Source of the DNA: a virus
Virus record (IMG/VR): IMGVR_UViG_3300046519_000452
Location: 1-39,603 of that record
Strand: one strand, 5' to 3'
DNA: 39,603 nt
Position 1 is the first letter of the stretch. Each line of letters begins with the position of its first letter. Below, in pieces: positions 1 to 39,603 of the stretch. The notes beneath the pieces were generated by a model that worked only from the letters and a program-made list of their open reading frames with translations, did no database searches and had not been told where the DNA came from. A program made the translations under genes and the position numbers.

Positions 1-231
1 ATGGAAGACATTTTCGTCGTGAAGCGTTGCAACAAGATCATCATTCACGGTCGACGCGCCGGAGACAGTCAACATGATCCCGCCGAAGCCACTGGCTGGT
101 TTCGCATCTGCGACACTCGCACCGGCGGTTTTATCGGCGACGGCTTCGACGCAGAGCAGGACGCGCAGCGCGAATGCAGGCGTCTCAACGCAGCCAGTTC
201 CCCACTACCGGCCCGCGCGCCGTCCGGCTGA
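1..231 (+). CDS. hypothetical protein, possibly 5'-truncated by window edge
   Basis: An open frame of 76 codons begins with ATG at the first base, so the true start may lie outside the window. The product is a small mixed-charge soluble protein. Its middle part (residues about 30-62: TGWF, GGFIGDGF, then an acidic/arginine-rich helix) resembles small DUF-like proteins common in Pseudomonas accessory DNA, but I do not recognise a family. A terminator-like hairpin follows at 290-315. It lies outside the prophage, in the chromosomal flank. Confidence 0.45.
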   Translation: MEDIFVVKRCNKIIIHGRRAGDSQHDPAEATGWFRICDTRTGGFIGDGFDAEQDAQRECRRLNAASSPLPARAPSG

Positions 232-289
232 TGCCGATCAGAAGCGGGTCTATACTGAAACCAGCTGAAGGAGCAGCACCCCACGGCAG

Positions 290-315
290 AAGGCTCGCAA
301 CACGCGGGCTTTTTG
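290..315 (+). terminator. probable intrinsic terminator
   Basis: The sequence aggctcgc, a short loop, then gcgggct is followed by five T residues. The stem has one mismatch. It lies between the first small gene and the next one, on the same strand. Confidence 0.4.
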
Positions 316-349
316 CTGCAGCTCAGGTTTCATAGAACGGAGGTGTTCC

Positions 350-580
350 ATGTCCGAAAAAGAGTCCATCACCACCCTCCTCACCCTGCTCGACGCTCGG
401 CAAGCGCGCCTCGCGGCCGCCTGCAAAGAGATCGCCGACTGGGTCGACCACCAAGGCGGACATCCAACCGCCCTGCGCATCCGTGACCGGCTGAACGACA
501 TCGAGAAAGATGCTCCGCTGATTCGCAATACGCTGTCGGCGCTCAAACCCCTTGATCGGCCACTGCCTCGGTTCAGATGA
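350..580 (+). CDS. hypothetical small helical protein
   Basis: A 76-aa protein preceded by GGAGG seven bases before the ATG, which supports the start. The sequence is strongly helical, with regular leucine/alanine/arginine spacing (LLTLLDARQARLAAACKEI). It has no membrane segment or signal peptide. It resembles short uncharacterised proteins of pseudomonad accessory regions; no function can be assigned. It lies in chromosomal DNA left of attL. Confidence 0.6.
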   Translation: MSEKESITTLLTLLDARQARLAAACKEIADWVDHQGGHPTALRIRDRLNDIEKDAPLIRNTLSALKPLDRPLPRFR

Positions 581-617
581 CCTCGACCCGGCCAGGGTTT
601 CAGGAATTTGCTCATTA

Positions 618-648
618 GCGGTGACACATGGGTCACCGCGCATGTGTC
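618..648. repeat. two interleaved inverted repeats
   Basis: GCGGTGAC at 618-625 pairs with GTCACCGC at 632-639, and GACACATG at 623-630 pairs with CATGTGTC at 641-648. The two hairpins share bases and cannot form together. There is no T tract. They lie in the 257-bp gap between two small genes. That gap otherwise holds a terminator (738-764) and a promoter candidate (788-817), and I see nothing else in it. Confidence 0.35.
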
Positions 649-737
649 TGGCCGCTATGTTTCTTTTTCCAGTTTTTCACATGACCAATACATCCGCGCG
701 ACTACAGTGAAATCACTCCTTTGCAAAGTAACGCCCT

Positions 738-764
738 CACCCGCCCGCATGCGGGTGTTTTTTT
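738..764 (+). terminator. intrinsic terminator
   Basis: A seven-base-pair stem CACCCGC/GCGGGTG with a six-base loop is followed by seven T residues. It closes the transcript arriving from the left flank genes. Confidence 0.7.
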
Positions 765-787
765 GCCAATGCCCAAACGGCGAACGG

Positions 788-817
788 TTGCAGTTCGTAA
801 GTTGTCATAACTTATAC
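788..817 (+). promoter_or_regulatory. possible sigma-70 promoter for the zinc-ribbon gene
   Basis: TTGCAG and TTATAC are separated by 18 bp, directly upstream of the 838 gene and downstream of a terminator. The position fits, but the match to consensus is only moderate. Confidence 0.35.
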
Positions 818-837
818 ATGTCGCAAAGGAGACAGTC

Positions 838-1122
838 ATGGTTACCCATTTCAGCGTCGACGGGCATCTGGCCTGCGGCCACAAAGGCAAACAACTGTCG
901 GCAAGTCGCGAACTCAATCGCGTGAAGTGCCGCAGTTGCCGCAATACCGATGCCTACAAGCAGGCACGAAAGGATCAGCGCAACGCCACCCGCCGCATGG
1001 CCCGTCAGGCCAAAACCTTGCACGGCGCAACAAATTGGCGCGCAGAATGGATCGAGCGCCTGACCGCCATGGCCGGCCTTCAGCGCTTGCCTCGCGGCTT
1101 TAGCGGGCAAGCATTCGTCTAG
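838..1122 (+). CDS. small basic protein with a CGH...CxxC zinc-ribbon-like cluster
   Basis: A 94-aa protein with AAAGGAG upstream of the ATG. The N-terminal third carries C-G-H and then C-R-S-C, spaced like a zinc-binding ribbon. The middle is very basic (KQARKDQRNATRRMARQAK), which suggests nucleic-acid contact. No catalytic motif is seen. Similar small zinc-ribbon proteins occur in phages and pseudomonad accessory islands, so this flank may be mobile DNA too. A strong hairpin terminator follows directly. Confidence 0.65.
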   Translation: MVTHFSVDGHLACGHKGKQLSASRELNRVKCRSCRNTDAYKQARKDQRNATRRMARQAKTLHGATNWRAEWIERLTAMAGLQRLPRGFSGQAFV

Positions 1123-1146
1123 CAGCGCGTATAAGCAAGGCACAAA

Positions 1147-1180
1147 AAAGGCCTGCATGAGAAGACTCATGCAGGCCTTT
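1147..1180. terminator. strong bidirectional terminator
   Basis: A perfect 15-bp stem has a four-base loop (1162-1165), with A residues before and T residues after it, so it could act on both strands. It ends the zinc-ribbon gene. Confidence 0.85.
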
Positions 1181-1277
1181 AATATTCAAGGTGCCGCGCG
1201 GCGTTGTCCGAACATCCACATCGACTCAATCCCGCCAATCTGGAGAGCCTCGCTTTAGCACAAATGAGGCACCGAAG

Positions 1278-1295
1278 GATGAACATACGTTCATC
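1278..1295. promoter_or_regulatory. operator-like inverted repeat
   Basis: GATGAAC, four bases, then GTTCATC forms a perfect 7-bp dyad about 65 bp upstream of the small membrane-protein gene at 1360. The spacing and symmetry fit a dimeric regulator site; which regulator is unknown. The 1181-1359 gap holds nothing else obvious. Confidence 0.35.
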
Positions 1296-1359
1296 GAAAA
1301 CATGGCTCGATGCGTCTAGGCTGCGGGTTCCGACATAGTGACTACAGGAGTAACCCACC

Positions 1360-1521
1360 ATGTTCTCGCACGAAAGCATCCCGCTTGTTGCCATCTTCAT
1401 CATCATGCTCATAGGCGTGCTTACCGCCTTCCTACACCCGGTGCACGCGATCTTCAGCTGGCTTCGGAGACGGATTGAAAGATCTTCCTCTCGCTCTTCG
1501 AAAGAAGTGGATTCGCGCTGA
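1360..1521 (+). CDS. 53-aa single-pass membrane protein
   Basis: ATG at 1360 is preceded by AGGAG at 1346-1350. The protein has a hydrophobic segment at about residues 8-25 (IPLVAIFIIMLIGVLTAF), followed by a short linker and a basic, serine-rich tail (RRRIERSSSRSSK), giving an N-out/C-in topology by the positive-inside rule. It has its own upstream operator-like dyad and its own downstream terminator, the layout of an independently expressed small gene. The function is unknown. Confidence 0.65.
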   Translation: MFSHESIPLVAIFIIMLIGVLTAFLHPVHAIFSWLRRRIERSSSRSSKEVDSR

Positions 1522-1534
1522 ATTTTCCCCGACG

Positions 1535-1560
1535 AGCCCGGATACGTCCGGGCTTCTTAT
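1535..1560 (+). terminator. intrinsic terminator
   Basis: An AGCCCGGA/TCCGGGCT stem with a four-base loop is followed by a T-rich run, 14 bp after the stop codon of the small membrane protein. Confidence 0.7.
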
Positions 1561-1684
1561 TCGTAACGCCTGCAAACTGCCGATAGCAGCCAACGGCCTC
1601 CACACACCTCTGCCTGCAAGCCCAAGGGATGGGATTGCACCGACTTCAGCGCGCTTACGACCTGGATTGCGACCCGGAAACAAA

Positions 1685-1720
1685 CAAGGGTTTGCATCAG
1701 CTTTCGCCCGCAAACCCTTG
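1685..1720 (-). terminator. original tRNA-Leu terminator, displaced by prophage insertion
   Basis: CAAGGGTTTGC at 1685-1695 pairs perfectly with GCAAACCCTTG at 1710-1720. Read on the minus strand the hairpin is followed by TTTGTTT. It lies eight bases beyond the attL core, in the position expected for the native terminator of tRNA-Leu before integration. It is now about 36.8 kb from that gene. Confidence 0.75.
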
Positions 1721-1727
1721 ATTCAAG

Positions 1728-1746
1728 ATGGTGCCCGAAGCCGGAA
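1728..1746. other. attL: attL core (duplicated tRNA-Leu 3' end)
   Basis: The 19-bp sequence is identical to 38503-38521, and the match stops on both sides. It corresponds to the CCA end, discriminator, 3' acceptor strand and part of the T stem of tRNA-Leu. It is not part of a complete tRNA here. Confidence 0.9.
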
Positions 1747-1914
1747 CCTAATTTGACGATAAAACACCTGTATTCATTGACCTAATCGCCTTCCAGTGAT
1801 TTTCAATGTGCTATCTGGTGTACTTTTCAGGTAGCGCTGGTCGTTGAATACTGACTTTCACCAATAGCCTCAGGCGAAGTCTTCCGAGCCCAAACTCACC
1901 AAGGAAGCCGCGCC

Positions 1915-2127
1915 ATGAATACCACCCTACGCAGACTATTCGAAGCAAATGCAGGATTTGGCATTGAAGATCTAAAGCACAGCGCAACCAACCCTGACGA
2001 ATACGAGAAGACGGAAACACAAGGCCAGTGGCTTGGCTGGAAAAAGCACGCGGCCTATCTGGATAAGCAGGAGGCCGCGATTGTCGCCGACGATGCAGCG
2101 AAGGAATGGCTGAACAGCCAGATCTAA
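1915..2127 (+). CDS. small phage protein next to attL, probable moron
   Basis: A 70-aa soluble acidic protein. AAGGAAG lies upstream of the ATG. It stands alone on the plus strand between attL and the convergent tail spike, and its stop codon abuts the spike stop codon with no intervening base. No family is recognised; the sequence is helical and charged, with two tryptophans in the middle (GQWLGWKKHAAYLDKQ). A lone, oppositely oriented gene at the prophage edge is typical of lysogenic conversion cargo, but nothing in the sequence shows a function. Confidence 0.65.
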   Translation: MNTTLRRLFEANAGFGIEDLKHSATNPDEYEKTETQGQWLGWKKHAAYLDKQEAAIVADDAAKEWLNSQI

Positions 2128-4221
2128 TTACTTCAACGGCCAGTTCATGTTGATCGTTGCCTGAACAACGGCGGCCGGGAAGTGCGCAGTGTTACTCAGG
2201 TACGGAGCGCTCGCCACACCGTTCATATCAACCAAGCAGATGGAACTGACGTTGGCGACGGTACCGCTGGTGAGCAACTCCATACTTCCCTTCCTGTACT
2301 GGCCGGCGCTGAGGTTCGGCGCAAGAATCGCGTTCATTTGGTAGAACTGCTCAGCGTTCACGCGCGCAGCGCCGACGGGGATGGTCAGTGTTCCTCTGAA
2401 ATAAACGGTGCTGCCTTCGACCCATAAACGCACGGTATCGCCGTCGGCAGTGCCCCAGCCGTTTCGGTATCCAGAGGCGCCGCTGTTGATGTTCAACGTT
2501 GCCCGATACATGCCGATCAGCCACTCACGCGGGAAGCCTGCGTGTGGCGTAACGATTACGCCCGTCGGGGTGTTCGGAATGTAGTTGGTGGTGGTGTCGA
2601 TCACCTTCACTTTGAACACGCCGCCGAGCTGGATGCTGTCCGCCAACGTGAGGCCGGCCGGTGCATGCGCTTCGATGGTGCCGATGTCGAAGCCAAGGTT
2701 GTCGGCACTAATTCGGACAGAACGACCGCTTGCCGGCTTGGTAATCTTCACGTGACCAGCAGAAATTGCGATGACGGGCCCATCACTGACAAGGCCGCAA
2801 TCCGTCGGCGTCTCGCCCATGATATCGCCGAGGTGTACGTCGTTGATGACAAACGAAACGCCGCTGAGAACCGCTGTAGAGCGGTGACCACGTACACGGC
2901 TTTTGCCCATTTGGATGTTCGCGAGCTGGGCTGATGCCGCGTAAAGGAAGATGCCAGCGCTGTTCGGGGCGTCCTTGCCCTCGGCATCGATGACAATGTC
3001 GTCGAACGTAACGCGGTTGCACATCGCGTAAGAGTCCGACTTGATCTGCATCCCGGATTGGCTGTTGCCGTAACCGTAGACACCACGAACCGTCCCGCGC
3101 TGGATTTTGAATACAGGGCCGGTGAAGCCCAGATAGCCGTGCACGTTTTCGACTACGCACAGATCAAGACCTTGAATCAGCATTGGGTGAACAAGGTCGT
3201 TCTCGTTGCGGCAAAGTCCGGAGACGTTTCGGACAACCACGTTGGTAACAATTGCCGGCTGAGTCGGCGCCACCACAAACGCGTCATCAGGCACACCGAG
3301 GTAGTAGGTGTTGCAGCACTCTAGGCCACGGTCGGCGCCAAAGTCCTCGACACGGATGTTGTTGCCGCGAATATGGAACTTGCCAAGGATGATCGTCCCG
3401 CCTACCAGCTTGCTGCGCGATGCGTTAGCCACAGGTCGCCCGACGCCGCAGATGAAGATGTCGTCACGATTGATCACGACGTCGCCAATGTATGGCCCTG
3501 GCCCAAGCTGGAGCTTCCAACCTACCGGGGTTCCGAGAATTGCACGGGCGAGCAGTGTATTGGCCGGCTGGTCAGCGCGGATGAAATCGTTGATGTGAGC
3601 GGTTCTCCCGTTCCACTCATGCTGTGTCGTGGCGCCGGCACCCGAGAATGGCTGCAGCACGCCGAGCAGCGAATCGCCAAGCCCGGCCCCGGTGGCGTCC
3701 GCAAGCATCTGCAACACGAACTGACCCGATCCGTCAGTAGATAATGACGCCAGAGCCTGCAACAGCTTGCGATAGTTGACGGCGTCCTGCTGGGCGACCG
3801 GATCGGCCAGATCCTGAATGCGGTTGTTCTTGGCGCGGTAGGAGCCGGAGCCATCAACGTCGTTTAAGCCGAGAGTCAGAGCCCGCGTCGAGCCCCGCAG
3901 CAACTGCTTTAGCGCCTGCCAGATCCGGTCGTAATCTCGGTTCACGGTCGACGCAAGGAAATCACCATTTTCCTGGTAGTCGATTAACCGTTCGAAAGGA
4001 ACATCCAGCACCAGGTACAGATCGCCCGAGGGTGGCGTCGTGAACGTGATGGTGCTGGTGGGGTTGCCGACGCCGGTGATGGTGAAGCCGGTTGTGATGA
4101 GCGCCCCGTTGAGATAGACGTCAAGGTCGCTCGCCACGATAAGCAGAAAGGGGATGGTGTAAGCCAGAGCCACACCGTTTGCGGCGTAGCGTTTATCGGT
4201 AGGTCCAGCTTGAACGGTCAT
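2128..4221 (-). CDS. T7-type tail fibre/tail spike protein
   Basis: A 697-aa receptor-binding protein. Residues 1 to about 150 match the N-terminal virion-attachment domain of the T7 tail fibre family (AYTIPFLLIVASDLDVYLNG, LDVPFERLIDYQENGDF, NRDYDRIWQALKQLLR). The rest (about 250-560) is rich in short V/I/G/N repeats of the kind found in right-handed beta-helix spikes, which bind or cleave surface polysaccharide. I see no obvious catalytic signature, so fibre versus depolymerase is open. It is the last gene of the late operon. AAGGGG lies seven bases before the ATG. A copy of the conserved hairpin motif (4313-4331) lies 92 bp upstream of the start, inside the terminase gene. Confidence 0.9.
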   Translation of the reverse strand: MTVQAGPTDKRYAANGVALAYTIPFLLIVASDLDVYLNGALITTGFTITGVGNPTSTITFTTPPSGDLYLVLDVPFERLIDYQENGDFLASTVNRDYDRIWQALKQLLRGSTRALTLGLNDVDGSGSYRAKNNRIQDLADPVAQQDAVNYRKLLQALASLSTDGSGQFVLQMLADATGAGLGDSLLGVLQPFSGAGATTQHEWNGRTAHINDFIRADQPANTLLARAILGTPVGWKLQLGPGPYIGDVVINRDDIFICGVGRPVANASRSKLVGGTIILGKFHIRGNNIRVEDFGADRGLECCNTYYLGVPDDAFVVAPTQPAIVTNVVVRNVSGLCRNENDLVHPMLIQGLDLCVVENVHGYLGFTGPVFKIQRGTVRGVYGYGNSQSGMQIKSDSYAMCNRVTFDDIVIDAEGKDAPNSAGIFLYAASAQLANIQMGKSRVRGHRSTAVLSGVSFVINDVHLGDIMGETPTDCGLVSDGPVIAISAGHVKITKPASGRSVRISADNLGFDIGTIEAHAPAGLTLADSIQLGGVFKVKVIDTTTNYIPNTPTGVIVTPHAGFPREWLIGMYRATLNINSGASGYRNGWGTADGDTVRLWVEGSTVYFRGTLTIPVGAARVNAEQFYQMNAILAPNLSAGQYRKGSMELLTSGTVANVSSICLVDMNGVASAPYLSNTAHFPAAVVQATINMNWPLK

Positions 4222-4248
4222 ACTTTTGCCCCTTGGTGTTAGCGGGCT

Positions 4249-5871
4249 CTAGTAGTCAACCTGCACCTCGTGCACGCCCGCATCTGGGCGCCAATCGTCC
4301 CGCCGAGCTTCTGTCGGTTTCCCGACTATTCGGCCAATGCGTACAGGGGTTTGGCTGATTCCGCCGGCGCCGGAGTCGATGTAGTCATCGTCCTGGTTGG
4401 TCAGTGCCGGGTTGAAGTCGCGCATCTGGTCCCAGATGGTGCGCAGTACATCGATGTGCGCCCACAGGAAGCGGGCGGATAACGGCGATTCGAAGGCGTC
4501 GAGGATTCGTTTCTGCTTGTTGGCACTGGAGTGTTCTTCCCCTACCCCGCACCCGGTGCCCTTCAGAGCCTGCTTCAGGATCGCTGGGGCGAAACCTCCC
4601 GGGCCGTTGGTCTCGATGATCACGCGGGGGATCTGATGCTTGATCACCAGTTCGCGGATCTGGTGCACCTGGCCGCCGTTGATGCGGTCGCGCTCGTCGA
4701 ACTCCGCAATCTCTCCGGTCAAACCCACGGCCAAGTGCCAATAAAGCTGGCCGCGCGCATCGGTCAGAATCAGCGAGAAAGCCGAAGCGTCTGATTTGAC
4801 CTTGCCCAGAGAGCAGTCCCAGTAAGCGATGGCGCCCACAATCTGCGTTGAGCCAAGGAACATGGCCGCCGCGTTGTTGGCGTAGCGAATGGTCGGGTGG
4901 ACGTCGTAGGGAATGATGCGCGAAGGATCCAAGCGAACCTCCGTAACGGGCTTCGAGTGGAGCTGGTACTGCGAATCCCATTCGTTGATGGTGCGGGTTT
5001 CTTTTCGGCGGGTTTCGAGCGTTGCCATGTCGAAGCGCTCTGGCCACGCGCTGCCGGCATAGCAGTCCACCAGCGTTCCCGGTGGTGAGAAAAAGGCGAT
5101 ACCGGTTTTGGTTACCTGATAATCCTTTCCCAGCACCAGAACCCGGGCGTGTTTGCCGATACCGGAAAACACCACGTCGGGCACGAAAGGCACGTCGTAA
5201 GCCGTCAGTTTGGCGTCATCAATTCGATGCTCTTGCGCGAACATACGGATGGTCAGGCAATCGGCCCCCATGCTCTCCAGTTCGTCGTAAAGGCTGTCAT
5301 GGGTGTGTGGTGTGCCGATGTAGAGCTTGCTGCCACCAGGCACCAGAATGTGCGTCTGCTCGCCGAGCCGATATCGAAGTTTCTCCCGGGCCTCGGGCGT
5401 CTGGATGTTTCGCGGCACCTCAACGTCATCGTTCTGACATTCGTCAGCACGGGCCGAGGTCACGTTCGACAGGATGCCCTTGGCAAACATACTGGCGTTA
5501 CGGAAGTCTGAGGCACCCTCAACCCACCATTGTTCAACTGTGCCTTGATTCGGCGGCAGAAGATGGCGAGTCAGCGGGTGGTTGCGGATTACGTTCTGCG
5601 TGTCGCGGCTGGTCTTGTACGCAGTCGGGTCTGATTCCGATTGGTGAAGAATCCGGAACGAGGGGTCCTTGTAATAGAGCCAAGCGTTGTAGATCGCCAG
5701 CAACGTCGATTTGCCGAAGCCACGGAAGCAACGCAAAACGGCCAGAGATCCTTTAGCCTCCAGCCATATAAGCGCTTGGACGTGGATAAACGGCACCTGC
5801 CACCGCATGCGCCGAGCCCACAGCATGAAGAAAACCAGCAGGCTGACTTTCTTCTCTGGGTCAGTGGACAT
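4249..5871 (-). CDS. terL: terminase large subunit
   Basis: The 540-aa packaging motor ATPase and nuclease. Walker A is RCFRGFGKST at about residues 47-56; an ADE acidic segment at 142-144 probably serves as Walker B. The C-terminal nuclease half offers WDCS (D352), IIET (E420) and DDDYID (around D498) as the acidic metal-binding set. The frame is open further upstream, but the ATG at 5871 begins the conserved MSTDPEKK sequence and overlaps the preceding gene by 11 bp, the usual arrangement. It belongs to the podovirus-type large terminases that sit after the ejection proteins, as in T7. Confidence 0.9.
   Translation of the reverse strand: MSTDPEKKVSLLVFFMLWARRMRWQVPFIHVQALIWLEAKGSLAVLRCFRGFGKSTLLAIYNAWLYYKDPSFRILHQSESDPTAYKTSRDTQNVIRNHPLTRHLLPPNQGTVEQWWVEGASDFRNASMFAKGILSNVTSARADECQNDDVEVPRNIQTPEAREKLRYRLGEQTHILVPGGSKLYIGTPHTHDSLYDELESMGADCLTIRMFAQEHRIDDAKLTAYDVPFVPDVVFSGIGKHARVLVLGKDYQVTKTGIAFFSPPGTLVDCYAGSAWPERFDMATLETRRKETRTINEWDSQYQLHSKPVTEVRLDPSRIIPYDVHPTIRYANNAAAMFLGSTQIVGAIAYWDCSLGKVKSDASAFSLILTDARGQLYWHLAVGLTGEIAEFDERDRINGGQVHQIRELVIKHQIPRVIIETNGPGGFAPAILKQALKGTGCGVGEEHSSANKQKRILDAFESPLSARFLWAHIDVLRTIWDQMRDFNPALTNQDDDYIDSGAGGISQTPVRIGRIVGKPTEARRDDWRPDAGVHEVQVDY
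4313..4331 (-). promoter_or_regulatory. conserved hairpin motif, copy 1
   Basis: GTCGGTTTCCCGACTATTC, as read on the plus strand, lies inside the 3' part of terL, 64 bp before its stop codon and upstream of the tail-spike gene. In the mRNA it gives GUCGG-GAAA-CCGAC. It matches the other four copies except for the last base. Confidence 0.6.
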
Positions 5872-6199
5872 TCCCGGCCTGCTGCATCCGATCGATGATG
5901 GCCTGCGCCTCACGCTCGGCTGCAGCCAGTTCGCCGTCCAACTCATCAACAGCGTGGCCAGCGTCTGGTGCTGGCTTCTGTCGGTTCATGATGCCCGCGA
6001 TGTTCACCACCTTGAGCAGCAGCGTCATGGTGGCGGCCGCGTTCTTCTTGCACCAGTACCGGTCGCCCCGCTCTTGCTGGGTCAGTTCCGCCGGAACCTT
6101 CTCGGCGCCAGGCCAGTTATGCGGATCTACCTCGGTGATAACGACCTCGCCCAGCCTTTCGCTGAGCGCCTGCAAACGGGTGATCTGATCGTCGCGCAT
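5861..6199 (-). CDS. probable terminase small subunit or terminase-associated protein
   Basis: A 112-aa protein directly upstream of terL. The ATG at 6199 shares one base with the previous stop (TAATG) and has GGAG eight bases before it. The middle contains ERGDRYWCKKNAAATMTLLLKVVNI and the C-terminus is a long charged helix (DELDGELAAAEREAQAIIDRM). I do not see a clear DNA-binding HTH. The assignment rests on size and on position next to terL, as for small subunits in many podoviruses; it is an inference. Confidence 0.6.
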   Translation of the reverse strand: MRDDQITRLQALSERLGEVVITEVDPHNWPGAEKVPAELTQQERGDRYWCKKNAAATMTLLLKVVNIAGIMNRQKPAPDAGHAVDELDGELAAAEREAQAIIDRMQQAGNVH

Positions 6200-8643
6200 T
6201 ATTTCGCTCCTACGGCAGCGCCAAGGTTCGGCGCACGATCTGGGGTGGTGTCGCCCGGCTCCCACCAAAACGACTGGCCAAAGTCTTTCTTGGCTCTGCG
6301 CTTCATCCTGCGCAGATATCCAGGTGACAACAGTTCCTGCATGTCATGGAACACCGCATGTTCAAAAGCCGCTTTCGTGTACCAACTGCGAATAAACGGA
6401 GTGTTTTGGTAGCCGATCCGGAGCAAGTTGGCGCCGACGTCAGCAGGCTCAGTCCCTTTTTTGAAGACGCTACCGGCCGTTAATCCGACGTCGGCTGCTG
6501 TTCCATAAACCGGTCCAAGCAGGCCGGTCAGGTTGGACTGCCCGCCACGGTTATCACCGCCGAGCCCGGTATTCATGATGTCGCCGAAGATGCCAACACC
6601 GCCGCCACGCAACATCGCCTGAACCCAAAATTTAGGATCGTCCATTTGCCTTGGGTCACGACCGTTCATGATGTCCATCAACTGATTCGTCACTGCGCCA
6701 GCCATCAACAAGCCTGTGAACAAGGATGCTGAATAGGCCAACTTCCCGGCGGTTGATTCAATCATCGATGCGCGCTTCCAATGCCGCTCGAACATGGCCA
6801 CGCCGAACGACTTGAAAAGCGTCAGATGGCGAAGAGACTCACCGCCGATACTCCCCGACTGCGTGCCTTGACGCATGGTGGCCCGTGTCATGAGGCCCGG
6901 AAGGATCGACGTGAATTCTGATTCGTTCTGGATGTAGCCAAGCAACTTGCCGATGGCGTCGTTCTTCTGTGCAGCGCTAAACCCTTGCAGCTTGGTGATG
7001 GACTCTGGAGTCAGCATATTCTGCCCGCGCCAGCTCTCTGGTGTTGCAGCCTGCCAAACAGCCCAGTCGTCTTTGGTGACGCCGTACACCTCAAGTCTCT
7101 TTTGCAGCTTCGCATCAGCCCCCCACACGCCGCGCGTATCGGCGGCCATGCGCGACATGATTCCAACCGAAAAGCCCCGACGCATTGCGGTAGTCCAGCC
7201 TTCCAACACAGTGAGTTTCATGGTTGCGTTGGCGAGCTTTGACGTCCATCCCGCCGACAAGTTATCGGTGTGGAACGTCACCATGTCGTTGGTGATGCTG
7301 TCCATCCCAAGCGACATGCGTGCAGCTTCGGCGCGGTAATCCTTGGAAAGGCTCTTCGCTGCACTGACAAGTGTCTTTCCAATCGGCAGACCGTGGTATG
7401 CGCTGGTGATCGCCAGTGACTGGATGTCTCCAATGACCGATGAAATCAATGTGGATTGCAACTTGGCTGCAACCATGAAGTTGCGGATACCTTGGTTGAA
7501 CTCCGCAAACCGAGCATTCACTGGAACGCCCAAGCTTCCATTCAGCACGTTCCAGACCATGTCAGGCGTGGCGCCGAACTCTGTGCCAGAAAAGAAACCT
7601 TCGCCGACACCGTCCTTTGCCTTGGCCGTATCGCTCAACAGCTGATAGGTCTGAGCTGAGTTCGGACCGAGTTGCTCGATCATTACCGTGTCTTTGATCT
7701 GCGCATGAACAGAGCCCTGCATCGCCTCGAACACCGAGGTAGGGCCGAAGTCGCGCATGTACTCTAGATAGGCGTCACCGTCCTTGAAGTGGATCTGACG
7801 GTGGGCGTCGTCGTGCTTTGCCGCCCTGCTCGCTCCACCGGCATTGCCAGGGGTGATTTTGTTCAAGCCATCAGTCTTTAGGGTCTCATGCGCAGCCAGC
7901 AGGAAGTCGGTCACTTGGGCATCGTTCATTTGCGTGCCGTCTTCGTTCAAGTAACGCTTACGGTCGAGTCGGTTCATGACAAACGACGCCCACGCGTCAG
8001 CCGTAACTCGCCTTATTTTTACAAGGCTGTGTGGCTGTGGCAGCCAACCATAGTCAAGTCGGCCGATCATAGCTCCAGCCGCATTCATTCGCTGCAGGAT
8101 CGCATCCATCTGCTCTCGCCAGACCTTCGCGGCCTTGGCTGCAATCTGGTTACCGGTGGACTGACCGAAGACTTCATGCACGAAATCGCGCTCGGCGGCC
8201 TTGTTGGTGATCATCCCCAAGAACTTTGGCGCGGCAGCGTCGATGGTTTCCATGATCGAGCTGAAAGCTCGGTTACGCTCACCCTTGATGCGTGTATCCA
8301 CTTGGCGCAAGCGCTCAAATAGCGCAGATGTGAAAGGCTGCTTCCCACCGATAACCGCTGCGCGGGCCTCCTGGTTGGCAATCTCCCGCGTCTGCGCCAG
8401 CAGATTCAGCCCCTTGCGCTGAGCCGCTTTGTCGACGGACGCAACGTGATCAACCATTGCAGCCTGAGCTGCGAATAGCTGACGCTGCTGTTCGGTCATG
8501 GTGTTGAACTTGGCGGGGTCAGTGCGGGCAAGGTCACGAATGTGAAAGCTGATCTTGTCTTCAATGGCCTGAGCCTCAGCTTTCTTGAGCGGCCGGCCAA
8601 TAGCCTGCTCGACTTCTTTTATGCAATCGGCACGCATGGCCAT
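6199..8643 (-). CDS. large internal virion / DNA-ejection protein (814 aa)
   Basis: A long helical protein in the slot occupied in T7-like phages by the largest internal core (ejection) protein, between the other ejection genes and terminase. AGGAGG precedes the ATG at 8643. The C-terminal third carries several hydrophobic stretches (for example around KLAYSASLFTGLLMAGAVTNQLMDI) that could insert in the host envelope during DNA delivery. No lysozyme or transglycosylase motif is visible. A conserved hairpin motif lies about 50 bp upstream, at 8691-8709. Confidence 0.7.
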   Translation of the reverse strand: MAMRADCIKEVEQAIGRPLKKAEAQAIEDKISFHIRDLARTDPAKFNTMTEQQRQLFAAQAAMVDHVASVDKAAQRKGLNLLAQTREIANQEARAAVIGGKQPFTSALFERLRQVDTRIKGERNRAFSSIMETIDAAAPKFLGMITNKAAERDFVHEVFGQSTGNQIAAKAAKVWREQMDAILQRMNAAGAMIGRLDYGWLPQPHSLVKIRRVTADAWASFVMNRLDRKRYLNEDGTQMNDAQVTDFLLAAHETLKTDGLNKITPGNAGGASRAAKHDDAHRQIHFKDGDAYLEYMRDFGPTSVFEAMQGSVHAQIKDTVMIEQLGPNSAQTYQLLSDTAKAKDGVGEGFFSGTEFGATPDMVWNVLNGSLGVPVNARFAEFNQGIRNFMVAAKLQSTLISSVIGDIQSLAITSAYHGLPIGKTLVSAAKSLSKDYRAEAARMSLGMDSITNDMVTFHTDNLSAGWTSKLANATMKLTVLEGWTTAMRRGFSVGIMSRMAADTRGVWGADAKLQKRLEVYGVTKDDWAVWQAATPESWRGQNMLTPESITKLQGFSAAQKNDAIGKLLGYIQNESEFTSILPGLMTRATMRQGTQSGSIGGESLRHLTLFKSFGVAMFERHWKRASMIESTAGKLAYSASLFTGLLMAGAVTNQLMDIMNGRDPRQMDDPKFWVQAMLRGGGVGIFGDIMNTGLGGDNRGGQSNLTGLLGPVYGTAADVGLTAGSVFKKGTEPADVGANLLRIGYQNTPFIRSWYTKAAFEHAVFHDMQELLSPGYLRRMKRRAKKDFGQSFWWEPGDTTPDRAPNLGAAVGAK

Positions 8644-8690
8644 GGGCTTACCTCCTGTGGGGATGGAGGCAAGCCTATTGGTACGAGGTA

Positions 8691-8709
8691 GACGGTTTCC
8701 CGACTATTT
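8691..8709 (-). promoter_or_regulatory. conserved hairpin motif, copy 2
   Basis: GACGGTTTCCCGACTATTT overlaps the TAG stop codon of the membrane moron (8704-8706) and precedes the 814-aa virion gene. It differs from the consensus only by T to A at position 2. Confidence 0.7.
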
Positions 8710-9006
8710 AGATCTATGTGCTACGAGGGTGAAAATTCCAAGGAAAACAGAAAGAAGGACAAGCGGTACCAAAAAAATCCTGATACTGGTCATCATCTCC
8801 CCGATCGAAGAGTTAGCGTAGCCGGGGAACGAGAACATGATCAGCCCATGGGAAATCGAGGAAATAAACACCGCTAAAATCCAATAAATCCATCCAACTC
8901 GCTTTGTCCGAGTAAGTGAACGAACTATAAGCAGGACCACGGTAGATATTAATGACCACGTAAGGGCTTGTGCCGAAAGCCCGATTATTACTGCTCCTGT
9001 ACCCAT
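8704..9006 (-). CDS. membrane moron in the late operon
   Basis: A 100-aa protein with about three hydrophobic segments (GAVIIGLSAQALTWSLISTVVLLIV, WIYWILAVFISSISHGLIMF, IFLVPLVLLSVFLGIFTLV). I chose ATG at 9006 because AAGGA lies eight bases upstream. Base composition is clearly more AT-rich than the flanking structural genes, suggesting recent acquisition. It interrupts the run of ejection genes and ends in the conserved hairpin motif. Possible roles are superinfection exclusion or an accessory lysis function; the sequence alone does not decide. Confidence 0.7.
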   Translation of the reverse strand: MGTGAVIIGLSAQALTWSLISTVVLLIVRSLTRTKRVGWIYWILAVFISSISHGLIMFSFPGYANSSIGEMMTSIRIFLVPLVLLSVFLGIFTLVAHRSK

Positions 9007-9017
9007 TGGGGTTTTCC

Positions 9018-10805
9018 TTACAATTTCAGTATGCACTTAATCGCAGCCATGTAAGACTGCGCATCCTTGGTCCCAATCTGATGTTCGGCTTCGATTTCAG
9101 CCAGCACTTCGTCAGCCCGAGCCGTGGTTACTTTTCCGTCCGCATCATAGCCGGTATTCACCCGTGCTTCCGGATTACGGGCAACCGTATCACGTAGCAT
9201 CTGCAGTTCTGGCGGCACCGCATCTGCCTTAGGCTCACCTCCCTCTCGCGCAGCCGAAATGCTACTTTCTGCCGGTCTATCTGTGGGAGCGAGATCTTGA
9301 TTCCGCTCCGGCCTTGGCGTCGCCTCGCGTCTTTCCTGAGCTCGGTCTGTGGGAGTTGGCTCCTTCGGCAAAGTGGCTTCATGGTCACGCACCAGGGCAT
9401 CAATCTCTTCGCGGGCGGCACGCTCGCTGATTTGGCGCAACGGCACTTCACCTTGATCAATCGCATTCAGGTCGGCCCGGGCCTGCTCAGCAGAGCGATT
9501 GCCGGCGAGGCTTTCGTTCAGATCAGCTTGCCGTCCGGAAAGCTGTCCGCGCTCAATATCGATCGCATCGCGTGCAGATCGCTCGGCAGCTTTGCGGGAC
9601 TGACCCTGCTGCCGGAATTCCTTTGCTCGAGTGCGAAAGGTCGCGTCCAGTTCTTCAAGGCTGCGGTTCACAGCAGCCAGTTCGGCTTTCACATCCTTCA
9701 CATTGGGCAAGCTGCCGGACGCGGTCTGTTCTTCTTCCGCGCGGATGGATGGCAAAGGTTCTTCGCGAGCGCTGACAATGGCCTGATCCCGACTCGGTAC
9801 AACCACCGAGGATTCATCGGCAATTCGCAAGAATTCAGCAGCATGAATGTTGTCGGGCAGCACAACCGGCTCGCCACGATTGATGGCGTCAATTGCACCT
9901 CTCAATGCGTCCTGGTGCGCGACAGCAGATCGAGGGTTGATCGGCGCTCCAGGCGCGGTATCGATGTCGGCGTGCTGCGCGTTGCGGTCGGCCAGCGCCG
10001 CGTCGATCTGGTCGGTAGTCGGACGGCGCATGGTGGCCCTGCCAATGCCGAAGAAAGCCGCACCCAAGATGGCATCCGTTGCAATTGCGGTCGCGTCGAG
10101 CGCCCGGTACTGAGCTGCTTGGGCATGATATCCCCCGCCATCCAGCAACGCTGCCGCCGTGCCGCGATGGGCCATGCCAAGGCCGACGTTCGCACCCACG
10201 GCTATCGAAGCGTCGGCAATCAATGATTTCGAAAACCCAGCCGCCGGGATAGCCGCCCCTACGCCGGTGACCACACCTTCGGTCAGGCCCAGCAGCGTTG
10301 CTGTGGATTCATCAACACCTTCTTCCATCGCGGTACGCTTACGTGAGTAGCCGGCAGGCCCACCGGCCGCAACCGCCGCCCCCACAGGCCCACCAAGGGC
10401 CGCGCCAACCACTGTACGCGGAAGAATCGCAGCGGCCTCGCCGATGATCTGGCCTGCAACACCAACCTCTGTTGGGTCAGGCCGATAGTCCTTGGCCATT
10501 TCACCAACACCTTCACCGAGCGTTTCCTGGCTCGATTCCTCGGCACCAGTGACATTTGGCGTACCGCCAAACTTGGGCTCCGGTAACAGCAGGCTGGCGG
10601 CTGCGTCGAGGCCGCCCTGCCAGACGGAGCTGAGCCCCGACTCAATAGCGGTGCCAGCCTCGAGCCCGCCACGCAATAGGCTCGGGCCTACAACGTCGAG
10701 CGCGCCAGTGAAGAAACCCGGCTTCAGCTTTTCTTCAGTTCTGCCCAGCCGCTGATCCTGGCTCTCGGCTTCGTTGTCTTCGACCAATCCATCTAGCCAG
10801 CTCAT
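9018..10805 (-). CDS. internal virion / DNA-ejection protein (595 aa)
   Basis: Second of the three large ejection-type proteins. Residues about 105-225 are unusually rich in Gly, Ala and Val (AAAILPRTVVGAALGGPVGAAVAAGGPAG and similar), compatible with envelope insertion. The C-terminal half is highly charged coiled coil (about 370-530, many ER/AE/RD repeats). Its start overlaps the previous gene by 4 bp (ATGA). The order gp14-like, 673 aa, 595 aa, 814 aa parallels the internal core genes of T7-like phages. No enzyme motif was found. Confidence 0.7.
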   Translation of the reverse strand: MSWLDGLVEDNEAESQDQRLGRTEEKLKPGFFTGALDVVGPSLLRGGLEAGTAIESGLSSVWQGGLDAAASLLLPEPKFGGTPNVTGAEESSQETLGEGVGEMAKDYRPDPTEVGVAGQIIGEAAAILPRTVVGAALGGPVGAAVAAGGPAGYSRKRTAMEEGVDESTATLLGLTEGVVTGVGAAIPAAGFSKSLIADASIAVGANVGLGMAHRGTAAALLDGGGYHAQAAQYRALDATAIATDAILGAAFFGIGRATMRRPTTDQIDAALADRNAQHADIDTAPGAPINPRSAVAHQDALRGAIDAINRGEPVVLPDNIHAAEFLRIADESSVVVPSRDQAIVSAREEPLPSIRAEEEQTASGSLPNVKDVKAELAAVNRSLEELDATFRTRAKEFRQQGQSRKAAERSARDAIDIERGQLSGRQADLNESLAGNRSAEQARADLNAIDQGEVPLRQISERAAREEIDALVRDHEATLPKEPTPTDRAQERREATPRPERNQDLAPTDRPAESSISAAREGGEPKADAVPPELQMLRDTVARNPEARVNTGYDADGKVTTARADEVLAEIEAEHQIGTKDAQSYMAAIKCILKL

Positions 10806-12823
10806 TTGATTTTCACCACCATCGGTTCTTTGGTTGCCGGATCAATCTGAACCCGACCCGCGTTCATCAGGTAATACGAGCCTTCCTTGCCCGGTACCGG
10901 TGATAGAGGCATGTCCACGAGCTGGCCAACTGGGAACTTGGTGCGCTCGGCCAGGCCGAGCAGTTGGATGTCGACAGCTTTATCGAAGTCCTTGTCCGGC
11001 ATGTTGTAGGGCTTAACCACCTTCGCGCCGCCGCGCTTACTGATGCCACCGGTGGCGAGCGCAATAGCCTGCTCAGACAGATCGCTATCCACTTCTGGCG
11101 CAGGCCCGTCGTGTTTGATTCCCTTTGGTCCAGACATTCCGGCATACAGCGATTTATAGGCCAGATAGGCCTGTTCGCGCTGCGGTGTTCCCGGTACCAG
11201 CGAATTGCCAACAGCTTCATCGAACGACTCGCGAAACATCGCATCCTTGGGCATCGGCGTAGATTTGTCTTTCAGCACCTTGGCACCGGCCAACAAGGTC
11301 TGAGGCACATTGGTACCGTCCGCTCCTTTGAGATTGCGGAACTGAGCCATGCCCGCCAGCACGGTGATCGGCTCATCGGCAGCAAGAGGCTTGATAGCCT
11401 GGGCGTAATCCCCGCCGCTTGGAGAAGCTGAGGCGATGGCCCCAAAGATCTGTAATTTGGTGCCGTCGTCGGCGGCTGCGAGAACCGAGGTCAGCATCTG
11501 CTGCTCTTCTGGCTTCCACGGGCTACGCGCAACCTCAGGTCCGTAGGCATTGCGAACCGACTTGACGACGTCGAAGCGATGGGCGATCTGTTCGCCCAAT
11601 TTCGCTTGGCCTTCTGGGGTGGCAATGCCAGAAACGTCCAGCGGCTCAACATCTACGCCAGTGCGCATGGCGTTGAAGGTGAGCGGGTTCTCGCGCAGCA
11701 ATTTTACGTTGTTATCGATTGCAGTTTGCAGTCGAGCAACATTGGCCTGCTCGGTGACGCTGCCACCATTCTTCGCCATCTCGAACCGCTTCCGCTCGAC
11801 GTACTGCTGCTGAACAGCCAAAGTTTGGCGCAAGAGGCCCTGCACTTCGTTCATTTCACCAATACGAGTGTTGTACTCGCCAGCCATGGACGTTCCGGAC
11901 AAGCCGGCCTTCCATTGCTGCTGATCGGCCGGGGTTGGCGGAATACCGGTGGCGGCCTGTCGATCCATCTGGGTGAGGATGCGCTCGGCCTTCATCTCGC
12001 GCATTTCTGCCTGGCGCTGCTGGTGTTCCTTCACCTGGAAAATGCGACCGCTCACCGTGTTCAGCAGTTGGTTGCGTTTCTCCGGATCCAGCTTCTGGGC
12101 ATAGAAACCATCAGCCGCCGTGAGGTCATGTTCGACCTTTTGCAGGCTGCCGAGGCTTTCCCGGGCCTCGATCACGCGTTGGGTTGCATGGGTGGACCAG
12201 TTGTTGTCCTTGAATTCTTGCTTCTTGCTGGCCCAGGCCTCGCCGAATGCCAGCCGACCCGCAACGTCGATGTCCTCGGCATCCATCCGAGCGTTGATTT
12301 GCGAGACATCAGCGTTGGGCATGGCGGCATCCTTGCCGAGCATATCCATGCGTGACACCAGATCACTCTGGGCGGCTTGCACACGCCCCTTGGCAGATGC
12401 CTCGCGCACCTTGTCCAGGCCACCGAGCTGCATCCGCTTGAGCGAGTTGCCAATCTCGCCTTGCTGGGCCTCATCGAGCCCTGGCGTTTCCAGTGGCGGC
12501 AGCTTCGACACGGCCGTGTTGTACGCTTCCTCGGACTTGTCATAGCTGAGCTGGCCAGCACGCATCTGCTCATCAAGGTCAGTGGCGATGGTCTTGATTT
12601 GCGACTCACGATCAATCAACGCGTTGCTGGCCTTTACCCGCGACAGCGCCTTGTCTTCCTTGTTGATCTGATCGAGGACACCAAGCGCGGTGTTCTGCAC
12701 GGTGTTGGCCACCTGCTGCGCGTTCCTGTCCTGTTCGCGGGTATCCACCGGCATGACACGATTTTGCGCAACTTCCTGCTGCACCCGGACCTGACCAAAG
12801 CTACCAAGCGGTATCTGTGCCAT
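10802..12823 (-). CDS. internal virion / DNA-ejection protein (673 aa)
   Basis: A long, almost entirely helical, glutamine- and charge-rich protein (residues 30-380 look like coiled coil). It starts MAQIPLGSFGQVRV, like N-termini of podovirus internal core proteins. Its ATG shares one base with the stop of the gp14-like gene (TGATG) and its end overlaps the next gene by 4 bp, so the three are translationally coupled. The expected role is formation of the trans-envelope channel or core; no catalytic motif was seen. Confidence 0.7.
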   Translation of the reverse strand: MAQIPLGSFGQVRVQQEVAQNRVMPVDTREQDRNAQQVANTVQNTALGVLDQINKEDKALSRVKASNALIDRESQIKTIATDLDEQMRAGQLSYDKSEEAYNTAVSKLPPLETPGLDEAQQGEIGNSLKRMQLGGLDKVREASAKGRVQAAQSDLVSRMDMLGKDAAMPNADVSQINARMDAEDIDVAGRLAFGEAWASKKQEFKDNNWSTHATQRVIEARESLGSLQKVEHDLTAADGFYAQKLDPEKRNQLLNTVSGRIFQVKEHQQRQAEMREMKAERILTQMDRQAATGIPPTPADQQQWKAGLSGTSMAGEYNTRIGEMNEVQGLLRQTLAVQQQYVERKRFEMAKNGGSVTEQANVARLQTAIDNNVKLLRENPLTFNAMRTGVDVEPLDVSGIATPEGQAKLGEQIAHRFDVVKSVRNAYGPEVARSPWKPEEQQMLTSVLAAADDGTKLQIFGAIASASPSGGDYAQAIKPLAADEPITVLAGMAQFRNLKGADGTNVPQTLLAGAKVLKDKSTPMPKDAMFRESFDEAVGNSLVPGTPQREQAYLAYKSLYAGMSGPKGIKHDGPAPEVDSDLSEQAIALATGGISKRGGAKVVKPYNMPDKDFDKAVDIQLLGLAERTKFPVGQLVDMPLSPVPGKEGSYYLMNAGRVQIDPATKEPMVVKIK

Positions 12824-13332
12824 CAGGTGTTACCTCCAACTTTTGCATTAGTGCCGTTGACCGAGGCCTTCCACGCCATACCAGCCTGCGCGCCAGCGGA
12901 TAGCACGGTGCCGATCGATTGCGAGTTTGCATTCGACCGGGCCTGCTTACCGGCAAGGTTGTAGTTCGCGGCATCGTTGTACAGCCTGGAGCTTTGATTT
13001 CGCCCGTTGAAGATGGTCAGCGCGGCATCTTCCTCAGCGTTGCCGATGATTTCCTCGTTGATGTTGATGGCCGTGCCCTCGCCCACTTCGACGCCGGAAC
13101 CGGCAAGTGCAGCGTTCGCCTCACTGGCCTGGTTACGGGCAAGGCGCCGGATCCGGTCTGCCTGCACCACCGCTGCGCTGGCTGCCGTGTCAGCGTCCAG
13201 CTTGGCCTGATCAGATTGAGCGTCAGCGTTTAGCGATGCCTGCTTGCCCGATTGCTGGGTGGTGTAAACCGAGTACACCGTCGCTGCCGCGAGAGCCGCA
13301 TAAGCGGCCATCCCTACTGCGCCTACTGCCAT
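12823..13332 (-). CDS. T7 gp14-like internal virion protein
   Basis: A 169-aa protein with a hydrophobic N-terminus (VGAVGMAAYAALAAATVYSVY), an Ala/Gln/Asp-rich helix and ARNQASEANAALAGSGVEVGEGTA, the pattern of the small internal core protein of T7-like phages that sits in the outer membrane after ejection. Position before the large ejection proteins agrees. The start at 13332 has only a weak ribosome site and follows the GNAT stop by one base. Confidence 0.75.
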   Translation of the reverse strand: MAVGAVGMAAYAALAAATVYSVYTTQQSGKQASLNADAQSDQAKLDADTAASAAVVQADRIRRLARNQASEANAALAGSGVEVGEGTAININEEIIGNAEEDAALTIFNGRNQSSRLYNDAANYNLAGKQARSNANSQSIGTVLSAGAQAGMAWKASVNGTNAKVGGNT

Positions 13333-13333
13333 G

Positions 13334-13777
13334 TCAGATCTCCATCATCAAGAGCGGGCCGATATTGCGCAGCCCTTGCGATTCGTAAAGTCGGGTCGTG
13401 CTTTCAACGTTGACGCCTGTGCCGATGCCCATATAAATCTGAGTGGCGCCTTTGATGCGAGCCCACTCCTTGAACGTCTGGATCAGCCGCACCGCGTGGA
13501 TTCCGCCGCGCTTGGAAGGCTCCACAAACAACGAGTAGTCGTAAGCGATCAGCTCGTTGCTGAACCATTGATCCACGACGGCGCCGGCCATGCCTCCAAC
13601 GATTTCACCTCCCGTCTCAGCAACAAAGATGACCCCTTGCCCATTGATGAGCTCATGGAAGAAGCCGCCAGTCTTTTCGGGGCAGAAGGCCATTTTTGAA
13701 TAGTCGCTGGTGGCATGAAGAAGAATGGCCAGCTCAACAAGGCGAGGAACATCAGAGTGAACAGCTGGGCGGATCAT
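13334..13777 (-). CDS. GNAT-family N-acetyltransferase
   Basis: A 147-aa protein with the GNAT layout: N-terminal MIRPAVHSDVPRLVEL, central beta strands VIFVAETGGEIVGGMAGAVV, the acetyl-CoA loop region FVEPSKRGGIHAVRLIQTFKEWA (K-R-G-G-x-x-A in place of the usual R/QxxGxG/A), and a C-terminal TTRLYESQGL. It would transfer an acetyl group from acetyl-CoA to an amine; the target is unknown. It sits within the virion genes between the nozzle and gp14-like genes, with GAGGT before the ATG, so it is made late. Confidence 0.85.
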   Translation of the reverse strand: MIRPAVHSDVPRLVELAILLHATSDYSKMAFCPEKTGGFFHELINGQGVIFVAETGGEIVGGMAGAVVDQWFSNELIAYDYSLFVEPSKRGGIHAVRLIQTFKEWARIKGATQIYMGIGTGVNVESTTRLYESQGLRNIGPLLMMEI

Positions 13778-13786
13778 GTTGATACC

Positions 13787-15934
13787 TCAGTCGTTGAACG
13801 TGGCTTTCTTGATGACACAAAGCAGATGGAATGGCAGAGGCTGATCTTGCTCAATCAGAAGCGAGGCCTGGCCACGCTCCCATCCAAGGTTTTCAATCCG
13901 GTGGTCACCGGTGAACAACACCGGCGGCTTGTCCAGGATCTGCGATCCGAGGTTTCTGAAAGCCACGATCTGCCCATTGATCTTGCAGCCGATGGTTTCT
14001 AGGAATCGCAGGGTGACTTCGCCGATGCGCATGCTGTTGCCTTGGGCGCTGCCGGTGCCGCCGGTAACTTCTGGCGTTAACGTCTTGATTCTGGTTTTGA
14101 AGGGCAACCCCGCCTGGACCGAATAAGCCTTGCGTGGCAAGGTGATTTGTCCGCCTGACACGACCTGCTGCTGCATCACGACGCCATCGGCAACGATGTC
14201 TACAGTCTTGCCTTCGAGATGGCCAAGGCCAGCCCACACGGTCGATCCCGGAACGCTCTTCGCCGATATCCCGCAATCCACGCGAATGCCTGGGGTGAAG
14301 CGCTCCAGATAGCGCACGGTATTGCCATTCACGACGCGGTTGACCACGACCCATACCTGTTCACCGGTGGCGAATGGGATCGATGCCACGGACTCATAGG
14401 TTCCATCAGTGGTTTGTCGCGCCCATCCAATAACGTCCTGGTCACGGTCAACAGTCAGCGTGGCCATCACGCCATCGCTGCGCACCAGGTACATGATCGA
14501 TTCAGGCTCCTGCTGATATGCCATGTCGACGATGGCAGGCTTGGTGATGTGTTCCGACAGCACCGACATATCCGGCGAACCGTAGGTGTCGGAGTCGTAC
14601 TTGTAGGCCATGGCCCGAAGCTTTCGGTCAGAGCGCTGCATGAAATACAACTCGTTGCCGATCCGCGCAGGCTTGACGTTGTTGCAGCCATAGACCGACG
14701 GGTTCTTCACCTGAATGTTGGTCGGCGTGATGGGCTTCTCGACGCCGCCGGCGAGCGTGAACTCACCGCCGTAGGTCAGCGCAATCAAGGCCTTGGTCTG
14801 GGCCATGTGGGTAATCGGGTTGATCTGGTCACTGGAGACCGTGAACGACATGGCGTCGTCGTCCTTGGTGCCCAGTTCGAAGTTCAGGTACTCACCAGTG
14901 CGCGACATCCACACCGTCTGTGGGTAGCTTGGTGATCCGGCACAAACGAGGCGCTGCTCGTACAGGGTTCCGGTGCACGGATACCCGTCTAACGGATTCC
15001 AGACTGAAGCCTCAAGACTCCAGGCGTTTGCAGGCGACGTAACGATAGCTGTCATGGCCGCCCGAATGATGCCGCTCACCACTGTGCTGCTGGTGTAAGC
15101 AGTGATCTGCACCAAGCCGCCGTTGATCTTCACAAGCTTACCGACGTCCTCAGGACGCCATCCGGCAGCAGATAGAGTAAGGCTGGTGGATGCGCCCACC
15201 GGGTCTTTGGCGCTCGGCGTGTTGCCGGTCTGGGGCGAACCCTGCAAGACCCATGACGACAGGGTCAGCGCCGGGAAGGCGTTCACTACGGTCACAGCTA
15301 CGTTGGTTGAACTGACCACGCCAGTGATCACGGCAACACCACCGCCAGAAGTGATTTCCCGGCCAACATCGGAAGCCATGAACACAGGCGCGACGGTGAT
15401 TACCGTCCGAAGCGTACCGACCGACAGGTCGCTGATGTTCATGTTCGAGTTGACGAAGATGCCCTTCTCATCAAATGGCTGCGTCACGAACGGTGCAGGC
15501 GCAAGACTCCAATTCACGTCCGCGCGACGAAGCCGATAGATCGGCACGGACTGGTTGAATATGAACATGGTGTCAGCGCCCTGGACATAATCCAGCGCGC
15601 TGAGCATTGCCTCGGTGTAGGGGCTCGGCAGCTCGACGCCGGTGTAGGTTCCGTCCGGCAGGTATATCCGCACATACAGATCGCCAAACTCGCACATGTA
15701 GGACTGGGTCTTGTTGAAGATGTACGGAATAAGCCGGCAGCGCTTGTTCGGGTATCTGGCGGCAGCCACGGACAGCGTGCCGTCGCGGCGGATGCATCCA
15801 CCGTGAATCAAAGGCCAAGCGTTCTCGATCAACTCGGCACCGTTTTGGTAACGGGCGATATCGACACGCCCAAGCATGCGCGGCGACAGTTCGCCGGCGG
15901 TGAAGTTGGTTTGAATCAGCGTCAGGCGAGGCAT
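13787..15934 (-). CDS. tail tubular protein B (nozzle)
   Basis: A 715-aa beta-rich protein that starts TNFTAGELSPRMLGRVDIARYQNGA, the hallmark N-terminus of podovirus tail tubular B/stabilisation proteins. The middle holds TLYEQRLVCAGSPSYPQTVWMSRTGEYLNFE, also conserved in this family. It forms the distal tail tube through which DNA leaves. It follows tail tubular A with a one-base overlap (TAATG). Confidence 0.9.
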   Translation of the reverse strand: MPRLTLIQTNFTAGELSPRMLGRVDIARYQNGAELIENAWPLIHGGCIRRDGTLSVAAARYPNKRCRLIPYIFNKTQSYMCEFGDLYVRIYLPDGTYTGVELPSPYTEAMLSALDYVQGADTMFIFNQSVPIYRLRRADVNWSLAPAPFVTQPFDEKGIFVNSNMNISDLSVGTLRTVITVAPVFMASDVGREITSGGGVAVITGVVSSTNVAVTVVNAFPALTLSSWVLQGSPQTGNTPSAKDPVGASTSLTLSAAGWRPEDVGKLVKINGGLVQITAYTSSTVVSGIIRAAMTAIVTSPANAWSLEASVWNPLDGYPCTGTLYEQRLVCAGSPSYPQTVWMSRTGEYLNFELGTKDDDAMSFTVSSDQINPITHMAQTKALIALTYGGEFTLAGGVEKPITPTNIQVKNPSVYGCNNVKPARIGNELYFMQRSDRKLRAMAYKYDSDTYGSPDMSVLSEHITKPAIVDMAYQQEPESIMYLVRSDGVMATLTVDRDQDVIGWARQTTDGTYESVASIPFATGEQVWVVVNRVVNGNTVRYLERFTPGIRVDCGISAKSVPGSTVWAGLGHLEGKTVDIVADGVVMQQQVVSGGQITLPRKAYSVQAGLPFKTRIKTLTPEVTGGTGSAQGNSMRIGEVTLRFLETIGCKINGQIVAFRNLGSQILDKPPVLFTGDHRIENLGWERGQASLLIEQDQPLPFHLLCVIKKATFND

Positions 15935-16521
15935 TACCAGTAACTCCCGAAGCGGGAGGCGTACAGGCGTTCATCGCCGAGGGTTTGCGGTGGGTCCTCT
16001 TGGCCGTCTACCGCACGCGCCCGGCGCAGCATCTGCTCAAGTTTCTGCTCTTCCCCTGCCTGCTTCGCCGTTGATTGCGTCACTGGATAGGCCAGCGATG
16101 CGCACATCGCCTGTGTTACGACGTTGATCAGGTTGGCATCCCAGGTACTTTCGACCAGGTTGCGAAAGATGTAACGCAACTCAAGCACGGTGGTATTGGC
16201 CTGAATCGATCGGCCTTCAACCAGGTAGTCGATCTGGCAACCGCTGGTGCCGACCTCCAGCACACGCAGCAAGTCTGCCGGCAACTCAAACGATTGCTCA
16301 TAGCCGAAAGCTGGTGAAGCCGCATCGGGCGCAAGCACGATACGCTTCACACAGCAGTTCCATGGGTGCGAGCGCAGCATATCGTCGCGCACGGTCGGAT
16401 ACAGATTGGCGCACAGCTTCGCCCGATCCAGATTCAACTGGTCTTCAAAGTCGTTGATGGTCTGCGAGCCAAGCATCAGCAGCGCATTGGAGCAGATGGA
16501 TACTGCGGTTGCCGTGGCCAT
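15934..16521 (-). CDS. tail tubular protein A (adaptor)
   Basis: A 195-aa protein of the T7 gp11 type: ICSNALLMLGSQTINDFED near the N-terminus and YPTVRDDMLRSHPWNCCVKR are characteristic. It joins the portal ring to the nozzle. The frame extends upstream, but ATG at 16521 has GGAGG at the right distance and begins the conserved region. Confidence 0.9.
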   Translation of the reverse strand: MATATAVSICSNALLMLGSQTINDFEDQLNLDRAKLCANLYPTVRDDMLRSHPWNCCVKRIVLAPDAASPAFGYEQSFELPADLLRVLEVGTSGCQIDYLVEGRSIQANTTVLELRYIFRNLVESTWDANLINVVTQAMCASLAYPVTQSTAKQAGEEQKLEQMLRRARAVDGQEDPPQTLGDERLYASRFGSYW

Positions 16522-16536
16522 CGTCAAAACCTCCAG

Positions 16537-16565
16537 ATAAAAAGACCGGGGCACGCGGCCCCGGT
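16537..16565 (-). terminator. intrinsic terminator after the head decoration gene
   Basis: ACCGGGG pairs with CCCCGGT across a seven-base loop, followed on the minus strand by CTTTTTAT. It would trim transcription between the head and tail genes, leaving capsid-region mRNA more abundant. Confidence 0.75.
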
Positions 16566-16597
16566 AAGTTGTTTGCCTTCCTTGGCCGCCTGATGAA

Positions 16598-17059
16598 TCA
16601 GTTTTGGCCGGCGTAGTGCGCTACCAGGGTGATGACCTGCCCAGCCAGAAGCGCAGCACCTGCGACGGTGGATAGCAGCTCGCTCTGATCGGTGACCTGA
16701 CCTTGCTGGGCTACCGTCACTTCGAACAGCGCACCGTTGGCGAATTGGGCGTCAGCCGTGGCGCTACCAGCAGCCGCCACAGAAGTTGCGGCCATGTAGC
16801 GTGCAGGAGCCGCCGGATCGCCAAGGTTGATGGTTGAGGACGCGGTGCCAGCAGCAAAGTAAAGGCGAGTGCCCGGCATGAGGCGTGCGCCGAACGGCAA
16901 CAAACCCCACGAAATTTTGTCGCCGATGGCCACGCCACCCACGGGTACGGTGATGGTGCTGACAAGGATCTGTACGTCAGCGCCTTGCAGGTTGGGTTTG
17001 ACCAACTGCTGCGGGAGTGCCGCGCGTGCAGCAGATACGGAAGCGTTTACAGTTGCCAT
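16598..17059 (-). CDS. head decoration / head-fibre-like protein
   Basis: A 153-aa Ala/Gly/Val/Thr-rich beta protein lying between the major capsid and the tail adaptor, followed at once by a terminator. Composition and position fit a capsid-binding decoration or head fibre protein (SWGLLPFGARLMPGTRLYFAAGTASSTINLGD). The family is not identified with certainty; it could also be a minor head protein. Confidence 0.6.
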   Translation of the reverse strand: MATVNASVSAARAALPQQLVKPNLQGADVQILVSTITVPVGGVAIGDKISWGLLPFGARLMPGTRLYFAAGTASSTINLGDPAAPARYMAATSVAAAGSATADAQFANGALFEVTVAQQGQVTDQSELLSTVAGAALLAGQVITLVAHYAGQN

Positions 17060-17102
17060 GGTTTGGAACTCCTGAGTCAGAAAGGGGCAAAGCCGAAGCC
17101 GC

Positions 17103-17969
17103 TTACGCGGCCTCGGTTACTGCGATTTCAACCACCTTTTCTTCCTCGACCCGTACGGAGCCAATGGACATCTTGGCGTAGACGCGGACGTTGAAGCCTT
17201 TGCCCGGATCCTCGCCAACCTTGGTGGTGATGTCTTTGCCTTTGCCAAGAGTTACGCCGGACTTGGCCCAGGCATACAGGCGGCGAGTTGCGCCGTCGTA
17301 CGGGGTTCGCTCAGACGGAATCCAGGTGAAGCCCATCCACTTGCCTTCAACGTCGCCGTCTTGCAGGAACTTGCCTGCCAGATAGTCCTGGCTGGTCAGC
17401 GTGGCGTCGGCGAGGATGTCGGCGGCAGCGGCAGCGGTGTAGCAAATGAACAGTTCTTCGCCGTTGTGGTTGTCCGCTTCGTTACGGCGGAACAACTTAC
17501 GGGCCTGAATGATCTTGGCCTTGGTCAGACCAGTACCGCCCACGGCGATCTTTTGGGTTGCCGGCAGGATGATGTTACCGGTGGTGGCACGCGAGTTGCC
17601 GCCCATGGACGCAATAACCACGTCGTCCTTGGCACGGTTCAGCGAGGCAACCATGGCCTTGACGTAATCCGAGGTCGGATCGACCAGCATGCGGATTTTG
17701 TCCTGGTCGTCGATCATGTCGCCGTCGTCCCAGTCGAACAGGTCAACAAAGCGTGTGCTGTGCGGTTGATCGTTGATCGGGGTGTCAGCGTGGCGCTGGG
17801 TGCGACGCTGCGCGGTGCGCTGGCCGAGACGGTTGATGGACTTCGACATACCCACGATGTTGGGCTCGATAGTCACGTGTGGTTCGAAACGCGACTGCAT
17901 CTGCTGAGCGACGTGGCGGAAGTTATCCGCGAACTGCTGAACAAACGCTTCGGTGATTTGCTGGGACAT
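17103..17969 (-). CDS. major capsid protein
   Basis: A 288-aa protein. The start MSQQITEAFVQQFADNFRHV and the segments RTAQRRTQRHADTPI, RFVDLFDWDDGDMIDDQDKIRMLVDP and KLFRRNEADNHNGEELF match the podovirus capsid family found next to T7-type portals. I used ATG at 17969, which has GGAG upstream; an in-frame codon three residues earlier is less likely. It is preceded by the scaffold gene and a 190-bp gap with the conserved motif and a repeat block. Confidence 0.85.
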   Translation of the reverse strand: MSQQITEAFVQQFADNFRHVAQQMQSRFEPHVTIEPNIVGMSKSINRLGQRTAQRRTQRHADTPINDQPHSTRFVDLFDWDDGDMIDDQDKIRMLVDPTSDYVKAMVASLNRAKDDVVIASMGGNSRATTGNIILPATQKIAVGGTGLTKAKIIQARKLFRRNEADNHNGEELFICYTAAAAADILADATLTSQDYLAGKFLQDGDVEGKWMGFTWIPSERTPYDGATRRLYAWAKSGVTLGKGKDITTKVGEDPGKGFNVRVYAKMSIGSVRVEEEKVVEIAVTEAA

Positions 17970-17992
17970 GCGGTGCACTCCAATGCAGTTAA

Positions 17993-18081
17993 GGAATTGC
18001 CTGCCGGGTATCCGCTTCGCGGGCCGGTATTACCTGGCGTGCATCGGCTCTGCTGCGCCTCGGGGCTTTCCGGGTGTCTGC
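17993..18081. repeat. imperfect 33-bp tandem repeat between scaffold and capsid genes
   Basis: Three units begin at 17993, 18026 and 18059. The first two match at 17 of 23 compared positions, the third more weakly. Mismatches between units 1 and 2 mostly fall every third base. One minus-strand frame then reads as repeats of the type ADxRxAIP with an 11-residue period, but it has no convincing start codon. Confidence 0.45.
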
Positions 18082-18138
18082 GTGCCATCGCAGGCCGGCC
18101 CATTGCTGGGATGCCTGCGATGTTTGTGCATGGAGGGT

Positions 18139-18157
18139 GTCGGTTTCCCGACTATTT
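18139..18157 (-). promoter_or_regulatory. conserved hairpin motif, copy 3
   Basis: GTCGGTTTCCCGACTATTT lies 10 bp after the scaffold stop codon and about 170 bp before the capsid start. It is the exact consensus form. Confidence 0.75.
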
Positions 18158-18166
18158 GAGGCGGGA

Positions 18167-19021
18167 TCAACCAAGGCGGGATTGAGGTTTGCTGTACTTC
18201 TGGTCGTACATCGCATTGAGCTGCGCTTGAATACCTGCACGCTTCGGATCGTGCGCATCAAGCTTCTGCAGTTGCTCGCGAAGCTCGGCCGACTTGACGG
18301 CGAAGTCCTGATCGTTGAGCGCACCACCGCCGTTGATGGCGGTGTCTTCCTTGAGCTCTTTGCCGATGTTGGCAGTGAAGGCGATGAAGTCAGGGTCATT
18401 GCCGTACTTCGCCATCAGTGCGTCAAAGTTGCCCGGGGCGGTGCCTTCACTGGCGAACGCTTGAGCGGCGCGGTAGGACGCAGCAACGTTAGACTTCATG
18501 GCTGCATCATCAGCCCACACCGCCTTGAGCGCAGCGGTGCAGTCTTGGGCGGTGAGCTGAACGCCGCCCTCGACCAGCGCCGGCGCAGCCTTCATGTACT
18601 CGCCGATCACGTACTGCACCTGGTCGTTGGTCAGGCCCTTGGCGTGTGCGCCCTTCAGGAATGACTGGGTGTTCTCGTCCTTCTTGAACTCTTCCCAGTT
18701 GAAGCCCTCGACGCCTTCCAGCTTGACCGCGTACTCGTCGGCGGTCTTTGGCGGAACGTCGCCGGACCCCATGCGGGTTTCCAGATGCTTGTACGCTTCG
18801 GCAACCTTCCGCGACGATGCTTCCAGATCAAGGCTGCCATCCTCTTTGGTGGTGCGGTACTTCTCAGGGATGAAGTCAGTGGTGGCTGCATTGGCCAATA
18901 CCGATTCAGCCGGCGGCGTGGTTTGAGGGGTTGCTGCCGGCGCCGGCGCTGCACCTTCGCCACCCTCACCCGCTTCGGCCATGAAGAAATGACCGAGTCG
19001 GCCATGGATAAACCAGTTCAT
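18167..19021 (-). CDS. scaffolding protein
   Basis: A 284-aa acidic, helical protein directly before the capsid gene. The N-terminus is Ala/Pro/Gly-rich and disordered. The body has SLDLEASSRKVAEAYKHLETRMGSGDVPPKTADEYAVKLEG, a conserved stretch of podovirus scaffolds, and the C-terminal 40 residues are basic and helical, as in scaffold capsid-binding ends. AAGGGGA precedes the ATG at 19021; an internal ATG at 18982 is possible. Confidence 0.8.
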   Translation of the reverse strand: MNWFIHGRLGHFFMAEAGEGGEGAAPAPAATPQTTPPAESVLANAATTDFIPEKYRTTKEDGSLDLEASSRKVAEAYKHLETRMGSGDVPPKTADEYAVKLEGVEGFNWEEFKKDENTQSFLKGAHAKGLTNDQVQYVIGEYMKAAPALVEGGVQLTAQDCTAALKAVWADDAAMKSNVAASYRAAQAFASEGTAPGNFDALMAKYGNDPDFIAFTANIGKELKEDTAINGGGALNDQDFAVKSAELREQLQKLDAHDPKRAGIQAQLNAMYDQKYSKPQSRLG

Positions 19022-19023
19022 CG

Positions 19024-19281
19024 TTATTCCCCTTGCTCGTTGTGATCGTTGGCGTCTTCTTGCACGCCGTTAGCGCGGTTGAGCCGCAAAATAATGTGAT
19101 CGAGAACCTCGCGGTTCCCGGCCTGCTTGTAGGTTGTGAGGATTGCGTCGATGCCGCCAACGGTGCAGGCGTTGCGGGCAAAGCGCTGAATCATCAGCTC
19201 CAGCACCATGCGGCCTTCGTGGTGATCCTCGAACACCCGCTTGAACATCGCGTCGATCTGTTCGACGGTCATGCCGGTCAT
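19024..19281 (-). CDS. small head-region protein resembling the Bbp19 phage family
   Basis: An 85-aa protein between portal and scaffold. The core FEDHHEGRMVLELMIQRF...GGIDAILTTYKQAGNREVLDHIILRLN resembles the short Bbp19-like domain named from Bordetella phage BPP-1, found at this place in related podoviruses. Its role is not known. It overlaps the portal stop by 4 bp, with AAGGGG upstream. Confidence 0.7.
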   Translation of the reverse strand: MTGMTVEQIDAMFKRVFEDHHEGRMVLELMIQRFARNACTVGGIDAILTTYKQAGNREVLDHIILRLNRANGVQEDANDHNEQGE

Positions 19282-20873
19282 GCTGCTGCCCCTTGTTGCT
19301 TGAGTGCGGCGTCAGCGGCTTGCTGCTGCATCATTTGCTGTTGCGCCTGCTCCTGGGCCTGCTGGTTGGCTGCGGCTCGATCCTCGCGGATCTTGTCGCG
19401 GTCGGCCTTGCTGCGGATGATCGACGAAGGGACACCCAGGGCTTCGCCCTTGAAGCGCTGGGCCTCGTCCATGTCGATGTTGTCCATGACTGTCGGATCG
19501 GACTGAGCAACAACCAGCGCGCCGGCAACGAACTGGTCAATGGCCGTGACCTCTTCCAGTTTCTGCGAGCGTGCCAGTGGCGACAGATAGCGCACGGTGA
19601 AGTTGCGGCCAGCCAGCGACTCAGGCGCCACGCCCAGCACGCCAGCCCGGTATGCAATGCCGAAACACCGCTCGATCAGCGGTTGCAGGTACTCGGTTTG
19701 CAGCCGGCCATAGACCGGGCCGAGCAATTGACGGATCAGGTTCACGCGCACGTGCACCTCGGTTGCTGTCATCGCCGGACCGTCCTGCGCCTGGAGCTGA
19801 TCGGCCATCAGGATCTTGCGGATGGAAGCCTGCAGGCGGGCGATCTTCGTTTCGGCGTACTGGAAGTTCGAACCGCTTTGCAGCGGCTTCATGCTGTCCA
19901 CCGAGTTCGCAACGATGATCTTGCGCGGCCCAACCTTCACGGTTCTGGGGTTGAGTACCCCGTCGTCCTCGGCAATCCACATCCCTGCAATGGCCAAATC
20001 ACCGGCAGCCAAATCCATGCGGCAAAGCTCGTTGAGGGTGCGGGAATCAGGCAGCGCGTCGAACACGGGCCCAACCGCATAGACGCTGTCCGGGATCATC
20101 ATCCAGCGTGGCACCACGACCGGCATTTCGTGATAGCCGGACTCGCTGACCAGCTTCTTCGCGGCCACCTCGACCTTGCACGAAGCGATCGGCATGTTCT
20201 TCGCCAGCTTGGCGCCGACCATGTAGGTAGTGCGCGGATAGATCGCGTGAACGAACTGCACCAGCTCCTGCGGCTTGTCCTTGGCCAGCTTGCGCGTGGT
20301 CTCGCTCAGGTTCTCTTCACCGAACTCGTTCACGGCCTGCTCTGCCGTGAGCTTGTACTCGCGATACACGGTGTCGATCTTGCCGCCGGCCTTGGACGCC
20401 GAGACGTACACGCTCGCGATTGGCCATAGGTCGAAGGTGAAACCGCCTTGCACCATGTCCTGATCGATGTACAGGGCAAACCATCCAGCGCACACAACGT
20501 CGATAAGCCCCTCGAAAGCGGCCGCGTCAAAGTTGGATGCGTGGATGTTCTGCCAGAGAATGTCCGCCGAGTCGTCCAGCCAGCGGCGTTCCTCGTCAGT
20601 CTCCTGCCCGACGTCCATGCCGAACCACAACGAGTTCGCCGGCGTCAGGCCGGACATGATGCCACTCGACAGGATGCGCGCCGCGTCGGTGGTGGTGCCA
20701 TCGATCATCCTGGCCTTGCGCATCTGCGCTTCAATGGCCGTGATTTGCTCAGTGCAAAAGCCGCTACCCCGAATCGGGTAGCTGTGGTCGAAGCAATCGC
20801 GCCAGACCGACTCATGCGGCGAGCGGAGAGACTTCAAGGTGCTCAACGTTTTGGCGATCTGGGCTGCGTTCAT
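19278..20873 (-). CDS. portal / head-tail connector protein
   Basis: A 531-aa protein of the T7 gp8-type connector family: early SGIMSGLTPANSLWFGM, a middle PDSRTLNELCRMDLAAGDLAIAGM, and TATEVHVRVNLIRQLLGPVYGRLQTEYLQPLIERCF are conserved features. It forms the dodecameric ring for DNA passage and terminase docking. The C-terminus is a low-complexity Gln/Ala run (about 495-531). It begins in a 4-bp overlap with the preceding small gene. Confidence 0.92.
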   Translation of the reverse strand: MNAAQIAKTLSTLKSLRSPHESVWRDCFDHSYPIRGSGFCTEQITAIEAQMRKARMIDGTTTDAARILSSGIMSGLTPANSLWFGMDVGQETDEERRWLDDSADILWQNIHASNFDAAAFEGLIDVVCAGWFALYIDQDMVQGGFTFDLWPIASVYVSASKAGGKIDTVYREYKLTAEQAVNEFGEENLSETTRKLAKDKPQELVQFVHAIYPRTTYMVGAKLAKNMPIASCKVEVAAKKLVSESGYHEMPVVVPRWMMIPDSVYAVGPVFDALPDSRTLNELCRMDLAAGDLAIAGMWIAEDDGVLNPRTVKVGPRKIIVANSVDSMKPLQSGSNFQYAETKIARLQASIRKILMADQLQAQDGPAMTATEVHVRVNLIRQLLGPVYGRLQTEYLQPLIERCFGIAYRAGVLGVAPESLAGRNFTVRYLSPLARSQKLEEVTAIDQFVAGALVVAQSDPTVMDNIDMDEAQRFKGEALGVPSSIIRSKADRDKIREDRAAANQQAQEQAQQQMMQQQAADAALKQQGAAA

Positions 20874-21103
20874 GCTCCGAGAGTCCTTTTCCCTTGATCG
20901 AGGACGGTTTCCGTAGATCCACGCGATCCTTGGGGCATACCGCGTGCGCCGCCGGTGGATAGCAGGCTGCTCTCCTGCTTGCGCTTCTTGCGTGCGGCGG
21001 TTTCGGAGTTGGCTTTCTCTGTGGCCAGGTCTGCGGCCTTTTGCGCTTCGACCTGGGGGTCAGGCGCGGCAACAACCTTTGGCTTCTTCGGTTTGCTTCC
21101 CAC
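20870..21103 (-). CDS. small basic phage protein upstream of portal
   Basis: A 77-aa protein, very basic at the N-terminus (GSKPKKPKVVAAPDPQVEAQKAADLATEKANSETAARKKRKQ) with a conserved-looking glycine segment LLSTGGARGMPQGS. Similar short proteins occur just before portals in podoviruses; their role is undefined. It is coupled to the portal by ATGA overlap. Confidence 0.65.
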   Translation of the reverse strand: MGSKPKKPKVVAAPDPQVEAQKAADLATEKANSETAARKKRKQESSLLSTGGARGMPQGSRGSTETVLDQGKRTLGA

Positions 21104-21108
21104 AGGCC

Positions 21109-21525
21109 TTACTCCTTCACTGGTGGCTCAGGGCACAACCAACCCTCAGGGGTCATCACTGGCTGTTTGATTTTGGTGGCATCAACGTCGGTCGTTGATG
21201 GCTTGGCAGTGGTCAGCGCCGCGCGGTCTTCCTTGCGCTCGGGATCCAGCACCAACGGTTCGCCGCCATCAGCCAGGCGCTGAGCCTCAGCAATGGCCGC
21301 ATCCTTGCTGCCGACGAAGTCACTGAACCAGTCAGCACCACCGTCAGCTTCGGTCTTCCAGACCTTCCAGCGGCCGCCACCGTTGTGCTTGGCGGTGAAC
21401 TCGGGGGCCTTCGCTTGATCGCCATCAGGTTCGCTGGTGGTCTTGGTGTCGGTGCTGTTGAGCGGCGTGATAGTGCCCAGCTGTTCGCCGGGCGTTTGGG
21501 TGGTAAGAGTTTCTGGAGCTGGCAT
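21109..21525 (-). CDS. hypothetical virion-region protein
   Basis: A 138-aa acidic protein with a Thr/Pro-rich, probably disordered N-terminus and a central KHNGGGRWKVWKTEADGGADWFSDFVGSKDAAIAEAQRLADGG, which looks like a small alpha/beta domain. It lies between the Acb2 and portal groups, all on the same strand. I do not recognise it. Confidence 0.6.
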   Translation of the reverse strand: MPAPETLTTQTPGEQLGTITPLNSTDTKTTSEPDGDQAKAPEFTAKHNGGGRWKVWKTEADGGADWFSDFVGSKDAAIAEAQRLADGGEPLVLDPERKEDRAALTTAKPSTTDVDATKIKQPVMTPEGWLCPEPPVKE

Positions 21526-21567
21526 GGTCGTGTCTCCTGTGCTGCTGCGGGTGGTTGGCGGCGGGGA

Positions 21568-21798
21568 TTAGAAAAACGGGTCAGCAGGCTTAGCGATGGA
21601 GCGCACAAACCACATGAAGCCCTGCTGCAAGTTGGTCTTGGCCAACGCCAGCAGACGCGGATCAACACCTTCAATCTGGCCGATCTGCTTGAACAACTCG
21701 CCGGCGTCCGCTTCCAAAGCCTTGATCGAGTTCATGCCATCGATCTCGGCCTGAGTAAGATCGCGATAGCCGGTGATTTTCTTGTGCTGGTTGTCCAT
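21568..21798 (-). CDS. acb2: Acb2-family anti-CBASS cyclic-nucleotide sponge
   Basis: A 76-aa helical protein of the Acb2/Tad1-hairpin type (long annotated as a DUF in Pseudomonas phages). Known members bind cyclic di- and trinucleotides and so block CBASS immunity. What I see: KITGYRDLTQAEIDGMNSIKAL at the N-terminus and LAKTNLQQGFMWFVRSIAKP at the C-terminus, both typical of the family. With ATG at 21798 (GAGGG upstream), Tyr is residue 11 and Lys residue 26, the positions I recall as ligand contacts in phage PaMx33 Acb2. It is placed in the late operon after Rz and preceded by a conserved hairpin motif. Confidence 0.85.
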   Translation of the reverse strand: MDNQHKKITGYRDLTQAEIDGMNSIKALEADAGELFKQIGQIEGVDPRLLALAKTNLQQGFMWFVRSIAKPADPFF

Positions 21799-21862
21799 GG
21801 GTGAAGCCCTCAAGCTGATGGGGAATCAACGAATTGAGGGCCAAGCATCTGAGAGGTGGGCT

Positions 21863-21881
21863 GTCGGGTTCCCGACTATTT
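21863..21881 (-). promoter_or_regulatory. conserved hairpin motif, copy 4
   Basis: GTCGGGTTCCCGACTATTT overlaps the Rz stop codon (TAG, 21876-21878) and lies 65 bp before the Acb2 start. The stem is extended to GTCGGG/CCCGAC. Confidence 0.75.
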
Positions 21882-22325
21882 GCGAGGGATGCAGGCGGTG
21901 TTCACGTAGTCCTGCAGCGCGGTCAGGGCGATGATTGCCTCGTCTCCGTCGTTGCCGGCGGTGAGAATTCGCGCAGCAGACGCTGGGTCAAGTTCGGCTC
22001 TCGCTTCTGCATCATCCACGCCGGTGGTGGCGGTGACGGCTCGCACTGCGGGACAACGGGCTGGGACTGACAGCCGCTGAGCGCCAGTGCCGACGCGAGC
22101 AAGAAGGTCTTTGTTCTGGGCCTGAGCATCGGTGAGCTCCTTGGTGTGTTTGGTGTCGAGGTCCAGCAATAGGCGCTGGGTGTTGCGGCGGGAGTCGGCA
22201 GCGGCTTCCAGCTCGGTGATGGTGCCCTCGGCGCGGGTCAGGCTGGTGCTGACGTGATCGAGGCGCCAGAGGGTCAGCAGCAGGCCGACGATGAGCGCGG
22301 CGCAGATGCCGGCGAGGATCTTCAT
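21876..22325 (-). CDS. Rz: Rz-type inner-membrane spanin
   Basis: A 149-aa protein with an N-terminal membrane anchor (ILAGICAALIVGLLLTLW) and a periplasmic coiled coil (SLTRAEGTITELEAAADSRRNTQRLLLDLDTKHTKELTDAQAQNKDLLARV), the layout of i-spanins. Paired with Rz1 it fuses inner and outer membranes at the end of lysis. ATG at 22325 overlaps the endolysin stop (ATGA). Confidence 0.9.
   Translation of the reverse strand: MKILAGICAALIVGLLLTLWRLDHVSTSLTRAEGTITELEAAADSRRNTQRLLLDLDTKHTKELTDAQAQNKDLLARVGTGAQRLSVPARCPAVRAVTATTGVDDAEARAELDPASAARILTAGNDGDEAIIALTALQDYVNTACIPRK
21923..22129 (-). CDS. Rz1: Rz1 outer-membrane spanin lipoprotein, nested in Rz
   Basis: A 68-aa frame embedded in Rz in another register. 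MLRPRTKTFLLASALALSGC is a signal peptide ending in the lipobox LSGC. The proline-rich part VVPQCEPSPPPPAW is characteristic of Rz1. The nested gene layout is the classical lambda arrangement. Confidence 0.85.
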   Translation of the reverse strand: MLRPRTKTFLLASALALSGCQSQPVVPQCEPSPPPPAWMMQKREPNLTQRLLREFSPPATTETRQSSP

Positions 22326-22834
22326 TGCGCCGCCTTGCACTGAGCATTGCGCTCAAGCTGGCGAGTCCACACGCCTGGGCACCGCTTGTTGCCCGGTGTC
22401 GAACAGTCAAAGCCAGCGGCAAAGCGGTACTTGAGTAGATCGGCGCAGGCCTGCGAGTAGTTGCCCGCTTGCAGGTCGCGGCGCATCGAGGACTGACGCC
22501 AGGTGCCAATGCCGTACTGCCCCACGAAGTCCATGTACAGATCGAACTCGACCGGGAAAAGCTTCACGCCTGGCAGTGAGGCGGCAAACAGCTTCTCGTC
22601 TTGAGTCAGCAGGTTGCGGGCGAGCACCTCAGCGCGCTGTGGGGTGATGCGGTCGCCCAACTGGACTGGCCGGCCGTCCTCGTATCGAGTCGAGCCATGG
22701 CCGATGGTGGGCACGTCGCCCTTGGTGGGGATGATTGCGTGATCGGTGAAGCCTTCGTTGGCCTTCCAGGCGCCGAAACCGGCGAGGCTCACGGTCAGAA
22801 GGCTGACGGCTATGCGTTGGCGGGACTGGCTCAT
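22322..22834 (-). CDS. SAR endolysin, GH24 lysozyme
   Basis: A 170-aa muramidase. Residues 7-24 (RIAVSLLTVSLAGFGAWK) are a weakly hydrophobic signal-arrest-release segment rich in Ala/Gly/Ser. The catalytic Glu is E27 in ANEGF, followed by KGDVPTIGHGST with T43 in the expected place; the residue usually Asp in T4-type enzymes appears as Thr37, as in several phage relatives with PTKGD. Four Cys lie in the C-terminal part (ACADLL, FDCSTPGNKRCPG, AQCKAAQ). ATG overlaps the holin stop. Confidence 0.9.
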   Translation of the reverse strand: MSQSRQRIAVSLLTVSLAGFGAWKANEGFTDHAIIPTKGDVPTIGHGSTRYEDGRPVQLGDRITPQRAEVLARNLLTQDEKLFAASLPGVKLFPVEFDLYMDFVGQYGIGTWRQSSMRRDLQAGNYSQACADLLKYRFAAGFDCSTPGNKRCPGVWTRQLERNAQCKAAQ

Positions 22835-23103
22835 AGCTCGCACTTATCCAGCAGGGCTTTGATGCGGGCCTGGCTCTCTGCCGTGCGCGCCAAGCTTTCT
22901 GCGTGCTCCCGACGATCCTTGCGCACCTGGAAGTACAAGTTGATCAGCAGGCCCAGCACCGCTATGACCACGCCTGAAGCACCGATCCAGTTCACCTGCG
23001 AAAAGAAACCAACGAGACCGGCACCGGCGCCGGCCAACATGCCCTTGTTCGCAACGGATGCGCCCACAACCTCTACGATGCTCTCCGGTGATGGGTTGGC
23101 CAT
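22831..23103 (-). CDS. holin
   Basis: A 90-aa protein with two close hydrophobic segments (about 22-36 and 39-60), then a charged, helical C-terminus (RKDRREHAESLARTAESQARIKALL), the class II holin layout. It is the first gene of the lysis cassette and overlaps the endolysin start. I chose ATG at 23103 because AGGAG lies eight bases upstream; longer in-frame starts run into the terminator. Confidence 0.85.
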   Translation of the reverse strand: MANPSPESIVEVVGASVANKGMLAGAGAGLVGFFSQVNWIGASGVVIAVLGLLINLYFQVRKDRREHAESLARTAESQARIKALLDKCEL

Positions 23104-23148
23104 GCTGTTGCTCCTGACTGGGGCTTTCATGGTTGGGCCTCCAGGGTC

Positions 23149-23176
23149 AAAAAAAAGCCCCGCACTGTGGCGGGGC
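23149..23176 (-). terminator. strong intrinsic terminator just upstream of the lysis/late genes
   Basis: GCCCCGC/GCGGGGC has a six-base loop and is followed by eight T residues on the minus strand. It lies between the early-left genes and the holin, only 33 bp after the conserved motif at 23209, so all late transcription from the left arm must pass it. Confidence 0.9.
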
Positions 23177-23208
23177 AGCGATGACGGCAAGGATCATCGG
23201 GAGCAGGT

Positions 23209-23226
23209 GTCGGAATCCCGACATTT
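23209..23226 (-). promoter_or_regulatory. conserved hairpin motif, copy 5
   Basis: GTCGGAATCCCGACATTT starts five bases after the stop of the 86-aa gene and lies upstream of the lysis terminator. On the minus strand the dyad TGTCGG-GATT-CCGACA is perfect at six base pairs. Confidence 0.65.
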
Positions 23227-23231
23227 CGGCG

Positions 23232-23492
23232 TTATGCCACCTCAATCGCGAAGTAGCTTGGATGGTCTATCCGGACAATCGGCAATCCCGCAAGGTTCTC
23301 CTGGCCGCTCTCTCGATCAGAGAGGAACTCTGGTGTGGCCTCCAATTCCACCTCACTTGCTTCCTTGCGACCCAGCACGACGGCGAGACCCGACGGAATA
23401 TCAGGTGCTGCCGGGGCGCGCAGTGTTGATGCGCTACCGTGCTGTTCCCTGTATGACTCCAGCTCAGTTTTAACTCGTTCCAGAATGGTCAT
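23232..23492 (-). CDS. hypothetical phage protein
   Basis: An 86-aa protein. The N-terminal helix MTILERVKTELESYREQHGS is followed by a Pro/Ala-rich linker and an acidic C-terminus. GGGAG seven bases upstream supports ATG at 23492 over longer alternatives. It is the last gene before the late-operon terminator. The family is not recognised. Confidence 0.65.
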   Translation of the reverse strand: MTILERVKTELESYREQHGSASTLRAPAAPDIPSGLAVVLGRKEASEVELEATPEFLSDRESGQENLAGLPIVRIDHPSYFAIEVA

Positions 23493-23502
23493 CGGTGCTC
23501 CC

Positions 23503-23763
23503 TCAAGCTTTCGAGTGATAAGCCCACCAGTCGCCCACTGCGACCATGGGCAGTCTTGTACGGTCGTTCCCGGTGATCTGGCACCAGAACGACACAAGGC
23601 GCTCCCCCTCGGTGTAGCGAGGTTCAGCGCCCTGCTTCCAACCCAGCAACGTGGTGCGTGCAACTCCAATGGCATCAGCCACCGACTGCGGGGAATAGCC
23701 GGTGCGCGACAGCACGGTTATCACCGTGAACCAGTCAACTCGCTGCTCGACTACGGCCAGCAT
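23503..23763 (-). CDS. small HTH DNA-binding protein, candidate late regulator
   Basis: An 86-aa protein with a helix-turn-helix at about residues 22-46 (GYSPQSVADAIGVARTTLLGWKQG), of the kind seen in small phage regulators that act on sequence-specific sites. It is the penultimate early-left gene, just before the lysis terminator, the place where lambdoid phages keep their late-gene regulator. A role in late gene activation or antitermination is an inference. ATG at 23763 lies two bases after the upstream stop. Confidence 0.65.
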   Translation of the reverse strand: MLAVVEQRVDWFTVITVLSRTGYSPQSVADAIGVARTTLLGWKQGAEPRYTEGERLVSFWCQITGNDRTRLPMVAVGDWWAYHSKA

Positions 23764-23765
23764 GG

Positions 23766-24068
23766 CTACCGCCCCTGTTCCGGCAGTGTGTAGCCTCTTT
23801 GCCGAAGGTACTGAGCCACGGCCAACTCGCACATTTGGTCGCACCGGTCGAAGTGTTCCTGCACCTCTGGCGGGTAACTGGTGACCATGGTGATGTGGTC
23901 GTCATGCCGCGTGACGGTCATAGTCGGCAGGGTGAGAGCCATCACGTCGAGCTTTGCCCGCACGTACGGCTGAATAACCTGCTGTACGCCCTCCCACATG
24001 CGTCGGTACTCGTCGACGGAAAGGTCGCGGAATGGCATTTCCCCACGCCCGTACGATTCAGGGCTCAT
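23766..24068 (-). CDS. hypothetical phage protein
   Basis: A 100-aa soluble protein starting MSPESYGRGEMPFRDLSVDEYRRMWEGVQQVI; ATG at 24068 overlaps the upstream TGA. It ends with a helical ELAVAQYLRQRGYTLP. No motif is recognised. It is co-transcribed with the replication genes. Confidence 0.65.
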   Translation of the reverse strand: MSPESYGRGEMPFRDLSVDEYRRMWEGVQQVIQPYVRAKLDVMALTLPTMTVTRHDDHITMVTSYPPEVQEHFDRCDQMCELAVAQYLRQRGYTLPEQGR

Positions 24069-24346
24069 GCAGCACCCCCAAACGCGCACGCACGCGAGGG
24101 AGAGTTCAGTGGCGCACCCGCCTCAAGCTCTAACCCCCTTCCCATCCGGTAAGTCATTTCAGCGATAACGGCGGTAAATTCCATAACCGGATCCACTGCA
24201 TCATCGAAGTGGAATGGGTGAACCGCCCTGCGGTAACCGAGCAGCGCCCCAGGCTCGTTGGGCGCGGACAGATCAACGTCAACGCCGATCATCACCCAGC
24301 CTTCTGCCAGCTCGCGGCAGGCCCATTGCATGACTGGCTTTCTCAT
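24065..24346 (-). CDS. hypothetical phage protein
   Basis: A 93-aa protein, QWACRELAEGWVMIGVDVDLSAPNEPGALLGYRRAVHPFHFDDAVDPVMEF, looking like a small alpha/beta domain. GGGGAGGG lies five to seven bases before the ATG, an unusually strong ribosome site. The function is unknown. Confidence 0.65.
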   Translation of the reverse strand: MRKPVMQWACRELAEGWVMIGVDVDLSAPNEPGALLGYRRAVHPFHFDDAVDPVMEFTAVIAEMTYRMGRGLELEAGAPLNSPSRACAFGGAA

Positions 24347-24364
24347 GATTTCCCTCCCCAGGGT

Positions 24365-24463
24365 TTACTGGCAAACGGCTGGCAGGCCTAGCATGTAGAG
24401 CTTGAAGGCGCCGAAGACGAGCACGGTCAGAGCGATGGCGCCGGCGGCAAGGATCTTGTTCAC
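24365..24463 (-). CDS. 32-aa hydrophobic peptide
   Basis: GTG at 24463 overlaps the RusA stop (GTGA) and has GAGGGG upstream. It encodes a single membrane span, KILAAGAIALTVLVFGAFKL, with a lysine at each end. Translational coupling and a clean hydrophobic profile support a real gene, but it is very short. Confidence 0.5.
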   Translation of the reverse strand: MNKILAAGAIALTVLVFGAFKLYMLGLPAVCQ

Positions 24464-24903
24464 GATGGCTTCCCCTCAAGCGGGATAACCCGAACGATCA
24501 CGCCCGGGGTTTCACCAAACTTCTTGGACATGGACACGTTGGTGACCTGCACGTCGTCCTTGAAAACGATGCCGTTGATGCCGTCGCAGATGGCTTTCAG
24601 CACGTTGTCGATGTCGGGTTTCTTGGTTGGTTTGACTTCGCCGGCGAGCGCTTCGGCGCGCTTCTTCTTCGACCAGGACTGAGCCACGGACACGAAGATT
24701 CTCAGCTCGACCATGACCGGACCGGCGATCAGCTCGCGCCCTGCCATTGCGGTCTGCGCTGCCAAGGCGATCAGCGTTTCGTAGTTGGCGGTCTTGGTCG
24801 GCGTGAACATGCGTGCATGCCCGCCGATGGTGGTAACGCGTGGTCTGCCCTTGCCCACGGCTTCGCCTGGTACCACGAACGAAACAGGGTTCTGGTCAGA
24901 CAT
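24460..24903 (-). CDS. rusA: RusA-family Holliday junction resolvase
   Basis: A 147-aa endonuclease. The family signature KPDIDN is at 95-100 (D97, D99), with CDGINGIVFKDDVQV following (D107, D116/D117), giving the metal-binding aspartates. It would resolve recombination or replication intermediates before packaging. The frame is open upstream, but ATG at 24903 starts the conserved FVVPGEAVGKGRPRV sequence and overlaps gene P by 8 bp. Confidence 0.92.
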   Translation of the reverse strand: MSDQNPVSFVVPGEAVGKGRPRVTTIGGHARMFTPTKTANYETLIALAAQTAMAGRELIAGPVMVELRIFVSVAQSWSKKKRAEALAGEVKPTKKPDIDNVLKAICDGINGIVFKDDVQVTNVSMSKKFGETPGVIVRVIPLEGKPS

Positions 24904-25615
24904 GGTCGTCTCTCCGGATCTTGAGTTTGGCCAGCAGCATGGCGCGGGCGGACTGTGGGTTGACTGGGATGCCTTGGGCGATGACGAGTGCTTCGGCCTC
25001 CTTGCGGCTGTGCTCGAGCTGGACTTGCTGGCGTGGTCGGCTGCTGTCGTGGCCAATGCCCTTGGCGATGCGTCCTTCCAGCGGTTGGCCGGTCTGGGCG
25101 CGGCGCATGACGATTGCGTAGTTGCGTTCAAAACGCTGGAACAGGGCCTTGTCGCCGTGCATAGCCGTTCTCAGGTCGAAGGTGCTGGTGGCTTCGGCGG
25201 CGACCTTCACGGCCTTGTGGCTGTACGTGCCACGCAGAGCCTCGTCCCAAGCCTGCTGGATGCTTGGCAGGTCGCTCACTTGCTTGCACAGGTCCAGGAA
25301 GTCGCTCGGTGATGGTGGGAATTTGCACTCCTGCACCATGCGATGCAGCCCACGGTTCACGGCGTCGTCGCCGAGTTCCTGAATCACGGACATCCACACG
25401 CGGCGGGCGAGCTGTTCGGCTTTCTCATCGCCGTAGTGCTTCTCGTACCAGGCCGGGTATGCCGTCTTCAGCGTGGCGAACACGCGTCGAACTGCGCTTC
25501 GCACCTGGTGTTCAAGCGGCGTGACATTCTCCGGTACCGGCTCACCAGCTGGGGTCGGTGAGGATGTCGTGAGCGTTGCGCGTGCGTCGTTGAGCAGTTC
25601 GTCCACCGGTTTCAT
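24896..25615 (-). CDS. replication protein P-like (helicase loader)
   Basis: A 239-aa protein of the phage replication protein P group: VRRVFATLKTAYPAWYEKHYGDEKAEQLARRVWMSVIQELGDDAVNRGLHRMVQECKFPPSPSDFLDLCKQ is characteristic. It would recruit the host DnaB helicase to the phage origin. It overlaps the O-like gene by 74 bp; ATG at 25615 has AGGGG upstream, but a shorter start inside is possible. Confidence 0.85.
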   Translation of the reverse strand: MKPVDELLNDARATLTTSSPTPAGEPVPENVTPLEHQVRSAVRRVFATLKTAYPAWYEKHYGDEKAEQLARRVWMSVIQELGDDAVNRGLHRMVQECKFPPSPSDFLDLCKQVSDLPSIQQAWDEALRGTYSHKAVKVAAEATSTFDLRTAMHGDKALFQRFERNYAIVMRRAQTGQPLEGRIAKGIGHDSSRPRQQVQLEHSRKEAEALVIAQGIPVNPQSARAMLLAKLKIRRDDHV

Positions 25616-26348
25616 GGGATAACCCCTGTGCTTGTTGGGTTCGGGCTTGGCGTTTCAGTTGCTGGGCGAGCGCGTGCTCCCACTGGGCCTGTGTCTTCAG
25701 GTCATCGGGTCGGCTGATCCAGTACGAGCGGAATTCGAGTAGTTGGTCGGCGTGGAACGTCTGGTTGGCCATGCCGTTGCGGTGCAGAACCGCCGTGAAC
25801 GTTTTGGGATCGGGCTCCCACTCGTCCGTGATGGCGAAGCGCGGTCGTGCGGTGTGATCCTCGATCACGGCCGGCGGCGAATCGCTCGCGTGCGTTGTGT
25901 GTGTTGTTTCTTCTGTATCTGTATCTGTATCTGTATCTCTTATCGTTGAGTTTTCGTTCAACGGAATTTCAACGGTCGTTGAACGAGCGTTCACCGCCTT
26001 TGTTTTTCTGGCCTGCGCCCGTGCTGCTCGCGCCTCAGCAGAGGCTTTTCCGGCTGCACTGCGCTGATTTTGGGTGGCGTGGACTGACTCCAAATCGCGC
26101 TCAATGCGGTCATGAACCCACTCGCCTGAACACTCGTTGAAAAACTCGTTCAACGACCGTTCAACGTCCGTCCAACGCTCGTTGGAAAGCCGTGCAATTC
26201 GGGCCAGTCGGGACACTGGAATGGGCTTCCCGGTCTGCCAGTAGTTGAAGATCAGCAACAGATAAGCGCCATGCTCCTCGGTGGTGAGATGCATGGTGTC
26301 AGCCAGGTAGTCGGCGACGTAGAGCTGCATGTAAGGGAGGGCTGCCAT
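25542..26348 (-). CDS. DUF1376 replication initiator (O-like)
   Basis: A 268-aa protein with a DUF1376 N-terminus (PYMQLYVADYLADTMHLTTEEHGAYLLLIFNYWQTGKP), a Lys/Ala/Arg-rich linker, a DTDTDTDT tract encoded by a hexanucleotide repeat, and a C-terminal DnaT-like part (about 170-240, HRNGMANQTFHADQLLEFRSYW). Members of this group sit before gene P and are thought to bind the phage origin. Repeated CGTTCAACG sequences in its own coding region resemble the iterons of lambda gene O. Confidence 0.85.
   Translation of the reverse strand: MAALPYMQLYVADYLADTMHLTTEEHGAYLLLIFNYWQTGKPIPVSRLARIARLSNERWTDVERSLNEFFNECSGEWVHDRIERDLESVHATQNQRSAAGKASAEARAARAQARKTKAVNARSTTVEIPLNENSTIRDTDTDTDTEETTHTTHASDSPPAVIEDHTARPRFAITDEWEPDPKTFTAVLHRNGMANQTFHADQLLEFRSYWISRPDDLKTQAQWEHALAQQLKRQARTQQAQGLSHETGGRTAQRRTRNAHDILTDPSW
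25912..25940. repeat. TCTGTA hexanucleotide tandem repeat
   Basis: Four perfect TCTGTA units (25912-25935) and a partial fifth encode Asp-Thr repeats in the O-like protein. It is T-rich and lies next to the iterons, so it may also help strand opening. The copy number may vary by slippage in multiples of two residues, without a frameshift. Confidence 0.8.
25943..26186. other. ori: probable phage replication origin: two iteron clusters
   Basis: CGTTCAACG-like units occur in two groups. Cluster 1 (25943-25993) includes CGTTCAACG at 25955-25963 and the dyad TTCAACG-GT-CGTTGAA at 25968-25983. Cluster 2 (26133-26186) has CGTTCAACG at 26147 and 26158 and CGTCCAACG at 26169, an exact 11-bp period, flanked by CTCGTTGAA and CTCGTTGGA. 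Both lie in the O-like gene, as lambda ori lies in O. The origin call is an inference. Confidence 0.6.
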
Positions 26349-26350
26349 AG

Positions 26351-26659
26351 CTATTCCTCCTGCAACTGGTCGACGTTCTGGATCAGCTCCATGTACCGCT
26401 TGGCCTGATGCAGGAGGGTTTCAATGTCGCGCTTGTCGAAGCATTGCATCGCCATCGGCACAACCTTGAGCCCCAGCACCGCCAGGATCCGGCAGAACTG
26501 TTCGAACTTCTCCGGCTTCATGCGGCTGATGGTCGCCTCGTCGCAACCGACTGCAAGCGCCACAGGCGCGTTGCCGACAGATGCAAGGTGCTGCATGAGA
26601 ACCGAATAGTTCTTGCGGGCCCTTACGGTCTGCTCTTGGTTCAATGGGCTCGTCGACAT
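26351..26659 (-). CDS. CII-like transcriptional regulator
   Basis: A 102-aa protein with an HTH at about 31-48 (APVALAVGCDEATISRMKPEKFEQFCRILAVLGLKVVP), the pattern of lambda CII family activators. It follows the Cro-like gene and precedes replication genes, as cII does. ATG at 26659 is preferred to an upstream TTG. It probably activates promoters for lysogeny; the target sites were not identified. Confidence 0.8.
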   Translation of the reverse strand: MSTSPLNQEQTVRARKNYSVLMQHLASVGNAPVALAVGCDEATISRMKPEKFEQFCRILAVLGLKVVPMAMQCFDKRDIETLLHQAKRYMELIQNVDQLQEE

Positions 26660-26661
26660 GA

Positions 26662-26886
26662 TCAAGCCGCCGACTGGTCTGCGTCTGGCTCAGGGAATAC
26701 CTGGGCCAAATCGCAGGCTGCGCCCAGCTCATTCAGGGCTGAGACGATCAGGCGTGCGTCTGACAGTGATGGGGTTCGGTCGCCACTCTCGTAATTGGCG
26801 ATTCGCGACTGGCCCCACTGGAGTTTTTTGTACAGGGCCGACTGGCGTACACCGGCGGACTCCCTGATTTCACGGATACGGTTCAT
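26662..26886 (-). CDS. Cro-like repressor
   Basis: A 74-aa HTH protein (VRQSALYKKLQWGQSRIANYESGDRTPSLSDARLIVSAL), divergent from the repressor gene and the first gene of the leftward early operon. It presumably competes for the same operators and favours lytic growth. ATG at 26886 is chosen from the domain boundary; ATG at 26892 is an alternative. Confidence 0.8.
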   Translation of the reverse strand: MNRIREIRESAGVRQSALYKKLQWGQSRIANYESGDRTPSLSDARLIVSALNELGAACDLAQVFPEPDADQSAA

Positions 26887-26914
26887 GGGCATTGCCTCGT
26901 ATGGATCTAGGCAA

Positions 26915-26943
26915 AGGATAAACACATAACGTGATTACGGCAA
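26915..26943 (-). promoter_or_regulatory. leftward early promoter (Cro promoter)
   Basis: TTGCCG, 17 bp, TATCCT on the minus strand, 29 bp before the Cro-like ATG. Operator O1 fills its spacer and O2 overlaps the -35, so repressor binding would block it. Confidence 0.7.
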
Positions 26944-26981
26944 ACACAATAAGTGAGCAGCACCAATTACACAGCGTGATT
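26920..26981. promoter_or_regulatory. three phage operators O1-O3
   Basis: Three related 17-bp sites lie at 26920-26936, 26942-26958 and 26965-26981, spaced 22-23 bp (about two helical turns). The minus-strand half-site is AATCACG and the opposite half is GTGTTT. O2 and O3 are degenerate in one half each. This arrangement is the lambda OR layout. Confidence 0.8.
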
Positions 26982-26986
26982 AAAAT
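26958..26986 (+). promoter_or_regulatory. repressor maintenance promoter, leaderless
   Basis: TAAAAT at 26981-26986 is a good -10; the -35 position (CAGCAC) is poor. The expected start site falls on or next to the ATG at 26994, and no ribosome site is present. A weak -35 and a leaderless message match lambda PRM, where bound repressor activates its own gene. Confidence 0.55.
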
Positions 26987-26993
26987 TGACGCT

Positions 26994-27584
26994 ATGGAAG
27001 AAACCATCGGTCAAAGAATCAAGAAATACCGCATACAGGCAGGGCTATCACAAGCAGCTCTCGCCAAGGCTTGCGGCTGGAAATCACAATCACGGGTAGG
27101 TAATTACGAGGTCGACAGTCGGGAACCGACATTTGCCGATCTGGACGCCATTGCGAAAGCAGTCGGCGTGACAACAGGTGATCTTCTCGGTGCGAAAATA
27201 ACCGGAACGAGCTGGGCAATACCTTTAATCCTGGGAGGTACTGGCGCTGCAATCGTTGGAGCTGCCGCTGTAGGTCATCGGGTTAAAGAGTCCGGCGGGG
27301 TAGACGAAATCATTGCGCGGGTTGCCGAAGAAGCCACCATCCTGGCGAAATTTTCCGGTCTGCGTGGCAAATGGGAAAAACTCCCTCCCGATCAAAAACA
27401 GGAAGTCGCGCTTCACTTGGCAGGTCCGAGCCCCGATGCTGCAAAGCTCGTCGAGCTGTTTATCGCCATAAGCGAGGCGGCATTGGTCCGAGCGATTGGG
27501 CCGGAAGAAATAGACGCACTGACTACTCTGATCAGGAATCGTCGGAATGAAAAAGTACACCCGGGTGTAAAATTTAAGGGTTGA
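26994..27584 (+). CDS. phage repressor (CI-like) without S24 peptidase domain, with a hydrophobic segment
   Basis: A 196-aa protein. Residues 5-65 are an XRE-type HTH (IGQRIKKYRIQAGLSQAALAKACGWKSQSRVGNYEVDSREPTFADLDAIAKAVG). Instead of a LexA/CI peptidase there is a hydrophobic run at about 74-94 (WAIPLILGGTGAAIVGAAAVG) and a helical C-terminus. No Ser-Lys catalytic pair with an Ala-Gly cleavage site is evident, so RecA-driven self-cleavage is unlikely. The frame is open upstream to 26931, but ATG at 26994 fits the promoter and domain start. It should hold the five operators and maintain lysogeny. Confidence 0.85.
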   Translation: MEETIGQRIKKYRIQAGLSQAALAKACGWKSQSRVGNYEVDSREPTFADLDAIAKAVGVTTGDLLGAKITGTSWAIPLILGGTGAAIVGAAAVGHRVKESGGVDEIIARVAEEATILAKFSGLRGKWEKLPPDQKQEVALHLAGPSPDAAKLVELFIAISEAALVRAIGPEEIDALTTLIRNRRNEKVHPGVKFKG

Positions 27585-27637
27585 TTTTTGAACTCGACCC
27601 AAATCCCTGATAGAGAAAGCACCCTACAAGGACGCCT

Positions 27638-27967
27638 ATGAAGTTCACGCAAATCATGCTTTTAGTCACAGCTCTATCGTCGTCCGCTCATGCCCTCGCT
27701 TATACCGGTAATGATCTGATCCAGTGGTTGCCCGAATATGAGGCCAACAAAGGCTCATGGGCGGGAGGTATGTTTCTCGGATATGTAGGTGGCGTTTCTG
27801 AGGTTGGGCAAGGAGTTTTGTATTGCGCCCCTGCGACCGCCACTCACGGACAGAGTGCTGCGATCACTGCGAAATACCTGAGGAACAATCCGGAGAAATG
27901 GAACCTGTCAGCTTCCTCACTGATTGTGTCCGCGCTACAGGCGGCCTACCCCGCATGTAAGCCCTGA
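27638..27967 (+). CDS. Rap1a/Tai-type periplasmic immunity protein
   Basis: A 109-aa protein with a signal peptide (MKFTQIMLLVTALSSSAHALA, cleavage after AHA or ALA) and a mature domain of the Rap1a/Tai immunity type (GNDLIQWLPEYEANKGSWAGGMFLGYVGGVSEVG...YLRNNPEKWNLSASSLIVSALQAAYPACK). Known members neutralise type VI secretion peptidoglycan amidases in the periplasm. Two Cys (LYC, PAC) may form a disulfide. It follows the repressor on the same strand and has its own terminator, so it is probably expressed in the lysogen as a conversion gene. No matching toxin gene is in the window. Confidence 0.8.
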   Translation: MKFTQIMLLVTALSSSAHALAYTGNDLIQWLPEYEANKGSWAGGMFLGYVGGVSEVGQGVLYCAPATATHGQSAAITAKYLRNNPEKWNLSASSLIVSALQAAYPACKP

Positions 27968-27987
27968 AAGTAAATCGTCTAAACCTG

Positions 27988-28010
27988 CCCGCCTAGCGCG
28001 GGTTTTTTTT
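27988..28010 (+). terminator. intrinsic terminator ending the lysogenic transcript
   Basis: A CCCGC/GCGGG stem with a short loop is followed by eight T residues. It separates the repressor-immunity transcript from the repressed rightward operon. Confidence 0.85.
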
Positions 28011-28025
28011 GCCCATAGAAAAATA

Positions 28026-28069
28026 AATCACGAATCGTGTTTGACAGCATAAACACGATGCGTGATTAT
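28026..28069 (+). promoter_or_regulatory. rightward early promoter with operators O4 and O5
   Basis: TTGACA (28041-28046), 17 bp, GATTAT (28064-28069): a strong sigma-70 promoter. AATCACGAATCGTGTTT at 28026-28042 overlaps the -35. Its near-identical inverse copy at 28051-28067 covers the spacer and -10. Both match the operators near the repressor, so this promoter is almost certainly repressor-controlled. Confidence 0.85.
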
Positions 28070-28334
28070 TGATCACAGGTAACACGCCATGAACACGCAA
28101 CCCGGCGCAAGCCCCCGCTCTTTAGTTTCACCAGACCAGGCAAGCGATGGATCGGCCTTAACGATCCAGAGGGATGGCAACTGTCCCGGGTGTGCAGCGC
28201 AAAGCACCGAATCAGTTTTCCGGCGGACAGGGTCGCGGCTGGAGAGAAGGAAACACCGGATTTCACTGGCTGGCCTTGGCGACAGGGCCAGACGGGAAGT
28301 CAACCGAAACACCGCCACCACGGAGGCGACCACC

Positions 28335-28622
28335 ATGGAACACGAAGTGATTGTTGAAGGGTTTGTCCTCCAGGTGGAGGTAACCCACTGCGAGAACATC
28401 GCGCCAGTCTTCAACGGCTGGAATAGCGATTGGGACTTCTACGGAAGCCGGGACCTGGAATTCAAAGTGCTGTCGGCGATCTGCTACGACGATGACGGCG
28501 TGCGGATGGATGTGCCAGACCATCAACTGCGGGTTGTGTCGCACCAACACTGCGGGCAGATCGAGACGGCGCTGTGGGTGGAGATTGACGCCTGTAAACG
28601 CCGGTCACGGTGGGCAGCATGA
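28335..28622 (+). CDS. hypothetical early phage protein
   Basis: A 95-aa acidic protein (MEHEVIVEGFVLQVEVTHCENIAPVFNGWNSDWDFYGSRDLEFKVL...), beta-rich. GGAGG eight bases before ATG at 28335 supports this start. The same frame is open back to an ATG at 28089, but that extension has a composition unlike a folded protein and no good ribosome site. The 28070-28334 stretch is best read as a long leader of the rightward transcript. The family is unknown. Confidence 0.65.
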   Translation: MEHEVIVEGFVLQVEVTHCENIAPVFNGWNSDWDFYGSRDLEFKVLSAICYDDDGVRMDVPDHQLRVVSHQHCGQIETALWVEIDACKRRSRWAA

Positions 28623-28852
28623 GCCGCGCACACGATACGGCTCTGGGCATGATCGACTCGCGCTTTGCCATGCTGCGCGCTGGCGACTCATCGGCGCAAT
28701 TGCACGCTGAAACGAGCATGGCCATCGAAATGGCCCACGCGCTGGGTGCGATCGACATCAAAGAGCACCGGCACTACGTGACGCGTCTGGATCGCATCTA
28801 TCAGACGCAGGCCGAAGCGTTCCTTACCGATATTCGGAGGTCTGCACCGTGA
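28619..28852 (+). CDS. small helical early protein
   Basis: A 77-aa protein with ATG overlapping the previous TGA. It is helical throughout (DTALGMIDSRFAMLRAGDSSAQLHAETSMAIEMAHALGAID, then RHYVTRLDRIYQTQAEAFLTDI). It resembles uncharacterised early proteins of Pseudomonas phages; no function is assigned. Confidence 0.65.
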   Translation: MSRAHDTALGMIDSRFAMLRAGDSSAQLHAETSMAIEMAHALGAIDIKEHRHYVTRLDRIYQTQAEAFLTDIRRSAP

Positions 28853-28983
28853 CCATCACCGCCAAGAACTGCAAGGAACTCGCAAAAGCCCTGAATCTTC
28901 GGGGCTTTTTTTTGGTTACCGATTTGCCGCCGTTCACCCGCATCGAGATCCGGCGCGGTGAAATCGTGGTGCGCATGCCATGA
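28849..28983 (+). CDS. 44-aa early protein containing a terminator in its coding sequence
   Basis: GTG at 28849 overlaps the previous stop (GTGA), GGAGG lies nine bases upstream, and its own TGA overlaps the next ATG. The product runs VTITAKNCKELAKALNLRG, then FFLVTDLPPFTRIEIRRGEIVVRM. An intrinsic-terminator hairpin is encoded across residues 12-22. Coupling on both sides makes a real gene likely. Confidence 0.6.
   Translation: MTITAKNCKELAKALNLRGFFLVTDLPPFTRIEIRRGEIVVRMP
28884..28913 (+). terminator. intragenic intrinsic terminator in the rightward early operon
   Basis: AAAAGCCC pairs with GGGCTTTT across a ten-base loop, and the T run reaches eight. It lies inside the 44-aa gene, so translating ribosomes or antitermination would control read-through to the recombination genes. 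Confidence 0.7.
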
Positions 28984-29435
28984 CCCTAGCGCAGAAAGTC
29001 CTCATGTCCCTTGCTGCTCACGAAATCTGCCTGCAACGCATCAAGTCCCTGAATGCAGAAATTGGGCTGCACCTTGGTCGGTGTGAGAACCGGTTCGATC
29101 TGATTGGACCAAAGCCTGCCAACCCATATCCAGAGCTTGGTGACCTTCCTTGGCCGAACGGTAGCGAAGAGCATTGGCGAATTCTGTATGACGAAAAAGG
29201 TCAGCGCAGAACGCATATGTGGGAGGCGTTCAGGTCTTGGTCAGATGAAGAAGACCGGGGCCTAAATGACGACGAGGTTTCGGCTTACCTGCTTAGGCAA
29301 GGCTGTGTCCACTGCACTCGGGCTTGGTATTTCGTCAGAGAGCGCAAGAAGGAACGCCAAGATCTGGGCAACTTTCGGCGATCACTGCGAGCCTTGGGCA
29401 AGTCAGCCATCAAAGCGCTGGACTCGTTGCCATGA
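28980..29435 (+). CDS. hypothetical early phage protein
   Basis: A 151-aa protein. The middle has IGPKPANPYPELGDLPWPNGSEEHWRILYDEKGQRRTHMWEAFRSW and a later C-x2-C (GCVHCTRAW). The C-terminus is basic and helical. Such Cys pairs can bind metal, but no second pair is evident. Translationally coupled on both sides. Confidence 0.65.
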   Translation: MTLAQKVLMSLAAHEICLQRIKSLNAEIGLHLGRCENRFDLIGPKPANPYPELGDLPWPNGSEEHWRILYDEKGQRRTHMWEAFRSWSDEEDRGLNDDEVSAYLLRQGCVHCTRAWYFVRERKKERQDLGNFRRSLRALGKSAIKALDSLP

Positions 29436-29551
29436 CCACCAACCAGCGCTACCGGCGCCGCGCGATCCGCGCAATCTCGGCCGCTGTCGGCCTGACCTTC
29501 CTCACCATTGTCCTGCTGGCGCCTGCGCTCGGCGGACTGATCACCCAATAA
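29432..29551 (+). CDS. 39-aa single-pass membrane protein
   Basis: ATG overlaps the preceding TGA. The basic N-terminus TTNQRYRRRAIRAI is followed by a span, AAVGLTFLTIVLLAPALGGLI. N-in topology is expected. Small membrane proteins of this form are frequent in phage early operons; the role is unknown. Confidence 0.55.
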   Translation: MTTNQRYRRRAIRAISAAVGLTFLTIVLLAPALGGLITQ

Positions 29552-29594
29552 CCCGCACTTCTTCACGCTGCGCCCGACGCGGCAAGGAACCTTC

Positions 29595-30368
29595 ATGTCC
29601 GAATTAACGAGCCAACCCATCCAGGCGATCAAGCCGACCTTCAGCCTCGCCCCGCAGAACATCGAAGAGGCGCTGAAGTTCTCCGACTACCTGGCCAAGT
29701 CGACCATCGTGCCGAAAGACTTCGCCAACAACCCCGGCAACATTCTGGTTGCCATCCAGTGGGGCATGGAGCTGGGCCTGCAACCGATGCAGGCGATGCA
29801 GAACATCGCGGTCATCAACGGTCGCCCTGCCCTGTGGGGTGATGCAGTGATCGCCCTGGTACGCAGCTCGCCTCTTTGCGAGTACGTCTACGAAAGTGAC
29901 GACGGCGAGACGGCAACCTGCCGAGTGAAACGCCGCGGTGAAGAGGAACAGAGCCGCACGTTCAGCATGACCGACGCCAAGCTGGCCGGGCTCGCGAGCA
30001 AACAGGGGCCGTGGACGCAGTACCCGAAGCGTATGCGCCAGATGCGTGCCCGGGCCTTCGCAATGCGCGACGTGTTCCCCGACGTGCTGCGCGGCATGCC
30101 GGTTGCCGAGGAAGTTCAGGACATCCCGACCGAGCGCGAAATCAACCAGGCGCGCAAGGCCGACGAGCCAAAGCAATTACCGCCCTACCCCGACAGCAAG
30201 CTGGACGAAAGCGCCGAGAAGTGGCGCGTCATGATCGCGCAGAAGCGCACCAGCCCTGAACACATCATCACCAACATCTGCAGTAAGTACGTCATCACAG
30301 ACGAGCAGAAAGACCGCATTCACGGCCTTGTCGCCATCGAAGGAGAAACCACCAATGCAAGTTCATAA
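29595..30368 (+). CDS. RecT-like single-strand annealing protein
   Basis: A 257-aa protein. FANNPGNILVAIQWGMELGLQPMQAMQNIAVINGRPALWGDA matches the core of RecT-type annealing proteins of phages. The C-terminal 70 residues look like a linker and a small helical tail. It overlaps the following YqaJ exonuclease by 14 bp, the usual exonuclease/annealase pair of phage recombination systems. The distance from classical RecT means the subfamily is uncertain. Confidence 0.8.
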   Translation: MSELTSQPIQAIKPTFSLAPQNIEEALKFSDYLAKSTIVPKDFANNPGNILVAIQWGMELGLQPMQAMQNIAVINGRPALWGDAVIALVRSSPLCEYVYESDDGETATCRVKRRGEEEQSRTFSMTDAKLAGLASKQGPWTQYPKRMRQMRARAFAMRDVFPDVLRGMPVAEEVQDIPTEREINQARKADEPKQLPPYPDSKLDESAEKWRVMIAQKRTSPEHIITNICSKYVITDEQKDRIHGLVAIEGETTNASS

Positions 30369-32001
30369 CGTTCAGCAGGGTTCGCCTGAGTGGCATGCCC
30401 TTCGCTCCAGCTACTTCACCGCTTCCGAAGCGCCGGCAATGATGGGCGAGTCGAAGTATCAAACCCGCACCGATCTGCTGACGAAGAAGAAAACCGGCAT
30501 CGTTGACGAAGTCGGCCCCGCGCAGCAGGCAGTGTTCGACCGTGGTCACGCCACTGAAGAACTGGCGCGGCCTATCGTCGAAGAACTGATCGGCGAAGAG
30601 CTTTACCCCATCGTCGGTACCAGCGGCAACCTGCTGGCTTCAATGGACGGCGCCACGATGCTTGGCGATATCCTCTTCGAACACAAACTGTGGAATCAGG
30701 CGCTTGTTGCTCAGATCCGCGCCAACGCTCTGGATCCGCATTACTACTGGCAGCTCGAGCAGCAACTGCTCGTCAGCGGTGCCGAAAAGGTGTTCTTCGT
30801 GTGCTCCGATGGCACCAAGCAAAATTTTGTGCACCTGGAATACCGGCCTGTGCCTGGGCGCGCCGAATTGCTGATTGAAGGCTGGAAACAGTTCGAGGAA
30901 GAACTGGGCGCCTTCGTCCCGCAGGAAGCCAAGGTCGAAGCCATCGGCGCCGCACCTGATCAGCTCCCTGCTCTGCGCATCGACGTGACCGGCATGGTGA
31001 CTGCCAGCAACCTGGATGCCTTCAAGTCTCACGCGCTGACAGTGATCGGCAACATCAACACCGACCTGAAAGACGACAAGGACTTCGCTGACGCCGACGC
31101 AACCGTTAAGTGGTGCGGCGAAGTTGAGGACAAGCTCAAAGCAGCGAAAGAACACGCCCTGAGCCAAACCGAAAGCATCGACATCCTGTTCAAGGCGATT
31201 GACGACATCGCCGCCGAGACTCGCCGCAAGCGGCTGGAACTGGAAAAGCTGGTCAAGGCCCGCAAGGAAAACATCCGCACCGAGATTGTCATGGATGCGG
31301 CCAAAGCCTTGCAGGCCCATATCGACCAGATCGACGCAACGCTGGGTGGCCGCATCCGGATGCCGAAGGTGCCGGCAAACTTCGCCGAAGCCATCAAGGG
31401 CAAGAAGTCGGTTTCCAGCCTGAAGGAGGCAGCCGACTCCGAACTGGCGCGGGCGAAGATCGAGGCCAGCCGCATTGCCGACAGTATCCGGATCAATCAG
31501 GCCAGCCTGAACGAACTGGCAGCAAATCATAAATTCCTGTTCCACGATGCCCAAGAGTTGGTGATGAAGGCCAACGATGACTTGATCGCGCTGATCAAGG
31601 TGCGCATCAACGAACACGACCAGCAGCAGGCCGAGCTGAAGCGTCAGGAAGAAGAAAAGGCGCAACTGCTCGCAGCTCAACAGCAACAGCAGGTCGTTGA
31701 GCCGGTCGTGCAGCAGCAGGCAGTGACTCAAGTAGCCGAGTCGGTGCCAGTCACCAGCACGCCGATCAAAGCTGTCGAAACGCCGGCACAGGTTGTCGAC
31801 GATGGCCAGCGCTTCAAGCTGGGCGATCTGAGCGACCGCCTCGGCTTCACGGTGTCGGCTGGCTTCCTGAGTTCGCTGGGCTTTGAGGTTGTGGCCAAGG
31901 AGCGCGGTGCATCGCTGTACCGAGAAGCCGACTTCCCTCGCATCTGCGCCGCGCTGATCAACCACATTCAGAAAGTGCAAAACATCCGGGCAGCCGCGTG
32001 A
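30355..32001 (+). CDS. YqaJ-family recombination exonuclease, extended C-terminus
   Basis: A 548-aa protein. N-terminal SPEWHALRSSYFTASEAPAMMGESKY, then D98 in ASMDG and E109/K111 in FEHK form the PD-(D/E)XK active site of lambda-exonuclease/YqaJ enzymes. Residues about 190-450 are long coiled coil. The last 60 residues (FKLGDLSDRLGFTVSAGFLSSLGFEV...) form a small HTH-like domain. ATG at 30355 has AAGGAG upstream. It is more than twice the usual YqaJ nuclease length because of the coiled-coil extension. Confidence 0.85.
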   Translation: MQVHNVQQGSPEWHALRSSYFTASEAPAMMGESKYQTRTDLLTKKKTGIVDEVGPAQQAVFDRGHATEELARPIVEELIGEELYPIVGTSGNLLASMDGATMLGDILFEHKLWNQALVAQIRANALDPHYYWQLEQQLLVSGAEKVFFVCSDGTKQNFVHLEYRPVPGRAELLIEGWKQFEEELGAFVPQEAKVEAIGAAPDQLPALRIDVTGMVTASNLDAFKSHALTVIGNINTDLKDDKDFADADATVKWCGEVEDKLKAAKEHALSQTESIDILFKAIDDIAAETRRKRLELEKLVKARKENIRTEIVMDAAKALQAHIDQIDATLGGRIRMPKVPANFAEAIKGKKSVSSLKEAADSELARAKIEASRIADSIRINQASLNELAANHKFLFHDAQELVMKANDDLIALIKVRINEHDQQQAELKRQEEEKAQLLAAQQQQQVVEPVVQQQAVTQVAESVPVTSTPIKAVETPAQVVDDGQRFKLGDLSDRLGFTVSAGFLSSLGFEVVAKERGASLYREADFPRICAALINHIQKVQNIRAAA

Positions 32002-32002
32002 C

Positions 32003-32203
32003 ATGGCTGCCAAGTCCGTCCTCGACATCTACGACAGTGTCGAGGAGTTCATGGCCATTCTCGTCGCCGCTGAGCTGCACGCCAGCGGCGGCTGGGAACT
32101 GGAATTCGTCGAAAGCATGCGCGCCAACTTCAAACGCTTCGGCGCCCACACCAATCTGAGCCCCGCTCAACAATCGAAGCTTGAGCGCATCGCCAAGCAC
32201 TGA
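32003..32203 (+). CDS. small helical phage protein
   Basis: A 66-aa protein following the exonuclease by one base (MAAKSVLDIYDSVEEFMAILVAAELHASGG...). It is helical, with a basic C-terminus. No family is recognised; it may be an accessory of the recombination pair by position only. Confidence 0.6.
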   Translation: MAAKSVLDIYDSVEEFMAILVAAELHASGGWELEFVESMRANFKRFGAHTNLSPAQQSKLERIAKH

Positions 32204-32212
32204 GGGATCCCG

Positions 32213-33460
32213 ATGAAGCCCGAACACAAAGCAATCATTGAGCGCGCAAAGCTGGCGGACGTTCCCGCGTCCTACATTGCGCACGAACTGCTGGTACACG
32301 ACTTGGTTGAGTCCGGTCTGTTTGAACTGAAAAACCTGCACTCACCGTATGGCAAGTTGAACGAAGGCCAGCAGCAGGAAGTGATCGATCGCCTGACCGA
32401 AGCGGCGACCGCCGCTGCACACAACGCTATTGCGATCATCAGTTCGCGCAATGTCTCGACCATCGAAGTCACGATGAAAGAGGTCAAGTTCAACTCCAAG
32501 CAGTTGACCCTGACGTCCATCGTCGACGCAAAAGACCCGAACCGGCACGACCTGATCGACAGCGCCGGCCGACTGTGTCTGTTGGTGATGGCGCCAGACG
32601 ACTATGCCGAGGGCCTGGACTTCATCCAGCCAGATCGCGACCAGCCTGATCTGCCGCTTCACGTCAGCGAGCTGACCGGCAGCCTATTCGACGGCAAAGC
32701 GACTGGGCCTGATGAACCGGATGGATTCGAACACACCACCGGGGAAGTTGAAGATGGCCTGTACAGCCAGGCCGTGGCGTTTGTTCTGGAGAGCCGCCGC
32801 GCAACAATCTCGGCAGTACAGCGCAAGTTGAAAATCGGCTACAACCGTGCCGCCGAGTTGATGAACCAGATGGAGAGCTTCGGCGTGGTGAGCCCGATGG
32901 ACCACACCGGCGCCCGCGAAGTGATGCTGAGCCCTCGCGGCGAAGAGAAAATCAGCCTTGCCGATGCCGACAATCAAACCGGCAGCAAGGATCCTCTCTA
33001 CACCGAAGCCGTTGAACAGTTGATTGCCTACGGTCGGCTGGGTGCTGCCGCAATTGCTGGGGCATTGAGCATCAGCAACGAACGGGCAGCCCAGATGCTT
33101 GACGCAATGGTCGAGTCAGGCGCAGCTGTTGCGGTCGATGGCGGCAACGTGTTCGAAATCAAAGGTGGTGCAGAAGCAGAAGGCAATGCCGAGGATGAAA
33201 ACTTCGGCCTTGTCGATATGGAAACCAAAGAGTTCGGCGACTTCAGCTACGAAGATGCCAAACAATTGATCGTGCTGAAGGCCCAGACCAAGCCATTCAA
33301 GGCCCACTGGGTGCAGAGCCGTCTCGCGATCGATAGCGACAAGGTGGCATCCCTGCTGCTGCGCCTGCTCGATGACAAGGTGGTCGAGGTTGAAGCCGAG
33401 GGCGAATCAGCGCTGGAACACAGCTACAAGGTCGTCGCCACGCTGGCTGACGTCGTTTAA
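32213..33460 (+). CDS. protein with three tandem FtsK-gamma-like winged helices and no motor
   Basis: A 415-aa protein. Residues 182-240 (LYSQAVAFVLESRRATISAVQRKLKIGYNRAAELMNQMESFGVVSP) match closely the DNA-reading gamma domain at the C-terminus of FtsK, which recognises KOPS. Two more divergent copies follow at about 260-317 and 343-398. The N-terminal 170 residues (unknown, alpha/beta) contain no Walker motif, so this is not a translocase. It could bind KOPS or other phage sites, or compete with or recruit host FtsK or XerCD; this is inference. A terminator follows at 33483-33506. Confidence 0.8.
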   Translation: MKPEHKAIIERAKLADVPASYIAHELLVHDLVESGLFELKNLHSPYGKLNEGQQQEVIDRLTEAATAAAHNAIAIISSRNVSTIEVTMKEVKFNSKQLTLTSIVDAKDPNRHDLIDSAGRLCLLVMAPDDYAEGLDFIQPDRDQPDLPLHVSELTGSLFDGKATGPDEPDGFEHTTGEVEDGLYSQAVAFVLESRRATISAVQRKLKIGYNRAAELMNQMESFGVVSPMDHTGAREVMLSPRGEEKISLADADNQTGSKDPLYTEAVEQLIAYGRLGAAAIAGALSISNERAAQMLDAMVESGAAVAVDGGNVFEIKGGAEAEGNAEDENFGLVDMETKEFGDFSYEDAKQLIVLKAQTKPFKAHWVQSRLAIDSDKVASLLLRLLDDKVVEVEAEGESALEHSYKVVATLADVV

Positions 33461-33482
33461 CCCCATTCCCCCGATACACCAC

Positions 33483-33506
33483 AGGCGCCTACGGGCGCCT
33501 TCTTTT
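33483..33506 (+). terminator. intrinsic terminator
   Basis: AGGCGCC-TACG-GGCGCCT is followed by TCTTTTC, between the FtsK-gamma protein and the exonuclease gene. Confidence 0.7.
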
Positions 33507-33524
33507 CGCCTGGAGAAAAGCCCC

Positions 33525-34139
33525 ATGAATCTGCTGACCCCGTACGACACTGAAACCACCGGCCTCCCGCTGTTCAAACAGCCGAGCGACGATCCGCGCC
33601 AGCCGCACTTGGTGGACATCTGCATTCTGGCCTACGACGCCAACGGCGCGCTGGTCGATTCCTTCGAAGCAATGGTGCGACCTGATGGCTGGGTCATCCC
33701 CAACGAAGTCGCGGTGATCCACGGCATCACCACCGAGATGGCCATGGACATGGGCATCCCCGAGGCCGAAGCGCTGGACGGCTTCATGGCCATTCATGAG
33801 CGCGCCGGTCTGCGCATCGCCCACAACATCCAGTTCGACGACCGGATCATGCGCATCGCGCTATCTCGCTATCGCGGCAAGGACGCAGCCGACGCTTTCA
33901 AGGCTACGCCGGGTTACTGCACCTGCCAGTCCAGCAAGAACCTGGTGAAGTGCCCGCCGACCGAAAAGATGATCCGCGCTGGTTTCGGGCGCCCGGGCAT
34001 GTACAAGAACCCGACCGTGGCCGAAGCCCTGCTGCACTTCACCGGTGAAGAACTGGTCGGCGGCCACCGCGCGCGGCCCGACACCGAGGCCTGCGCCCGC
34101 ATCTACTTCGCCATGAACCCGCCTGCTCAGGTGGCTTGA
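33525..34139 (+). CDS. DEDDh 3'-5' exonuclease (DnaQ-like)
   Basis: A 204-aa protein. Motif I is DTETTG at 8-13; motif II is in RIAHNIQFDDRIM; motif III is GGHRARPDTEA, with H and D in the H-x4-D arrangement of DEDDh enzymes. It degrades DNA or RNA from 3' ends, probably in recombination or repair. GGAG precedes ATG at 33525. Confidence 0.85.
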   Translation: MNLLTPYDTETTGLPLFKQPSDDPRQPHLVDICILAYDANGALVDSFEAMVRPDGWVIPNEVAVIHGITTEMAMDMGIPEAEALDGFMAIHERAGLRIAHNIQFDDRIMRIALSRYRGKDAADAFKATPGYCTCQSSKNLVKCPPTEKMIRAGFGRPGMYKNPTVAEALLHFTGEELVGGHRARPDTEACARIYFAMNPPAQVA

Positions 34140-34141
34140 CC

Positions 34142-34363
34142 ATGAAGCGACAGGCCAGCCCCAACCAGTTAGACCTGTGCTTTGCGCCGGCGGTTGAGCC
34201 TGTCGCAACTGAGCCGGAACCATGGCTGAAGGAAAGACGCAGGATCTTCATGCGGTGTCTTGCCCACTGGGATCAACCGAAGCCTGAAGAACACCGACGC
34301 AACCACGAACGATGGCTGCAAATCCGCGTATTTGAATTGGGCGGCCTCGGCGCTGCCTGGTGA
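34142..34363 (+). CDS. small phage protein
   Basis: A 73-aa basic protein beginning MKRQASPNQLDLCFAPAVE, with a helical C-terminal half (WDQPKPEEHRRNHERWLQIRVFELG). It starts two bases after the exonuclease stop. The function is unknown. Confidence 0.6.
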   Translation: MKRQASPNQLDLCFAPAVEPVATEPEPWLKERRRIFMRCLAHWDQPKPEEHRRNHERWLQIRVFELGGLGAAW

Positions 34364-34376
34364 CAAGAGGTTACCC

Positions 34377-34718
34377 ATGAACTCAATCGCAACCCGGGCG
34401 CTTGCGAGCGCTCTCGGCAAAGCCCTGCCCGCTCCCGCAGTGAAAGCCCAGCAAACACTGGCCCCGGCCGAGGATAAGCGCGCTTTTGGCCCGGTCCCGC
34501 TCCCACAGCTGGAAATCACCGGCCCGATCAACAAGGTGATGGAACTGGAGGGCAAGCACTACGCCCTCGAGTTCGTCCGGGCGCTCGGCGCATCCGTCCG
34601 ACGCGCGCCCGTCAGGGAAAAGGCCATTGCTGACCTGACCCGGTACGCCGCGCAGCAGCCATCCAGCGTGGCGAGTGGTGTGAAGATCGTCATTGATGTG
34701 TTGAAGGTGGCAGCATGA
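34377..34718 (+). CDS. hypothetical phage protein
   Basis: A 113-aa protein with an Ala/Pro-rich N-terminus and helical ALEFVRALGASVRRAPVREKAIADLTRYAAQQ. ATG at 34377 has AAGAGG upstream. It is coupled to the next gene by ATGA overlap. The family is not recognised. Confidence 0.6.
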   Translation: MNSIATRALASALGKALPAPAVKAQQTLAPAEDKRAFGPVPLPQLEITGPINKVMELEGKHYALEFVRALGASVRRAPVREKAIADLTRYAAQQPSSVASGVKIVIDVLKVAA

Positions 34719-35095
34719 AGACGCCCGCCGAACGACTGACAGAACTTGCCGTTGCTTATGCCTCCTACCGTACGAAGCTGTTTGAGAATGGCAAGGCCAT
34801 CAAGCAGGTGCAGAACGATGCTGATGGCGCCTACTTTGACCTGAAACCCTATCGCGACCGCTACTGGAGCGACCCCGATGTTCATGACCTGGTGATGGGG
34901 CAGGTGATCGTCTGGCACGGCTGGGTTCATGCAATCGAGCAGTGCGAGCCGGACAAGGATCACGAAGAAGAGGAATGCGGGTACATGGCAACTGCACGCC
35001 TGATGGACGAGCGCCGCGATATCCAACGTGATGGAGCACGTATCCGCGCGGCCATTACCAAGATCGGCAATCAATTACTGAAAGTGACGCCATGA
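34715..35095 (+). CDS. hypothetical phage protein
   Basis: A 126-aa protein, YRTKLFENGKAIKQVQNDADGAYFDLKPYRDRYW... with a helical, acidic middle (EPDKDHEEEECGYMATARLMDERRDIQRD). ATG overlaps the previous stop and its TGA overlaps the next ATG. The function is unknown. Confidence 0.6.
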   Translation: MKTPAERLTELAVAYASYRTKLFENGKAIKQVQNDADGAYFDLKPYRDRYWSDPDVHDLVMGQVIVWHGWVHAIEQCEPDKDHEEEECGYMATARLMDERRDIQRDGARIRAAITKIGNQLLKVTP

Positions 35096-35148
35096 TCTTC
35101 GCCACCGTGTTCATGCTCCAGCACATCTACCGAGGGCCGTGGCGATGA
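35092..35148 (+). CDS. possible 18-aa coupling peptide
   Basis: ATG overlaps the upstream TGA and its TGA overlaps the methyltransferase ATG. The 18-residue product (MIFATVFMLQHIYRGPWR) is a candidate for translational coupling rather than a functional protein. Confidence 0.3.
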   Translation: MIFATVFMLQHIYRGPWR

Positions 35149-36410
35149 CAAAGCCTTATCAAATTCTGATCGGAGACTGCATCAGCCTTCTGCGTTCGAT
35201 GCCGGATAACTCCGTAGACAGCGTGGTAACCGACCCACCCTATGGCATTCGCTTTATGGGCAAAAGCTGGGACGGCAAAGACATCGAGGAGCGCACCGCT
35301 TACCGAGCCAGCAAGCCATCCCGCGATTCTGCGTGCGGCCAAAGTGGTGGGCACCGATCCGTCGCAGCCGAAGCCGGAAAGTACGACTTAACACCCGGTG
35401 GTATGAAGGCATTTCAGGCCTTCACGCGGGATTGGGCCGCCGAGTGTTTGCGAGTTCTAAAGCCAGGCGGACACCTGCTGTCATTCGCTGCTGCTCGAAC
35501 CTATCACCACATGGCGGTGGGCATCGAGATGGCTGGCTTCGAGATCCGCGACCAGATCATGTGGGTGTTCGGCTCAGGCTTCCCGAAGTCGCACAACCTA
35601 CGCGGCGACCAAGACGGTTGGGGGACTGCGCTTAAACCAGCGCACGAACCAATCTGCATGGCCAGGAAGCCACTTGCCGGAACAGTGCTGATGAACGTCA
35701 TCGCGCACGGTGTCGGAGCACTGAACATCAATGCATGTCGGATACCAGCCGAGCCCATGCCAATGAACACTGGTGCGGGAGGGCTTCCGCGTCGTTATGA
35801 AGACGAGCAACGCGGACCTGGGGTTGTGGCGCAGCCTCACGAAGCGGGACGCTGGCCAGCCAACTTGATTCACGATGGCAGTCCCGAAGTAGTCGCCATG
35901 TTCCCCGCCGAGGCTGGCGCCAGCGCGCCAGTGCTTGGCACCGAGCCGACGGCCAACGGTTTCAGCGGTGCGGTGAAGTACAGCGGCATGCTCAATCGTG
36001 TGGCCGGAGCCTTCCACGGTGACAGCGGGAGTGCCGCCCGGTTTTTCTACTGCGCGAAGACCAGTCGAAGTGACCGAAATGAGGGGTGCGAAACACTGGA
36101 TAGAAAGCCTTTGAACTGGTCGAGCGGTGAGGCAAACCCTGGCAGCTTCCAATCGATCGGAACAGACAGGACCAGCCAGAACAATCACCCGACAGTAAAA
36201 CCCACCGACTTGATGGCCTACTTGCTGCGCCTGGTCACTCCGGCCGGCGGCGTTGCGCTCGATCCCTTCATGGGCAGCGGCAGCACCGGCAAGGCCGCCA
36301 TGCGCGAAGGCTTTCAGTTCATCGGCTGTGAAATAGACGAGCAGTACGCAGCGATCGCTCGCGCACGGATCCAGCACGAACTGGCACAGCCAAAGCAGTG
36401 GTCGCTATGA
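35145..36410 (+). CDS. beta-class DNA N6-adenine/N4-cytosine methyltransferase
   Basis: A 421-aa protein with DPPY at 30-33 (motif IV), HPTVKP at 348-353 and DPFMGSGSTG at 373-382 (motif I, AdoMet). Catalytic motif before AdoMet motif is the beta order. The variable region between 40 and 340 should contain the target recognition part. There is no restriction enzyme next to it, so it is an orphan, probably protecting phage DNA or tuning expression. ATG at 35145 (GAGGG upstream) is preferred over GTG at 35139. Confidence 0.9.
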   Translation: MTKPYQILIGDCISLLRSMPDNSVDSVVTDPPYGIRFMGKSWDGKDIEERTAYRASKPSRDSACGQSGGHRSVAAEAGKYDLTPGGMKAFQAFTRDWAAECLRVLKPGGHLLSFAAARTYHHMAVGIEMAGFEIRDQIMWVFGSGFPKSHNLRGDQDGWGTALKPAHEPICMARKPLAGTVLMNVIAHGVGALNINACRIPAEPMPMNTGAGGLPRRYEDEQRGPGVVAQPHEAGRWPANLIHDGSPEVVAMFPAEAGASAPVLGTEPTANGFSGAVKYSGMLNRVAGAFHGDSGSAARFFYCAKTSRSDRNEGCETLDRKPLNWSSGEANPGSFQSIGTDRTSQNNHPTVKPTDLMAYLLRLVTPAGGVALDPFMGSGSTGKAAMREGFQFIGCEIDEQYAAIARARIQHELAQPKQWSL

Positions 36411-36568
36411 CCAGCACCGGCAAGCTCAACGCCGGCGTGATGGAGTTCACCGCACGCTGTGACAAGTGCAACAGACCCCGCCACGTCGGCAACCACGACA
36501 AGTGCAGCAAGGCCCGACAACGCGAGCATGCCGCACGGGAGAACGACCGTGAACAACCAACTACTTGA
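36407..36568 (+). CDS. 53-aa zinc-ribbon-like protein
   Basis: ATG overlaps the methyltransferase TGA. The residues TARCDKCNRPRHVGNHDKCSKARQ contain C-x2-C, H and C in the spacing of a small zinc finger, followed by a charged tail. It may bind nucleic acid. Confidence 0.6.
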   Translation: MTSTGKLNAGVMEFTARCDKCNRPRHVGNHDKCSKARQREHAARENDREQPTT

Positions 36569-36611
36569 ATACGGCCTTTGCCTGCTGGCGCTGGCCCAAC
36601 TGTTTTGCTGA
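36549..36611 (+). CDS. possible 20-aa hydrophobic peptide
   Basis: GTG at 36549 with GGGAG eight bases upstream encodes VNNQLLEYGLCLLALAQLFC, overlapping the zinc-ribbon gene by 20 bp. The good ribosome site is the only support. Confidence 0.3.
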   Translation: MNNQLLEYGLCLLALAQLFC

Positions 36612-36621
36612 GGGCTTTGTG

Positions 36622-36879
36622 ATGAGCGAAGTGAAGCGTTACCACGTTGGAGATACGGGGCTTGTCGAGGGCGAAGCTCTGGGCCGGATCAATGTTGTGC
36701 TGGCATCAGACTACGATGTGGCCGTATCTGTTGGAACAGCCTTCGGCAACTCCCTTGAACGCGTCTCAGCTGAACGCGATGCCCTGCAATTGCTGCTGAA
36801 CGAGCGCGACGAGCAGATCGATTCCTGCCGTCATGATTCCCCCGAACCCGAACTCGACTGGCTCGACACCCAAATCTAG
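36622..36879 (+). CDS. hypothetical phage protein
   Basis: An 85-aa protein: beta-rich N-terminus MSEVKRYHVGDTGLVEGEALGRINVVLASDYDVAVSV, then a coiled coil (SLERVSAERDALQLLLNERDEQID). GAGGG precedes ATG. This layout is common for phage accessory proteins; the function is unknown. Confidence 0.65.
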   Translation: MSEVKRYHVGDTGLVEGEALGRINVVLASDYDVAVSVGTAFGNSLERVSAERDALQLLLNERDEQIDSCRHDSPEPELDWLDTQI

Positions 36880-36889
36880 GAGTGAAACG

Positions 36890-37141
36890 ATGATGAACAC
36901 CATGCGCACCGACGATCAGCACGAAGCGCCAATCGAGTACATCAAGCTGCCAGAGGTCAAGCGAATCTCCGGCCTGAGCACGGCGACCATCTACCGTATG
37001 GCGGTCGCCGGCAAATTCCCCAAGCAGGTGAAAATCGGGGATGCCGCCGTTGCCTGGGTCCGGTCTGAGGTCGACCAGTGGGCCAGCAGCAAGTCAGCGG
37101 CCCGCACCGGTCAGCCCTCAGCCTCCAGCAAATCCAAGTAA
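36890..37141 (+). CDS. AlpA-family regulator, probable excisionase
   Basis: An 83-aa protein with a MerR-like winged HTH typical of AlpA/excisionases (YIKLPEVKRISGLSTATIYRMAVAGKFPKQVKIGDAAVAWVRSEVDQWA). It should bend DNA at attR/attL and direct excision by the integrase. AGGAG precedes ATG. Its 3' end overlaps the 3' end of the convergent integrase by 31 bp. Confidence 0.85.
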   Translation: MMNTMRTDDQHEAPIEYIKLPEVKRISGLSTATIYRMAVAGKFPKQVKIGDAAVAWVRSEVDQWASSKSAARTGQPSASSKSK

Positions 37142-38340
37142 TCCGCCCAATCCTGCATCATCCCCCGCCGCTGCTCCACGTACTCTGCGTGGTTGTAGGT
37201 CTTCCTGACCTTGCTTGAACCCGCATGCGAAAGCTGCGCCTCGATCCAATCCTCGTTGTAGCCCATCTCGTTCAAGGCCGTCGAAATCGTCGCGCGGATC
37301 CCGTGCCCGGTCAGCCTGCCTTCATATCCCATGCGTTTAAGTGCCATGTTGACTGTGCCGTCGCTGATTGGCTTTGCCGGGTCATGCCGGCCAGCGATCA
37401 GAAGCTTGTACCCGCCAGTCAACTGGTGCACCTTGCGCGCTTCCTCCACCGCCTGCCGCGACAGCGGCACCAAATACGGCGGAACAACCCCCTCTCCCTT
37501 TACCCTGATAACCTTCTTCAACTGCTTTACAGTGCCAGCCGGCACGGTCCACAGCCCGCCGTCGAAGTCGAACTGATCGACTGTCGCACTTCGCAACTCA
37601 ATAGTCCGAACCCCAGTGAGCAGCAATAATCTGATTGCGCTCCGCGTGTATGGCTTCAGATCGGCCTCACGCAGCGAAGCCAGGAACGCTTTCAGGTCAT
37701 GTTGCCGAAGCATTGGGTTGTGCTTTTCTGGCGGCTCCTTGGCCGCGACAATGTCCAGGTCTGATGCCGGATTGATATCCAGATACCCGGACGCGATACC
37801 AAACCTGAAAATCTCGTTCAACCAGGTGCGGCACTTGCGGGCCACATTCAGCGCCCCGCGTCTCTCGATGGTGCGCAGGGTTGCCAGCACTTCCGAGCGC
37901 GTCACCTCGACAATGGGGATTTTGCCGAGTGATGCCACCAAGTCCTTGTTCAGGTAGAGCATGGCCTGATTCGCCGCCCCTCTCTTCGACTTTGCCCAGC
38001 GCGGCAACTTGAAGGCATACCACTCGTTCGCCACCACTTCGAAGGTCTTGACCGAAGAATCAGCCGCGGCCCGCTTTTCCTGCCGGCGCTGCAACCGTGG
38101 GTCGATACCCTTTGCAACCAGAGCCCGAGCCTGATCGCGCAACTCGCGGGCTTCCTTGAGGGTGATTTCCGGGTATGTGCCCAGCGACATGCGCGGCTGC
38201 TTGCCGTGCCAGGAGAAACGGAAGTGCCAAGACTTCGTGCCGTTCGGAGCGATGAACAGGGACAGGCCGTTGCCGTCCGTTATGGAGAATTCCTTTTCGG
38301 CCGGTTTGGCCTGGCGTACAGCGGTATCTGTCAGGGGCAT
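37111..38340 (-). CDS. int: tyrosine recombinase integrase (P4-like)
   Basis: A 409-aa protein. The N-terminal arm-binding domain (DUF4102 type) begins LTDTAVRQAKPAEKEFSITDGNGLSLFI; catalytic residues are R245 (LTGVRTIEL), H346/R349 (HGIRATISTALNEMG), H372 (LSHAG) and the tyrosine at 382 (TYNHAEY; Y387 is the alternative). It integrates the phage at the tRNA-Leu 3' end. It lies next to attR and is convergent with the excisionase. No strong ribosome site; GGTGA precedes ATG. Confidence 0.95.
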   Translation of the reverse strand: MPLTDTAVRQAKPAEKEFSITDGNGLSLFIAPNGTKSWHFRFSWHGKQPRMSLGTYPEITLKEARELRDQARALVAKGIDPRLQRRQEKRAAADSSVKTFEVVANEWYAFKLPRWAKSKRGAANQAMLYLNKDLVASLGKIPIVEVTRSEVLATLRTIERRGALNVARKCRTWLNEIFRFGIASGYLDINPASDLDIVAAKEPPEKHNPMLRQHDLKAFLASLREADLKPYTRSAIRLLLLTGVRTIELRSATVDQFDFDGGLWTVPAGTVKQLKKVIRVKGEGVVPPYLVPLSRQAVEEARKVHQLTGGYKLLIAGRHDPAKPISDGTVNMALKRMGYEGRLTGHGIRATISTALNEMGYNEDWIEAQLSHAGSSKVRKTYNHAEYVEQRRGMMQDWADYLDLLEAEG

Positions 38341-38391
38341 TAGTACATCACCACGTCAGTCGAACTGGGGAAGTGCTGGATGATGTACTAA
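38340..38391. repeat. 11-bp inverted repeat in the integrase leader
   Basis: TTAGTACATCA at 38340-38350 is repeated in inverse at 38381-38391, directly upstream of int. A direct repeat TGAGAA-N-TG-N-TGA at 38398-38410 and 38418-38430 follows. They may be integrase or excisionase arm sites or an int operator. Confidence 0.5.
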
Positions 38392-38432
38392 AAATAGTGA
38401 GAAGTGTTGAGTAAGTATGAGAACTGGTGATA

Positions 38433-38469
38433 ATGAAAAACCCCGCATGCCTTAGGCTGTGCGGGGTTT
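38433..38469 (-). terminator. prophage-supplied terminator after tRNA-Leu
   Basis: AAACCCCGCA pairs with TGCGGGGTTT across a 12-base loop, with a T run on the minus strand. It replaces the displaced host terminator and also keeps tRNA transcription out of int. Confidence 0.85.
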
Positions 38470-38502
38470 CTGAGAAGGCTTGAATAGCCCTGAGAAGCTA
38501 AA

Positions 38503-38521
38503 ATGGTGCCCGAAGCCGGAA
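38503..38521. other. attR: attR core within tRNA-Leu
   Basis: A 19-bp repeat identical to 1728-1746, at the 3' end of the intact tRNA-Leu gene, 163 bp from int. Confidence 0.9.
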
Positions 38522-38590
38522 TCGAACCGGCACGCCCTTACGAGCGGGGGATTTTAAGTCCCATGCGTCTACCAGTTTCGCCATTCGGGC
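38504..38590 (-). tRNA. tRNA-Leu (anticodon UAA)
   Basis: An 87-nt cloverleaf with long variable arm, encoded CCA (38504-38506), acceptor GCCCGAA/TTCGGGC and anticodon complement at 38554-38556. The phage copy of the 3' end keeps it intact after integration. Confidence 0.95.
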
Positions 38591-38665
38591 GGTAGCGCGG
38601 TGTTGCTGTCTTCTGCTGCGCGGTAGCGATCCTGACAGGATCCAGCCTTGAACAGTAGTGCGGGA

Positions 38666-38694
38666 AATATATACATCACTTCCCGGTGAAGCAA
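38666..38694 (-). promoter_or_regulatory. tRNA-Leu promoter
   Basis: TTGCTT, 17 bp, TATATT on the minus strand, about 75 bp before the tRNA and after the terminator of the Gly-Cys transcript, so tRNA-Leu has its own promoter. Confidence 0.65.
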
Positions 38695-38743
38695 GTTCGC
38701 AATGGCCGTTTTTCAAGACTAAATCTTGCAGCGCAGTGCAAAT

Positions 38744-38778
38744 AAAAAAGCTCCGTAAATCATGGATCTACGGAGCTT
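38744..38778 (-). terminator. terminator of the tRNA-Gly/tRNA-Cys transcript
   Basis: AAGCTCCGTA pairs with TACGGAGCTT, with six T on the minus strand. Confidence 0.85.
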
Positions 38779-38786
38779 GTTTATAG

Positions 38787-38860
38787 TGGAGGCCGAGGTC
38801 GGAATCGAACCGGCGTAGGTGGATTTGCAATCCACTGCATAACCATTTTGCTACTCGGCC
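38787..38860 (-). tRNA. tRNA-Cys (anticodon GCA)
   Basis: A 74-nt gene with encoded CCA, acceptor GGCCGAG/CTCGGCC and anticodon complement TGC at 38826-38828. Confidence 0.95.
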
Positions 38861-38906
38861 TCAAAGTATTTGCTGTCAGTAGCACAACAACAAACACTGT
38901 ACAAAT

Positions 38907-38982
<76 letters not shown>

Positions 38983-38994
38983 TTGGTGATGCGC

Positions 38995-39022
38995 ATTCTA
39001 TAGAATTAAGAAGCTCCGTCAA
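38995..39022 (-). promoter_or_regulatory. promoter of the tRNA-Gly/tRNA-Cys transcript
   Basis: TTGACG, 16 bp, TAGAAT, followed by a GC-rich discriminator (GCGC) typical of stringently controlled stable-RNA promoters. It lies between pgsA and tRNA-Gly. Confidence 0.75.
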
Positions 39023-39042
39023 CCCCTTGATTCAAAAAAGTT

Positions 39043-39603
39043 TTATTTCTTTTCAACATCGGTCTTCAGGTGCGGCCAGGCGGCACGAAGGTATTGAACC
39101 ATCGACCACAATGTCAGGCCAGCAGAGACCATCAGCAAGGCGTAACCCAGGATAACCCAGAAACTGAAGTCCTTTGGATTGGCCAGCAGGATTACCAGTG
39201 CGAGCATCTGCGCTGCGGTTTTCCATTTGCCGAGATTGGAAACGGCGACGTGGGCACGGGCGCCGAGTTCGGCCATCCATTCACGCAAGGCCGATACCAC
39301 AATCTCGCGACCGATGATGACAGCCGCCGGCAGAGTGAGCCAGAGGTTGCCGTGTTCCTGGACCAGCAGTACCAGTGCCACCGCAACCATGAGTTTGTCG
39401 GCGACCGGATCGAGAAACGCACCGAAAGGCGTGCTTTGCTCCAGACGACGGGCCAGATAACCGTCCAGCCAGTCCGTCGCTGCCGCAAAGGCAAACACCG
39501 AGGCGGAGGCCATGTAACTCCACTGGTAAGGCAGATAGAACAGCAAAATGAAGATCGGGATGAGCAGGACGCGTAGAACGGTAATCAGATTAGGGATATT
39601 CAT
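39043..39603 (-). CDS. pgsA: CDP-diacylglycerol-glycerol-3-phosphate 3-phosphatidyltransferase
   Basis: A 186-aa inner-membrane enzyme making phosphatidylglycerophosphate for phosphatidylglycerol synthesis. The CDP-alcohol phosphotransferase signature is complete (D44, D47-G48, A51-R52, G61, D65, D69: [10 protein letters not shown]...[10 protein letters not shown]). Several hydrophobic spans are visible. It is full-length, with ATG at the window edge. In Pseudomonas it is followed by these tRNAs, which anchors the locus. It is chromosomal, outside the prophage. Confidence 0.97.

Follow-up and report, generated by a model that had tools for sequence, protein, structure and literature searches.

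A short-hairpin Acb2-family protein encoded in the late operon of a Pseudomonas prophage

The prophage and its late operon

The window analysed here is the whole of a virus record of 39,603 bases, and it represents an integrated Pseudomonas prophage together with some host DNA. Its head and tail genes place the phage among the T7-like podophages; they include those for a connector, a scaffold-like protein, a major head protein, tubular tail proteins and a terminase. The phage carries both an integrase and a repressor-like gene, which argues that it is temperate. A 19-base direct repeat is found in two copies near the ends of the window (Table 1) and likely marks the attachment sites, in which case the prophage would span about 36.8 kb.

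The gene that concerns us, acb2, encodes a protein of 76 amino acids. It is found after the holin, endolysin and Rz-like spanin genes and ahead of the connector, scaffold-like and capsid genes, all of them on the same strand, an arrangement that agrees with the late operon to which the preliminary description had assigned it. The gene that directly follows acb2, here called p138, gave no match in family scans. The start of the holin gene is more likely the ATG at 23130 than the TTG at 23190, since a terminator-like hairpin lies between the two. This hairpin is thus positioned ahead of the lysis genes and acb2, and because it stands just before the likely holin start, the lysis genes, acb2 and the head genes are probably carried on one late transcript that is read past the terminator, as far as a consensus match can indicate.

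The window also contains a number of genes away from this cluster. A gene for a Rap1a-like immunity protein adjoins the phage repressor; the family is named for immunity to type VI secretion toxins, and the gene is possibly a lysogeny cargo gene. Another phage protein contains an FtsK gamma domain, which in the chromosome translocase FtsK is normally the part that orients DNA. Finally, an N6/N4 DNA methylase gene is found near the integrase, with no evident restriction partner among the proteins scanned.

Table 1. Coordinates of features in the 39,603-base window
Feature	Position	Strand	Evidence or remark
19-base direct repeat	1728-1746 and 38503-38521		second copy at the end of tRNA-Leu
Head-tail connector (portal)	19278..20873	minus	phrog_332, 1.2e-154
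p77, 77-aa gene	20870..21103	minus	phrog_9015, 3.2e-8
p138, 138-aa gene downstream of acb2	21109..21525	minus	order conserved in relatives
Spacer after acb2, 42 bases	21526..21567	minus	AGGAG ribosome-site-like motif for the next gene
acb2	21568..21798	minus	PF24729, phrog_717, PDB 8h2j, Acb2 fold match
Rz-to-acb2 spacer	21799..21875	minus	related to the Rz-to-p138 spacer of relatives without acb2
Rz-like spanin, upstream of acb2	21876..22340	minus	phrog_2466, 9.1e-29
68-aa Rz1-like frame embedded in Rz	21923-22129	minus	open reading frame list only
Endolysin	22322..22843	minus	phrog_7, 1.4e-26
Holin	22831..23130	minus	phrog_4237, 4.7e-26
Terminator-like hairpin	23157..23176	minus	7 G-C pairs then 8 T; consensus match only
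Rap1a-like immunity protein gene	27638-27967	plus	PF18602, 8e-17
Phage protein with FtsK gamma domain	32213-33460	plus	2.5e-30
N6/N4 DNA methylase gene	35139-36410	plus
Integrase	37111-38340
tRNA-Leu, tRNA-Cys and tRNA-Gly genes	38504-38982
Phosphatidyltransferase gene	39043 onward

Coding evidence

The acb2 frame lies exactly where a 76-aa protein had been proposed, and it is found on the minus strand, a detail that the proposal had left out. Its ATG start is at 21798 and its stop codon ends at 21568; the product is MDNQHKKITGYRDLTQAEIDGMNSIKALEADAGELFKQIGQIEGVDPRLLALAKTNLQQGFMWFVRSIAKPADPFF. An alternative TTG start five codons upstream would extend the protein to 81 aa. The ATG is identified as the conserved start by the comparison with 111 loci that harbor close copies, in which identity is near chance before the ATG and 93% from the ATG on.

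Across the same 111 loci, the identities at the three codon positions are 0.93, 0.99 and 0.66. Comparison of acb2 with 134 homologues that are at least 85% identical to it gives median values of 0.02 for dN, 1.1 for dS and 0.016 for dN/dS, and a maximum ratio of 0.05. The gene is real and is under strong purifying selection. A plus-strand open reading frame of 139 aa overlaps 21568-21798, and an antisense reading was considered and rejected: this frame is open in only 95 of the 134 homologues, which, together with the dN/dS of 0.016, indicates that the minus-strand frame is the real gene. In two published Pseudomonas phage records, L002 (BK061476, 19980-20675) and L004 (PP003914, 5980-6675), an antisense CDS is annotated over acb2, in one case under the name spanin, and the gene has been missed there as a result.

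Family membership and fold

The 76-aa protein clearly belongs to the known Acb2 family, as the preliminary description had correctly recognised, and is a new member of it, with a membership about as certain as sequence evidence allows. Proteins of this family take up small cyclic nucleotides that serve bacteria as an infection alarm. The Pfam domain PF24729 (Acb2/Tad1 hairpin) matches it with 68.7 bits, relative to a cut-off of 27, over model positions 1-58 of 58. It is matched at 4e-22 by PHROG 717, the PHROG that contains T4 Vs.4 (Jenson et al., PMC10097602). As a single sequence the protein finds the Acb2 structure 8h2j at 2e-13, with 8ixz also matched directly, and a profile built from 91 relatives finds the Acb2 chains (8h2j) at 1.3e-34 and Vs.4 (7uq2) at 7.8e-8. 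A scan of the protein against NCBIfam returned 0 matches.

The fold points the same way. An AlphaFold2 single-chain model (pLDDT 88.2) is an antiparallel two-helix protomer, with long helices at residues 16-40 and 47-69. The family-typical N- and C-terminal helices of the preliminary description are therefore seen in part: the two long helices are there, and the N-terminal one is only partly borne out, as DSSP assigns no helix to residues 1-15 of the single-chain model, where confidence is low at residues 1-10. In a Foldseek search of the PDB with this single chain, ranks 1-9 are all Acb2 or Vs.4 chains and the next match has an E-value of 2.5, so that the suggested comparison of a predicted structure with Acb2 favors the family assignment. 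VIA-align Z scores are 8.3 to 8h2j and 8.2 to 7uq2, with 6.7 for the best unrelated structure; values of this size are by themselves weak for a helical hairpin, and here sequence and structure agree.

Residues of the pocket and the interface

In T4 Vs.4, Y8 and F82 stack against cGAMP, which is bonded by Y8, H11, K23 and R79, and the hexamer is held together by L29, A66, A73 and A77 (Jenson et al., PMC10097602). Mutants in Y8 and F82 no longer inhibit CapV, and the hexamer is required (PMC10097602). In the alignment, Y11, K26 and R66 of the 76-aa protein correspond to T4 Y8, K23 and R79, and T15 corresponds to the helix-cap residue T12. Tyr 11 and Lys 26, which the preliminary description had named as ligand contacts of PaMx33 Acb2, are indeed present, and by homology that role is right, as T4 Y8 and K23 are reported contacts of cGAMP (PMC10097602). 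In an alignment of 206 sequences, most of which have the short form, Y11, K26 and A69 show no variation (206/206); R66 is retained in 205 sequences and R48 in 203.

Some T4 positions are different here. The contacts H11 and F82 are replaced by L14 and A69, and the interface residue A77 by F64; the interface residues A66 and A73 become A53 and G60, and both stay small. PaMx33 has L14, A88 and I83 at the places of H11, F82 and A77, and F64 is large, as is I83, so that, judged by the alignment, all of these changes are tolerated in PaMx33. Since PaMx33 Acb2 carries L14 and A88, H11 and F82 do not define the Acb2 family, but rather a T4-type subtype of the pocket. The dinucleotide-pocket residues that PaMx33 and T4 have in common are all kept. 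R48 aligns with R67 of PaMx33, which we take to be required for cyclic trinucleotides, and T4 is without an arginine at this place.

The PaMx33-like Acb2 proteins (8h2j, 8h2x, 8ixz series) share the fold, a nearly identical N-terminus (MDNQHKKIxGYRDLxQ) and the residues Y11, K26, R66/R85, R48/R67 and A69/A88. They differ in length, with 93 aa against 76 aa here, and the difference is found at the hairpin tip, where the stretch between residue 38 of helix 1 and R48 contains 9 residues in place of 28 and is thus 19 shorter. This short tip is found in 149 of the 206 aligned sequences. T4 Vs.4 shares the fold (Z 8.2) and the PHROG but is only about 28% identical. A more distant copy, that of L379 (3594-3818), shows 67% identity, and in it R66 is replaced by Lys, P71 by Ser and G60 by Ala, three positions that hardly vary elsewhere; its ligand may be a different one, or the gene may be decaying.

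Proposed mechanism and alternative readings

The 76-aa protein is best read as a short-hairpin Acb2-family sponge that is expressed late, forms a hexamer, holds cyclic di- and probably trinucleotides and thereby blunts CBASS, a reading to which we give a probability of about 0.88. For this phage we strongly infer the function as a whole, including hexamer formation, ligand binding, CBASS as the main target and expression in the lytic phase. During lytic growth Acb2 would be translated from the late transcript, and it would most likely assemble into a hexamer, in which cyclic dinucleotides such as 3',3'-cGAMP would be held in three inter-protomer pockets via Y11, K26 and R66. Cyclic trinucleotides such as cA3 would probably be held at the two interfaces between trimers, where R48 would correspond to R67 of PaMx33. 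The messengers would be sequestered rather than cut, leaving CBASS effectors such as CapV or NucC inactive. This sponge mechanism is that of PaMx33 and T4 (PMC10097602, PMC12043709, PMC10419184). According to a review, Acb2 acts when a lysogen is induced but not while it is being maintained (PMC12043709), and a late-operon position is consistent with this.

An Acb2-fold sponge might instead act mainly outside CBASS, for instance on the cA3 of type III CRISPR or in another nucleotide-signalling defence, with protection from CBASS secondary or absent. A wide range of cyclic di- and trinucleotides is bound by members of the family, and type III CRISPR uses cA3 as well (PMC12043709). The host data also lean this way to a degree, in that, of 28 genomes that harbor close copies, only 5 have a CBASS synthase (CD-NTase, SMODS) scoring over the cut-off, next to 18 of 199 in a sample of the genus; this is no clear excess (p = 0.18) in a comparison that is itself weak, as the two scans may differ in sensitivity and scored genome G001 differently. 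These counts neither support nor exclude a link with CBASS, and the earlier suggestion that this phage meets CBASS-carrying hosts is plausible but unproven. We consider a target mainly outside CBASS improbable, given that the shared dinucleotide-pocket residues are all retained and that the Acb2 proteins described in PMC12043709 and PMC10097602 act on CBASS.

Two readings would deny the protein a place among Acb2 sponges. It could be a small helical lysis or head-assembly helper with a superficial match, given that the gene has lysis genes on one side and head genes on the other and that hairpins of two helices are a common fold, several unrelated ones scoring Z 5 to 6.7. Sequence profile E-values that range from 5e-19 to 1e-34 make this very improbable, and most syntenic relatives are without acb2 while others carry it elsewhere, so that neither lysis nor assembly requires it. 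A Tad1-type sponge, which would take up the Thoeris signal gcADPR, shares the hairpin domain, and PF24729 spans both Acb2 and Tad1. In Tad1, an N-terminal beta-sheet region precedes the helices (PMC12043709). That region is absent from a protein of 76 aa in all with no strand in its predicted model, and the sequence and fold searches give Acb2 and Vs.4, so that we attach almost no weight to Tad1.

Distribution, gain and loss

Close acb2 copies are present in many Pseudomonas genomes. Outside the gene, the window is identical to the 111 loci only at chance level (28%). It was considered whether all 111 close copies might lie in unrelated contexts, and this was rejected: 87 of 107 loci fall into one common upstream flank group. 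Most of the acb2 loci thus belong to another large Pseudomonas prophage group, with flanks different from those of the window and with holins and spanins making up most of the identifiable upstream neighbors.

The connector gene served to find relatives of the phage in the window. As the records may be fragments, absence of acb2 is safest where the joining spacer itself is visible, and this is the case in L366, L367, L369, L376 and L381, in which Rz and p138 are separated by about 74 bases that contain no acb2. The L381 record has acb2 elsewhere, near the contig end. L379 has the gene where the window has it, and the spacer downstream of it is similar. In L397 a copy (96%) lies between the endolysin and Rz genes, and in L383 (93%) and L390 (99%) it is flanked by the scaffold-like gene and a gene that encodes an 85-aa protein. 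Acb2 of L390 is identical to that of the window at 98.7% of residues, compared with 73% for the connector. This contrast, along with the absent and shifted sites, indicates that acb2 either entered related genomes several times or moved within them. Close relatives are without it at this site, and some have near-identical copies elsewhere in the late operon, so that acb2 is a mobile accessory gene, one on which growth as such does not depend.

Known phages also place the gene variably. PaMx35, with a protein identical to the solved 93-aa sequence, has it at the end of a run of replication genes and not in a lysis cassette. JBD67, likewise a temperate Pseudomonas phage, has an Acb2-family gene among its late head genes but is of another phage type, with a match region of 106 codons located between the genes for the major head protein and the head-tail adaptor. 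The P. aeruginosa phages 5400, vB_PaeS-D14B and vB_Pae_U2 encode 76-aa homologues that are 92% identical and adjoin the endolysin gene, although their backbones are unrelated (D14B has lambda-like tail genes) and the order is endolysin, acb2, Rz.

This gain, loss and shifting of position is the most interesting part of the acb2 case. A counter-defence gene becomes known from this group of temperate Pseudomonas podophages, in which naturally occurring close relatives that have or lack acb2 offer a ready test of what a sponge costs and gains against CBASS and Panoptes. Panoptes can turn Acb2 against the phage (PMC12657218), and this would offer one explanation for the patchy presence of the gene. 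A more far-reaching proposal, which we regard as speculative and rather doubtful, is that short-hairpin Acb2 constitutes a distinct, highly constrained and widely exchanged sponge of Pseudomonas temperate phages, gained and lost repeatedly at several late-operon sites, perhaps because hosts with Panoptes-type guards punish it and CBASS hosts reward it.

Several other observations concern the wider family. Close copies of acb2 are broken in genomes of Pseudomonas lini, P. entomophila and P. fluorescens (L109, L112 and L113), by a stop codon, by a deletion plus a stop or by loss of the start region. A divergent branch of the family (about 35% identity, VKGYRKLSDAEIAAMN...) lies downstream of the scaffold-like gene in L407, L420, L432 and L434, podophages in which the connector is about 60% identical. 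Among the scanned downstream neighbors of acb2, 9 of 43 are matched by an HslV-family peptidase (L007, 6422-6931, and similar loci), in Pseudomonas prophage loci. Finally, a family member (L124, 5487-5711) is encoded on a metagenome-assembled contig assigned to the archaeon Candidatus Nitrosotalea, which represents either an archaeal virus or a misassigned contig.
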